A stretch of DNA of 64,000 nucleotides from Chelonoidis abingdonii (Eukaryota > Chordata > Testudines > Testudinidae). Location of the stretch: assembly GCF_003597395.2 (NCBI RefSeq), contig NC_133776.1:34791298-34855297 (forward strand), written 5' to 3'. A model generated the notes under the pieces. The model saw only the letters and a program-made list of their open reading frames with translations, did no database searches and was not told where the DNA came from. This document shows, piece by piece, positions 1-64,000 of the stretch (positions are counted from its first letter, which is position 1; every line of letters starts with the position of its first letter). The position numbers and the translations under genes were made by a program.

Positions 1-1351
1 TAGTTCCCTTTGAAACCGTCTTTGAGAGAAAGAGACAGGTTTTCTGATGGGATATTAATAGCATCATCCCTTCCATTGTGTTCTAGAGCAATGGCCGAGA
101 GGAAAGGGAGGGGGATTTTTCCCTTACCGTAGATGACAGATTTCTAGTCTGGGCTTCCCAAATTGAATTGGGAGGCCACGAGAGGGCCCAAGGAGTATTT
201 TGGGAAACTTATGCTATAGAGCCTAAATCTTATTGTGGCACGAAGTAAAATCCAAGCTGGAGTAGAGTTGGGAGGTCACAGTAAAACTCAGATGTTGTAA
301 CTCTAAGTCGCAGAATTTGAGACACGAAACTGCTTTCCTGCACTGAACTTATCTCTCTTTGCCTTGAGAAAACCTTTACTCCTCTTCTTTGCTGTTCCTA
401 AAAGGATCCTGTTTACTACTTATGTGTAAACACACATTTCTTTGTTTAGGATAGACTTCTTAGCAACTTCTGCCTAGTTAGGGCTACATGGTTTGAACAT
501 GTGTTAAAACATCATTGAGGGGGAATTCATAACTTTACATATAATATTGCTACATACCTTTCATTATAATATTATAGACTAATGAGTTATTAGTTTTCAA
601 ATGATACCCCCCCGGGCATATTTTGTACAAAGATTATTACAACAGTGTGTAGGGTGTGAATACAGGGATGCATTGGTCACACTAACCTAAGGTTACACTG
701 TTCTTCTCACCTTGTATTAAGTCTTGCCTCAGCTTATGCTTGCAGATATACTCTCTAATCTTGACAGAGCTCATTAACTAACTAGCACAGGGTCAAATCT
801 GTACATGGATGGGAAAATTTTCAAGACAACCTAAGTGTCGCAGAAAGTAGTAGTGGTCCTTGGATGACAAATCCAGTTTCCCTGACTTTGTTGGGGCTAA
901 TTGTGTAACTATGGTGAGCAGGATTTGGCAGTTAGAATCCAATAATTCTTGTAGAAATATTGTGCTACTGGAGGTGCTGGCTCTTGCAGGAGATGTAAAG
1001 CAGAGATCCTGCAGTCATTAAAATCCCATACTGCTTTTTGTAAATGAATGGTTGTTAGGATTCTGGGTCTAACTTCTAATTGCATAATTGCTACAGCTGA
1101 GCAAATGGTGGAACTCTTCTTTTCATGAATATGCATTTGAAAACAAATTTTGAATTCAACATGTTTGCTATATGAGAACACTTCATGGTTGAGCCTTTCC
1201 CCTCCCCTAGTTTGCATTGTATGCCAAACCATTAGTTCTATGCAAGTCAATTTCTAATGTGGAGTAACAGTTTATTGCACAGACTTATTTGAAGCATACA
1301 TAATATATTTATAGCTTGACAAATTGAAGGCTCTAAAGACAAATACTTAAT
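1..1351. other. AT-rich DNA, no gene seen
   Basis: I see no exon-like frame, RNA gene or recognisable repeat here. The longest frame (minus strand, about 909-1250, 113 codons) lacks domain-like composition and is best read as chance. Confidence 0.5.
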
Positions 1352-1526
1352 GCCTGGGTGCCTAACATAAGGTTTCTATCCGCATTTTGGCACTGAAATA
1401 AAAGTGGTCCAACTTTCATAAGTGTTGATCAATCACAGATCTCATTGGCTTCACTGTTTTGTGGGTGTTTAGCACCTCTGAAAATCAGACCACTTTTATT
1501 TAGGTGCCTAAATATGTTAGGAGCCT
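1352..1526. repeat. Degenerate fold-back (palindromic) repeat
   Basis: The two ends are imperfect inverted copies. The left half holds AATAAAAGTGGTC near 1400 and the right half its complement near 1490; GGTGCCTAACAT on the left pairs loosely with ATGTTAGGAGCC on the right. Relatives of the same theme occur near 52390-52480 and 62578-62710. This looks like a non-autonomous DNA-transposon remnant of the palindromic MITE kind; the superfamily is not known. Confidence 0.55.
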
Positions 1527-2034
1527 TACAGTAAGAACCCAGGTTTAAAACATTTAGCCTTCTGTTTTATAATTTAGGAGACTGATTGATTACATTCCAA
1601 TAAAGTACAAGGCTGCCAAAGTGTTTTGGGAAGGTATTTAAAAGTAAAGTATTTCCTCAGAATGCTAGGTGGAAACTATGGCAAGAGGCAACAGTTATGA
1701 GCCATTCATGCCATTTAAGCATGGGGAATTTTTTTTTAGTTGAAAGCAATGAAGAGATTTTGCTTTGTATGGTTATTAGTAGAATATTTAGATCACTTTC
1801 ATTTATGTTTCATTACTAATTAGGTGCAGAAATTCTGTTGGAAAAAACATTCTACATAAATTGACGGAAAAAAGGCCTGATTTCAGTCTCCTTCCTACCA
1901 TTTTTACTCCTTTAGTTTCAGGGGAGTGACTCCTGATTTCCACCTGTATTGGGGAAATCAGAATCAGACCTAAAATGTTTGTTTGTGTGGCAGAGGTCCT
2001 GCAGCTTTTAGTGGAACTGACAACGTAAAGCAAC

Positions 2035-2190
2035 AAACAGAGCAGAAGGCAGAATATTCTATGAGCAGAGAATGGGGACAGGAAAGTGTGGGCTTTAATC
2101 TCAGTTTGGATGCTGATGCTTTTTGTGCTTTTGGGCAGGTCCCTTATCTTCTCTACCTTAGTTTTCCCATCTGTCACAGCATATTTACCA
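2035..2190 (+). repeat. MIR/CORE-SINE-like relic
   Basis: The stretch runs through the typical order of a MIR-like SINE body: a part like GACTGGGAGTCAGG, then GGGCAGGTCCCTTATCT, then a part like CTCAGTTTCCCATCTGT. The match is weak and fragmentary and is recognised by eye against the better copy at 51071-51402. Confidence 0.35.
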
Positions 2191-2499
2191 GTGGTGCAGT
2201 AAGATTACCTAGTGTTCAGGAAATACTTTGAAGATGGAAAGAACTACAATAAGAATTCACAATAAGAGCTCAGAATGATAACGTATCACTAATAAAGAGA
2301 AATATTGGTTTGGTAGGCTTAGTGCTACGTGCTAACAGTGAACCAGTGACAACAATTATTTAATCCTTTATAAACACTGTGTTCTTATGCCCTTCCAAAG
2401 GATACTTCTGGTAAGACAAAAGCCCAATATACTTAAAAGCACGATCTCCTTGGGAGGTCTAGGGCTGCAGATACACCATTAGCTGAAGGACTGAAGTCA

Positions 2500-2523
2500 G
2501 TGTGTGTGTGTGTGTGTGTGTGT
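2500..2523 (+). repeat. (GT)n microsatellite
   Basis: An uninterrupted GT dinucleotide run of about 12 units. It creates a spurious Cys-Val frame downstream. Confidence 0.95.
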
Positions 2524-4539
2524 AATGCAAATATTGAAAAAAAGAGTATACCAGGTATACCAGAGAGGAAGAGATTTAAATGTCTCTGTATTGAGCGGGG
2601 TGGGGAAAGGGGAATCTTTCCTCAAAATAACAGCAAAACCCTCCCCCCAGGTCAGGGTATGCACTCATGTACTCATGTGAAAAGATTGGGCCAAGTGTCA
2701 GGAGGATACAAGTCAGTTTATTTTAATATCAGTTGTGTTTCTAGATTTTAGGGTTCTCCATTTTTTTTGGACTCTGTTTAACTCTCAGAATTTGCACAGT
2801 TGGTCTACCCAGCATAAACAGTAGTGTATTTTCAGAATAGTTCATGCTTCTTTTTTAAAGGAAAAAAGGAGGATGTTAGGCAAATTATATGAACAAATTC
2901 TGACTGGATCATGCCTGTGAGGCACTGGCCAATGCTGAGCATGATACAGAGCTGTATAGCCTTCCAGTAGGGGGCACAACACACTCCAGAGCTCTGTAGT
3001 GAAGGTAGGATATACATCTCTGTGCACTACCTCAAGAGGTAGCACAATGTGAATGGAAGTTAGTCATGGCCCAGCCTGCTCTTAACCCATTGCACTGCTG
3101 CTTGTTCCCCCAGAGAAGCTAACAGAGAGCAGCAGGCTCAAGAAAACAAAGAACTGCAGTGGTGCCTGGCCTCTGAACCTGGTCCTCAGTGTCCTGGCTT
3201 TGAGAATAGTGTTGGAGAAGTGACTGAAAATTCTTTGTAATAAGAATTTTAGCACTGGTTCATCTAAATGCCCGACTACTCAGACACTATAGAAGCTGAT
3301 GGTTTCCTACCCACTGCCTATGCTCACTTATGCTCTGTGGGCATTTGACAGTTAATAAGAGGTGTGGCTAGAATGAGTATTTTGGACTATTATTGGCTTT
3401 TAATGAAACAAACTGCTTCTGAGAATCTTTAATCTGATCCATGCCCTCAGGTTGCTCAGAATTCTGACATTTTACACAGTGCTGAATATTTTTAGTGTGG
3501 AATCACTAGATTACACAGTAGGTTACTCTCTCTCCCCCTGTGTATACACATAGAAATCTGTGGGGATATGTACCTACAGATATTTATACACAAATTTTTG
3601 AAGATGTTTATTAAATGTATAAAAAGAATTGGAAATATCATAACAAAAATAAACTAATTCACATCCCCAAACTGATATCTTAGATCCCTGTTGTGCTTTC
3701 TGTAACCATGCACAGATGGAATTTTTCATGTGTTGATCTGCCATGGTTCCATGGTAAGGACAGTCATCTCTTTGTGGCCCATTCCCTCATCCTTGTTGCT
3801 CTTCTTTGCAGCTCTGAGGATCTGCGTATAGGAAGGAGTAGTGCATGTGTGCGTGAATTGTTTGCCCTGAGCCCTACTGGCTGTTCCCTTGAGAAAGGTC
3901 TCTCCATACTCCTCCATTGAGGGCCTGATCCCGCAAGAGGCTGAGCACCCAAAGCACCTACTGAAGTTGGAGGTGCTCAGTGCTGTTCCAGAAGCAGCTA
4001 CACACAGACTAAGGCATGCAAGCAGAGTAGAGGACTCTGCTTTCAGGGATTTCCCTGAGACTTGTGGCCTGGATTCCCTACATCTTCTATGAGATGGGGT
4101 AAGGGATGCATAGGGAAGAGATGGTAGGAAAGACAATGAGAGAATTCAAAACTTTGCAAATTTCCTCCCATCCTATGGATTTTTCTATGGGAGGAGATAA
4201 TCTTGGCCTTAGTAAATGACCCTGAAGTCCTCCAAGTTCCCCCTTTTCTAACAGAAAAAACCCTGAAATATAGCTTCCCTAATGTAGTTCTGTATAAATA
4301 AAGCCCCACTCCTAGTACATTCTACACTGAAAAAATGAAAGCAGATGTTAATTGGTCAAAGTGCTAAAGAACATAAGCAATGTGAGCGCATTGTTTGTAT
4401 GAGTTACAAGGTGCTTTTCATCTTCCATTATGACAGCAAGAGATAGCATGGCGCATGTTAAAAGAATAACACCCGTGACTGAGCCAGCAGATGATTTAAG
4501 TCAGGGAGAGCAGATGCTAATTCTGAGACCAACACCTAT
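2524..4539. other. Unannotated interspersed DNA, no gene seen
   Basis: There are no coding exons. Around 3919-3990 (GGCCTGATCCCGCAAGAGG and GAGGTGCTCAGTGC) lies half of a fold-back repeat of the kind seen elsewhere in the window. Overlapping frames on both strands at 3690-4310 are chance. Confidence 0.45.
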
Positions 4540-6050
4540 TCATAGAACATTAGGGTTGGAAGAGACCTCAGGAGGTCATCTAGTCCAATCCCTTGCTCAA
4601 AGCAGGACCAACACCAACTAAATCATTCCAGCCAGGGCTTTGTCAAGCCAGGCCTTAAAAACCTCTAAGGATGGAGATTCCACCACCTCCCTACGTACCC
4701 CATTCCTGTGCTTCACCACCGTCCTAGTGAAATAGGTGTTTCTTAATATCCAACCTAAACCTCCCCACTGCATACTGAACCATTGCTCTTGTCGTCATCT
4801 GCCACCACTTGAGAACAGCTGACGCCCACCTCTTGAACCACCCCTTCAATATGAAGCTGCTGATCAAATCCATCACTCTTCTCAACTAAAATAACCGCCC
4901 AGTTCCCTCAGCCTCTCCTCTAAGTCATATGCCCTCAGCCCCCTAACATTTTCGTTGCCGCCCGCTGAAATCCTCTACAGTTTGTCACCACATCCCTTCG
5001 AGTGGGGAACCAAAACTGACACAACACTCCAGATGTGTCCTAAATAGTGCCGAATAAGAGGGAAAGATCACTTCCCTCAATCTGCTGAAAAATGCTCGCT
5101 ACAATACACCCAATATGCCAGTTGGCCTTCTTGCAACAAGAGCAAACAACTGCGACTCATATCCACTTCTCGTCCACGTAATCCCTAGTTCCCTTTTCTG
5201 CATACTCTGCTATCCATCAGTCCCCACCTGTACACTGTAAGGGATCTCTTTCCCTACATGCAGGACTCCTGCACTTGTCCTTGGAACCTCAATCAGCGAT
5301 TTCTTGTCCATCCCCAATTTGTCAGTCACTCCTAGACCTCTCCCTACCCCAGTGTATCTACCTGTCCCCCCATCTTAGTTCAATCTGTAATTCGAGGGCA
5401 ATTCATCCCATCATCCAGATCATTAATAAAGATGCTGAACAAAACTGGCCCAGGGATCAACCCGTGGGGCACTCAGCTTGATACGGGCTGCCAAATAGAC
5501 ATCAAGCCATTGACCACTACCCATTGAGCCTGACAATCTAGCCAACTTTATATCCACCTTATAGTACATTCATACATCCATACTTGTTTAACTTGCTGGC
5601 AAGAATACTGTGGGAGACCGTATCAGAAGCTTTGCTAAAGTCAAGATGTATCACATCCAACGCTTTCCCCATATGAATAGAGCCAGTCATCTTCTCATAG
5701 AAGGCAATCAGGTTGGTCAGGTATGACTTGCCCTTGGTGAATCCACGTGGATTGTACCTGATCACCTTCCTCTCCTCCAAGTGCTTCAAAATGGTTTCCT
5801 TGAGGACCTGCTCCATGATTTTGCTGGGTACTGAAGTGAGGCTGACCTGTCTGTAGTTCCCCGAGTTCTTTTTTCCCTATTTTAAATATGGGCTCTATAT
5901 TTGCTTTTTTTCCAGTAGTCTGGGACTTCCCCCGATTGCCATGAATTTTCAAAGATAATGGCCAATAGTTCTGCATTCACATCAGCCAACTCCTTCAGCA
6001 CCCTTGGATGCATTAGTTCTGGACCCATGGACTTGTGCATGTCCAGTCTT
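4540..6050 (-). mobile_element. CR1 LINE, 5'-truncated, antisense
   Basis: This is the 3' part of a CR1 non-LTR retrotransposon. Its 3' end lies at the left: the complement reads GGACTAGATGACCTCCTGAG and ends in TTCTATGA, the CR1 terminus. On the minus strand, 5559-5976 encodes degraded reverse transcriptase in two frames, with NYWPLSL (consensus NYRPVSL), MEQVLKETILKHLEE, FTKGKSYLTNLIAFY and HLDFSKASDTVSH, the blocks before the palm. A frameshift near 5815 separates NYWPLSL from MEQVLKE. Further left the complement of 5400-5500 recalls the GVPQGSVLGP region, then the C-terminal part. The 5' end of the element is missing. It is inactive. Confidence 0.9.
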
Positions 6051-6082
6051 TCCTTTTGCATACACAGGCAATACTTTGTGGG

Positions 6083-6164
6083 CCAGATCCTCAGCTAGTA
6101 TAAATCACAGTAGCTCCATGGAAGTCAGTGAAGCTACATTAATTTACACAATCTAAGGATCTGG
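6083..6164. repeat. Fold-back repeat, about 36-bp arms
   Basis: The left arm begins CCAGATCCTCAGCTAG and the right arm ends CTAAGGATCTGG. Over about 36 bases the arms are reverse complements with roughly seven mismatches, separated by a short centre carrying GGAAGTCAGTG. It directly follows the CR1 at 4540-6050. A more decayed relative sits at 7972-8049. Confidence 0.7.
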
Positions 6165-7423
6165 TTTTTTTATCTTTAATGTCCATATTTTGATATTACA
6201 CTACATATTTATTAGGTATAGACAAACTGGTTCAAAAAAACATAAAAATCAGTCCTAATCTTAAAATTATCCTGGCCCTTTTTGGATTTGGATGAATATC
6301 CCTCTCTTCCTTCTCAGTCTCTGAGAGGTATCTTTTCTCCTCCTGAAATCCATCTTGTTACTTGAACAGGTGGTTCACTCTCCACTGGGTCATTTTCTGC
6401 CTTCAAGTATCCAGTGTTTTGGAGGCTAATTTCAATCAAAGGCAATTAATTTTTGAGTTACCTGTGACTGTCAAAAGCCAAAAATGACCAACTGAGGAGG
6501 TGAGGAATGAATGAAAACTCCCCAAATTCCGTTTGATTCTAGCACTTTCAAATACAACTCACAAATATACCTCATCTTACAGGGACTATTCTGTGCTTTT
6601 AAAGTTTCATATGTTATCTGAACTTGCTGGCAGCATATGCAAAGTGCTGGTGTTTGCTCTTTTTGTGTGAGGGTAAATATTATCTGTGTATAGGCCAAGA
6701 TATTCCAAAGCAACCACCGATTTTTTGGAGGGTGGGGGGATATCCAACTTGGGACAGTTTAGCTCTGATTTTTCAGCAGTGTTGAGCATCCACAATTTCA
6801 GCTGGAATTAATTTGAAGTGCAGAAAAAATCAAGCCCAAGAGATACCTGGGTGGTGATCCAAGAACCGAGACATTCAACATTAATGGTTGCTTTTGATGG
6901 ATCATGGCATGAACTTCCATCTCAAAATTCTTCTAATAATTAATCTTGTATTATGAATTATATCCATTTTATCACGAAGACAAGCCCAGTCTATCAGGAG
7001 AGATAACAGAGGTCACTTGGGCACTAGCCAGAAACTTGCTCTTATTTATAGGACCTCTGATTATGAAAAATGCTGATCTCAACTTGTCCACTCAGGCAGT
7101 AGGAAAGACAATTCTGGTGCAGTATATATCAGACATTTGCATTTGTTAACACAGACCAGGTCCTTAAATATTCAGATTTAAAGTTGCCTTTATTGTATAA
7201 TACCTTTTTCATGATGAAAAAGAAATAGCCAGAGACGTATTTCAATTTTATTTCTTAACTTTAACGTAGCGGTTCCCAAATATTTTGCCTGCATGACTGC
7301 ATTTTCAGACTTTACCGCTTCCCTTGACCCCACACAATGTGAAGGATGGTTTTTACAGTATACTTGTTAAATCTTTAGAGTTGAGAGTAGCTTCTGAAAC
7401 TTTTGATGCTCTTACCATCACTA
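6165..7423. other. AT-rich DNA, no gene seen
   Basis: No exon or RNA is visible. Near 7266-7370 the sequence GCGGTTCCCAAATATTTTG resembles the terminal part of hAT (Charlie-like) elements, but too little is left to name it. Confidence 0.4.
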
Positions 7424-7607
7424 AGGGGGGATAGCTAAACTCAGTGGTTTGAGCATTGGCCTGCTAAACCCAAGGTTATGAGTTCAATCCTTCAGGAGGC
7501 CATTTGGGGATCTGGGGCTAAAATCTGTCTGGGGATTGGTCCTGCTTTGAGCAGGGGGTTGGACTAGATGACCTCCTGAACTCCCTTCCAACCCTGAGAT
7601 TCTATGA
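7424..7607 (+). mobile_element. CryI-type tRNA-derived SINE
   Basis: This is a SINE with a tRNA-Lys-like head. GGGGGGATAGCT starts the element, the A box is TAGCTAAACTCAGTGG (two bases longer than usual), and the B box lies in GGTTATGAGTTCAATCC. An unrelated middle follows, then a CR1-like tail ending in ATTCTATGA. Over the last 74 bases it differs from the CR1 3' end at 61979-62052 at only about five positions. Such SINEs are transcribed by RNA polymerase III from the internal boxes and moved by the partner LINE. This family is known from cryptodiran turtles and is the main taxonomic marker in the window. It is near full length and fairly young. Confidence 0.9.
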
Positions 7608-9266
7608 ATATTTAAACTTCATAGAATAGTCCTATCTAAACTCATGTTAACTACTGAGGTTTTTTACCTTTTATTTGCTACTCCCCACCACAGTCTTTAT
7701 ACCAAAAATGGCCTAAGAAGATCAAGGACAACGAGAATGTTTGTGCTGCCTAACAGCAACTTGCTCTTATGCAACAAGGATAAGTAGATGTTGGTTAAAA
7801 TGTATTTAGATTTATTTTCTGTCACCTTTATGCTCTGCAAATGATGGAATGCAAATAATCTGAAAGTGAAATTTTATTGCAAGGTCATCTCCAGAGGCTA
7901 GCATTTTGCGCTTCATTGTTTTAAACTCTCAGAGCTTACAAAAATGACAAGAGTATAGCCAACAGGAGTCAGGCCCTCAGGTGGTATAAATCCAGATAGC
8001 TCTACTGATTTCAATTGAGTTACACCAATTAATATTTGCTGCAGATCCGCTTATTTTGCTAGGTCTAAGAACTCCCCATCCCGCCCAAGGTGGCATTATT
8101 CTTAGGTGACATGCCACAAAAGTGCTCTGCTGAAGGCAGCTCGCAAGAACTTCTTGTTAGAATCTGACCACGACCAAAGAAAAGGGAAAGAAACTCCAGA
8201 TGTGTATCCAGCACAGAGGGAATCAGGATTAAAACCCTGATCCTCAGTTCCAGGATTCTGCTGACCCTCCTAAGCACAATGGATGGGATCAACCAATCAG
8301 GAATTTTGAAGACGTATAATGAGATTTTTAACCATGTGGTGGAAGCCGAGCCAACCTTTTTCTAAGCATGAAAACACACCAAAAAATATTTTTGGTGCTC
8401 TCTGAATAGTAAAAATTAATGGAATACTCAGCTTTCACAAAAAACTGTCATAAATACAAGAGAGTTTACAGTAAATACTGCACAGAGTGAACTGGAAAAG
8501 TAAACCTAGAGAATTTTAAATTCTGCAGCTAAGATTTAATTTCACAGCTCCAATAGTGCCCCAGCTAAGGGTTAGGGTTTTTACTTTTTGGTGTTTCAAA
8601 CTGTATTAAATGAGGTGGAATGTTCCTTTAAGAACCTGGCACTTTGGCTCAAGCAACAGAAGCCCAGCCCTTCTGAACACTGACTGTGGGAATAAGAGAT
8701 GGTGGAGCGCTGTAGTAAGACTTCTCTGGAATTTGGGAAGTAGGATGGCTACTGTACACTGAATTTTGAGCATTCTGGAGTGTGACTCTGTTTATCTGTT
8801 TAACTTTATATGTTTTAAAATAAATAGCCTTTATCTGAATAGGCGACAACTGGTCTGGATGTTGTCATTCCAGGCAGAACTTCTCTTCATGGAATGTGTT
8901 ATATGAAAGAGCCATTATGGAGCTCCCTGAAGAAGACCAAAAGAGCTTTGGAACTTCTTTTCAAGGCACAAGCGGAGAACAAGACTAATCTAACAGGATG
9001 TACAGTACTGTTAGTACTTGCTGCACTTTCTATCAGTGTCATTATGCAGCACGGTGCAGCTTCAAAATGCTTCAGAAATTACTAGTCCATCGTGTGAATG
9101 CCATATTCTCACTTGTGAGCAGTTACTCACACCCATTGTCCCCATGACTTCAATAAGAATACACATTGGGGTTACTGAGAGTTAAGGGGTTCACTCTCTG
9201 GCCATTTGTGATTAGAAATCATCAGTATCTGGCTCTGTCCTGTCTGTATTTTTAGTCAAATATATA
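7608..9266. other. Unannotated DNA with fold-back relics
   Basis: No gene is visible. 7972-8049 is a worn relative of the palindrome at 6083-6164 (CAGGTGGTATAAATCC facing GTTACACCAATTAAT). 9116-9176 resembles another palindromic repeat with an ATGACTTCAATAAG centre. The rest gives no recognisable signal. Confidence 0.4.
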
Positions 9267-10759
9267 TGTAGCCCCTCCTCTCCACCAGGTTTTCTTCGTT
9301 AATGCCAATCTGCTTACAGGTTTTGGTGGACAGGCCTGGGTTCTTCTGGATCCTGCCACCCACTCAGCAGGGTGTATCTTCCGTATTTTTTCCTATGAAT
9401 TTATTTGGTGGTGCCTCCACCCCGCCCCCTTGTTCCTTCCTGGCAGGGTCACCAGGGCAGCTCAGGAGGAAAACTCTAACCCAGGGTAATCCCCACTTAC
9501 GTGCCAGATAGTTGGAGACTTCCAAGAAATAACACAAACACATACAATATATTCATCACAATAATTATATAAAACAGGAAACAAATATACATAACAGAGT
9601 AAAACACTATTTTTAGGGTCACTGGTGCCTGCACTGCTAATACCTGTGACTTTCCCCAGTCACATGACTTGAGGTAGCAAATGTAAGATTACAGTCCCGT
9701 TGGTACACGTATACTTAGCTGGGGCCCTTGATGACCTATGCCCACAAAATTCTTCTCTGTGGTGGTTTAGCAGTGTGGCTGACTGGGTTCAGTACAGCCC
9801 AAAGACTCACAAGTGGGAGAAGGTAGTAAATCCCTCCACAGGTTTAATACACAGCAGGTTGTAAAATCCCCAAACCCTCAAGCCCTGGTTTCAGGACACA
9901 GTTCAGGGAGCAGGGGGTCCCCAAAACAAATTCCGAGACTGACTAACTAGAAGATGGTGCACTCACAAACTCCATGAATGATTCTCAGGTTCAGAGATGA
10001 CTCTGGACTTCTCAGTCACTGCAGAGGGGCTGATCTCTGCTGGCAGGGATCCTCTTCAGGCAGGAATCAGGCTGCTTCATCCAGGATTTCCCCTCACCAC
10101 AAAGGGGTGCAGGGCTCAAGATGCAGATTACACAACTGTACTAAAATCCAAACTGTAGTCTCCTAGCCCAGCATCCAGACACACACACAGCAGGCAGCAG
10201 CCCTGGACTAGCAGGCAGAGCAGAGCTGACCACTGGTGGTCTCACCTAGGGAGCTGGAGGGCTGGTCTCACCTAGGGAGCTGGAGGGCTAACTCAGCCTG
10301 GCTGGGGGAGTTTCCCAGCAAAACTCTACAAACTGGGAATCATCAGTGTAGAAGGAAAAGCCCAGCAGAGGGATCTTGCTTTCAGGTCCCTAGAGGCCAG
10401 TTCTTAGGGGGAACCCTGCATGCAGGCCTGGGACTCACCAGCTCCCCACACAACCAGTCCTGCCCTTGCCCTGGCTGGCTTGAGACTGACTCAAAACAGG
10501 TTTCTGCCCTTTCCTGAACTCCCTGGGAGGGGTATCTCATTCCCTATTGGTTGCCCGGGCAGACTCTGAGTTTGCCTTGGTGCCCCCTGAGCTGCTAGCA
10601 GACAGAGCCCCAGGAATCTAGATAAGCTCCTTGGAGGAAAATATGTTGCATTATTCACCCAGCTGTAATCAGCCGTGCTGTTCTCTAAGCATGATGGTGT
10701 TTGTACCACCTCATCAGCAAACTTGATACCCGATGCCAACTTCTAGAAACATTGTCACA
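9267..10759 (-). mobile_element. Putative LTR-like block (boundaries uncertain)
   Basis: The block begins TGTAGCCCC and ends TTGTCACA on the plus strand, so both ends fit the TG...CA rule, and the complement starts TGTGACAA as several turtle LTRs do. The complement holds a CCAAT box (GGCAACCAATAGGG) and, far downstream, AATAAA at about 9400, which favours minus-strand orientation. No coding capacity is visible. I could not find a matching target duplication (ATATA against GTAAT), so the true ends may differ or flanking bases may be lost. It could also be two adjacent repeats. Confidence 0.38.
10238..10289 (+). repeat. Perfect 26-bp tandem duplication
   Basis: Two exact adjacent copies of a 26-base unit that starts GGTCTCACCTAGGG and ends GGAGGGCT. 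It lies inside the LTR-like block. Perfect identity suggests a recent slippage event. Confidence 0.95.
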
Positions 10760-10975
10760 GTAATTTGGGGCAACTGAGGCTAGACCCCAGCAGGATTTTC
10801 TGATGCTTTTTCCCTCAAGCCTCCATAAGGTTGTACAGAGGTTGATGCTGCTCTAGCTCTCTGGAGAAAAGCAGAAATACTGCAGTGCTGCAGGCATTTC
10901 TGATCAGTGTGAGACTTACTTCATAGAGGGCTAGAGCTGAGCTGTGTACTTCTGACCCATGGTCTCCTTCAGTCA
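10760..10975. other. Short unannotated spacer
   Basis: No gene or recognisable repeat. Confidence 0.4.
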
Positions 10976-13540
10976 AAGAAAGGAGGGAAAGAGCCCAAAA
11001 AATAAGTGAAAAGAGTGCAGGGGAAGCTCCCTGTGAATGGTGGGCTGGAGGGATAGAGTGGAGGTGCGGGTTGAGGGAGCTGGCTTGAGGCTAGGAATGT
11101 GTGTCCCAGGTGTTCCTCTCTGCTCCTGGGCCTGGTCTAGCCCCTCCACGTCCTGCTCCTTGACCCCGCTGTGTGTGTTTACACAGGGGTGGAGCCCCCA
11201 TAATATTTCCATGGCTGGTGTGTTCTCTACCCCCTCCCCCAGCAGTCTGCTGCTGTGAGCGGACAGAAAGGGAGCAAGAGTCAGGGAGAGTGGATCTCGG
11301 TAATGGGAGGAAAAGAGGGAGTAAGTGGGGTAGTCTTCTTACATGGAGGAATAGCAAAGGAAGGTAGCAGGGGAAATTGCAGGCGGGTCTGTCTGCACAG
11401 GGAAGGGGAAGTTAGCAGTGGAAAGGAAGGTGGGAGAAAGTGGGTGGAGAGCATTTTGGGAAGGGCAGAGAAGATGACAGTGGGCTGCACAGGCAGCAGA
11501 ATAGGAGAGCTTGCAAAGGGAAGAGAATAATGGAGCATGGGAGGGAATCCTTGCATGCTGGGGAGGAGGGAAAGGAGGCACTGGAAGGAGGCGCTGATGC
11601 AGAGGCAATGGGAGAAAGAGTTCCTTCGTTAGGTACGTGCAAGGGAAGGAAAGAGGTGTTTCTGCTGTGTATCTAGACCCTACAACCCATACCTAAAATC
11701 AAAGTCTGCCTGTCCACATTCAGTGACAGTAAAATGAGGAACTGGCTGCATGTTGCACTTCAGTTTGAACCCAATTGTGCTCCCAGAATGGGAGATTTTA
11801 ACATTGACTTAAAGATCAGACAATATGCATATTACAAATAGGTGGTTCTGGTAGTGCTGCCTATTAAGGTTGCCAGACACTTCCCATAATAAGACCCTGT
11901 TTTCAGTGGCTTATAACTTTGTCAAACTAACTGCTTGGGGGTGAAATTTCCCATGCATAGTGGCTCTGTCAGGTGGAAATGCATTGAAATATTTCTCCAA
12001 GATGCCTCACCCACTTCTGAGAGAGAAACAACGGTAGGGGAAATCCACTATTTTATCAATAATTTTTTTTTTCTGGTAAACTCTCTTCTTTGAGAAGGTC
12101 TAGCACCATTCCACTTTTGATCTGGGATTTGAAATTGGCAGGACATTATCAGGAATGTGCCTTTTGCTGTTTCTACAAAGATCTGCCCAAGTTTGCACCA
12201 AAAGTATAGATCTTTGAAAAACATCATTTGACACATGCTCTGTAGAGACTTAGTTTAAACCATAAAATCCACATGTACTGAGAATGCTCTAGCCTTTCAC
12301 AGCGCCTAGTGCTGGCTGCACTGTACATGCACCATCCCCAGAGTGAGTGAGCATGCTGTAGCCCAGAGCTGCTGATGCAACACAGAATTTCCATGTAAAT
12401 GCTGTTTCTGGCTGCCCTGAGCACAGCGCTGGAACTGAGAGCAAGGAACCAGTCTCTTCTGTGCTCTCAGTGACTCCCCTACTGGTAGCCAGGAAGCATA
12501 GAGAGAAATCCACCGGGCTTGAATAAAAAGGAGACAGAGAGGGAAGGGAAAGACTGAGATTGGAGAAGGACCCTGATAAGACTGGAACTGGAGCTGGTGG
12601 AAGGGGAAGAGGGAAACTGTGACTGGGAGTTGTGGGGGATTGGGAACCAATGGTGGAGAGGTAAAGGCTGGGAACTGAGAGGTAGAGAAAGGCCTGGGGC
12701 TGGTTGCTGGTGGTGGTGGGGGCAGAGGAGAAGCTGGGGGTGGCTGGCCAAGGAGACTGGAAGCCAGCTGAGGTGAGTATGGGGCTCTGAGATAATATAA
12801 GCTTATGGGGAAAGAGCGAGAGTAGACTGTCTGGACAAAGAGACTAGGAGACAGTAAAAGGGGGATGAGGGAAGGGGAAGCAGATCTGACAAGAACTGTG
12901 GTGTAGGGGGGAGGAATTGAAACTGGCTGAGCAAAGAGACTGGGACAAAGATTGAACAGGTCGGGGAGAAAGCTGACATTGGACGCAGGGGCGGCTCTAG
13001 GTATTTTGCCGCCCCAAGCATGGTAGGCAGGCTGCCTTCGGCGGCTTGCCTGTGGGAAGTCCCCGGTCCTGCGGATTCAGTGACAGCCTGCAGGAGGCTT
13101 GCCGCTGAAGGCAACCTGCCTGCCGCCCTCGCGGCGACCGGCAGAGCACCCCCCCGTGGCTTGCCGCCCTAGCACGCGCTTGTCGTGCTGGTGCCTGGAG
13201 CCCCCCCTGATTGGATGAGGAATACAAGGAGGGAGACTGGGATCAGGAGCCAGAGGTGACATGGAAATGGGGTGGAGGATGGAACAACTGGAACCGAGGG
13301 GGGAGGGGAAAGGCAGATCATATGAGGAGCTAGGAGGGAGCAACTGGCTGGGCAAGAGAACTGGGACTAGGAATGGTGGGGTTTCAAATGTGAATTGGGG
13401 GGTGGGTAGAGATTAGGAGTGGGGGGGTTGAGATTGGGACTTGCATGTGGGGCCCAAAGTCCAAGACTAGGACTGGGAGTGCAAGGAGAGTGGGAATGAG
13501 AAGCCTGAGGAGTAGTGTGACTGGGACTGAGATGAGGAGA
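10976..13540. repeat. Purine-rich degenerate low-complexity tract
   Basis: The plus strand is strongly biased to G and A from about 10976 to 11680 and from about 12480 to 13540, with loosely repeated words such as GAGACTGGGA, GGGAAGGGGAA and AGGAGCCAG. The part between (11690-12480) is ordinary DNA. The bias opens long minus-strand frames rich in Pro, Ser and Leu that are compositional artefacts. An hAT-like element interrupts it at 12986-13209 and the same purine pattern resumes on the other side. Confidence 0.6.
12986..13209 (+). mobile_element. hAT-like MITE, 224 bp, with TSD
   Basis: A GC-rich non-autonomous DNA transposon with terminal inverted repeats CAGGGGCGGCTCTAGG at the left and CCTGGAGCCCCCCCTG at the right. 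It is flanked by an 8-bp duplication with one mismatch (ATTGGACG at 12978-12985, ATTGGATG at 13210-13217), the size expected for hAT transposase. The middle is itself roughly palindromic (GGCAGGCTGCCTTCGGCGG facing its complement near 13090-13120). It has no coding capacity. It landed in the purine-rich tract, to which it is compositionally foreign. Confidence 0.85.
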
Positions 13541-13636
13541 CAGGATATTCTATCGATATTCACCCCTTCTTGTCAACTATTGGGAATGGACCACATCCAC
13601 CCTGATTGAATTGGCCTCATTAGCACTGACCCCCCC

Positions 13637-13637
13637 N
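13637..13637. other. Ambiguous base N
   Basis: The single N of the window follows a run of seven Cs and marks the left edge of the segment that interrupts the PLE tail. It suggests a base-call or assembly problem. Confidence 1.
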
Positions 13638-13852
13638 GACACAGAAAATCTACTGAAGAAAAAAAAAAAGAAAAAATAGCAGCTCTGGCAAACAGCCTGC
13701 AATTGTGCTAGAGCAGAGATATGTTTAAGAATGACTCAATGTCAGTATTTTTATAGCACCAGGAAAGTCATGGGTTCTGTGAGTTGGTAAGGCAGCTCCC
13801 ATCTTTTCATGTGCTGTATATTTATACCTGCCTACAGTATTTTTCACTCCAT

Positions 13853-13893
13853 GCATCTGATGAAGTGGGTGATAGCCCACAAATGTTTATGCC
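13853..13893 (+). ncRNA. Decayed hammerhead ribozyme motif in PLE tail
   Basis: CTGATGA (13857-13863) is followed by a stem with arms GTGGG and CCCAC (13865-13869 and 13876-13880) and a six-base loop. A hammerhead core needs GAAA next; here 13881-13884 reads AAAT, so the second catalytic strand has two substitutions. Stem III is very short, as in the minimal hammerheads reported for PLEs. It is very likely inactive. Confidence 0.6.
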
Positions 13894-13918
13894 TCCCCAA
13901 AATTGCTAGTCTCTAAGA

Positions 13919-14661
13919 TCTGTACAGTGGATCTACAGGGTCCAATTAGAGCTGATTGGAACACCTTTACCAAAATGTATTTTTGCTGGAATATCCCGTT
14001 TTGTTGAAGCTGAAATATTTCATGCAGACATATCTGTTTCAATGAAGATTTTGTCTGGAAGGTTTCTGAGGTCCAGGCCTTCTGAGGACCAGATGGTCAC
14101 TTCAGACCAGAGAGAGAGAGAGAGAGAGAGCACGACCAGAATCAAAGACCTGACAGTTTTAAGGAGAAAAGAGCAATTTTGATAAATTCTCCTTTTGTGG
14201 AAATATTTGAAAGGTTTTGTGTTTTCATTCCAGTGAGGAACAAAAACAAATGTCAAAACCTTGATAACTGTTGCAAACCAGAATCATCCTCCTCTGATCA
14301 ACTCTGCTTTCAGCCCTGCTGATGAACCAGGTGAAAGTCAGTATGATGCCATGTGATAGAATGTTTTTTTCATTTTTTTTTAAACGTAGAAATGTAAACA
14401 ACAACCTATGTTAACAGAACATTAAGATTGCTAAGTCAGTAATTCAAAGGTTAGGTAATGCCAATATTAAGGTTGCCTGTGAAACTTAATGCATCCCCCT
14501 GGTGTGCATTCAGTGTGGTATTGTCTATCTTTATCTATATAATCACATGCTATGTTTTGCAACAGGAACTGTGTCTTCTTCAAGAAACAGAGTGGATACG
14601 TGCTGAGGAGAAATCAGGGTTATGTAGTGAATGAGGCTGTTGTCTGTAGGACCCCTGCCTT
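13919..14661. other. Unannotated DNA with (AG)n run
   Basis: No gene is visible. A pure AG dinucleotide run of 22 bases lies at 14109-14130. The rest is AT-rich and not recognisable. Confidence 0.5.
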
Positions 14662-15061
14662 CACAGGCCCTGACTTGTATTTTCCTGGTAGATGCTCCAC
14701 CTCTTCAAGCCCCCCAATCCGCCCCATCACCTCCCCTCCCCTTTTCCCCTCCCACTCACTTCTCTCCGCCCTCTCCTGAGCAGTGGAAGTCAGTACAAAT
14801 TACCGGGGCCCAGTGGTCTGGAAGGGGGTCTGGGGCCCAGCATCCCCGGCTTCGTTGGCCCTGTTTAGCTGGTCCGCCCTTGCTGGAGGGCCCGAAGAAA
14901 AATTTTCACCGGGACCTGAACCTGCTCTCAGTGACCCTGCTCCTGAGCATCTCCTGCTAACCACTGAACAGCTGATCGGTGCCCGCTCAACAGCTGAGCA
15001 TTCCCTATCTTTTTCCCTTGGGTGCTTGATCCCTGGAGCACCCATGGAGTTGGTGCCTATG
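14662..15061 (+). mobile_element. hAT-like MITE, 400 bp, with TSD
   Basis: The left end is CACAGGCCCTGACTTG. The right end, CATGGAGTTGGTGCCTATG, complements to CATAGGCACCAACTCCATG. An 8-bp duplication flanks it (CCTGCCTT at 14654-14661, CCTGCCTC at 15062-15069; one mismatch). The right end and length match the element at 28997-29389 (393 bp), so these are two copies of one family. No transposase is encoded. The frames on both strands over 14631-15198 are artefacts. Confidence 0.8.
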
Positions 15062-15132
15062 CCTGCCTCATTAGTTGCAGTAACCAAAAGGTGTGTAGTG
15101 AATGACACAAGGGACTGCAGGAAGAGATAGGA

Positions 15133-15600
15133 TGGTGTCATGGGTAAGGCAGCTGAATACTGCCCTGGGGAACTTGATTTTATCCTTGCCTCTGCCACAG
15201 AGTTCTATTTGATGCCAGGCAAGTCACTTAAACTAAAGTTTCCATGGAGGGTGGGGGCAGGGATGAGTCACATGGGGTTATAGACTCCTCATTTTCTTGA
15301 TGCCTGACTTGAGATCAATTTGCAGAAGGGCTGAGCAGTCACAGCTGCAATGGGAATCAATGGGAGCTATGCTTGCAACATATAAAGTGCTATATAATGC
15401 TATGTACTCTGGAAAAAAAAATCGGATCTTAGGCAGCTGAAATTGGGCATCCAAACTTAGTGGGCATTTTTACTTTAATCTTTGTGTCTCAATTCCCCAT
15501 CTGCAAAATGGAGATAATTCTACTGCCTCCCCTTACAGAGGTGCTGTGAAGATAAGTTAATGTTTGTGAAGCACTCAGCTACTATAGTAATGAGCTCCGT
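15133..15600 (+). mobile_element. MIR-like SINE split by a fold-back insertion
   Basis: The head (15133-15235) carries the tRNA-like and core portion with GCCTCTGCCACAGAG and GGCAAGTCACTTAAA. The tail (15479-15600) resumes with CTCAATTCCCCATCTGC, AAAATGGAGATAAT, GTGCTGTGAAGATAA and GAAGCACTCAGCTACTA. The 240 bases between carry fold-back words (AATGGGAATCAATGGGAGCT) typical of the palindromic repeats here. The order of the two halves is as in an intact SINE, which supports an insertion. Confidence 0.5.
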
Positions 15601-15846
15601 GGAAAAGCCCACCAGAAAATTAATAATTCTGTTTTCAAAAGGGGGCAGGGGGTGTTGAATAATGTGCAGTAAATAAGGCATAGGACATACACTGAACAAT
15701 GATCAAAACAAAATATTGAATAGCTTTTCATTGAGTGAGCACTGTCCATTCTTTGTACTGAATGCCGAAGATGTTCTATGGAAAAAGTACTGTTCATGAG
15801 TCTGTAATTAAAGACTGTATTATAATGCAAACACACAAGGGGCCAA

Positions 15847-15916
15847 ATTAAGGTTGCACAGATTAACTTAATTTTAGCACTTCCTAACTTTCCAGTGCTT
15901 GACTTTGCAACCTTAA
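15847..15916. repeat. Fold-back repeat
   Basis: TTAAGGTTGCA at 15847 faces TGCAACCTTAA ending at 15916, a perfect 11-base inverted pair. A smaller GCACT and AGTGC pair lies inside. It is one of the short palindromic families of the window. Confidence 0.65.
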
Positions 15917-18012
15917 ATGTTCTTTTAGTTTGTGTGTCATATATTGTAATGGGAAATTATAGACTTGTGATTTCAGGGGTATGAGTATCAGTCTTTGTCA
16001 GGGTAGAAGTTTAGGATCAGGTGACAACATGCCAGCCAGGCTGCATGAATTTAGTTCCTTCTAATCTAAGAAATACTTCAATTAGTTTATGCAACACAGT
16101 CTTTTGATTCTGGGAGGTAGAGACAGAAAAAGAAGTTGCTATGCAACCAAGCAGCCAGCTGGCGCTGAAGAATCCAGAAACAGGAAAATGTTTGCAATTA
16201 GGAATTGTCTGAAAAATACTAAAGGTAAAGTTTTAAGGTTGCTTTCCACTTTCACATTGACCATCAGATCTTAAAGACTTCTAAGTGTACATCAGTAATC
16301 ATTAGTGAAGAACTGAAGAGTTGTCACACAGATCCAGATTAGATATAGCCTTGTAGTTCAGTTGTGAGGCCAAAAGACAAACTTTGGATTGAGATTCAAT
16401 GATGTTGAAATCCCATAAAAAGTTTATATCAGGGTTTGGTTCACCCCTGCCCCCTCCCCCTTTTGAGTCTTGCTTGCAGCAGAGCTTGAAAATTGGACTC
16501 TACTTAGCTTTTTTTAAATACATCCTGAATTAGAGCCAAGGCATTGGTTCAGATCTGGAATTTGAAGCTAGTATTTGGCAAAAGAGGTTATATTTTAATT
16601 TCAGCACTGAAATGATGCAAAGTTCATGATGTTGCATGATTCTGACACACCAACAAGTGGAACTAGGTCAGTTTGCACCCCAAACCCTAGATGATATTCA
16701 ACGTCTAGGCTTACATAGATCATGTGTGGGCAAAATGTCAGCATGAAACTGTGCGAAGTGAAACTACTGAATTTTGCTGAGTTTCAAACAGGTTTAGTAG
16801 GAGAATTGATTAATGTCTGTAGAAATCACTGCAGTTCCTTTCTAAAAATTAAGATGTAGTAGGCAGAAAATCTGGCATTATTCCTCCCTTCACTCATAGT
16901 TGTGAAAGGAAGTATATCTGTTGTTAGGAAGGCCTGAACTTGCTATCTTGGCACCTTTTTTTTTTCATTTTAAGTAAAAGACTCATGAAAAATTGGCTCT
17001 TTCTCCATCACTGACATATATACCATCAATTAGCAAAACCTGATGGGAGCAGTTTTAAAGAAGTTTTATAACTGACTCTCTGCAACAGAACATAAAACAT
17101 AGACTGTAGCTATCACTTGTACCATATAATTAGTTGATAAATTCTAGATTCAGGGATATGCAGGACTATAAACAAGTCTCAAACTGCATTATTTTTTTCT
17201 GTATAGGCTACAAAGATAGTTTATACATCCTGACTTAGAATTAGTGTTATTGAATAAAGCACTGCCTCCTGCTGCACTCAAGGTCATAATTCAGCTGAGG
17301 GGTTATGCAGATTTCCTATTTGTTGAGATTGATGTTTAAGCAACTGACAAATGGCACCACAAATCCTTAATCGAATTATAGCCTTATTTCTCAGGCTGGC
17401 TCTGTACATTGTTATAGATAATATTTAGAAAGTAATTACCATATTAAAGTAAAAATCAAAGCAGCAAAGTAATAGCTCCAATTCTGAACATATAAGCAAG
17501 GAAAGAAAGAGAAAATGTAATTACAAAACAGTGAGTACAATAAACTGTGGAAGATTTCAAGGAAGACCAATAAGGAAAAAAAATGCTCTAAGACTAGGTG
17601 TGATAGTGGATTCAGCCATATTTTCAATTATTGTACATTATATCTAGCATCCATTATAAAGAGAGAAGTATAAGAAAATGTCCCAGGAGTACATATTAAA
17701 CAGAATATGTTGGGGAAATTCTACAGAATACATTGGGGAAATCCTTTTCACACAGTATGTTCCCTTATTTTGTATGTTATTTACATTTCCTTTGCAGTAA
17801 GAACAGCCACATTTTAAATATAAATTAATTCTTCTAGATATTAGTAAAAATGAATATCAGTTGTTGGATGCTCTTGAACATTACGAACACATAATTCTTC
17901 ACAATAATATCTTAAATACATAATATATAGAAGTTAAACTTGAATCCAGCTCATTCTGTCCTACAGCATACAAATCATATTTTTACATGGTATCTGTCAT
18001 TTTAACCGACAT
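15917..18012. other. AT-rich DNA, no confirmed gene
   Basis: There is no recognisable repeat. A GTTGCTATGCAAC palindrome lies at about 16135, and an ATG followed by a short frame and AAAG/GTAAAG, a good splice-donor shape, at about 16187-16226. This is too little to call an exon. Everything else is AT-rich and featureless. Confidence 0.4.
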
Positions 18013-18085
18013 TGGGTGAAATCCTTCCCCATTCAAGTAAATGGCAAAATTCCTATTGGCTTCAGTGGGGCCAGGATTTCATCCA
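18013..18085. repeat. Fold-back repeat, about 26-bp arms
   Basis: TGGGTGAAATCCTTCCCC at the left is complemented by GGGGCCAGGATTTCATCCA at the right, with few mismatches, around a GGCTTCAGTGG centre. Relatives with the same AAATCCTGGC and GAAGTCAATGG words lie at 23021-23077 and 39991-40064. Confidence 0.7.
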
Positions 18086-18107
18086 TTACATTGTAATGGT
18101 CCTCACT

Positions 18108-18670
18108 TGGTGTCTGGTTGGGGACCATGGGCTAGTGGTCATGGTCGCAACCCCTGACTGCCAAGGGGATTGTGGGGAGGGGAACCCGGGCCCCCCCACT
18201 CCACTGGGCTCCGACCCAGGACTTTTGGGCTACCAGTGTTCTGGCAGCCAAGCCTGCTTAACGCTGTCCTCTCTGGGCCTCTTCCTCTCATTCCCCTCCT
18301 GGGTCAGCTTAGTCCAAAGTTTTCCCCTGTTGGGGAAGTCCAAACCAAAATAAGAGGTGGTTTCCAATGTCCAGGGTCCACAGACCCAGGAAAGGGGAAT
18401 GCTTCCCTCTCTGATTGTCTCTGGGGTGGGTTCTCCCTTCTCCCAGAGAGAGCCCTTTTGGGCAACTGTGTTAGAGCCTTTAGATTTCCTCTTCTCAGCT
18501 CTGCACTGCTGGGTCTCACCTCCAGCTCTGCCACCTAAATGACCTAATTCCCAGTCTTTTAATTCTTTCAGCAGATGGACCATTTGCTGCAGGTGGAGTG
18601 GAGCGGGGCTGGATGAGCTCAAAATAATCCCTTGACCCCTTGTTGCCCAGAGTCGGGTTCTGACACCCCA
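18108..18670. mobile_element. Solo LTR, 563 bp, TSD TCACT
   Basis: The element starts TGGTGTC and ends GACACCCCA, a short terminal inverted repeat with TG...CA ends. A perfect 5-bp duplication, TCACT, flanks it (18103-18107 and 18671-18675). The interior is GC-rich and non-coding. No gag, pol or env lies beside it, so this is a solo LTR left by recombination of an endogenous retrovirus-like element. Orientation is not certain. The 113-130 codon frames inside on both strands are artefacts. Confidence 0.72.
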
Positions 18671-19599
18671 TCACTTGTGTGTTATGGTGTAATATAGTAA
18701 CAGTTGTTCTCTTACTAACAGAACCACTTCACCTGCATTCTGCCCACCAATCTACATGACAATTTTTGAAATGATGATTTTCTTGTTTTCCTCTACTAAG
18801 GGTTTTCTTTTGCACTGTCAGTGATTAAGTATTTAATTTCCCATTAATATAAATATTTTGTTCTTAAATGTTTTCTTAGATTAGTAATTAGTCTAGCATC
18901 AAATGACCTGTGCTATGTTTGTACATAAAAACCTTACTATTCATATAAAAATATCAGGAAGTTGTTCTATGAAGGCTTCCATTTAGATGCAAAATATTTA
19001 TAAATATTCCTATTAAAGGTTATGCCATTTTAAAGCATTTCAGAAACAATAAATATATTCACCTTTAAGTGGCAACATGATTTGGAAGCTACTAGTAAAC
19101 ATTTCCTACCAGAAATGTTCAAGTTTACAGAATGAAGACTTTAGTGTATTTAAAAAGAAATCCTTTTAATAAGGATATTTCTAGAATTCTTTGTGTGGAT
19201 TTAAAAATTGGGTTTTTTTAAAAAAAGGAATGGGAGAGGGAGGTTTGGTATTTGCCCATTTTCCCTCTAGATTTATTGCTCTGACAACACAAACCTGCAT
19301 TTCTTTCACTATCAGGTTTCTTCCTAAAAATGTTTTCATGGTTTAGTTGCTTGATGTTTGTTTGCTTGTCCTCTGGAGCTAGAAACGGAAACGTAGAACT
19401 TTTGATTAGCTTTAACATAATTAGCTAAACATGCATATTGTTATATTTTCAAAGACCCTGGCTATAACGTGCTTGTAGCTATATCTTAGTATTCAGTAGA
19501 GGTGTAAATAAGTTTGTAATTTCTTAAAAATAAACAATAATTATTTATTAATAGAATTTTTGAATCAATATTAAGGTATTACCCTCCACATGTACATGC
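18671..19599. other. AT-rich DNA, no gene seen
   Basis: Strongly AT-rich, with several A and T homopolymers and no recognisable element or coding signal. Confidence 0.5.
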
Positions 19600-20915
19600 A
19601 TCAGTCTTCACTGCTGAGGATGTGAGGGAGATTCCCAAACCTGAGCCATTCTTTTTAGGTGACAAATCTGAGGAACTGTCCCAGACTGAGGTGTCATTAG
19701 AGGAGGTTTTGGAACAAATTGATAAACTAAACAGTAATAAGTCACCAGGACCAGATGGTATTCACCCAAGAGTTCTGAAGGAACACTAATGTGAAATTGC
19801 AGGACTACTAACTGTAGTCTGTAACCTATCATTTAAATCAGCTTCTGTACCAAATGACTGGAGGATAGCTAATGTGATGCCCATTTTTAAAAAGGGATCC
19901 AGGGGTTTTCCTGGCAATTATAGGCCAGTAAACCTGACTTCAGTACAGGGCAAACTGTTTGAAACTACAGTAAAGAACACAACTGTCAGACATATAGATG
20001 AACATAATTTGTTACAGAAGAGTCAACATAGTTTTAGTAAAGGGAAATCATGTCTCAACAATCTACTAGAATTTTTTAAGGGGGTCTCCAAGCATGTGGA
20101 CAAGAGGGATCCAGTGGATATAGTGTACTTAGATTTTCAGAAAGCCTTTAACAAACGCCCTCACCAAAGGCTCTTAAGCATAGTAAGCTGCCGTGGGATA
20201 AGATGGAAGATGGAAGGTCCTCTCATGGCCTGGTAACTGGTTAAAAGATAGGAAACAAAGGGTAGGAATAAATAGTCAGTTTTCAGAATGGGGAGAGGTA
20301 AATAGTGGTGTCCCCACAGGGGTCTGTACTGGGATCAGTCCTATTCAACATATTCATAAATGATCTGGAAAAGGGGTAAACAGTGAGGTGGCAAAATTAG
20401 CAGATGATACAAAACTACTCAAGAGAGTTAAGTTCCAAGCAGACTGCCAAGAACTACAAAAGTATCTCTCAAAAGTGGATGACTTGGCAACAAAATGCTA
20501 GATGAAATTAAATGTTGATAAATGCAAAGTAATGCACATTGGAAAACATAATCCCAACTATACATATAAAATGATGGGGACTAAATGAGCTGTTAGCACT
20601 CAAGAAAGAGATCTTGGAGTCATAGTGGATAGTTCTCTGAAAACATCCACTTAATGTGCATCAGCAGTCAAAAAAGAGAAGAGAACATTAGGAATCATTA
20701 AGAAAGGGATAGATAATAAGACAGAAAATATAATATTGCCTCTATATAAATCCATGGTATGCCCACTGAATACTGTGTGCAGATGTGGTCGCCTCATATC
20801 AAAAAAGATGTATTGGAATTAGGAAAGCTTCAGAAAAGGACAACCCAAATGATTAGGGATCTGGAATGGCTTCCGTATGCGGAGAGATTAATAAGACTGG
20901 GACCTTTTGACCTTG
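19600..20915 (+). mobile_element. CR1-clade LINE reverse-transcriptase fragment
   Basis: A decayed non-LTR reverse transcriptase can be followed over almost the whole stretch, with frameshifts and stops. In order it shows SVFTAEDVREIPKPEPFF, KLNSNKSPGPDGIHPRVLKE, DWRIANVMPIFKKGSRGFPG, NYRPVNLTSV, FSKGKSCLNNLLEFF, VDIVYLDFQKAFN, then a GVPQGS-like block, LADDTKLL at about 20394-20417 (catalytic FADD with F replaced by L), MKLNVDKCKVMHIG, and a C-terminal KLQKRT-like block. The endonuclease, the 5' end and the 3' tail are missing. The right edge runs straight into an inverted L2-like fragment. Confidence 0.88.
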
Positions 20916-20918
20916 ATC

Positions 20919-21560
20919 TGACAGCTAGACATCCATGAGGAGATGTCAGAAAGACAAGCTGAGATTTTAGTTTGGATAGTAGGTGATGGTCTGGAGAAGA
21001 GAGGTAGATCTATGGGTTGTCAGCATACAGATGGTAGATACAGTTGTTTTTCTGGATAAAATTATCCAGAGGCGAGGTGTAGAGGGAGAAGTGAAGGGGA
21101 CCAAATGAAGTCCTATGGAATCCTCACAGAGAGTTGGAGTGGGGGATAGCTCAGTGGTTTGAGTATTAGCCTACTAAGCCCAGGTTTGTGAGTTCAATCC
21201 TTGAGGGGGCCACTTAGGAATCTAGAGCAAAATCAGTACTTAGTCCTGCTAGTGAAGGCAGGGGGCTGGACTCAATGACCCTTCAGGGTCCCTTCCACTT
21301 CTATGAGACAGGTGTCTATCTCAATTTGTAAATGAAGAGGTTCCTTCAAAGGGCATACTGAAAGAGTGATTAGAGAAGCAGGGTAAGGCTGACTTCAGTC
21401 ACCAGACTCTTCTTCTTGATGCTGAATGCAGCTGGTGGGTCAATGAGGATGGAGTACTAGTTCTGAGATTTGGCTAGGAAGAGGTCAAGAGAACTTTAGT
21501 TTGAGTGATTTTAGTGGAGTGCAAGCAGAGATAGCTGGACTGGTGAAAATTTTGGATGCT
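20919..21560 (-). mobile_element. L2-like LINE fragment, antisense, split by a SINE
   Basis: The minus strand of 20925-21140 reads as a worn non-LTR reverse transcriptase: YHLYADN at 21016-21036 (catalytic YADD with one D lost), IYLS after a stop, then ISACLSDISSWMSSC, which recalls the L2-type CLSDI..WM block. A CryI-type SINE interrupts it at 21141-21307. The part beyond (21308-21560) continues in the same recalled repeat order, but I cannot translate it convincingly, so the right boundary is soft. The element is old and dead. Confidence 0.55.
21141..21307 (+). mobile_element. CryI-type tRNA-derived SINE, second copy
   Basis: It starts GGGGGATAGCTCAGTGG (A box) and continues to TTTGTGAGTTCAATCC (B box). 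The tail GGACTCAATGACCC and TTCCACTTCTATGA is a more diverged CR1-like end than in the copy at 7424-7607. It splits the L2-like fragment, so it is younger than that fragment. A clear target duplication is not visible. Confidence 0.88.
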
Positions 21561-23392
21561 TTCCAAACACTCAAGAATGATCATCCTGATTCTGAAAAAC
21601 TTGTAATCAAAGGACAGACGAGTACTAATGTCTAAATGAAGGGAACTGGAAAAATGGGCAAATTATATACAATGTATATAACTTGATTAACTGTCAATAA
21701 TTTACATTACTTATGGCATTGCTACTATGAATCCACCATGACTTTCCCCAAAACATACCACGATGACAAACCTGCAGCCTTAATTGGAAAATATTGTCAA
21801 GTACCATATGTTCCCTATTCTCTGAATGTCTCATTGATATTCAGTGTTTGATCTTCACTTGACTGAAAGCTCACAGTACGTATTGTTTATTTAAATTTTA
21901 AAACCATCAAGTTCTACCAAGATAAATTACCAGTAAGAAAAACAAATATTATATTAAACTAGAATTTGCAGGATATGCACTGATTTTTTTTCCAGCTTTT
22001 TATGCATTAAAATACCCTAGTGGCAGATATATTTTCTTTCTTCAATATTTATTATTGCTTTTCACCTGCCTTGAAATAGGAATAGAAACCACTTTGATAA
22101 ATAGACTCCTATGTTGACTAAGTTCTGAAAGTTCCTTCGTCTTGTTTGGTGAGCCACTTTTATTGGACACATCTCGGCCAATCACACTACAAGCATAATG
22201 AACCTGAGCACCATGGAGCGAGGAGAGAAGGTGCAATGTTGGAGCAGGAGTGGCTGGAGGTATTGTGTGTCTGAAAGTTGAAATGCCGCTAGGAAATCCT
22301 CTGAGTGTGGGGGTGGAGTAGCTCACAAGTAAAATGAGTTATTCTCAGTGCAGCTACCCTCCCATGTGAGCGTTGGGGGAAAGGACCGATGCATTGAGGA
22401 AGCGCCCCTCAAGAGCTGGTAGCTCTACTATCACCCCTCCCTTCTTTACTAACCAGCCCTTTTTGCTCCCTGGCACTGGAAGCCAAATTACACCTGGTCC
22501 ATAAATGGATGTGCTAGTGTGGGGGCTGAAGACATCCCCATGCTTTCTTTCCCTTATATCACACTTGTGCAAAGGAGGCATCTGTATTCCCCTACTCCTC
22601 CTATAGTAATAATCCTCTAGAGGCACTGTTTTGCCTGTTTCTTCTGTTTCACAAAGCCTCTGCTGCTATTGAACTCAATTTGATGTCTCGGCACCTATAT
22701 CAAGCAATGGCACTCCAAAGTCCAGAACAAGATAGGAACAATGATTTTTCAACCACTGTTCACTTGCAACGCCCAATGACTCCAACATTGTTTTTATTTA
22801 TCATTTGTATTTCCATAGCATTTGGAATCCCTGCTCATGGACCAGAACCCTGTTGTGCTGGATGTTGCGCAAACATAGAATAGAGGTTCTGCATGCAGAG
22901 CAACCCTGTGACTGGGCCAAATAGCGATAATATGTAATGATGCACATACAGAGGCTTAAACATTTTCTAACTTCTGCCACAGGAAGGTCCTAAAGCTTAG
23001 TTGCCCATAGTAAAAACATGGGGAGAAATCCTGGCTCCATGAAGTCAATGGCTAAACTCCTATTGACTTCATCTTAGATGTCTGCAGACCACTTCTTTAC
23101 ATTTATCCAGACCAGTATAATCTTATCATCTTGTTCCACTGAGACAAATATTTACTACACTTTAGTAATCTTTACTATTAATTTTAGCTACAGTTCATTT
23201 GCAGCCCAATAGTTCAGAGGGTATTTCTGATTAAAATATTATTAAATTAATATCTTTTCCTGTATTATAGATAATACCTCAGATTACTAACATGGAAAGA
23301 ATTATTAAAATCAAATTTATTTCTAATTTGATGTTTGTTTTATCTTTGCATGTCTCTGATCTTAGTTCCACTTCTGTTTCTGTTCATCAAAA
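21561..23392. other. Unannotated DNA with small repeat relics
   Basis: There are no exons. 22785-22885 resembles the terminal part of MIR-like SINEs (TTTGGAATCCCTGCTCATGG, GTTGTGCTGGATGTTG). 23021-23077 is a fold-back relic with AAATCCTGGCTCC and GAAGTCAATGG. The 67-codon frame at 22680-22883 uses part of the SINE relic and is not a gene. Confidence 0.45.
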
Positions 23393-24590
23393 TGTAGGTC
23401 TGGAAGGGACCTTGAGGTCACACACCTCTCTGCCCCCCACATTGAGGCAGGATAAGAATAAATAGACCATCCCTGATAGGTGTTTGCTAGTCCTGTTCTT
23501 TAAAAAGTTCCAAGGATGGGGATTCCACAACCTCCCAAGTTAACCTGTTCCATTGCTTAACTATCCTTATATTTAGAATGATTTTCCTAATATATAACCT
23601 AAATTTCCCTTGCTGCAAACTAACCCAATTGCTTCTTGTCCTATCCACCGTGGACATGGAGAACCATTCTCTTTATCCTCTTTCCTTTTACATATTTGAA
23701 GACTATCACACCTCCTCCACATCTCCAGACTAAGCATGCATAATTCTTTCAGCCTTTCCTCATGAGTCATGTTTTCCAAACCCCTTATCATTTTTGTTGC
23801 TGTCTGCTAGACATGATCCGATTTGTTCATGTGTATCTTCAAAACTGGATACAGTACTCCAGCTGAGGCCTCATTCATGCAAAGGAGAGTGGAACAATTA
23901 CCTTCTGTGTCTTAAATATGACACTTCTGTCAATACAACCAGAATGACAACAATCTTTTTTGCAACAACTCTGCGCTGTTTGCTCATATTCAATTAGTGA
24001 TCCACTATAACCCTCAGATCCTTTTCTGCAGTTCTGCTGCCTAACTGCTATTTCCCATTTTGTATTTGTGCTTTTGATTTTGTTTCCTTCCTATTACTTT
24101 CCACGTCTTTATTGCATTTCATGTTGTTCATTTCAGACCAGTTTTCCAATTTGTCAAGATCATTTCTGAATTTTAATCCTGTCCTCCAAATTTTACAATC
24201 ACACTCTCCACCCCATCAACCATGTGGTTCATGAAAACAACATGGCTAGTAGTAGGGCATGCACCTGCAGTATGCGTCTTGATACATCTTGCCAGGTTGA
24301 CAGTGAACCATTGATAACTTCTTTGTGAACAGTCTTTCAAACAGTTTCACACCCTCTTTATAGGAATCTAGGCCACATTTCCTTGGTTTGCTTATGAGAT
24401 TGTCATGTGGGACTTTGTAAAAAGCCTTACCAGAGTCTAGATATATCACATCTACTGTTTCTCCCTATCCACTAGGCCAGTTGCTCTGTCAAAGAAAGAA
24501 ATTCGATTGGTTTGACTTGAGGTCTTGGAAAATCCCTGTTGTCTATTACTTAGGGAAATCTGTCTCTTGATCTGAGATTTTAAAAGACCC
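23393..24590 (-). mobile_element. Older CR1 LINE, antisense, 5'-truncated
   Basis: The 3' end is at the left (complement GGTCCCTTCCAGACC). The complement of 23510-23640 is the CR1 ORF2 C-terminal region (plus-strand words GGATGGGGATTCCACAACC and CCTAATATATAACC). The complement of 24246-24449 encodes a reverse-transcriptase block, IYLDSGKAFYKVPHDNLI followed by LRKCGLDS-like residues. It is more diverged than the copy at 4540-6050, carries several frameshifts and is inactive. Confidence 0.85.
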
Positions 24591-26341
24591 TGTTTTAAAA
24601 AAAAATTGGCCCAAAATACCCATTAATTCTTACGTTTCAAGGTTAGACAAATAAAGAACACTAGCCAAATATCACTAAAGTACAAATCATCTTTCATATA
24701 AGGGATGGTACCTAATTTTCACCAACTCTGATTAGGAGCTGTTTAATTGCAGTAGTTGCTAAGATGACAAATAAGAGTTTGTTACATTATGTAAAAAGAT
24801 ATACACAAACCCCCAAAATTCAAGCACTATCTGTGAGTCCTACCAAAACAGAAGTTACAATAAAATAAGGGGATGATTTAAATTCTAAGGGACAAATACA
24901 CAGCCCAGTAAAGTTAATGAAAAGATTCCTGTTGATTTCTGAGCGCTCTTCGATTGGGGCTACAAAACAGAGAAATTAGAGGAACCCATTTAAAAAGTGA
25001 TGCACCATCCATAATGTTTTCATCAGTGCCTAGGTATTTCTTTCCAATATACTATACAGGAAGCATCTTCCATAATCCGTGGACAGAATGCCAGTGTGAC
25101 AGGAAGTGAATTAATAAAAGAAATGACCTTTATTACAAATGTAAGTGCAGCCCTGCTATACTCACCTAATAAAAATGTGTTTAATTTAAACTAACTTCTG
25201 GCTTGATGCTGTCTAATTAAATTGGCCCAACAGATGTATCTGTCTAAGGTTAATTTACATCACTGCATGATCAAAATGTTATGTACTGTAGTTCTGTTAT
25301 TTAATGAGTCTCTGAGTAAGACCAAAATATGGAAATTAACTCCAGTTACATGCTCATTAGGTAGCTTTTTAAAAAGCAGAATAAAAAAGAGGCTAAATAT
25401 AAAACAAATCTTACTCTGTAACAAATAGGCCAATGAGCTCTAGGGATGCACGACCATTGGGAAGTTCAGATAAGCAGAAAAAAGACTGGATCCAAATTTT
25501 CCCTTAATTCTCAGAATCTCTTGTGTGAACAAAACTTGTCTGAAAATCTCCAGCCAACAGAAACAGCAGGACAGCCAGGTTAGCAAACCTGCCTTGTTTG
25601 CACTCTTTGGATGGGGAAGCCTCTGCATGTGCAGTGGATGTGTAAGTAGGCTGATGAGGTTTATGCTCCCCTATGGGACTTGCCAGCTCCATTTTTTTTT
25701 GAGGGAATTTAGGGTCCTGGATCTTGCCTTTTTGCCTGCACTGGTGCTGCTAGCCCTCTGGAACCCTTGAGTAAAAGGCCTCCCCATTGTATGCAACAGC
25801 AGGAGAAGGAGTGAGGTGGTGAGAGGCTCCTTGTGGCTTCTCCCGCTCTTGCACACTAGGTGAAAGCTGACCCATTCTGAGTACGAGTCTGCTCCTCTTT
25901 TGCTAGTCGTTTTGAGCAAGCAACTGCTTCTTTGGGGCCCTTGAGTGATCGCTAAAGTGAGGTCTCCCTGTATATTTCTTTCTTGCCTCCTACTTTCCGT
26001 AACAGACAGAGATACCCCCAACATGTGAGCATATACTGGCTATGGATGACGTTAAGATAACTTTGCATTTGAAAGGGGAGTCTCTTATAGTTGACATTGT
26101 ACGATAAGGAACATTCAGGACTTCACAGGCAATGTTTCCCCTTACAGTGTATTCTTTCATTAGAGGCACCTTTTCCTTGGAGATAGGGCCCAAAAATTGT
26201 TCAGGGGTGTTTGAAAATGTGTGCCATTACTTTCACAACATATTCTAGTCATGATGATAGTCACAGTTGCCCTTTTAAAAGCAGAGGCCTCCACATTCTT
26301 TGATGCTGGTAACAAAGCACACCCTTGGGATGTGTTGAAAT
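24591..26341. other. AT-rich DNA, no gene seen
   Basis: There is no recognisable element over most of it. Around 25690-25790 (GTCCTGGATCTTGCC, GCTGCTAGCCCTCTGG) there is a faint resemblance to a dispersed repeat that I cannot name. Frames of 60-117 codons are not gene-like. Confidence 0.4.
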
Positions 26342-26849
26342 GGTGTTGTGATGCTACTCCCCATATTCTTCATAGAAATATTATTATAAGATGATTATAG
26401 CATATCTAGGATAATTTTACGCAAGATGGGGCATGTGAGGTATCATTGGAAAAGTTATGATGTACTGGCTATAATCACCCTATTTGTATGCATATATCAT
26501 TTCTGTATCTGACGTTAGGAAGATTGACTACGTAACAATTACAACTGTATTTCCACCTGAGGAACACCCACGAGACAAAATGCAATCAGCCTGGATGAGC
26601 CATTAGGGGAAATAACAGGACTTTGAAGATGCTAACCTCCCACCTTCCTGAGAAGCTTCCTGGGATGCTGCTTTGACACTGCAGGGTCATGTGATCATGT
26701 CATCTGGTACTGGAGGCCATCTTGGCCTGCTGATATTTTACCACAAATAAGGGACGGGAACCAAACTAGGAAATAAAGGATTCCTGCCATATGTAAATCC
26801 TACATAAGGCAGGGAAGTGAGTTAATCAAGGTTGATACTTCACTGAAAC

Positions 26850-27192
26850 CAGGAGCGGCGCCAGGGTTTCTGGCACCCTAGGCAAAATTCAGGGGGTGGC
26901 ATTTTGTGCGCTCCCCACGGGGCGTGTGGGAGCCTCTGGTTCTGCGCCCATCGTGCTGCCGAAGAAGGACCGTCCGCCGAAATGCCGCAGGTGACAGCAG
27001 CAGTCATTGAGCTGCTCAATTGCCTGCCTCTGTTTTCCGCGGCATGTTGGCGGAAGGTCCTTCTTCGGCGGCGCGATGGGAGCGGAACCGGAAGCTCCTG
27101 TGCGCTCCGTGGGGAGCGCACAAAATGTCACCCCCCGAATCCTGGCACCCTAGGCGACTGCCTAGGATCGCCTAATGGAAGCGCAAGCCCTG
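26850..27192 (+). mobile_element. hAT-like MITE, 343 bp, perfect 8-bp TSD
   Basis: It is inserted in the outer LTR with a perfect duplication, ACTGAAAC, at 26842-26849 and 27193-27200. The left end is CAGGAGCGGCGCCAGG and the right end AAGCGCAAGCCCTG. The element is largely palindromic: GCCGAAGAAGGACCGTCCGC faces GCGGAAGGTCCTTCTTCGGC, and GCGCTCCCCACGG faces CCGTGGGGAGCGC. It is GC-rich, has no real coding capacity, and the frames on both strands mirror the palindrome. Confidence 0.92.
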
Positions 27193-27497
27193 ACTGAAAC
27201 CCTACCCAAGATGACTGCTAAAAACACCTAAGACTGATCTCGGGGAGAAGAGACTGGATCCAGGCTAGAAGGTGTCTGGCCTGTGACAGGAATACCTGGA
27301 GTTCTAAGAGCCGTTTGTCTTCAAGAAACTTTGCAACCTGCTTAAAACAACATTTAGGGTGAGAAATTACTACTTGTAGCCAGTTTACTTATGTAGGGAG
27401 GCGCCCTGGCTCCCCGCCGTGCCTGAGAGGGTCGAGCCAGAACAGGTGCCTCAGTGGGTGGAGCCACCGCCGCCTGTCCCCACCCCCCAGAAGTCAA

Positions 27498-27521
27498 GGG
27501 GCGGGACAGGAAGTATAAAAG
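27498..27521 (+). promoter_or_regulatory. LTR core promoter: GC box and TATA box
   Basis: GGGGCGGGAC at about 27498-27507 is followed after a few bases by TATAAAAG at 27514-27521, inside the nested LTR. Position and order fit a polymerase II core promoter of the U3 region. Confidence 0.6.
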
Positions 27522-28111
27522 CCCTACCTCAGTGCTCAGTTGGTTGCAGACTGTTGGAGAGGACAGATGCTGGTGCCTGAGCTCCTGCCAGGCCCAGCCT
27601 GCCCTGTGCTCACTACCCGGAGGAGCGCTGGCCTGACCTGCCTCTTGCCTGGTACCCGGAAGAATGCTGGCCTGAGCTTCCCTGTGCCCGGTATCCAGAG
27701 GAGCGGCCTGAGCTTCCCTCCGCCTGATATCCTGAGGAACCCATGGTCTGGGACCCGCCGGACGACGCTGGAGAAGGACAGGTACCTAGAGAGGGGGAGA
27801 TTGGAAGTGGCCCGGGGGAAGTTGACCCAAGTCTGGCTCCAGGGGACCCTGAAGCAATGTCAGTGTGTTGCAGCCAGGTTTCCCCACTGACTGCAGTGAA
27901 CCCTTGCTGCTGCTAGGGCCCCGGGCTGGGATGCAGTGGAGTGGGAGGGCCTGCGTTCCCAAGGGTGGCAGACTCCCCCTCCCCCTGGCCTGAGAAGGCC
28001 TCTTGTGCTGATGAACTCGCTGTTCAGTCCCTGCTTGAGGGTCTGACCCCTACCTGTGTTTGTTGCCCCACCGTGAGCCCGGGCTTGGGCTTTGCAGACT
28101 GCTACTGTTAA

Positions 28112-28515
28112 CTTGTTGCTCAGCCCCTGCTGAAAGGCCTGAGCCTAACTGCTTGTTGCCCCACCCTACCCAAGGGTCTCGGCTATAGACTTTGTATTTG
28201 CTCAGCCCTGCTGGAAGGCCTGAGCGGTGAGCTGCTTACTGCCCTGCCCCACCCAAAGGCCAGGCTTATGTACTGTGTTGCTCAGCCCTGCTGAAAGGTC
28301 TGAGCCTGAACTGCTTATAGACTCTGTACTTGCTCAGCCCTTGCTGAAGGGCCCCGAGCCTGAACTGCTTGTTGCCCCGCCCCTGCTCCAGGGCTGGGCT
28401 TATAGACCCTGTGTCTGCTTAGCCCTGCTGAAGGGCTAGGACTCTGAATTGCTTAGAGACTATCCATTTGCTCAGCCTGGCTGGAGGGTCTGGACCCTGC
28501 ATGAACTGCTGCTGG
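28112..28515 (+). repeat. Tandem array inside the LTR, about six units
   Basis: Units start TTGCTCAGCCCTGCTGAA and run to GACTCTGTAC or similar. Longer units of about 80-85 bp alternate with shorter ones of about 52-54 bp that lack the GTTGCCCCGCCC part. The alternation suggests a two-part higher-order unit or repeated loss of the same block. Confidence 0.8.
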
Positions 28516-28996
28516 TAGGGAGGCGCCCTGGCTCCCCGCCACGACTGAGAGGGATGAGCCCGAGCACCGGACCCTTACAACTTAGTATATTAAGCTTAGT
28601 TTGCATGTTTGCTTTATTTGCTTAGTAATCTACTTTGATCTCTTTGCTATACCTTATATTCACTTAAAATCTACCTTTTATAGTTACTAAACTTGTTTAT
28701 GTTTATTCTAAAACCCAGTTTGTGTAATTGATAACTAGGCGGGAAGGGGGGGAGAACTGTGCATATCTTCCTCCACATTGAGGGAGGGAGCAAATTTAAT
28801 GAGCTTAGGTTGTATAGATTTCTGTGCAGCATAAGACAATACAATTTTGGGTTTACAAGGGGTGTTTACTTGAGTACGGAATAATTCCCAAACTGAGTCT
28901 TCCCACACAGAGCTGATCTCAGTGTCTGTGTCTTTCTGCAGCTGGGTGTGGCCCTATCTGCATGTGTACTGGAGGAGGCTTGAGGGCATGGCTCAT

Positions 28997-29389
28997 CATA
29001 GGCGCCAACTTTCTCTGGCACCAGTGGGTGCCCATGCCCCCCCTGGCTCCGCCCGATTGCACCTCATCCCTGCCCCTGGCCCTGCCCCCATTCCAACCCC
29101 ATCCTCAAAGTCCCTGCCCTAACTCTACCCCTCCCTGCCCTTATTGGATCCCATTCACCCTCCCTCCCTCCCTGCCCCATGAATCAGCTGTTTCGTAGTG
29201 CAAGCACTGGGAGGGAGGGAGGGAGGGGGGTGAAGTAGGATGTGGCGGTGAGCTCACAGAGGAGGTGGAGGTAAGCTGGAGCATGGGAGGGGGCAGGGCC
29301 ACAGGGAGCTGCTGGTGCGTTCTGAGCACCCACCAATTTTTTTCTGTGGGTGCTCCAGCCCCGGAGCACCCACAGAGTCAGTGCTTATG
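28997..29389 (+). mobile_element. hAT-like MITE, 393 bp, with TSD
   Basis: The left end is CATAGGCGCCAACTTT and the right end complements to CATAAGCACTGACTCTG. The flanking 8-mers TGGCTCAT (28989-28996) and CGGCTCAT (29390-29397) match at seven positions. The interior has CTCCCTCCCTCCC facing GGGAGGGAGGGAGG around a GAATCAGCTGTTTCG centre. It is the same family as 14662-15061 and the third insertion in the outer LTR. Confidence 0.85.
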
Positions 29390-29484
29390 CGGCTCATCAG
29401 GGCAGTGTAAAGGAACCAGTAGGCTTAGTGGTATCCCAGTACGTTAGGTGGCACATGGGGGTGGGGAGAACCCATCACAGGTGT

Positions 29485-32068
29485 ATTCTAGAATGGACCA
29501 TTATAAGATAAAGTTGATAAATTTCCAGGAAATCTGAAAACAAGCTACTGTTTTTGGAAAAGAAATAGTCAATTTGCAATGCTTCTTTATAGCAGTGGAA
29601 TCTGAAAGGGGGCTTCGGCAAAAGCAAACCACGAAGCAGCATTGAGTGTAATCTTGTGTTTCTTGACTGCTCTGTGATACTGAAAGAAGGGAATACATCA
29701 GTGGGCTATAGAGTGACCATCTCAGCAGTGGCCAAACACAAATCTAATAACAATGTACACTGAGCTGGGGAAAATGTACTGTACAGTTGCTTTTGCAGGT
29801 AAACCTGTTTGTGCTTAAATCATTGGAGATATTAGACCATTCATCAGTGTGTTTTAAAAAACAAAGTCCCTGCACCACTGACAGGATCAGTGAACTATAG
29901 TAAGTTGCTGAGTAAATTTCTGGATGCAAAGTGGTTATTAAATGATTTTAAAACTGATTTCAGTTAAACTGGTGCAAATTCCTGTGTGGATACTCTTATT
30001 TCAGTGTGAGTGGATTATTTTGGTTTGTTTTAAACAGATTCCCAGTCAATTTAAATTAAAGCAAAATGAGCTACTCCTAGTAATAAGCAGATTAAACATA
30101 TCCATGCAGGTATTTACACTAATGTATATAAATCAGTTTAAAATCACAATGGGTAGACCAGGCTCATTAATGCAAGGTTTCCCCTTTTTAGTCACTTTCT
30201 CCACCTCCCTGAGATAAAGAAGCACTTGTATTCTATGGACTCAATGCCACATAAACTCTTAGGCACATGAGTAACTTTTGTCATGTGTGTAAGTGTTGGC
30301 CTATATGTTCTGAGCTCAGGGCTTGTATCCCATATGTTTTCTGAGATGCACATCAAATAGTAGGAGGAAAAACACCAAAGCAGCATAACTTAAATGAAAG
30401 ATTCATAAATTGAAAGGTGTGAATATAGACTTTAAGGCCAGAATTCTTCTCTATAGGTTTATACCACACTCATCACTGTGCATTAAGCATTGTTCTCTCA
30501 TCTTCTCCCCCAGGGAAAGTGTGCCAAGTGGGGTGCTTTGTTTTGGATTTGTTTATTTATTTAATCGATACATGTTTCTAGAACAAAGAAATCTGCCTTG
30601 CACTCACTGGTGACGATGTTTGTGATGGTCCTTAGTTCCTGTGGGAGTTCATCCCAAAGTCTTGGGCTTGCCCCAGGGAAGATCTACTGTACTGAACACA
30701 TTCGGCTGGGAAAAAATCCATGACATATGGGCTTTAAGTGCTGGATGAACTTGTGCTGTGCTATGAGGCAAATGAACTATTATTTTTAAGATTAGGGCTA
30801 ATACTTCTAATGAATTGCTGTTCATTTAAATTTACATTGAACAGCTTCTCTGGATAACAAGTGAATTACAGGTATATGTTTTATGAAGTACAGTTAATTT
30901 TTTTTCCATTTTGTCAGGAAATAAATAACTCTTGCCAAGTCCCGTTTTCAACTGAAAAAACAATATTTCCCCTGGCTCCTGCCCAACCTTTAAAATCAGT
31001 TGTCCCCTCTATCCTGTAGCAGTTCTGTTTGTATCAGGTTTTTCAACCCAGTAGTAACTGGGAGGACCCCATAATTACTTCCAAGGTATGAAGACATTTT
31101 GCTATGACCACAAATGTAGTGAAATCAAAACAGTCTTAAATATAGTTGGCTGCATGGAAAGGTTTTTTTTTTTTTGTTTCTAAGGATATGCAGCACTACC
31201 TGAAAAGTCTGATGTTTTCATAATGATTTAAGATTGGTAGCAGAAATAACAAAATGGTGGAAATACCTATAATTCATTAGTAAAAAACAAACACATAATC
31301 AGGAGCTTTAACAATGTGTAGGTCACACATGTAAATATGATGAAACATAAATTATTTAACATACAAGCTTTTCCTAGTTAAATTGTATTGTACATTTACT
31401 TTGCTGCTTTAAAGTACAGCTGTGGCTTCCAGGCTTATGCAATATATGTAAACTAAATTAGAGTTTTGTGTGGTTTTTTTTGCACCGAAAGGCTAATGTT
31501 AGGCAAAGCTGGTTGAGTACTAAAAACATTGTGATTCAGTCATTATAATGAATATGGGCATATAATTTGTTTTTAACTATCCAGACCACTTCTGGATATC
31601 CACAAACCTGTTCACAAATCCAAAAAGTTTCATGAAGTCTAGCATGAATACAATCTGAACACTGGTAAAGTACTAGTACCAACCCAAATTCATTTCAGAC
31701 CTCCCAAAAATTGAGATTGGATTTAAAATACTGAAAATTAAAATAAATTCTAGACCATCTTTTTCAATTTTTAATTTTTTTATTTTTACATTGAGGAGGA
31801 AGCTGGCAATCCTAAATTAGTTTGTCATTTATCTCAGGTTCAAAATTCAACATTAAATAAATTCATACAATGCAGATCTCCTTGTTTGCTACTTGGCAGG
31901 GACTCCACTTAGCTTTTCCCATCCCCTGAGGTACAGGGTGCTGCCATTCTATCCCTCTGTAAACTAGATGGGACAGGCAACTGTCCCACTCTCATTCTCC
32001 TTTAATATTTTCTTCTTTCCCTCGCTCCTGTTTGTCTCCTCCGATCCATCACATTCTTCCTCTCTGCT
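29485..32068. other. AT-rich DNA, no gene seen
   Basis: No exon, RNA gene or nameable element. Mostly AT-rich with T homopolymers at 30899-30905 and 31165-31176. 30615-30780 looks repeat-like (GAGTTCATCCCAAAGTC, GGAAGATCTACTGTAC) but I cannot assign it. Confidence 0.45.
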
Positions 32069-32240
32069 AGGGTGACCAGATGAGAGGGAGACAATATTGG
32101 GACACATGGGGCGAGGGGCGGGTTCCGCTGGCAGAGGAAAAAAAAAAAAGGGCGAGTGCTGCTGGCAGAGCAGCGAGGGGTGGGTGTGTGGAAAAAAGCG
32201 AGTGCTGCCGGTGGAGCAGCGAGGGAAAAGAGCACGTGTC
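32069..32240 (+). mobile_element. DNA-transposon 5' fragment with a short tandem
   Basis: It begins CTAGGGTGACCAGATGAG, the end sequence of a common palindromic turtle repeat whose other end would read CTGGTCACCCTAG; that end is missing. Inside, GGCGAGTGCTGCTGGCAG is repeated about 60 bp on as AGCGAGTGCTGCCGGTGG, an imperfect tandem pair. Confidence 0.5.
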
Positions 32241-34854
32241 TGGGTTCAGAGGATTTATTTGAGTCTCAATTTTCAAAGTTCCTTTGTACTCAAGTGAAGT
32301 CTCAAATGCCCTGGCCTACATAGAAATAAACTTCCCTGCTGGGACAATGGAGAGAAGGCCACACTCATGAAGCTAAGATGTAAATAATCATTTCATTTTA
32401 TGGAGTTTTTTACTAAGTTTTCAGGGGGGGAAGGGAATACAATCCCTCTGCAGTGGAATAAGATGGGAGTTTAGCTTCTGATAGCCATACGACGAGGTTG
32501 ATCCTTGTTGTCTCCATGTTGCATGGAGCCATGTTGGCCTAACAGCTACAGCTAGGCCAAAGATGGCATGGCTGCCTGCAGAAGCTGTGCTTCCGCAATA
32601 TTCCTTGCATCTGTCTGCTCCCTGACCTTTTCTCTAAAGGTAGGTTCTGCAGCAGAGAGAAGCAGGGCAAATTAAAGGTTTCTACTGGGTTCTCTTTCAA
32701 GTTTGTTATATGACAGAATAAGAGATGAGCCTGTCTGTGCCCTCCCACCCTGTCCAGGACTTGGGCAGAGGCGTAGAAAGGGGGGAGATTAGGGCAAATG
32801 TTTAGCGAGCTTTCTTTTAGATTCAGCTGAGCAAATTGATCTGGAAATCACTGAGACACAACCAACACGGGATCCCACAATGCTGGATCGCTAAAGTTAC
32901 TTTTCAGAAGAACCTAATTTTAAGGCAACAGCAGTGCTGAAAAATCCTATTACACTTATTTATATGATGTCCATGGATAATTTACACTACATTAACTTGG
33001 CTTTTGGCTCATTAAGCTCCAGTAGCTTGCTTTTTAATCCATTGGCTAAGTCTCATTTTTAAAAGTTAATTAGTTCATTCAACTAGAACATATTTTGCAA
33101 AATAGTGCTGCTGGTATTGGGCTTTTTATTGCAGCAAATAGTATTGATCTTTAAAATACAACATGGAAGGCATAACGGAGATATTTAATCATATGGCTGT
33201 CACAATGCTATGTTTAAAAAAATAATTGTATGAACCCTTTAATAAGGTTTCTAAAATCTGTTCATGAATTGTATTTATATTATAGTTATGATGTTTTTGT
33301 GGTCAGAGAGTGTGATGTGTATGTGATGTACCTCTTATTTGTTTGTATAAATAGTAGAAGTTAGTTTGTACATGAGCAGGTTATTTTCAAAGGGGGCAAT
33401 CTGAGTGTGTAAGCTCCTTGGGCATTCTGGTCAAAATTTTCTAAAATGGGGGCCTAACATAAGGTTTGTAAATGTAGCACTTGAATAGGTCGGAATAAGG
33501 CCAGGGAGCAGTGTGCATATGATAGCAGTGGATGTGGGACAGAGCGCTGATTTGAGGTTCTGCCATTGGCTGCATGTAGAGCTGGCTCTAAGTGAATAGC
33601 CTCCAAAGAAAATAAATGAATAGCTGTGGGACATAACATAGATGATTTCTTTCAACCAGTTGGACATTTTATGTCTGAACTTTAAAAAAACAAACAACCC
33701 TCCCACCCCAATAACACTGTTTAATGTATCCAAGTCTTACTTATTCAAATATATTTTGTCAACTTTTCCCCTTTCCAGATTTAAACTTTCTAAACTTCAG
33801 TGCATAAACTCTAAATCCCTATTACCAGCTTTTAAAGAGATCATGGTAAATGGGTATTATTCTGCAGTCACAATACTATTACTTTCAAATACATCATCTT
33901 GGATTTCTGGCTCAAAAGAATAAAGGAGGAATTTAAGTAATTCGCAGCAAAACTACATCTGCTTCTTTGCTGATGAATGATTCCTTTTAGGAAAGGCACG
34001 TCTCCTGTTAATATAACAGCTGACTTTCATCTTAAATAAATGCGATAACTGAAAAGGATCAAAAATAGAAAAAAATGTGGATTTTTCCAGTAATATCCAG
34101 CAGCCAAAAGACCTAATTAAAAGAAATATCTGAAGAGGCATTCTGATCCAGATACCTTCACAGAAGAGAGAGTTGGGAGGCTAGATGTCTTTAGCAGGTG
34201 ACACAAAGATGGAGAATGAACTGGCTAATGAGGAAACAAAAACAGCATGGATTTATGACTGGTCGTGGTCAAAACTGCCATTATCAATATGTCCTTCAGG
34301 GTTTCTTTACTATATTAACCCCAGTAAGGAAACTCTATTTATTTTTTGTAAACCTTGCTCTATAGCATACCATAAAATTTTATCTTTTCCCTTTCCACTT
34401 AGTGATATGATATGTTTTATTCCGAAAAGGCCAAATCCAGAGATCCTTCGTCTTTTTTTTTTTTAACTCACTGACTTCCATGGGATTTTGTCTTAGTGAG
34501 GAGTGATTACCTTTTTTTTTTTCTATTTTCTTTTAAGGTATTTTATTATTTGGCTCTATTGGGGCAAATGGTATCCTATTATGAAGTTAAAAAAAACCCA
34601 GAAGGATAACATTTTAAGTGTTGTTGTTTGTTTGAATTCTGTGTGTGTTTGTGGGTTATTGTTGTTGTGGCAAGTCTCCCTGCATCTCACTACAACCTAT
34701 AGCTCCTTAACAAACTTTCCTGACCCTGTTTCCCATTGGAGGGAGCTCAAGAAAATGAATAGTTATTAACTAGGGGACTAATCCTGCAATCTGTTGACTT
34801 CAATGATAGAGAATGAAACATTCGTATAAGTGCTTTCAGGATCAGGGCCATAAA
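32241..34854. other. AT-rich DNA, no gene seen
   Basis: No recognisable gene or repeat. T-runs lie at 34451-34464 and 34512-34523. Frames up to 100 codons have no domain character. Confidence 0.45.
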
Positions 34855-35035
34855 TCTCACAACATGCCCTTGAGCGGTAGGAATTATTATCCCCATTCTA
34901 TAAGTGGGAAAACTGAAGCACAGAATGATAAAGTAACTTGTTCAAGATTATACAGCGGTAAAGCTGGAAACATAACGCAGATCTCCCTGTGACTGGTCCT
35001 GTACTTCCACTATGCTCCCTCCCGTTATGATAAGA
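34855..35035 (-). repeat. MIR/CORE-SINE-like relic, antisense
   Basis: The plus strand reads in the antisense order of a MIR-like SINE: GGAATTATTATCCCCATTCT, GTGGGAAAACTGAAGCACAG, AAGTAACTTGTTCAAG, TACAGCGGTAAAGCTGG, then AGATCTCCCTGTGACTGG. The match is clear in order though each block is worn. Confidence 0.65.
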
Positions 35036-35082
35036 TAAAATGGCATCCCTAATTAGACCGAGGTGTGTGTATGTGTCTTTTG

Positions 35083-35698
35083 TGATACAGCATGGGCAGA
35101 GGGCAGCAGGAGAGGGTTAGAAGGGAACCTTATTCCCTGTAAGGGGAAGAAAGTTTGCTATAGATTAACTACAGCATCTGATGCCAATTAGAGCACCTGA
35201 AGCCAGTTAGAGCACCTGCAATCAGTCACCTGATAAAACCCCCCTGCTTCAATCAGACAGTGTGGGAGTTGGAGCAGAGAGGATTGGTGTTGGAGCAGAG
35301 AACAGTATGAAGGAGTTGGAGCAGAGAACAGTTTGAAGGGAAGCAGAGGACAGTTTGGAGAAGTGCCGTTGTGGGCTAAGAAGTCCTAGACCCTAGGTAA
35401 GGGGCACCTCGCTTTGTGCAGAGGGAGGGCAGGAAGCCTCCCCACAAGCTGAAGGGCAGGAGAGGGAAGTAGCCCAGGGGAAGGAACCGTCAGTTCAAGT
35501 GGTTCACCACTGTCCTCAGGGCCCCTGGGCTGGGACCTGCAGTAGAGGGCGGGCCCAGGTCCCTCCCTCTCCACTCCCCTCCTCTAGGACACTAGTGGGG
35601 CAGTTAAGATTCTTATCCAGGGGCAAGAAATGGTGCCCTGAACCCGTGCCGCCCCCCAAAGAAGAGAAAGCGTGAGACCCATCATAATAGTACCGGCA
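35083..35698 (+). mobile_element. Probable solo LTR, about 616 bp
   Basis: The unit resembles a turtle LTR I recall, with CACCTGCAATCAGTCACC, then TGATAAAACC as a TATA-like box at 35231-35240, and later CAGGGGCAAGAAATGG. With ends TGATACAG and CCGGCA the flanking 5-mers are TTTTG and ATTTG (four of five match), so the edges are tentative. GGAGTTGGAGCAGAGA-type words repeat about three times at 35270-35360. Confidence 0.48.
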
Positions 35699-35703
35699 AT
35701 TTG

Positions 35704-38700
35704 CCACACTGTATATATATGGAGAGAGAGAAATAAAAGGTCTAAACACTTAGATACTGCACATCATCTTTATCAGTTTACAAAAAATGTGATGTAATCA
35801 AGGTCACACTGCTACCACTTTCTTGTACAGCCCATTTAAGAAACTTAGCATTCCACATTTGCATTATCTTTAGGCCACTGGAAGAAACACACTCAGCTGA
35901 TGCAAGTGATGTGAGATACTTTATTTCCATATTATTTCTACAGCATGGCAACATCCTCTTCACAAGCATCTTTGTACAATTCTGTTGAAAACCAGGGCCA
36001 GTGTTTCAGGAGAAGTTAGTGTCCTTTAGTGACACTGAGAACTGTTTCCAATTGCTGATAGATTTAATCTAATTCAAGAAGCTACAGTATGAATTAGACA
36101 GGTTTGATCTTCCCTAACTTGCATCTGCCTATCCTATGACTGGGATAGTGATGAGTGCTAAATTCTGGATATTATGGGCCTCAGAAGAACCGTGCCAAAA
36201 CTTTGTGGCAATAAAACAGCCTCCTTTTGATAGCCTACTCTAGGCAGGGTGATCTTAACCCTTGGTTTGCAGATATTCCCATGACTGCAAACATAGTATT
36301 GCACCAAGACTATTGCCAAAGAGGAATTGCTGAGATGACGAATCTTTAATATCATTGCCTAATCAATGCAAAGTTACAGTTAATATATAATTCTGGAGAG
36401 TAGAAGATGCCATCTAAAATTAGCATAGTTCTGGTGTGTGTGAAAATATTTCATATGAAACTTAAAAATACTTTCCTTTTCTATATTGTTACCAAACAAA
36501 GTTCCAGTGAGACAGCGAACCAATTTTAGTTAAAATAAAAAACTCTTAATTCATACCTGGAATCAAACTGAACCCAATCCTTTTTTGACATTCAGAAAAG
36601 TTAGTTACTGCTCCATTTTGTGAGGCCCTGCTATAGGGCTTGACCCTGTTGGGGACTGAATGCATCTTAGGAGATGCTAAGCACCCTCAAATCACATTGA
36701 AATCAACAAGAATTAAGGATTTCCAGCTCCTTGCAGGAGAAGCTCGGCATCCAGGATTGTCAAAGGCCACTGAAGTCTATAGGAATTTTGCCATTCATTT
36801 CAGTGGAACAGGACATTGTATTTATCCCTTCGTCTGTCTTCTACCCTGCACCCAGGATATACCCATATGAGTCTGGGCTCTCGGAGTAGGCCCAGCAGCC
36901 TGATACATCATACACTATTGTGGGGAAGGGAGCATGCGCCTTTTTTAGGGAGCCAGTTTGCACCCCTGCATGCTAACCTAACTGTCACTACATAATGTAC
37001 CCTGCATGAATCTGTAGTGTAACATCTCATTGCATGGCATTGTTTTGTTAATTAGTTTCTTATTTACTGTACAGAAAACAGACTTTACAGTCAATTTTAT
37101 CCCACAAATGTTACTTTTGTTCAACATGTGGAATGAAAATGTAGCATTTTGGAAACTAGTAAAGGATTGAAATTAAAATAAAAAGTCTGTCTATGAACAG
37201 GAGGCATTAACTGGTCTATAAGCAAGCAAGCAAGCACTTTGCCTGCAATTCAGAAAGGAGAGGAATACAGAGTACTTAGAAAAGAGAAGAAAAGGCATCT
37301 GGAGACAGTTTATAGATCATTTTCAGGATGGTATGAATGATGTAATATGTAACTATCTGACTCACTCACATCTGTGCTATCTGGTTAGAACTTTCCTTTT
37401 GACTTACTGTAGAAATGGCATTATAAACCTGGATACTTTCCCCCCACCCTTCCCTTTCATTTTATTTTTCCTTTTCTTTCTCTTTCTACCCACCCTTCTA
37501 TTTTGGGTGATTTTGAAGTTGATTGTGGGGGAGTTGGGAAGTTTGGGCAGGAATCACTAAATTGTACTGAAATAGTCTAGAATGCACTCTGCTTTGCTCT
37601 TTAAAAATGTAGGAGCCAGTTCTACCAACAAATGAGCACACACAGCCGACACTGATTTGAATAGGAGTCAGACAGGCATTTCTGAGGTTAGAGTTGGGCC
37701 CTGGGGAGTCCCCTCCATCAAGATGTTCTGAGGCTTTTGTGAGACATCACAACTCTTCTTTTAATCAAAGACCCAAATTGAAAGATCCTTGATTTCAGTG
37801 GGCATTCACCTAAGTAAGGTTTTAGCAAACAATGAGTAAAGGCATTGGGGCTGGTCAAAAGTGACTTAAGGCAAACGATCAAGGGTTATTAGCCAAGAAG
37901 GTCAGGAATGCAACTCCATACTGTGAGCATCCCTAAACCGCTGACCACTAGAAGCCAGGACTGGATGACACACAATAAAGTGCCCTATTTTGTATAATAT
38001 GAGTGAAGCATCTGGCATCATCCACTATCGCAAAACAGGCTATGGAGCTAGATGGATCATTTGACCAAGTATGGCTATTCCTGTGGTCTTACTTGGCTTC
38101 TTGCAGGGCAAAGCCTTTAATAAGACAACTGAAAGAAGGGCTTCGCATCAAAACACATGTATATGTGGTATGATAGTATAAACATATAATTACCACACTA
38201 CTGAATGCCTATGGATCTGCCAATTTAAAATATATTAAAACAATATAGCCCATACTGACAAAATAAAAACCAGCAATATCTGTCATCTGATAAGGTTATG
38301 GCTACCCCTCCCCCCCCAAAAAATCACTTACTCACTTCTCTGCCCAGAAGGAAAATTCTTCCCTTTTCCTTACAAGCCTTTTGCAGATGTTGCAGTCCCA
38401 AAACTACATCAGCTGTGTTTTTTGTAGGGGAATTTGAAATTTGGCCAGCAACAATAGTGTGGCCTCTACACTTTCCCAATAGTATTCAGAGGAGAGGCCT
38501 TGGACTCCATGCTTTTTTCATGGCTCCTGTGGCCTCTAATAGTGTTTGAAAATGATGTGGAGGACCTACAGGAGCTATTCCATGCCTGCATTATGTCCCG
38601 GTCAGAAACTGGATTGTGCCCTCCACAGCATGCATGCATGGTGCCTTGTCTTTATAACATTGCAGAGTATTTGCTCATTTCCTATGCAAATCATGGCCTG

Positions 38701-39724
38701 ACTTTTACACAGATAAAATTGTGTCATTGCCTTTGGTGCCTGCACACTCAGACCTCTTAGTTATTATGGAAATAAATGACAGAGAAAGAAGTATGTGTTA
38801 GGGCCCCAATCTAAATACAGCAGCATTGTAACTCTCATTTTAATTTCCTTTAGAAACATGAATATATATTGCCAACAAAAGATGTCAACAGATAACGCAA
38901 CATAGATTGTGTGCACTTCTTTGCCCATCAGTAGTGGTATTTGGGCTTATTATTCAGGATACATAATTATATTCCCACAGTCCCTGACTTCTGACTGAAT
39001 TTCTTTTAGCGGAGAAAAACTCCACCCTCAAGTGTTCTACCAACTGTTTCATCTTTCTCTTGCATCAAATCCTTTCTATACATGTGTTCAAAAGTTTCTG
39101 TACATTTTCTCAGCTACTTCCTTATCCTGCTAGCTCTTAAAGGAATGTAATGGTGCAGGGCTCTGGAAGCTTCAGTGACTGTTTGTGGTAATTGTTAGCT
39201 GATGGCGTGTTTTAATACACCAGACTGACTACCACTGGTGCTCAAGCTGATGATTAAAAGTACCAGGATTTGCCATCCCTATATAAGACCAAAGCAGTTT
39301 ACTACAGATGCATAACCTGGCAAATGTATTCCTCCCAGTGCCAATTCATCTTCCAATTGAAGTCAGTAGGAATGTTACCATTCAATTCAAAGGGAACAGG
39401 CTTGGATGGTAAGTTGCAGTGGAACTAAATGCTACTTAACATTTTAGTAGGGGGAGACCACGAGATTAGCAGTGATCATTGGAGAATAAAAGACAAGTTT
39501 GGAAAGCCTGTGCTGCTGGAAGGAAAATTCAATTTTGGCTTTTAGAGCGGAATAGTTATTATTTTGTCTCACTCCTCCCAAAATGCATACAGGAAACTAC
39601 AACCTGATAATAGCCAAGCACATGGCGAGGTGTGAAAGCAGCTCCTGATAGGCTAAGAATACTGCATGTCCTGTTAGTTTTGTTATGCCATCTTCACCGC
39701 TCTGACCTGCTTCTTTGGCTCATC
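35704..39724. other. AT-rich DNA, no gene seen
   Basis: A long stretch without recognisable exons. It contains an AAGC tetranucleotide run (37220-37236), a pyrimidine-rich tract (37439-37500), and parts of fold-back repeats near 36632-36740 (GGGCTTGACCCTGTTGG) and 39340-39420. Nothing else can be named. Confidence 0.45.
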
Positions 39725-39870
39725 CATCTGTTAGGTCTTCGCTTTTAGACTGGAGGCTCCTTGGAATAGGTGCTCTCATTTCCTGTATGTCTGTACAGTG
39801 CCTGACACAGTGGAACACCCAATCCAACTGGCCTTTAGGTGCTAATCAGTATAAATGTTACTAAATAATA
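39725..39870 (+). repeat. MIR-like SINE tail relic
   Basis: TGTACAGTGCCTGACACAG followed by ATGTTACTAAATAATAAT fits the terminal part of the MIR-like SINE at 51071-51402 (TTTGTACAATGCCTTGCA and TTACAAATAATA there). Confidence 0.5.
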
Positions 39871-39990
39871 ATGAAGGTCTGTTTAAAGATGGCAGCAGGA
39901 GATATAGGGAATAGTTCTGCAGTCATTTAAATCAGTAACATTTATTATTCAGTACTTTTCATTTGTGCACAGTAAATCTGTCTGTCTAGA

Positions 39991-40064
39991 GGGCATGATC
40001 CTGCTCTCACTGAAATCAATGTCAAAAGTCCCATGGACTTCAGGGGGAGCAAAATCAGGCCCTG
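39991..40064. repeat. Fold-back repeat
   Basis: GGGCATGATCCTGCTCTC at the left faces GGGGGAGCAAAATCAGGCCC at the right, with TGAAATCAATG and CATGGACTTCA in the inner arms. It is a relative of 18013-18085. Confidence 0.65.
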
Positions 40065-40409
40065 ATGGTCCTCCTTTGAGTAAAGCCCCATAATCATATA
40101 ATTGGCTACCTTCTTATAATCTCCTCAAACATCTAAAATAGTTCAACGCTGCTACCCTGTTTTCAGACAGTGATTCACATGTTGTTCAAGAACTGCCTTG
40201 TGGGTACCCTTGTAATAGTTCTTTAGAAAAATAAAGAATCATAGATACACTGCAGAGGCTCAGTCCTGCAGGATGATGAGCAACTCCTGGATGGGCTGAA
40301 TGTCCTCAGGGCCCATTGAAATGCTCAGCACTTCATATACGAGAAGTATTGTAGGTTGTACTTTCAAAGACAGCTGAGGGAGTTAGGCCCTCGATTCCCA
40401 TTAGGCACC

Positions 40410-40530
40410 ACTGTTTATGCCTTATTATTTAATGTTTATAGCACTCAAAGTCCTGATCAGGAATGGGTCTCCCCTGAGCTAGGCACTGGACAAAGGCAGA
40501 CACAGACCCTGTACCAAAGCACTTACAATT
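40410..40530 (-). repeat. MIR-like SINE tail relic, antisense
   Basis: TTATTATTTAATGTTTATAG, AGCTAGGCACTGGACAAAGG and ACCAAAGCACTTACAATTG follow the complement of the MIR-like SINE tail. Confidence 0.45.
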
Positions 40531-41579
40531 GTACTTTGTATTATGTTATGGAGGATGAATTAGGCCTAGATTTGAAAATTATGCATGACCTTTGATTACT
40601 CAGTCTGGTACATATATTCGTGGCATGAATGTATGCTATGACAAATATCTTAGTCATATAAGACAGGCCTTAGGATTTTCGAGTGAACCATCAGGATGAT
40701 TCCTTGGGCTCCCACAGTGACAATTTGAAGATCTGTGTCCATGGGCTAAATGTGCCCTAAAGTCAGTCCCAGACTTAGCAGACCCATGCATAGCGCATGA
40801 TTGTTAGGAAAAATTACCTGCAAGTCTAGCAATTGGGTTGCACTTTAGAGCTGTTTTTGCAATGAAAATCTCTAAAAAGCTTCGGCCCCCTTGTACATCC
40901 CTTTACTTTTGTGAGTGATGGATGAAAAGCAGAACTGGGCCCCTATAAGGGAACCGGAGATTAGCAGACATCTAGGAGATCTCAGTGCAACCCAATCAGT
41001 ACAGCCTGTGGCTCCTGCTAGCAGTTTGGAAGCTGCTTCCTTTTCTGTCCATTCTTTTCTACCTTGTCTGGCAAAGTGAAGCCAAGAACAACTGTGGCCA
41101 CACAGAGGGAATTCTAGTCTGTTGCAAGGCTGCCAGGCTCTGAAGTATTTTTCCAGGAATGGCATCTGTGTCTGCGGCTGCCACTTTGGCTGGTTTCTGA
41201 GAGTTTTTTATTTGAACTACTGAGGACTCACTGTGGAACTAATGTCTTTATTGGGAGCAAGATGCACACAGACAGTGGGGACTGATGAAAGGGAGAGTTT
41301 GATCTGGAATGATTTCAATGGCAATTTTTCTTACATTCATCCAGTTGGAGGAGGTCAGGGTATGTGGGAGGAGTTTCAGTTTTGTGTCAAAATGGATTGA
41401 ATGGTTGTGACATAGTGAGGGAACAATCCAGACCAGTGAGTAGCTGTGTCATCCTTGGCCTTTAACCTGGGGTGCCCTTTACACTGGTCTGCTCTTGTTG
41501 CCTCTACTCCTTGACTGCTCACAGCCAGCTTCCTGCATGTAAGTCGCTCCCAGCTATGTCTGTGAGTGGCACTGCAACC
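40531..41579. other. Unannotated DNA, no gene seen
   Basis: No recognisable exon or repeat. The minus-strand frame at 40872-41165 (97 codons) is not gene-like. Confidence 0.45.
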
Positions 41580-41850
41580 TGCCAGCCGGATTGGCGGGTA
41601 GTGTTTGATGTATCGGGGATTGATTTATCGCGTCTCATCCAGACGCGATAAATCAATCCCCGAATCAATGCCAGTACTCTACCTTGGCAGGAGGAGTAAG
41701 TGGAATCGAAGGGGAAGCCGTGGCGGTCGACTTGCCGCCATGAGGATGGCCAGGTAAGTTGAACTAAGATACTTTGACTTCAGTTAAGCAAATAGTGTAG
41801 CTGAAGTTGTGTATATTAGTTCGAATCCCCCCTGCTAGTGTAGCCCAGGC
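41580..41850 (+). mobile_element. Compound-hairpin non-autonomous element
   Basis: Three consecutive hairpins make up the element. The first is the perfect palindrome at 41614-41662. The second has arms TGGCGG and CCGCCA (41721-41726 and 41735-41740). The third spans 41758-41826, with GAACTAAGATACTTTGAC facing a worn complement ending TATTAGTTCGAAT. CpG is far commoner here than in the flanks. I recall similar units as a dispersed turtle repeat. No coding capacity is seen, and the transposon class is unknown. Confidence 0.65.
41614..41662. repeat. Perfect palindrome, 22-bp arms, 5-bp loop
   Basis: The left arm 41614-41635 (CGGGGATTGATTTATCGCG then TCT) is exactly complementary to the right arm 41641-41662; the loop is CATCC. 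There are no mismatches in 22 pairs. Confidence 0.97.
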
Positions 41851-42507
41851 ACACTCCCAGACCCAGATTTTCCGCAGAAATGTACGTGTTGTACTACCCA
41901 GCCCACTCTGGACAATACAAACTCATAAACAGTCCATTTTATTAATAGAAATGATATGCACAATCTTATTGCCCCAACAGGAGTTTCTCAAACACTTCAA
42001 TTTAAACACACTGGATTAGATGAAACAATAACACAGATTTATTAATTACAGTGAGAGAGATTTCAAGTGAACACAAGTAATGAGGCATAAAAGTCAGAAA
42101 TGGGTACAAGAAAAATAAAGATAAAATGCAGCTAATGCCTAATTTAACAAACTATGTTAAATTCAAAGCAATTTTTCTCACCACATGCTCTCAACAATTT
42201 GACTAGCCAACGTTCTTAGCCAGGATCCCTTCTGTTTAATGGCTGCTTCCTTTGTTCCTTCTGGTGCAGTGCAGTGATGGGCAGTGTGAGAGGAGGAGGA
42301 GGGGGTGGGAGGCCTGGGGTATTGAGACAATTGGATTCGATATAATTTGCAGCCATCTTATGCACTTAACCCCCATAAACTGGAAGTGAGGACACCACAG
42401 AGTCCGAAAATGTGGCCTTGGCTTAGGCAGACAAAATAAAAACAACTGCAGCTGTAGTATGTTACTAACAAGGACAGATTCATGAGAAAGGGGGAAATGT
42501 GAATAGC

Positions 42508-43007
42508 TGATCTTGAGTCTGGTGCCTGTGTTTGTTAGTTTCTTGCTAGAAGCTGCTTTGCTGATAAGTAGAAATTATGAGCAGTGTGTTTTTTTGTTTT
42601 GGTTTGGTTTTTTTGCTGTTGCTAGGGAAACCCCAGTCTATTAGAAGTTACTATGAGTACTTTGTTTTGAGTTACATATAAAAGCATTTAGTTAGTGTCT
42701 GCATTTTGGAGAATCTTGGAGAAATTTGAGAGGATTTTTACGACCTCGGAGACTGACACCTAACTCGCCTGTGGCTAAGAGAAAGGTTGGCAACCAGAAC
42801 TCTGCTACTGTCACCTCAGACTTCGGGTAACTATTTTTGGGGTGCTCTAATATTATTGCTATTTTAGCTGTGTGCTTTGTACTCAGTAAAAACAAGATTT
42901 TTTGAGTGAAAGCAGGCTTGTGTGTGCCAATCATTTATGAGACAGAGGTGCTCTGTCCCTCACTGTTTTGTTTCTGGACACCACCTAGAAAACAGAGATT
43001 AGTTGCA
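42508..43007 (+). mobile_element. Solo LTR, 500 bp, TSD ATAGC
   Basis: It starts TGATCTTGAG and ends TTAGTTGCA, with ATAGC on both sides (42503-42507 and 43008-43012). A TATA box, TATAAAAG, lies at 42677-42684, about 170 bp in. Later words TCAGTAAAAACAAG and GCCAATCATTTATGAGAC resemble the R-U5 part of endogenous retrovirus LTRs. No internal region flanks it. A 5-bp match found by eye could be chance, so the boundaries are moderately sure. Confidence 0.58.
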
Positions 43008-43012
43008 ATAGC

Positions 43013-45739
43013 TTTGGGTTCAGATAAACCCAGGTAATGTGGGGTGTCTGCCCCTTCTTTTTATAGTCCTCCTCTTTTGAGATGTATTTCTAGCAGGGAG
43101 CACGGTGCCGGGCAGACTGTGTGGATGGGAACCACATACTGCTTCTTTGCTAAGATGTAGGTTTTCTGCCCATGCCCCTTTTTTCTGCCAGCGAATAGCC
43201 ATTTAGCAGATAATGGTCCATTGACTTTGTTTAACCTGACTGAGGAGTCAGCTTGCCTTTTGTCCCTGAGGAACTGGTTTGGACACTCCCCAAACCTGGA
43301 ACTTGTTTTAATAACACCATACAGTGGAATCTTAGAACTTTACATGCAGTGTTGCTACATGTTTTACCAGGACAATAATGACCAGAAAATTATGAGTTTT
43401 CAAATGATAACTTGCAAAGCATATCTTATACAAAGGTTATTACAATATCATATAAGGGGAGAACACAAGGGTACAGTTTGTCAGAATGGCGATAAGCCTA
43501 ATTCAGTAAATTAGTATGAAGCCACTAGGTCCAGATCATTATAAAAAATAACTCAGTATTTAATAGTAACCTGGTTAAAATAACATAACAGTTCTTAGTG
43601 AAATAGAGAATTGTTGCATGATGTACATTCTATGATGTGAGTATATATGGGTCTTTATGATAAATTTAAATCAGAAGTCCACTTGAGCGATTAGAAAGTG
43701 CAGTAAGATACATGGAACACTCTCCCAATAACCTTACTGTGACATAAATCAGGCCATAAAAATAAATATTAGTGGAGATTAAAGTAAATGATGCTCCTCT
43801 CTGTGGATTAAATCCTGTTCATGCCTCTGAATCCCCCACTCTGCTTCAAACCCTTCCCGCCCCCCCCCCCAAATGATGTGGAACTGTCACTGTTCTATTG
43901 TGAAAGAAAGATTGGAAAGGCTATGAAGGAGGCTCCTACATTTGCAGCATGGGCATCAGCATTTTCTGTTTGCTAGTGCTGGCTTTGGGACAGAGTCGTC
44001 CACCAAATATCTATAGCAACTTTTCATGGCTCTTTCTGCCCAAACATACCCAATAGCTGCCATTATTAAAAGAGAGTCACCCTAAAGATTGTGAGGAGGT
44101 TAATGAAGTGATTTTGAGATACACCCAGAGATGAAAGGACTCGCATTATTTTGGTCAAATAATATTCTATGAACACATTATTTGGCAAACACCACCACTT
44201 TCCAGGAAATAATTTATGTGAGACATAATTAATTGTTGGTTAGCTCTGAAGCTCTTTGATTAATACTATCCACACCTCCCTTATTCAGCAAATACCAGCA
44301 ATACTCATCAAATAAATTATGCACTGGATATTTTGGCTGCTTTTGACCATTTTACTCCTTTTACACAGAGTCTCCCTCCACCATGCCCCATTCTGCAGAA
44401 CTGGAGCCCATCTGATTCAACCCTCTGTTTATGTTTTGATTGCTATCTTCACATGGGAAAGGACTAGAATCAAATTTCATTTTGTTTTGAAGGGTATATA
44501 TTCTCATTTACATTTCCAGAGCAGGAGGCTCTGCAGAAGCCAAAGACTGGTTTAATGGTCTCCTGTGTAGAGACTAGCAGGGGTATGAGGTTGGGGAAAC
44601 CCAAGAGATCAACAGATCGAAACTCCTTGGCATGAGAAGGACTGGAATCCATCAATAGAGAATTCCACACCACAGGTCACCCTTCCCCACCTCCTGAGAA
44701 ATCCCCCATACAAAACCGATTTCCTCTGACTTAGGGCTTGGGTCTAGAATTTAGTCTAGAGAGCTGATATAAGGTATAAATCCATTACTATAGAGCAAAA
44801 ACGGATGATACCAGAACTGGAAGTGACTTTGTTTTAAGTATGTTTAAATGTTAATGAAATAATGTAGACAAGACCAATTAATACAATGAAAATATTTTCA
44901 GTGACTAGTCCAAAACTGGGCATTTCATATTTTTCACAGTCTGTGTGACAATAAGACCTGGAATAGTGTGTTAAACTTTTATCATTTTTTCAAAATCTGC
45001 TATTTTGGAAAAAAACTATGCAGTCTATGAAAGTCTTGTAGAGTTTCAGAAGGGTTCATCTTGTTTAAATTATCTAATGTTAATACCATCTTTCTACAGC
45101 AGCATGGTCCCTTATTAAGACCAAAAAACAGTTTGGCTTTCAGAAAATATCCTCTGGCTGGTGAGTCAGGAGGAAGTAAATTATCAACATGCTTCAAGAG
45201 ACATTAGGGTTAGTCACATCACTGCAAATTCTTTTGATATTTACTTCAACTGTATTGATTATAGTGAATTAATGGTTACATTTTGATGTAACCGTCACCA
45301 TGCCCCTCCCTCATACAGTTTAACTGTAATTCAGAATTAAATTCACAGGGGTCTGTCTCATTAAAAGCAATTTTTTTTAGACTATAGACTCAAATAAATG
45401 ACTTTAAAACTTCCTGTAGTAAGTGATTATGCAATGGTACTATAAAGACAGTCTGCTCTGGGTATGTTGCAATAGACTGCTCTGGATGTGTTATGCACAG
45501 TTAACTTGCCATGTTGTATTAGCTATGTTTCCTCTGACAACCTGCTCTTTCATTTAGACAAGAGCTAAAGCAGACTTTTCAAGTCAGAACACAGCAGAAA
45601 TGTGCAATTTTCTTATTATCCATTATCCACATCATTCTGTGCATGCCTCATAATATGTAAGGACGTTAGGGACCAAAACATAGCCCAGAACTAGATTAAT
45701 CTAATTTAGATACTTGGAGGTTGAGTCAACAAGGTAATT
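43013..45739. other. AT-rich DNA, no gene seen
   Basis: No gene or nameable repeat. There is a run of 11 Cs at 43860-43870. Confidence 0.45.
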
Positions 45740-45830
45740 AAGCATATACCTAATTTTAAGCATGCGACTAATCTCACTAAAGTCAACGGACCTGTTTGTG
45801 TGCTTAAAATTAGGCATGATCTTAAGGAAC
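45740..45830. repeat. Fold-back repeat
   Basis: CCTAATTTTAAGCATGCG at the left faces GTGTGCTTAAAATTAGGCA at the right, around an ACTAAAGTCAACGG centre. The perfect core is 12 bases of each arm. Confidence 0.75.
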
Positions 45831-46202
45831 CCTGTTGAATCAAGGACTTTGGCTCCAATTCTGTCACCCTTTCTCATGTTCATTCTCAATGGCACCTTAG
45901 TCTGTTTGGGTGAAGTAATTCACACAATGAACTTTCCAAAAGTATATCAGCTATCCATGTACTCATGCTAGGTTAGTGTACTGTAAGTAGTAACACTATC
46001 TATTCTTTCTACCATCATCTCTGCTACTTTCTATGGAATAGGCTGTGCACTAGAGATACTGAAAAGTAACCATAGGAAAAATGACTATCACATCTGTCAA
46101 AAGGCATAGTTAAAATGGGGCAGATGGACCTCTCCTCATCCAAAGGTATTTTGCAAAATCCATTTCATTGGTGATGTCCAAAACACATAGGTATTTAGTT
46201 CC

Positions 46203-47171
46203 TGTGGTAATCTAGCCTCCCAGTCCCAGACCTGGACTTTAGTGTCCACCAGTCTGGTCCTGTCCCAAACCTGGACTTTTGCGTCCAAAGTTTGGGGGCT
46301 TACCTGAAACTCCCCCAAGCTCACTACCAGCTTGGATATTCTCGCTGCCACCAGATCAGGAATTAATCTATGGGGCCTGATCCCCCCTTTCCTCCCTCTG
46401 GTGTCCCCAACCCTCCCTTGGTGGGACACCCAGATTCCCAATCCCTTGGATGCTAAAAGCAGGGAAAATAACCCCTTCCCCCTCCTTATCAGGCTTGCCT
46501 CGCGGCTAACCTGTGTGACCCAAGAAACCAGCTTTTCTGCTTCCCTCAGGACAATGGAGATGCAAAATACCCACAGCTGGGCTCTGCCACCCCCCTTGCT
46601 CCAGGAATGAGGGAAAAACTGTAACCACCAGAGAACAGAGAGAATTCTTCGTCTCTTTCCCCGTAGTCTGCTCTTTCCCTGGACCCAAATAGGAAAATAG
46701 CCCACAGCCTGGCTTTTCCCTTTGCCTCCCTAGGAAAAGAACTTTCACAAGGTTTAACAAGAAAACTTTATAGAAAAAAAGAAAGAAAATATAAAACAAT
46801 CATCTTGCATTAAGAAACTCAATACAGGCTCTTGCTTATAAGAAAATATAAAGAAACAGTCTGATTTAAAAGATAGCCCAATTAAACCAGCACAACAAAT
46901 TAACATACAGGTAAATACACCCCAAAGACCATCATAGCTGAATTACTTTGCGGTTCCTGGGTACTTACAGATGTTTAGAAGAAGTATTAGGAGAGAATTA
47001 GAAGAAGACTTGTTTCCTCATAGCTAAGAAAACAACAAAGACCCCGAGTATACAAATTCCCGCCCCTGACTTTAAACAATCCAGTTCTCTGATTGGTCCT
47101 CTGGTCAGGTGTTCGGTTACCCTTTTCAGGTAAAAGAAACTTAACCCTTACCTACCTATCCATTTATGACA
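46203..47171 (-). mobile_element. Solo LTR, 969 bp, TSD GTTCC
   Basis: On the minus strand it starts TGTCATAAATGGATAGG, a turtle ERV LTR start that I recognise, and it ends at 46203 (plus strand TGTGGTAATC). The duplication GTTCC flanks it perfectly at 46198-46202 and 47172-47176. A TATA-like box (minus strand CTATAAAG) lies at 46766-46773. No viral genes are alongside. The 189-codon minus-strand frame at 46136-46705 crosses the LTR edge and is spurious. Confidence 0.88.
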
Positions 47172-47347
47172 GTTCCATTCAGTCTGTTGTTTTTTCCATG
47201 AAAGTGCATGCATGTAGCTTTCTTAAATTCCTTAAGGGTTAGGCACATTCTCTGAGATTTTTTCCCCCTGCAGAAATCACTATATGTAGCTCGACACTGA
47301 CTTCCATTGTAACTTTTGGATTCACTCCGCACCTTGTTCTTGTATAA

Positions 47348-47437
47348 CAGAGATCAGCAACCTTTGGCACAGGGCCCACCAGGGTAAGCAGCGTGGTGGG
47401 CCGGGCCAGTTTGTTTACCTGCCACGTCCGCAGACTA
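47348..47437 (+). mobile_element. hAT-like element, end fragment
   Basis: CAGAGATCAGCAACCTTTGG then GGGCCGGGCCAGTTTGTTTA and CCTGCCACGTCCGCAG follow the end of a palindromic turtle hAT-like repeat. The rest of the element is absent. Confidence 0.6.
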
Positions 47438-48509
47438 GAATGAATGCAAATACAGGGGCTGGGGGTTGCTCTGATTGCAGCTGTGGATGTGTCTGAGTCA
47501 AAAGCAAGCAGAACAAAGCAGGTTGACGGCCAGGGACAACAAAAGAAGCTCTTCTAGTGTGACCCTGCCACAAAGCCACAAGAGAACTTTTTGGACAGAG
47601 AACTGGCTGGAAAAGAGGTTGGCACTGCTTCTTGTTGTTTGATACTTACTGTGTTCAGGGAAGCAAGACTTTGTGTACATTCTGTGTAAACAAACTGGAC
47701 TGCATCAAAGCCGTACCAGATTGTCATCATTTTAACCTCACAAACAACCCTCAAGGTCCTGAATAGTGGCTAACACCTCAGGTTAAAAGAGGGCAATGTT
47801 ATGGTCTCTGCTGGTCTGGGCTTACTGCTATCAGGGGTAAAATCCCTGTTCGTAGACATCACTCCCTTTTCACTTGCTAGAGAGCTCTCACAGTGCCTTC
47901 TCTCAAGTACTCTCAGCCAAGTTCTCAGGGCCAGATTCTCACCTGGTTTCAGCTACACTGTCTTACATCAAATAAGAATCTAGCCCTTGGAAGAGCACAG
48001 TGGTGGGACACCAAGTATGGGGGACTTGGCCTGGATCAGCAGCAGACATTTCAACACTATCTACAAACCTTTTTCAACTTTCTGGAAATCCCTCTAATTT
48101 ATTATACTTTTCTACTTCAGAAATTTCATACATTCTCATACATTTGCTTTCAGCTGGCACATGCATATTTGATTCTTTGTTGCTAACCGTATCCATCATA
48201 TGACTATTGGCACAAGGGATTTCTTCAAAATGGTCACTCTGTGCTCCAAGTGCTGCATTTCAGCTACTTAGCTTTGGGCTCCACTCATTTACCTTTCAGC
48301 CTTTTGGCTGTCTGTCCTGAGCACTGGTCTATGTTTGTGTCTTGCATGCTGGGGAGGAAGAGGCATTTCTATAGTAGCTGTTGCTGTATGCACCATAATG
48401 TATCTGTGTTTTTTTTTTTTTTGTTCATGCCTCCCAAGCCTTACTTGAGCAAAGGGTGTTCAGTGTTCTCCTATTCCAGAGCTTGCTGTATAATGGTAAC
48501 ATGTCCCTG
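47438..48509. other. Unannotated DNA with a fold-back relic
   Basis: No gene is visible. A palindromic relic at 47928-47986 has GGGCCAGATTCTCACC facing AATAAGAATCTAGCCC. Short frames at 47801-48203 overlap each other and are chance. Confidence 0.45.
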
Positions 48510-48517
48510 AATGATTC

Positions 48518-49457
48518 TAGGGTTGCCAAATTTCTAATCAGACAAAACCGAACACCCAGCGCTGCCCCTGCCCAGAGGCCCTGCCCCTGCCCTTCCCCCT
48601 GCTTGCTCCATCCCTACTCCCTCTGTCACTCACTCTCCCCCACCCTCACTCACTTTCACTAGGCTGAGGCAGGAGGCTGGGGTGTGGGAGGGGGTAAGGG
48701 CTCCATCTGGGGGTGTGGGCTCTGGGGTGGGGCTGGGGATGAGGGGATTGGGGTGCAGGAGGGGACTCTGGGCTGGGGCAGGGGTGCAGGGTGTATGTGA
48801 GGGCTCTGGGTGGGGGTGCAGGCTCTGGGGTGGGGCCAGGCATGAGCAGTTTGGGGTGCAGGAGAGGGCTTCACACTGGGGCAGGGAGTTGGGGTTTGGG
48901 GAGGGCTCTGGCTGGGGGTGTGAGCTCTTGGATGGGGCCAGGAAGGAAGGGTTTGAGGTGCAGGAGGGGCTCAGGGCTGGGACAGGGGGTTGGGATGGGG
49001 ATTGTGAGGTACGGGCTCCAGGAGGGAGTTTGGGTGCAAGAGGGGTTCAGAGTCCAGGTGGCACTTACCGTGGCTCCCAGGAAGTGACTCCCAGGTACCT
49101 GTGGCTCATAGACACATGGGCGGACAGGGAGGCTCTGCATTCTGCCCTCATGTCTGCAGGTGCCACCTCCGCAGCTCCCATTGGTTGCAGTTCCCAGCCT
49201 CTGGGAGCTGTGGAGCCGACACAGAGCATAGCGCAGAGCCTCCCTGGCCTCCCATGCACCTAGGGGCCATAGTGACCTGGCAGCCACTTCCAGGAGCTTC
49301 ATGGAGCCAGGGCAGGCAGGGAACCTGCTTTAGCCTCAGGCCCCTGCTGCGTTGCCAATCTGACTTTTATTGGCCCGGTCGGCGGTGCTGACTGGAGCTG
49401 CCAGGGTCCCTTTTCCACTGGGCGTTCTGGTTGAAAAGCAGATGCCTGGCAACCCTA
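48518..49457 (+). mobile_element. Long hAT-like non-autonomous element, 940 bp
   Basis: Ends TAGGGTTGCCAA and TGGCAACCCTA form a terminal inverted repeat. The flanking 8-mers AATGATTC and GGTGATTC match at six positions. The middle (48668-49060) is a G-rich, TGGGG-based imperfect minisatellite. A GC-rich unit follows with CAGCTCCCATTGG and GGGAGCTGTGGAGCCG facing each other. The 193-codon plus-strand frame at 48682-49263 is Gly-rich translation of the minisatellite, not a protein gene. Confidence 0.8.
48668..49060 (+). repeat. G-rich imperfect minisatellite
   Basis: Words such as GGGCTCTGGGCTGGGGC, GGGGTGCAGGAGGGG and GGCTCTGGGGTGGGG recur with a period of roughly 30-50 bp. Many GGG and GGGG runs are close enough for G-quadruplex formation. 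Confidence 0.75.
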
Positions 49458-49465
49458 GGTGATTC

Positions 49466-51070
49466 AGAGGCCTAGTCATCTCCCCAGCTAGTAACTCTAC
49501 TTCCTTGGGGTTGTGGAATGTTGCTGGATGTGTTAATAGAGCCCTACCTCCATGTTTCTCCACAGATGTGCTGGTAGAGGCAGAGGGAGAAGAAACTGTG
49601 CCCTTTTCCCTTCCCAGCACATCCACATAAGATAAGGCAGAATCCGCTGTCAGTATTTGCATATATTTACATTTATCCCTTCAGTACAGACATAGAGTTA
49701 AAAAATCACTGAATAATTCTAGTGGGGTAATATTCTATTTTCTTATATGGATATTAATAATATCTTAGAATTTCAACTGAGTGCAAAAGCAGAATTAATT
49801 GGATATTTTGTCCCATGTTAGCAGAGGCACAAGGAAGAGAATCTCTGACAACCGTGACCAACAGAAAATTAATTAGGATTCTGAGTCTCTCATGCTGGTA
49901 TCTTAAGGCTCTTTGCTTCTTCAGTTTAAATTGTATTAAACCCTTTATTAAACAGAGGAGGCAGCTTGGCACTGAAATCAAGCATACATCTGCATCTGGA
50001 TTTTCCTACTAAAAGTGGAAAGAGTAAAAAGAATGTCAAATCTTTTTATCCAATATGTTCTAGCCAGGACACAGAAAGCATCATTTCTGGTTATGGTTTA
50101 TAATTTTGGCGGTTTACCTTCCTTGGTTTGCAATGCTTTTTTTAGAAGCTTTAGAACATGCTCCTTCCTAATGATTGCCTTTTTTGTGGGCCCAGATTCA
50201 TGTTTTTCTTATATTTTTAATGGGACTGAAATTAACATGGACATTGTTGTTTAACAACAATTTACACAGCTCTTTGCATGTGAAAGAATCTTTGTTTGAA
50301 CGCCAGTACCATCAACTATGTTATCGGAGCTCTGGGAACAGTGCTGTGTTAGTTAACTTCTGATGCAAAGCCAGATGACAGAGTACTGAACATTGAGCCT
50401 GATTCTCCTGACATTTACACGTGTGGAAATTGAGAGCAACTCCCTTTGTCAGTTGAATGAAAACCAGAGGATCTCTCATAAATGGAGGAAATTATTTGCT
50501 TCTTTTCTAAGGACTCAGCTTTGCTCACTGAAATCAATGCAAGTTTTATTAACAACTTATTTGGAACCAATGAAAGAGGTTTAACAGTAAGTGATATTTT
50601 AAACGATGTTTAACAATAAGTGATATTTAGATTCTGAAAGTGTTTTCCATTACTATTCTGGAGCATGCATTCAATAGCAAATCTCCTTTTGACTTAGTTT
50701 GTGCCAGTTTAAATGAGAGCAGAATCTGGATCAGAATATACATGCATTTTTCAATAGAAACAATAAAACCAATACTGCAAAAATATCAGCTAGTATAAGT
50801 TATGCAAAAATTAAAGCATCTTTAAGTTATTTTGAAAGCGATGGAGTTGTCCTGGATTTAAACCAGTTCAAGTGAGAAAACTGGTGTTATCCTTTTAAGA
50901 CTCCCATATATCAAGATATTGTTTGAAAATAGAAAATAAATCAAGTAATATAAAAATCATTCAGTCCCATTTTAAATCCTAGACTCTAATGCAAAGCATA
51001 AAGTCTGGTGGCTTCTAAGCGGGTGGCTGTGGAGTCTATCATTTCTGCATGCTGACTTGGGAATTTGAAA
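49466..51070. other. AT-rich DNA, no gene seen
   Basis: No gene or clear repeat. 50396-50460 (GAGCCTGATTCTCCTGAC) may be a fold-back relic. Frames of 60-80 codons are chance. Confidence 0.45.
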
Positions 51071-51402
51071 GAGAATGGTCTCGTGGCTAAGGCATTGGAC
51101 TGGGACTTGGGAAATCTGGGTTTAATTCCCAGCTCTTTCACAGACTTCTCCTGGGCAACTCTCTTAGCTTGGCATATGCCACCCCTTTGAAAAGCTCAGC
51201 CCCAATCTTTCTGTGCCTCAGTTCCACCCCTGGTAGCTAAGGGAAATAATATTTTCATTCCCACATCCTTTATCTATCCTATCTACTTAGAATGTAAGCT
51301 CTTCAGGGCAGGGACTCACTTAGTAGTTTGTACAATGCCTTGCATAGTGAGGCCCCGGTCTCGGTTGGGGGATTTAGGCACTAGCATATTACAAATAATA
51401 TT
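51071..51402 (+). mobile_element. MIR/CORE-SINE-like element, near full length
   Basis: The tRNA-like head GGTCTCGTGGCTAAGGCATT (A box) and TCTGGGTTTAATTCCC (B box) is followed by a body with CTGTGCCTCAGTTCC and ATGTAAGCTCTTCAGGGCAG, and a tail with GTACAATGCCTTGCATAGTG and a TTACAAATAATATTG end. This is the best-preserved copy of the old SINE family whose relics lie at 2035, 15133, 34855, 39725 and 40410. The family name is by resemblance. Confidence 0.75.
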
Positions 51403-54400
51403 GATCATATATTTCACTTCAACAGCTATATTGAGTATAACTTCCCAATCAATCTGTGCATCTTTCAGTCATACCAAGGGCATACAGTACAGAGTTTCCC
51501 TGCGTGTTTGAGCAGCATGTTTTCTATTACATAAGGATTATCAAGATGCAGCACCCATTAATTGGGTAAGATAATGTTAAGAGACAGCCATAACACTGTT
51601 GCTATTGTAAAGAAACTACTGCTTTGTTTTTGCAGTTGATGGGAACAGAGAAATAGTTATGTGGTGGTGGGGAACATCTGGATATTGAAATGTTTGTCTG
51701 AAACAAATTTCTATGAGCTCTTCTGCAAAGTACCTGGATTAATATCCCACTTTCTCACCACACAACTATGCATCCTGCAGTTAAACAGAGGAAAAAGAGC
51801 ACTGTCAACTTCTGTCCTTTCGGAAGCCTTGCAGCTGCTGTAGTCTGTGCTTTAAAACTATTGCCACAAAGCCAGGACAGCTCTAGAAGCACTGTGTGAG
51901 AACAGAGAGATGAAGCTACTATACTCTTGTGGAAAATAGCTTTTCTTTTTACATTAACAAATTCCAAGTATAACCAGTGGTTTTGTATGATACTGATTTA
52001 CAGTATGGTTGTGCCAATGGTCTAACGAGTACTGAGCAAATCAAATAGCATGAATTCTGCGCCTACTGCTTAAGACAAATACTTCCACATATCAAGTGGA
52101 ATATATGTAATTGCTGATACATGGGAGTTCACAAATCATGATGGGATTTTGGGTTAGAAAGAGATTTCCAAGTGTCATGAGATCATTCCAGTGACTAGAT
52201 ACAGTGCTAGATCCTCAGATGCACTCAAGAGCGTGAGGTACAGTGGAGTTGGTTGCAGCCCCAGTGCAGTTTAGAACAGCCTTTTGGCTACTCTGACTAT
52301 ACTGTTGGCTCTGGCTCACAGGGGCTGGTACACCATTTATATTGACATATACATATATGAAATTTCTATTATTATTTTATTTATATAAGTCAAAATTTTC
52401 AAACCTGGATGCTTAAAATTGGACACACAGATCCACTAAATATAAGTAAGTGACTTGATTTTCAGAGATGCTGAGCATCCATTAATCCTACTAGTCATCT
52501 TCCCGTTGAATATGAGTATTCCCTCAAATTATTTCCCCCATTTAGTGCCTGTGTTTTCTTAACCATTGTGATGTTAGACCCCACAGGACAGATTAGGCAC
52601 TATTCAAGGGATGATGAGGGGTGTAGCCAACTGATGCATACCCTTTCATTTCTCCCCTCGCCTGCCATTCAGCTGCACTTTAATAGGTAGAGAGGCTGAG
52701 GAGACTAATCAGAGTGGTGCAACTGACTTAAGTACCCTTGCATTTCCCCCAGAGGTGGAAATACAGCACCCATTTTACACCTGTAACCCACAGGGCCTGA
52801 TTTCTTACTGCCTTGCATCTTGCATAGTAATACAGGCCTCAGCTCAGCAAAGCATTTTAGCACACACTTAAATCCATCCCTATTCAGCAAAGCACATAAG
52901 AGCATATGTTGAAGTACTTGGCTGAATTCAGGGCCATATGCCTATGCAAAGAGAGTGTAAAGTGATACCCTTCAGATCTGGGAGCATTTTACCCCCACTT
53001 TGCATAGGTGTAACGACTCCACAAGGGACAAGACAGTAGAAAATCAGGCCCATCTAATGCAGTTACACAATCTGAATGCTAGATATGAATAAGCCAAAAT
53101 GATACTACTTTGCATGTGGTAGGATGAGGACTTCTTTAGTTTATCTCTGTAGCAGTCTCTAAGTTTTGTCTGAAAATGCTCTGGCGGTGAGCTGTGCCGC
53201 TAGTGCCTCCTCTTGGAAAAGGGTTTGGAAATACTTGTAAGTTTCTATTTCTTGTCAATTTCTAAGACTTTCTAGAAATCTTTTAGTTTCTGATTCACTT
53301 TAGGTATGGCTTGTATCCAAACCACAAATCTCTAAGCCCAGGGAATGACATTTAATTTTGAAAATTCCAAATTTGACAAGGAAAGAACTATAAAGATCTT
53401 ATAAAATATGATTTGAGATTTCATTCACTTTGCTAGATGAAAATGTTGTATGTTATGGGTATGTGGTTTGATATTATTCTCACTTTGCAACCAATGCCTT
53501 TGGTACTAGTCCATAAATTGTTCATTATTCTATGAATAGTGAAGCTTCATGTAAACTAAAGCACAGAATGTCACTTACTATAAGCTTAAAAGCCTCCAGA
53601 CCTGCATGCAGCATAAGTGTGCACAATTTACTGAAATAGCATAAATTCCTCAGGATATGCAGTAGACTGTGCTCAGCTTCCTCACTCTCAGCAGCCCTCT
53701 GATGTGTGGAACAGCTACAAAGAAACTGCAAAGTGAAAGGTGAGAAGAAAGATGGGGTGTATGCTACTTCTCAGGGAGAAATACAGCATTGCATTCATTC
53801 CTTTGGAATGCTATTTTCACACCTACACCTGCTTTCTTTGGTAACTGGCCAAAGCAAACCTATCCTGACCTGCATTCATTATGAATATGGTTTGGCTGGT
53901 GGTGGGAAGTGTCACTTTTCCTACATTACTGTACATAAATTAAATCCTTCCCTTAGTCCTCCTCTAGTCATTCCCTGATAAGAAGAGGCCATCTCTGAGC
54001 ACTTATCGCTATAAAAGAAACAGAGCAAAACAGAAATATAATGATTTCACATGCTATGAATCATAAAAGCAAGTGTACATCTGTGCATGTCAACATCTCA
54101 GAGCAATCTCGTCCAGTCCTATAGTCAGTGAGGCAACTAGAAGGCAAGAATTAAAAGTGTTTAATGGCAACGAAAAGCACTACAACTTGTCCTGGGATAT
54201 GATCATTTGTAAATGATGATGATAAAGATACAGTACATAATTAAAAGTAATGAGTCAAATCAGTACATCAGCCAAGCAATTCAAATATCTGTGTAGCTGG
54301 GTTTGTATTTTCATACCACTAACAACCCAGACCCAAGTAAGCAGATTCAACACTTAAAAAAAATCTTATAATATTTTTTGCAGCATGATTCTCTAGCAAT

Positions 54401-54685
54401 GAGCTTTTAGCATTGGCTCTCCCTTGTCCCCCACTGAATATATACTCAGTAGACTCTTAGATCTCCAAGTTAGGGAATAATGACATAGGGCTGGTTGAAA
54501 CAGGAGTCATGATGCTTTTGCCCCACTTTTTAATCTAGACCACAATTCCCCCCACCCCAATAAGTCTGAATGGCATCCAGACCCTGTTCAAATCACACAA
54601 TCATTTTCTCACAATGGGAGCGAGGTCAGACCTACTCATAGGATACAATGTATATTCTATAACTAAATATTGCAAGCTGTCAGAG
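51403..54685. other. AT-rich DNA with fold-back relics
   Basis: No gene is visible. 52390-52480 carries half of a fold-back like 1352-1526 (AAATTTTCAAACCTGG, CTTGATTTTCAGAGATGCTG). 52838-52933 is another, with CAGCAAAGCATTTTAGC facing GAAGTACTTGGCTG. The rest is not recognisable. Confidence 0.45.
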
Positions 54686-54957
54686 CAGGGCTGGCCCTAC
54701 CATTTTTGCCGCCCAAGCACAAAAAAAAAAGCTGCTCAGACTGCCGCCCGAACTGCTGAAGCAAAAAAAACAAAGCTGCTTGGACTGCCGCCCGAATTGA
54801 CAAAAAAACAAATAAAAAAATCCAATGCCATTCGGACTGCTGAAGCAAAAAAAAAAAGCCGCTTGGACTGTGCCACCCCAAGAATGGACAGAATGCCTCC
54901 CCTTAGAAAGTGCCGCCCCAGGTACGTGCTGCCTCTGCTGGTGCCTAGACCTGGCCG
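54686..54957 (+). mobile_element. hAT-like MITE with poly-A-interrupted tandem units
   Basis: It starts CAGGGCTGGCCCTACC. Three to four units of about 65 bp each hold an A-run of 8-11 bases preceded by CTGCTGAAGC or GCCGCCC and followed by GCTGCTTGGACTG. It ends near CTGGTGCCTAGACCTGG, a mutated form of the CCTGGAGCCGGCCCTG end. No duplication was found. A-run frames give Lys-rich or Phe-rich peptides that are artefacts. Confidence 0.7.
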
Positions 54958-54971
54958 GCGGATCAAGGCTC

Positions 54972-55115
54972 AAATTTTTAAAGATATTTAGGCAGCTAAA
55001 AATGCAGATAGATGAACTATTCAAAAGTGCTTATGCACCTAACTCCCATGGGAGCACTTTTGAAAATTCCACTAGGCATCTATCTGCATTTTTAGGTGCC
55101 TAAAAAGTTTTTAAA
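54972..55115. repeat. Nested fold-back repeat (A-B-B'-A')
   Basis: The outer arms (AAATTTTTAAAGATATTTAG, then AAAATGCAGATAGATG) are complemented at the right by CATCTATCTGCATTTT and TAAAAAGTTTTTAAA. Inside lies a second pair, TTCAAAAGTGCT and GGAGCACTTTTGAA. A shortened relative is at 62434-62490. Confidence 0.85.
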
Positions 55116-56295
55116 AGGAGGCCGCAAGCCATTACCTACGCAAGCACGAGGAGTGCACCTCCAGAGCAGACTCCTCCTGTGGTAGGGCTGACTCATCAGG
55201 GCAGCTTCAGAACCATCACTGTTACAGTGACAGTCATTCCTTTGCAGCTCTATCTGTTCAGTTTGACTTATCCACAATCAAAGAGCTAAAGCTTCCTGGG
55301 AATCTATATGGAATTCAGTTTTGTTTTGTTTTTTTTAAAGACTTCTCTTGTGTACCAGATTTGAGAAGTTTAGTGGTAGCAGATTTTTTTTCCCTAATAA
55401 TTCTGGCAGATAATAGCAATGTTTATTTTTAAGCATTTCCCCCCGACCCTCATTTTTATCAATTTATATTTTGACAGCTTTGTGAAATTATGGGTTTAAA
55501 ACATTTTTTCTATTTTTATCAATTTAAATATTCATAGTTGTGGGAAACTATAGGGAAGTCAGCCAATAATTATTTTATTATGCACAGCACAGATCCACTA
55601 ACACCAGAGCTGACTGCTTTAGGGGTGCTGTAAATAAGTGCTTTATGCAGCATTCATTACAACATGTTTTATATACAGGATTCTAATATTTTTTCAAGCA
55701 GTGTTTTTCTAACTTTGCCCCTCTGTAATTTTCAGTTATTATGGATGGAAATATTTTTTCATAGGTTTGTGTGCTTATGGGGAAATCGGCATTTCACAAT
55801 AAAAATCAAATCCTTCCAAGCCTACAGATACTGCAATAACCACATGTATGGTCACAGACATTCTCCTGAAGGTATCAGTCTACAGAACAAAAGTGTCTGG
55901 CTAGACTTAATCTGGTGTGCTACACCCTCTATCTGTGACTGGCACTTTCAATAGGAAGCTGAGAGTCTCCAGATTCTAGTACCTCTCTACTGGAGATTTG
56001 TTAGACATGTGCAAGGCTCATTCTATACTGCTCCTTGCTCACTAGCAGTACCTCTTTATCACTTGATTTCAAAGAGGTATTTCTGGTTTGTTTGTGTTTT
56101 TACAGCTCTTGACATGAAAGAATTCAGAAACATTATTTCAAGAACAAACCAACATGAGCTCATCAATACTAAAAATATGATGAAAAAGCAATATACTTTG
56201 GTTGCTATGCAAAATTCAGAGTTTACAACAGTAACTACATTGTAGTATTTAGGATACTATGGTCATATGCCACTCTAGAACAGGGAAATAAGAAT
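55116..56295. other. AT-rich DNA, no gene seen
   Basis: No exon or nameable repeat; T-runs around 55325-55390. Confidence 0.45.
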
Positions 56296-56880
56296 GTGGA
56301 AACGTGGTTCCATGGTGACTATATCAACAAGGCCAACCGACGGCTCTTTAACACCAGCTACTATAAAGAACTCAGAGAAGACCCCACACCACAATTCACA
56401 AGGAATTTAAGGATATAATCAAATCTTTCCCCAAACAGCTTCAAGAGAAACTCTACAACCTCATCCCCCATTAATCCTCCTCAAGGACCTTCTTCATGCT
56501 TCCCACAATACACAAACAAGAGAACCCAGGCAGACCAATTCTATCTGGCCACGGAGCTCTTACTGCCGGAATATCAGGACTCATAGAAACCATCCTCAAA
56601 CCACTCACCTGACAAAGGGACAGTTTACTCCAGGACCCAACCAACTTCCTTCAGAAACTCTACAACATTAACACCTGCCTCAGAATGCTATCCTTGCCAC
56701 CGTGGATGTCACCTTCCAGTACACCAACATCTTCCACCATGGTGGCATCACTGTCTGCCTCAAATATTTACAAGATAATGGACAACCCTCAGATATTCAC
56801 CTGAAACACATCGCCAAACTCATCTATTTCATCCTTACCCATAACAACTTTACATTCAACAATAAACACTAGGATGCTTG
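56296..56880 (+). mobile_element. Penelope-like element reverse-transcriptase fragment
   Basis: Across frameshifts the plus strand encodes FHGDYINKANRRLFNTSYY, then LQEKLYNLIP, then FFMLPTIHKQENPGRPILSG (the hallmark PLE block FYLLPKIHKPGNPGRPIVSG), GALTAGISGLIETILKPL, LQDPTNFLQKL, and VDVTFQYTNI, where the D of motif A is kept. The end is NGQPSDIHLKHIAKLIYFI and NFTFNNKH. The palm YxDD region and the GIY-YIG endonuclease are absent. At least two frameshifts and some stops make it a dead relic. The block order fits PLE rather than CR1 or L2. Confidence 0.85.
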
Positions 56881-58059
56881 CATTTTTCCTCAGAGCCCTT
56901 ACCACACACACGCACATCTCTATTGAAAATCTCCCCCAGACAGCAGAGACACCACTCCAGAGGTGATAGTCAGTCTTCTCCAGGCTTAGTCAATCCTTGG
57001 GCTCTGCTGCGATGCCAACAGGGTTTTCAAATGGTGAGTTTTGTGATGCGGATACTTGTTCACTATGGATTAAACTGAGACCACCAACATGAAATGAGCT
57101 GAAGATCTGTCAATATCCAATAGCCCATATTTGAACTGGTAGGCTGTATGTACCATTGCAATTGCATACTGCTATAACAATCTGCTGTATCGTCTCCCAT
57201 CTGCTCATCATCTTTGAACTCATGAGAGTGAAGTGATGCTACATTACTTGTTCCATTTTTCCATTATATCTAGTCACTGACTGACATGCCGTAGAAACTA
57301 TTTATATATTTCAGGTAATTTATTCTGTTAATTGTCTTTGAGTACTTCATGATTATCCAAACATGCATAGACTTAAATGACAACAGGAATAAATCTACAT
57401 TACTAGAGGCACTGAAATTAAATTGGTTGCCTAAGAATTCAATATAGCTCAATGTTACTGGGGCACAACTAGAACATGTACAAAGAAATTGAACCCCTGC
57501 TACTTAATCCATTGTTATAAACCTCATCATTTCCAATCCACATCTAGTGAACCATTTTTAATTGTGTAGAACCGCAAAACTTTTTCTAACATCATATAGC
57601 AAAAGTGGTGAACACACACAAATAATAATTCTATAAAAATTGCCTGCATGGATGCATCTCTCATCAGAAAAGCTTACCTACTGCAAACTTAACTAGCTTA
57701 CTGATGAGCTCAGCTAATTAGTGAGGTGCCTTTAATCTTGATGGACCATTAACAGCTGACAATGAGCCTTTGTGTTAGGAAAGGCAGGATGATATCTAAA
57801 TTTAGCATGGGCTTCCAAGCCAGGAAGGGTTTCTGATGGACAGGGATGGCTTCAGGGCTGAATTCTAAAGCACTGATAATAAGTGAGAAATTTAGAAGTG
57901 TGTGTGAGAGATGCACAGATATCTTCTAGATGAAGGTCTGAACACAGCTGTTTCTGGAGTACAAGTGTGCCATGTGTGTGAATTGTATTTCTGCTACCCT
58001 AAATCCCTATTCAAGAATGCACACATCTTTAGTATACTAAGTATTAATGTATGTGATTG
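56881..58059. other. Unannotated DNA, no gene seen
   Basis: No gene is visible. The first 200 bases after the PLE fragment do not continue its reading frame. The rest is AT-rich. Confidence 0.45.
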
Positions 58060-58104
58060 CATAGACAAAAAAGGCAGATGAAGTAGTATCTTTCTGTTGG
58101 TGAG

Positions 58105-58150
58105 AGAGAGAGAATCTTGCAAGCTACACAGAGCTCTTCATCAAGTCGAG
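58105..58150 (-). ncRNA. Decayed hammerhead motif, left PLE arm
   Basis: On the minus strand TTGATGA (58138-58144; core CTGANGA with C to T) is followed by a stem GAGCT to AGCTT with a CTGTGT loop, and then GCAA at 58117-58120 where the core needs GAAA. One change in each catalytic strand means it is probably inactive. Confidence 0.55.
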
Positions 58151-58714
58151 GAAAGATACTCAGAATGTCACAGATATATAAAAGATTGAACAGATAGAAT
58201 ATGTGCCAACTACTTATGCTAAACTAAGGAACCATTCAAGATGAAGTCGCCTGTTAACGCCCCTCCAGTCACAGGACCAAAAGGGGAGTTAGTGGGTTAT
58301 GGATCATTGTAATAAGCCATAAATCCAGTCTTTTTATAAAGACCATGTTTTTAGTATCAAGCAAAATTACCAATTTAAGCTCCCAGGCTCACCTTTTGAT
58401 ATCTGAGCGGTCAGATATAGAGTAATCATTTTGTGAGAGTGTTTCCCCATGGTGATGTAGTGTTTTTGTCTTTTATCATTTCCCTGTATGAGTTCATTTG
58501 AGAGGGTAGTGACTGTCTAGTTTAACTCACATACTTTTCACTGGAGCATTTAGTGCACTGGATGAATTACACCACGTATTGTGATAGACACGTGTAGGAC
58601 CCAGAAATCTTTGAAAGGTGTGTTGTAGGGGGTGTTGATTATTATAGCAGTGGACATATGTCCACAAGTTTTGCATCTGTTGTTCTGGCACAATCCTTCC
58701 AAATGATGAGCCTC

Positions 58715-58765
58715 TCTCAGCCCTGAAGAAGAGCTCAGTGTAGCTCGAAGTTTTGTCTCTCTCAC
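58715..58765 (+). ncRNA. Decayed hammerhead motif, right PLE arm
   Basis: CTGAAGA (58723-58729, a valid CTGANGA) is followed by stem II GAGCT (58731-58735) and AGCTC (58742-58746) with a CAGTGT loop, then GAAG at 58747-58750. Only the last base of the GAAA core differs. This is the least damaged of the three hammerhead relics in the window. Confidence 0.6.
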
Positions 58766-58858
58766 CAACAGAAGTTAGTTCAGTAGAAAATATTACCTCA
58801 CCCACCTCGTCTTTCTGATAGCTTGAGACCGACACGGCTACAACAACACTGCATGCAA

Positions 58859-60931
58859 CATTGTGATTGCATTGTTATTTGTTGCCCATATGCACAGAGG
58901 ATGGATTTTTTTTTTTCCTAAACAGAAAAACATACGTACCTGGGTACAGCATGGGGTCTCACAGATACTAATGGGGGGAAATAACTTAAATTAGCAGGAC
59001 AGATTAAAGTCTGTAACATGAAAAGCAATAAATAAATGCAAAAGGTCAAATCCAAAAGGTGGTGCTAAGGTGAAGGGAGAAGGTACTTTCCACCCTAAAA
59101 CATTTGAACAAGAAGTGGGCATAATTTGACTGGCTTCACTATGGAGTGCAAGTGGTGTGGGTAGACTTCAGAAGTGCTTGCATTACTAATAAGGCCCAGG
59201 TAGATGGCAAGCACAGGAAGAAAGTGCTGCTGGGGTGTTTTGCATGGTCACTGCTCAGCACTTACCTCTTATTTTCTCTGGGTGCGCTACTGCTAGGCAG
59301 GAATAATACACCTGGACACTGGAATTTTTATTTGCCCTTTTAGCAAAAATATAAAATAAATCAACATCTTCTCTGCTATGACATTTTGATATTACTACAG
59401 TATTTCCTGTGCTTTGAAAAGGGAATAGTCCAAAATCAGGATAAGGCCAAATATCATTTGGGGGCAAGGGTAATTGTAATTGTTTTGTAATTGTAGAAAT
59501 TGCAGTGCTTGAGGTAGCAATGGTATTATTTACAGACAAAACCCCTTTTCTCTGTCATTATTTGCCGGACTGGTTATTATTTACTGAGGGCCATCAGTTA
59601 GTTCAGGAGTTGGCACACAGAAGAAGCTACAATCCCTATCTTCAGGAGATTACAATCTGAATCCACCACAGACCATACAGCTCAGACACTCATGAAACAT
59701 TACATTCAATGCACTGATAGATAAATCCCCAAAGATTTAACGAGATCAGTTTGGATTTTTTCTGTTGCTTATCTTAACCCATTGGATAAGAACAGGCTCT
59801 CATCAGATTTTGTTTTGGTTTTGATACCTTAGTATTGGTTCTAGCCAGGTAAAAAATAATACTTCAATAATAGTCCCTTTGACAGAGTATGTTCATTCAC
59901 TTGTGTTGCTAGCCAAAACCAGGTGCAGGGACAAAAAGAAACTACAGAAAGTTACGTCAAGTTATTCAAATATCAAATGAAGTTTTGGGAGTGGGGCGTC
60001 CCAATTCCAGGTTTAGGGAACGATTCAAATCAGCTCATTTTCTCTGAACTAGTTTGCCCTTCACTGCTGAAATGATCCAAAGAAAGATGAAAACTGATCA
60101 CAGACATAATGCAAATCTATTATTTTTAGTTATCATGGGTCAGATCTTCCGCTAAGGATCCAGCCCCACAATTCTAGCACCTTGCAAGGAATGCTTAAAT
60201 ACTCACTAGAACAACTGTTCTATTGTATCCCCCTGATATTTCTGGAAAATTCCAGCCTTAACCTTTCCAACAAAAGGACAAACGCATAAAGGTCTTCTTT
60301 TTGTTTGCATGGTAACACTTCTGACCTAAGCATAGAATTCTTCCTTGAAAGTATAGCTGAAAAGTACTTGCAGCTCTAAAGATCATCTAGTGTATTCATG
60401 TACACTGCCTTCTCTTCATTTTGAATGCTTGATGGTACTGTACTCTCATAAATTTGATCATATTTATTATAGCAAATAACCATTATTCAAAACACGTGTG
60501 TTCTGCATATTAAGAATAATTAAATACCAAGTTGTGAGTTGAATACTCCATGTTTCCTAATGCTATCAATGATGCCTAATAAATCAAAAGCATGATCTTG
60601 CTGAATTTCTACTCTATCTGATCCTGTATATTCACTGTTATCTCCTATAGCCTCCTCAATTCCATTTCAATTTCTAATTCTTTTCAGAGACAGCATGATC
60701 TACACTAATGCATAAAGGTCATCTATCGTTGCTTTACTTTACTAACATCAATAATGTCCAAATATGAAGCCAACTTTATCTGAGTGGTTACAATGCCTAG
60801 AACAATTGTATCTGAGTAAATCATATTTAAATTACAATATGATTAATATTTTTGCCCTAAATCAATAAGCATTAATCACACAAGGGAAATAAAGTTGGTA
60901 TATCCCATTCCCATTTCCTAGAGTAGTGTTA
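58859..60931. other. AT-rich DNA, no gene seen
   Basis: No exon is visible. 59600-59680 weakly resembles a MIR-like tail (AGATTACAATCTGAATCC). The rest cannot be named. Confidence 0.45.
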
Positions 60932-62052
60932 TGCTTTTCAGAAAAGCAGACTTTGACTCCTTCAGGGAACTGATGGGCAGGATCCCCTGGGAAAATAACA
61001 TGAGAGGGAAAGGAGTCCAGGAGAGCTGGCTGTATTTTAAAGAAGCCTTATTGAGGTGCAGGAAAATAACATCCCGATGTGTAGGAAGAATAGTAAATAT
61101 GGCAGGCGACCAGCTTGGTTTAACAGTGAAATCCTTGCTGATCTGAAACGCAAAAAAGCTTACAAGAAGTGGAAGATTGGACAAATGACCAGGGAGGAGT
61201 GCAAAAATATTGCTCAGGCATGCAGGAGTGAAATCAGGAAGGCCAAAATCACACTTGGAGTTGCAGCTAGCAAGGGATGTTAAGAATAATAGGAAGAGTT
61301 TCTTTAGGTATATTAGCAACAAGAAGAAAGTCAAGGAAAGTGTGGGCCCCTTACGGAATGAGGGAGGCAACCGAGTGAGCAGAGGTGTGGGAAAAAGCTA
61401 AATGTACTCCAATGATCTTTTTGCTCTGTCTTCACAAACAGGTCAGCTCCCAGACTGCTGACTGGGCAGCACCAGTATGGGGAGGAGGTACCAGCCTCTG
61501 TGAGAAAGGAGTTGGTTCGGGACTATTTAGAAAAAATGGTATGACCACAAAGTCCATAGGCGGGATGCGCTAGCATCCGAGGTGCTAAAGGATTGCGGAT
61601 GTACTGCGAGCCATGGCCATTTATCTTGTGAAAACTCATGGCAAATGGGGAGCTCGGATGACTGGAAAAGGCTAATGCGTGCCCATCTTTAAAAAGGAGA
61701 GAAGGAGGACCGGGAACTCACCTGTCCACCTACCTCAGTCCCTGGAAAAAATCTGGAGGCAGTTCTCAAGGAATCAATTCTGAAGCACTTAGAGGATGAG
61801 GAAGTGGATTGGAACATTCAGCATGGATTCACCCAAGGATTATTAGGGAAAACTTTTCTCACTCAGAGACGCGCTGAGCCCACCTGGAATGGGTTACTAG
61901 GAGAGTGGGTGGAGATCTCCTTCCTTAGAGTTTCTTTAGGTCAGATTTGACAAGCCCTGCTGGGATGATTTAGCTGGGAATTGGTCCTGCTTTGAGCAGG
62001 GGGTTAGACTAGATGACCTCCTGAGGTCCCTTCCAACCCTGATATTCTATGA
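60932..62052 (+). mobile_element. CR1 LINE with internal deletion
   Basis: The plus strand encodes the region between endonuclease and reverse transcriptase: KADFDSFRELMGRIPWEN, GVQESWLYFKEALL, MCRKNSKYGRRPAWFN, KKAYKKWKIGQMTREE, NNRKSFFRYISNKKKVKE, then SVGPLRNEGGN. After frameshifts come MRAHL, VPGKNLEAVLKESILKHLED and HGFTQG near 61840. The frame then passes to WNGLLGEWVEISFLRV, the C-terminal end, so most of the palm with the catalytic aspartates is lost. The 3' tail is complete: GGGGTTAGACTAGATGACC to GATATTCTATGA. This tail is shared with the SINE at 7424-7607. Confidence 0.9.
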
Positions 62053-62222
62053 TTTCTATCTTTGATTAGTCATTTCAGCATAACCACCAGCCCAGACAAA
62101 TTACTCTTTTCATATCACCTGATCTTTCCTTTGACATCTGCTGTAAACATATCAGTTTTGCCTTCCTCAGACAGTGCAGCCATTCAGACGAGTGTCATCT
62201 TTAAGTGTCATCTTTCTTCACA

Positions 62223-62272
62223 GCACACACACACACATATATAGATATCTATCTATATCTATATCTCTATGT
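62223..62272 (+). repeat. Compound microsatellite
   Basis: An AC run passes into AT and then ATCT/ATATCT units. Confidence 0.9.
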
Positions 62273-62433
62273 AAATCTGTATGTAATACAACTGCATCAC
62301 AACAGCAGTCCAAGCTTTTACAGTAATCTCCCCACACAAAATACGGATGGGGGGGCATTTTTTAAATTTCAGGCCAATAAAACTTGGTTGTCAAAAGCTA
62401 GGCACCTAGGGCCAGGTTTCTGAAGGTATTCAG

Positions 62434-62490
62434 GGGCCTAAAGATGCAGATATGTGCCCTGTGGGATTTTCCTATCTGCATCTTTAGGCA
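62434..62490. repeat. Fold-back repeat, short relative of 54972-55115
   Basis: GGCCTAAAGATGCAGATA faces TATCTGCATCTTTAGGC. The interior GTGGGATTTTCCTATC is a collapsed centre; the inner B pair has been lost. Confidence 0.75.
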
Positions 62491-62577
62491 GATAGGAAAA
62501 TTTGGCTTCTAGGGCTCAATTCTGCTCCTACTGAATTTAATAGGAATGTTTCCACTGACTTGCACAGTGGTTAGATA

Positions 62578-62710
62578 AGGCTCCTAAATCTTTACTTGGG
62601 CACTTAAATCAAAGCTGTCTGATTCTGCAAGAACCCACAGTTCTCATTGACTCCAGTGGATACTGCAGGTGCTCAATATTCACGAAAATCAGGCTATTTT
62701 GCCACAGAAG
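62578..62710. repeat. Fold-back repeat relic
   Basis: CTCCTAAATCTTTACTTGGG at the left faces GCCACAGAAGCCTAATTTC at the right weakly. The centre TTCTCATTGACTCCAGTGG and the GGTGCTCAATATTC word are shared with the families at 1352 and 52390. Confidence 0.4.
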
Positions 62711-62809
62711 CCTAATTTCAGGCATCTATGATTGAACAATTTGTCCTTGATGCACCTTTTGTTGTTTGTTTATATTTTATTGCTTCCCTCCATAAAAAAC
62801 AAACAAACA

Positions 62810-63660
62810 AACATGGAAAGGGAAGGACAGGGGAAAGGAGAGCAATAGCTCTGTTTCTACACACAAGGTAGAAAATCAAAGATCTCTAAAGAGTCTGAGC
62901 ACATTTTTTCAGAATTGTTTGAGGTCCATCTTGTGAACCATTTCCCACTCTTCATGTGCCAGGTCTGTTGCTTAGCCGAACTTCTCTCCCTGGAGGCAGT
63001 CTGCTCTTCCCTCTGTCTTGCAATATGAGCTGTTTGGCTAGGAGAAGTGCTCTGGGGAAACAAGCTTCGCATAAGTCAGGGAGTTTCCAAGATAAGGGGC
63101 TTTCTATCCCAAAACATGTCTACTTCTAGCCACAAGTAGTTTCAATTGACAGGATAATGGGACAGTCCCAAAACATGAGGTGCTTGTCTCCGGGAGACTC
63201 ACATCTGCAGTTTTCAGCAAGGCCCATGCACTGTAACCTATGGAGGGACCAGTGTGAATGAAATATAATTTTCTGCTGAATCTGTTTTAATCAAAGATCA
63301 ATATCAGACTTTTTAATGTTTTACAAGGCACTTCCCCATGGGCTAGTGTTCAAGGATACAAAAAAATCTTTGTTCCATAGGCAATCTAATTAAGGGAGGG
63401 ACTTTTGGGCTAGGAAGTCATAACAGGCTGCAGTTGGTTGGGTGAATCTATGGAGTTCTCTCCACATCATCAACAATTCTGGAGTCTCTGGTGATCCCAG
63501 AGCATCAGGACCAAATATGTCCTTCAAGAGATGCTTAAGCTGCAGGTAACACCATGCAACTGGACCAGATAAATTGTGTTGTTGTTGGAGGCTTGGAATG
63601 GCAGAAACTGATCCTCTGAGATCAACTGATGGACCCAGATCAATCTTTTATTCATCTACT
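62810..63660 (-). mobile_element. L1-like LINE ORF2 C-terminal fragment
   Basis: The minus strand over 63150-63310 reads without a stop: LKQIQQKIIFHSHWSLHRL, then QCMGLAENCRCESPGDK, then HLMFWDCPIILSIETTCG. This follows the L1/Tx1 ORF2 C-terminus, where IQFKILHRLY..LHKM precedes a Cys-rich block ending HMFWDCP. Upstream, in another frame, WCYLQLKHLL recalls the YLQLRHFL block. Downstream, LLLAKQLILQ recalls LLTAAKKAIL of the far C-terminus. Stops and frame changes are frequent. Reverse transcriptase, endonuclease and ORF1 are absent. Confidence 0.6.
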
Positions 63661-63695
63661 TTGTCCACATTAATGCTTTCTACTTGATTTCCAAC

Positions 63696-63936
63696 CAGGG
63701 CCGGCTCCAGGCTCCAGCGCAGCGAGCAGATGCTTGGAGTGGCCAAGGGGAAGGGGCAGCATGTCCAGATCTTCTGCGGCAATTCGGCAGCGGGTCCCTC
63801 AGTCTCTCTCTGAAGGAAGGACCTGCTGCTGAAGTGCTATCAAAGAAGAAAGCGGTGCGGTGGAGCTGCCGCCAAAGTGCCACAGATCGTGATCACGTTT
63901 CCCCCCTACAGCTGCTTGGGGAGGCAAAACCCCTGG
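63696..63936 (+). mobile_element. hAT-like MITE, 3' end worn
   Basis: It starts CAGGGCCGGCTCCAGGCTCC. Inside, GGCAATTCGGCAGCGGGTCC and GAAGGACCTGCTGCTGAAG face each other. It ends near GAGGCAAAACCCCTGG, where the expected AGCCGGCCCTG terminus has been replaced by TTTTCTC. It lies just beyond the L1-like relic. The frames over 63680-63968 come from this repeat. Confidence 0.7.
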
Positions 63937-64000
63937 ATTTTCTCAAAGTACAGCATCAATGTGTGTGAAGGGAGGAATTTACATTTTCTAGCCAAATTGG

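What the first reader, a model, noticed from the sequence alone, without database searches (positions are those of the whole stretch)
58715..58765. Near-intact hammerhead ribozyme in the right arm of a PLE
CTGAAGA, a five-pair stem II and GAAG lie in the spacing of a minimal hammerhead, one base from the GAAA core. PLE terminal repeats are known to encode such ribozymes. An almost intact motif in turtle-like DNA shows that this PLE family carried a self-cleaving RNA.
Basis: partly seen in the sequence, partly recalled or inferred. Interest (0 to 1): 0.75.

Follow-up and report, generated by a model that had tools for sequence, protein, structure and literature searches.

The report
Decayed hammerhead ribozyme in Penelope insertion
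This is a worn-out copy of a small self-cutting RNA motif at one end of an old, dead Penelope-type jumping element; its family very likely carried the motif, as such elements are already known to do, but this copy itself looks broken.

Summary
The motif is real, but it is not a near-intact ribozyme. At 58723-58750 lie CTGAAGA, one extra A, a five-pair stem II and GAAG. Alone it is within chance reach (0.36 expected per shuffled 64 kb); Rfam finds no hammerhead there. Copies in the window's own genome show what it is. A 34-copy consensus reads AGAC-CTGAAGA-A-GAGCT(CTGTGT)AGCTC-GAAA-GCTT^GTCT: a minimal hammerhead without helix III, with the palindrome AAGCTT. A second tail family keeps the layout with stem I GCAT/ATGC and stem II like GTGGG/CCCAC; 44 of 245 cells change on both sides and still pair, against 15.6 shuffled. 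Weak points: G12 is G in only 17 of 34 and 4 of 19 copies; RNAalifold predicts nothing. The window copy has lost GAAA, the palindrome and one stem I pair. It lies in one 799-bp insertion, 58063-58861, with an 11-bp target duplication and two outward, inverted tails, one 41 positions longer: known Penelope architecture (PMC3846280). Verdict: a Penelope-like element of a hammerhead-bearing family, a known kind; this copy is presumably inactive; no activity was tested.

The parts
58052..58062 (.). left target-site duplication TGTGATTGCAT
   Evidence: exact 11-mer also at 58862-58872; in 20000 draws of two random 35-nt stretches of the window, 5 shared an 11-mer
58063..58861 (-). whole PLE-type insertion (799 bp), coding remnant on the minus strand
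   Evidence: bounded by the 11-bp duplication; outer ends of both arms lie at it or within 4 nt of it
58063..58173 (-). left arm: tail copy of the short type (consensus idx 12-134, 14-nt deletion), outer end at 58063
   Evidence: alignment to the 34-copy consensus; inverted to the right arm. BLAST alone stops before the deletion (idx 92), so the end rests on the gapped alignment
58104..58148 (-). degraded hammerhead-like stretch of the left arm: TTGATGA-A-GAGCT(CTGTGT)AGCTT-GCAA
   Evidence: direct reading, alignment; TTGATGAAG at 58136-58144 minus
58225..58690 (-). remnant of coding sequence and 3' UTR; GIY-YIG-like reading (YVGETRQSL in the 7-copy consensus), broken by stops
   Evidence: 7 other loci match it or parts of it; no Pfam/NCBIfam hit, so the domain name rests on a recalled motif
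58707..58857 (+). right arm: inverted tail copy of the long type (consensus idx 23-175)
   Evidence: 118 of 136 alignment columns identical to the consensus over idx 40-173
58719..58722 (+). stem I 5' strand (AGCC; family AGAC), 3 of 4 pairs kept with 58755-58758
58723..58729 (+). hammerhead core CTGAAGA
58730..58730 (+). extra A before stem II, a family trait (33 of 34 copies)
58731..58746 (+). stem II hairpin GAGCT-CAGTGT-AGCTC
58747..58754 (+). GAAGTTTT where the family has GAAAGCTT; the predicted family cut lies after this stretch (58754^58755)
   Evidence: cut site inferred
58755..58758 (+). stem I 3' strand GTCT
58828..58857 (+). AC-rich end of the long tail (ACCGACACGGCTACAACAACACTGCATGCA)
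   Evidence: copies end mostly at idx 128-140 or 167-175; compare the AC-rich RT start of PMC11167929
58862..58872 (.). right target-site duplication TGTGATTGCAT

Best explanation
[quoted passage not shown] It is bounded by a target duplication and by two outward-facing inverted copies of the element's 3' tail. The tail family carried a minimal type I hammerhead without helix III (4-bp stem I, CTGANGA, one extra A, 5-bp stem II, GAAA, palindromic AAGCTT, cut predicted at GCTT^GTCT). In the living element it would have cut tandem transcripts, probably as a dimer held by the AAGCTT palindrome. The window copy is a decayed, presumably inactive remnant in the inverted arm. Shown by calculation: insertion limits, inverted long/short tails, consensus, paired changes between two tail families. 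Inferred: self-cleavage, dimer action, role in processing, loss of activity in this copy.
For: 11-bp duplication and arm ends; inverted arms, score 94.8 against a maximum of 59.4 in 500 shuffles. Consensus from 34 copies, whose minimum-energy fold contains stem I AGAC/GTCT and stem II plus one extra pair. Two families, 28 sequences: 87.3% of cells paired against 69.4% shuffled and 21-46% when slid; 44 cells changed on both sides against 15.6; covariation 0.506 against 0.221; none of 500 shuffles reaches these three. 13 strict sites against 0 in 20 shuffles. Position-only sample of 30 copies: 15 have an inverted tail upstream, against 1 inverted downstream, 1 same-strand upstream, 1 same-strand downstream; 15 end short, 13 long, 2 neither; 10 of 11 pairs with clear ends join one long and one short end. 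Duplications of at least 7 nt at both outer ends in 12 of 41 clear pairs, against a mean of 0.81 with mismatched flanks. Turtle proteins carry antisense tails of both families. Literature: PLE hammerheads lack helix III (PMC7761336, PMC6155905, passages); dimer action with a palindrome in the helix III loop and tandem copies (PMC6466107, passages); PLE inserts can have inverted pLTRs, a tail on one of them and 8-10-bp duplications (PMC3846280, passages).
Against: Rfam: nothing at gathering in the window, no hammerhead at E<=10 in 58200-59300 or in 20 better copies. RNAalifold predicts no pairs on the 28-sequence alignment. In one search the number of pairs with any two-sided change (7 of 9) and of pair types is no higher than in shuffles (6.6 and 14.3; 332 and 218 of 500 reach them). 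G12 is A in 15 of 34 and 11 of 19 copies; CA outnumbers TG (20 to 7 of 46, 11 to 2 of 19), so simple CpG decay does not explain all of it and some source elements may have lacked G12. Only 1 of 19 position-sampled copies keeps CTGANGA and GAAA together; 15 of 46 in the identity-ranked set. Copy 5' ends show no sharp pile-up at the predicted cut, idx 73 (3 of 30 begin at 71, 74 or 75). Covariation rests on two families, i.e. few independent events, and only 5 of 7 second-family rows keep CTGANGA. RT and endonuclease were read by eye, without a profile hit.
Confidence: 0.8

Rival explanations
1. Chance resemblance: CTGAAGA, a short inverted repeat and GAAG happen to lie together, and the element has nothing to do with hammerheads.
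For: 0.36 such sites expected per shuffled 64 kb; no Rfam hammerhead; window stretch does not fold so; RNAalifold finds nothing.
Confidence: 0.08
2. The family once had a hammerhead, but the source elements of many copies in this genome had already lost it (CAAAAG masters); the motif was then passive baggage or kept only as a hairpin for the reverse transcriptase.
For: A at G12 in 11 of 19 position-sampled copies and CA far above TG; PAc insertion in vitro does not need ribozyme cleavage (PMC11167929, main text read).
Against: CG and TG forms also occur (2 and 2 of 19; 13 and 7 of 46); G12 is kept in 5 of 7 second-family rows; A13, A14 and A15.1 are each kept in 33 of 34.
Confidence: 0.3
3. 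Two independent tail insertions in opposite orientation, or a foldback DNA transposon with terminal inverted repeats, instead of one PLE insertion.
For: Tails without an inverted partner within 900 bp are common too (15 of 30); inverted terminal arms resemble a transposon.
Against: Shared 11-bp duplication outside both arms; inverted-outward is far commoner than any other arrangement; arm ends are staggered by about 40 positions, unlike terminal inverted repeats; coding remnant between the arms; PLE structure of PMC3846280.
Confidence: 0.04

Closest known systems
Minimal (small) type I hammerheads of Penelope-like elements (Cervera and De la Pena 2014; Lunse et al. 2017: known here from papers that cite them; not held)
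   Same: CTGANGA, stem II, GAAA, helix III missing, palindrome at the helix III position, location in the terminal repeat of a PLE (PMC7761336, PMC6466107, passages)
   Different: [quoted passage not shown] this copy is decayed; no activity measured
PAc, Poseidon of Anolis carolinensis (PMC11167929, main text read)
   Same: Hammerhead at the pLTR, cut 26 bp downstream of a start codon set at the start of stem II (here 24 nt after the start of stem II); AC-rich RT start 111-118 bp into the ORF (here 58842-58849, 111-118 nt past the first stem II base, read AACAACAC); two alternative ends, the tail being 30-40 bp
   Different: No reading frame was seen to follow the motif here; PAc has an active protein; its paper sees no strand difference in RT start, whereas here the two ends of one insertion differ
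Penelope elements of the rotifer Adineta vaga (PMC3846280, passages)
   Same: Inverted pLTRs head to head, 31-bp tail optionally on one of them, 8-10-bp target duplications in several copies (others have none)
   Different: Longer, partly intact elements with direct pLTRs too; here many copies are only short tail pairs, in high copy number
Amniote intronic hammerheads and Rfam hammerhead families (names HH9/HH10 recalled)
   Same: Catalytic core letters
   Different: No Rfam match; a gene context was not tested

Membership tests
Hammerhead ribozyme (PLE-type minimal) | CUGANGA core | tested here: met
   window 58723-58729; its seven positions are kept in 29-33 of 32-34 copies each; second family 5 of 7 rows
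Hammerhead ribozyme (PLE-type minimal) | GAAA after stem II | tested here: inconclusive
   window has GAAG: not met; family: A13, A14, A15.1 each 33 of 34, G12 17 of 34 and 4 of 19; second family G12 5 of 7
Hammerhead ribozyme (PLE-type minimal) | stem II | tested here: met
   5 pairs in the window; 85.0% of cells paired and 4 of 5 pairs change on both sides across families
Hammerhead ribozyme (PLE-type minimal) | stem I next to the cut site | tested here: met
   family AGAC/GTCT, second family GCAT/ATGC, 3 of 4 pairs change on both sides, 90.2% of cells paired; the window copy keeps 3 of 4 pairs
Hammerhead ribozyme (PLE-type minimal) | palindrome allowing a dimer helix III | tested here: met
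   AAGCTT in the consensus; lost in the window copy (AAGTTT)
Hammerhead ribozyme (Rfam models) | score above the curated threshold | tested here: not met
Hammerhead ribozyme | self-cleavage | not testable with these tools
   needs in vitro transcription
Penelope-like element | inverted terminal repeats, optional 30-40 bp tail on one, target duplication | tested here: met
   compared with PMC3846280 and PMC11167929
Penelope-like element | GIY-YIG endonuclease | tested here: inconclusive
   7-copy consensus reads HVVYLIQCTKCPNNNYVGETRQSL but no Pfam hit
Penelope-like element | PLE-type reverse transcriptase | tested here: inconclusive
   L075 reads LDIASLYANIPHHGGI opposite to the tail; no Pfam, NCBIfam or PDB hit

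The most novel reading that the evidence does not exclude
The AAGCUU palindrome of the minimal hammerhead pairs two element RNAs, and that RNA dimer is the insertion template: each broken DNA end primes on one RNA, one starting at the long site and one at the short site about 40 nt away, which would explain why nearly every two-armed insertion examined has one long and one short outward tail. The ribozyme motif would then be kept as a template-dimer device as much as a cutter.
Probability: 0.12. Interest if true: 0.75.

Novelty: new member of a known kind. Interest (0 to 1): 0.35.

Why it matters
How PLEs insert is poorly known. This genome offers hundreds of dead tail copies, many of them two-armed insertions whose two ends can be read. 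The pairing of one long with one short tail inside one target duplication, in a family with a palindromic hammerhead, gives a concrete, testable footprint of two-ended priming.

Tried and rejected
Copies outside the own genome: exact patterns in viral contigs and genome contigs, blastn in phages and plasmids, sequence strings in papers: nothing. First protein search with the window's own antisense frame: nothing. A 62-nt consensus query of the own genome had no candidates, presumably because its words are too common there; the exact pattern worked.

Cut after GTC (58757): rejected, no stem I follows there by reading; the cut GCTT^GTCT gives stem I AGAC/GTCT.

Pile-up of copy 5' ends at the predicted cut as a genomic footprint of cleavage: not seen. 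An apparent cluster at idx 36-43 in the identity-ranked set may be partly due to the query starting at idx 40, so no claim is made.

Inverted homology of the outermost parts of the arms is not significant on its own (970 of 2000 shuffles); it was accepted only with the consensus and the duplication. One search counted 39, with other scoring, 38 of 63 copies with an inverted upstream partner; these 63 (window included) were chosen by queries reaching the long end, so the position-only 30 are the fair sample.

Rows dropped before counts: alignment A1 holds the 19 of 30 position-sampled copies whose 5' end reaches the motif, both window arms and 7 second-family sequences from 6 loci; 11 truncated copies were left out, and so were two scrambled second-family rows of L078. 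In one search, 4 of 15 pairs with an unclear end were left out of the 11. The 34 copies are those of 63 with at least 0.8 identity, window excluded.

Full report
Observation. The same scan on 200 dinucleotide shuffles gives 0.36 such sites (GAAN, at least 5 pairs) per 64 kb, so the bare motif proves little. Rfam has no match at gathering in the window and no hammerhead at E<=10 in 58200-59300. RNA folding does not form it, nor in the inverted left arm.

Surroundings. 58092-58162 (minus) and 58707-58773 (plus) are inverted copies (56 of 71 columns); the alignment score of the two arms exceeds all of 500 shuffles. Against the family consensus the right arm covers idx 23-175 and ends at 58857; the left arm covers idx 12-134 with a 14-nt deletion and ends at 58063. 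Directly outside lies an exact 11-bp direct repeat, TGTGATTGCAT, at 58052-58062 and 58862-58872; in 20000 draws of two 35-nt stretches of the window 5 shared an 11-mer. So 58063-58861 is most simply one insertion of 799 bp. Its middle matches seven other loci wholly or in part; the consensus of those reads, on the minus strand, HVVYLIQCTKCPNNNYVGETRQSLYSQMNSHR, which resembles the GIY-YIG endonuclease of PLEs (motif recalled; Pfam gives no hit). One copy, L075, also carries a PLE-RT-like reading opposite to its tail (no profile hit).

The family. The own-genome search first answered: 42 rows from 2361 candidates (40 scored). A query without the hammerhead part gave 40 rows, and an exact 40-mer of the tail has 331 matches in the 2.26-Gb genome (control 0). 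MAFFT of 34 copies (those of the 63 distinct copies with at least 0.8 identity to the frame over its first 44 bases, window excluded) gives ...CCCAGAC-CTGAAGA-A-GAGCT-CTGTGT-AGCTC-GAAA-GCTTGTCTCTCTCACC.... Its minimum-energy fold contains stem I AGAC/GTCT and stem II, plus one extra pair inside the junction. GCTT^GTCT is the cut that this stem I implies. A15.1 is A in 33 of 34 copies; G12 is G in 17, A in 15. Among 19 position-sampled copies that reach the motif G12 is G in 4 and A in 11. The site is a CpG; CA exceeds TG (20 to 7 of 46; 11 to 2 of 19), so decay alone may not explain the A, and part of the family may descend from sources without G12. Only 1 of those 19 copies has CTGANGA and GAAA together; in the identity-ranked set 15 of 46.

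Second family. Scanning the window and all fetched loci (356,349 bases, overlaps included) found copies of another tail family (first suspected from recall and from turtle proteins P0003 and P0005). Its motif reads, in the best rows, GCAT-CTGANGA-A-GTGGG...CCCAC-GAAA-GCTT^ATGC; 5 of 7 rows keep CTGANGA, 5 of 7 keep G12. Counting the proposed pairs on 21 first-family rows (19 position-sampled, two window arms) and 7 second-family rows: 87.3% of cells pair (shuffled 69.4%; slid by 1-3 columns 21-46%), 44 cells change on both sides (shuffled 15.6), covariation 0.506 against 0.221; none of 500 shuffles reaches these. The number of pairs with any two-sided change (7 of 9) and of pair types does not exceed the shuffles (6.6 and 14.3). 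RNAalifold on the same alignment predicts nothing. Because the rows fall into two families, this is in effect one comparison with several compensating positions, not many events. The strict scan (stem I and II at least 4 pairs, CTGANGA, GAAA, UH) finds 13 distinct sites, 12 of first-family and 1 of second-family type, and 0 in 20 shuffles of the same DNA.

Insertion footprint. In the 30 copies taken by position alone, tail 3' ends fall into two groups: 15 short (idx 128-140), 13 long (167-175), 2 neither (with another method agrees but for L103). 15 of 30 have an inverted tail within 900 bp upstream, so that both tails point outward; 1 inverted match lies downstream, 1 same-strand match upstream, 1 same-strand match downstream. 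Of 11 pairs with two clear ends 10 join a long and a short end. With the identity-ranked copies added (whose anchors were chosen for long ends) it is 39 of 41 (33 + 6; 1 short-short, 1 long-long; window excluded). Direct repeats of at least 7 nt sit at both outer ends in 12 of 41 (mean 0.81, maximum 4, with mismatched flanks, 200 shuffles), of at least 10 nt in 6 of 41 (none in shuffles). Thus the two tails commonly belong to one event. Penelope of Adineta vaga shows inverted pLTRs, a 31-bp tail optionally on one of them and, in several copies, 8-10-bp duplications; those authors favoured self-priming on an antisense template (PMC3846280, passages). PAc protein cuts and extends both DNA strands in vitro and starts at two sites that define the tail (PMC11167929, main text). 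The long/short pairing fits two-ended priming; which mechanism acts is not decided here.

How it most likely worked. PLE hammerheads lack helix III (PMC7761336, passages) and are thought to act as dimers, with a palindrome and a tandem arrangement (PMC6466107, passages); [quoted passage not shown] The family consensus fits: AAGCTT can pair with itself between two RNAs. PAc's hammerhead cuts only with its protein and is not needed for insertion in vitro (PMC11167929). So the likeliest role is cutting of tandem element transcripts by a dimer, possibly helped by the protein; that is inferred. The window copy has GAAG in place of GAAA, has lost the palindrome, and keeps 3 of 4 stem I pairs; it is most likely dead.

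Novelty. PLE hammerheads, inverted tails and the optional tail are in print (above; the two primary hammerhead papers were not held). A turtle PLE, Penelope-2_CPB, is named in PMC9004415 (passages; CPB marks turtle entries in PMC5753468), although PMC5753468 (2018) itself said that Penelope had not been reported in any amniote. Two searches on inverted tails and priming in PLEs (6 papers listed, 12 of 38 listed) showed no title that states the long/short rule; only the passages named were read, so this is no proof that it is new.

Noticed in passing
P0001-P0005: Antisense readings of these tails sit in predicted proteins, three of them from turtles (Chelonia mydas P0003, named PIP4K2A-type, and P0004, UY3_07110; Chelydra serpentina P0005, named eL20): exonised or misannotated tails.
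   Followed up: partly
L006: Second-family tails also stand head to head, meeting at an ATGCAT-containing palindrome just upstream of CTGATGA.
   Followed up: no
window 19790-20236 (+): 148-aa frame that reads like a LINE reverse transcriptase fragment (NYRPVNLTSVQGKLFE; recalled CR1/L2-type motif).
   Followed up: no
first-family stem II loop: Copies split between GTGTAGCTC and GTGTAAGCTC (one A more in the loop), perhaps two subfamilies, in various combinations with CG or CA at G12.
   Followed up: partly
loci with gaps near 0: Many two-armed insertions are only the two tails, joined in or near the hammerhead region with little or no other element sequence between.
   Followed up: partly
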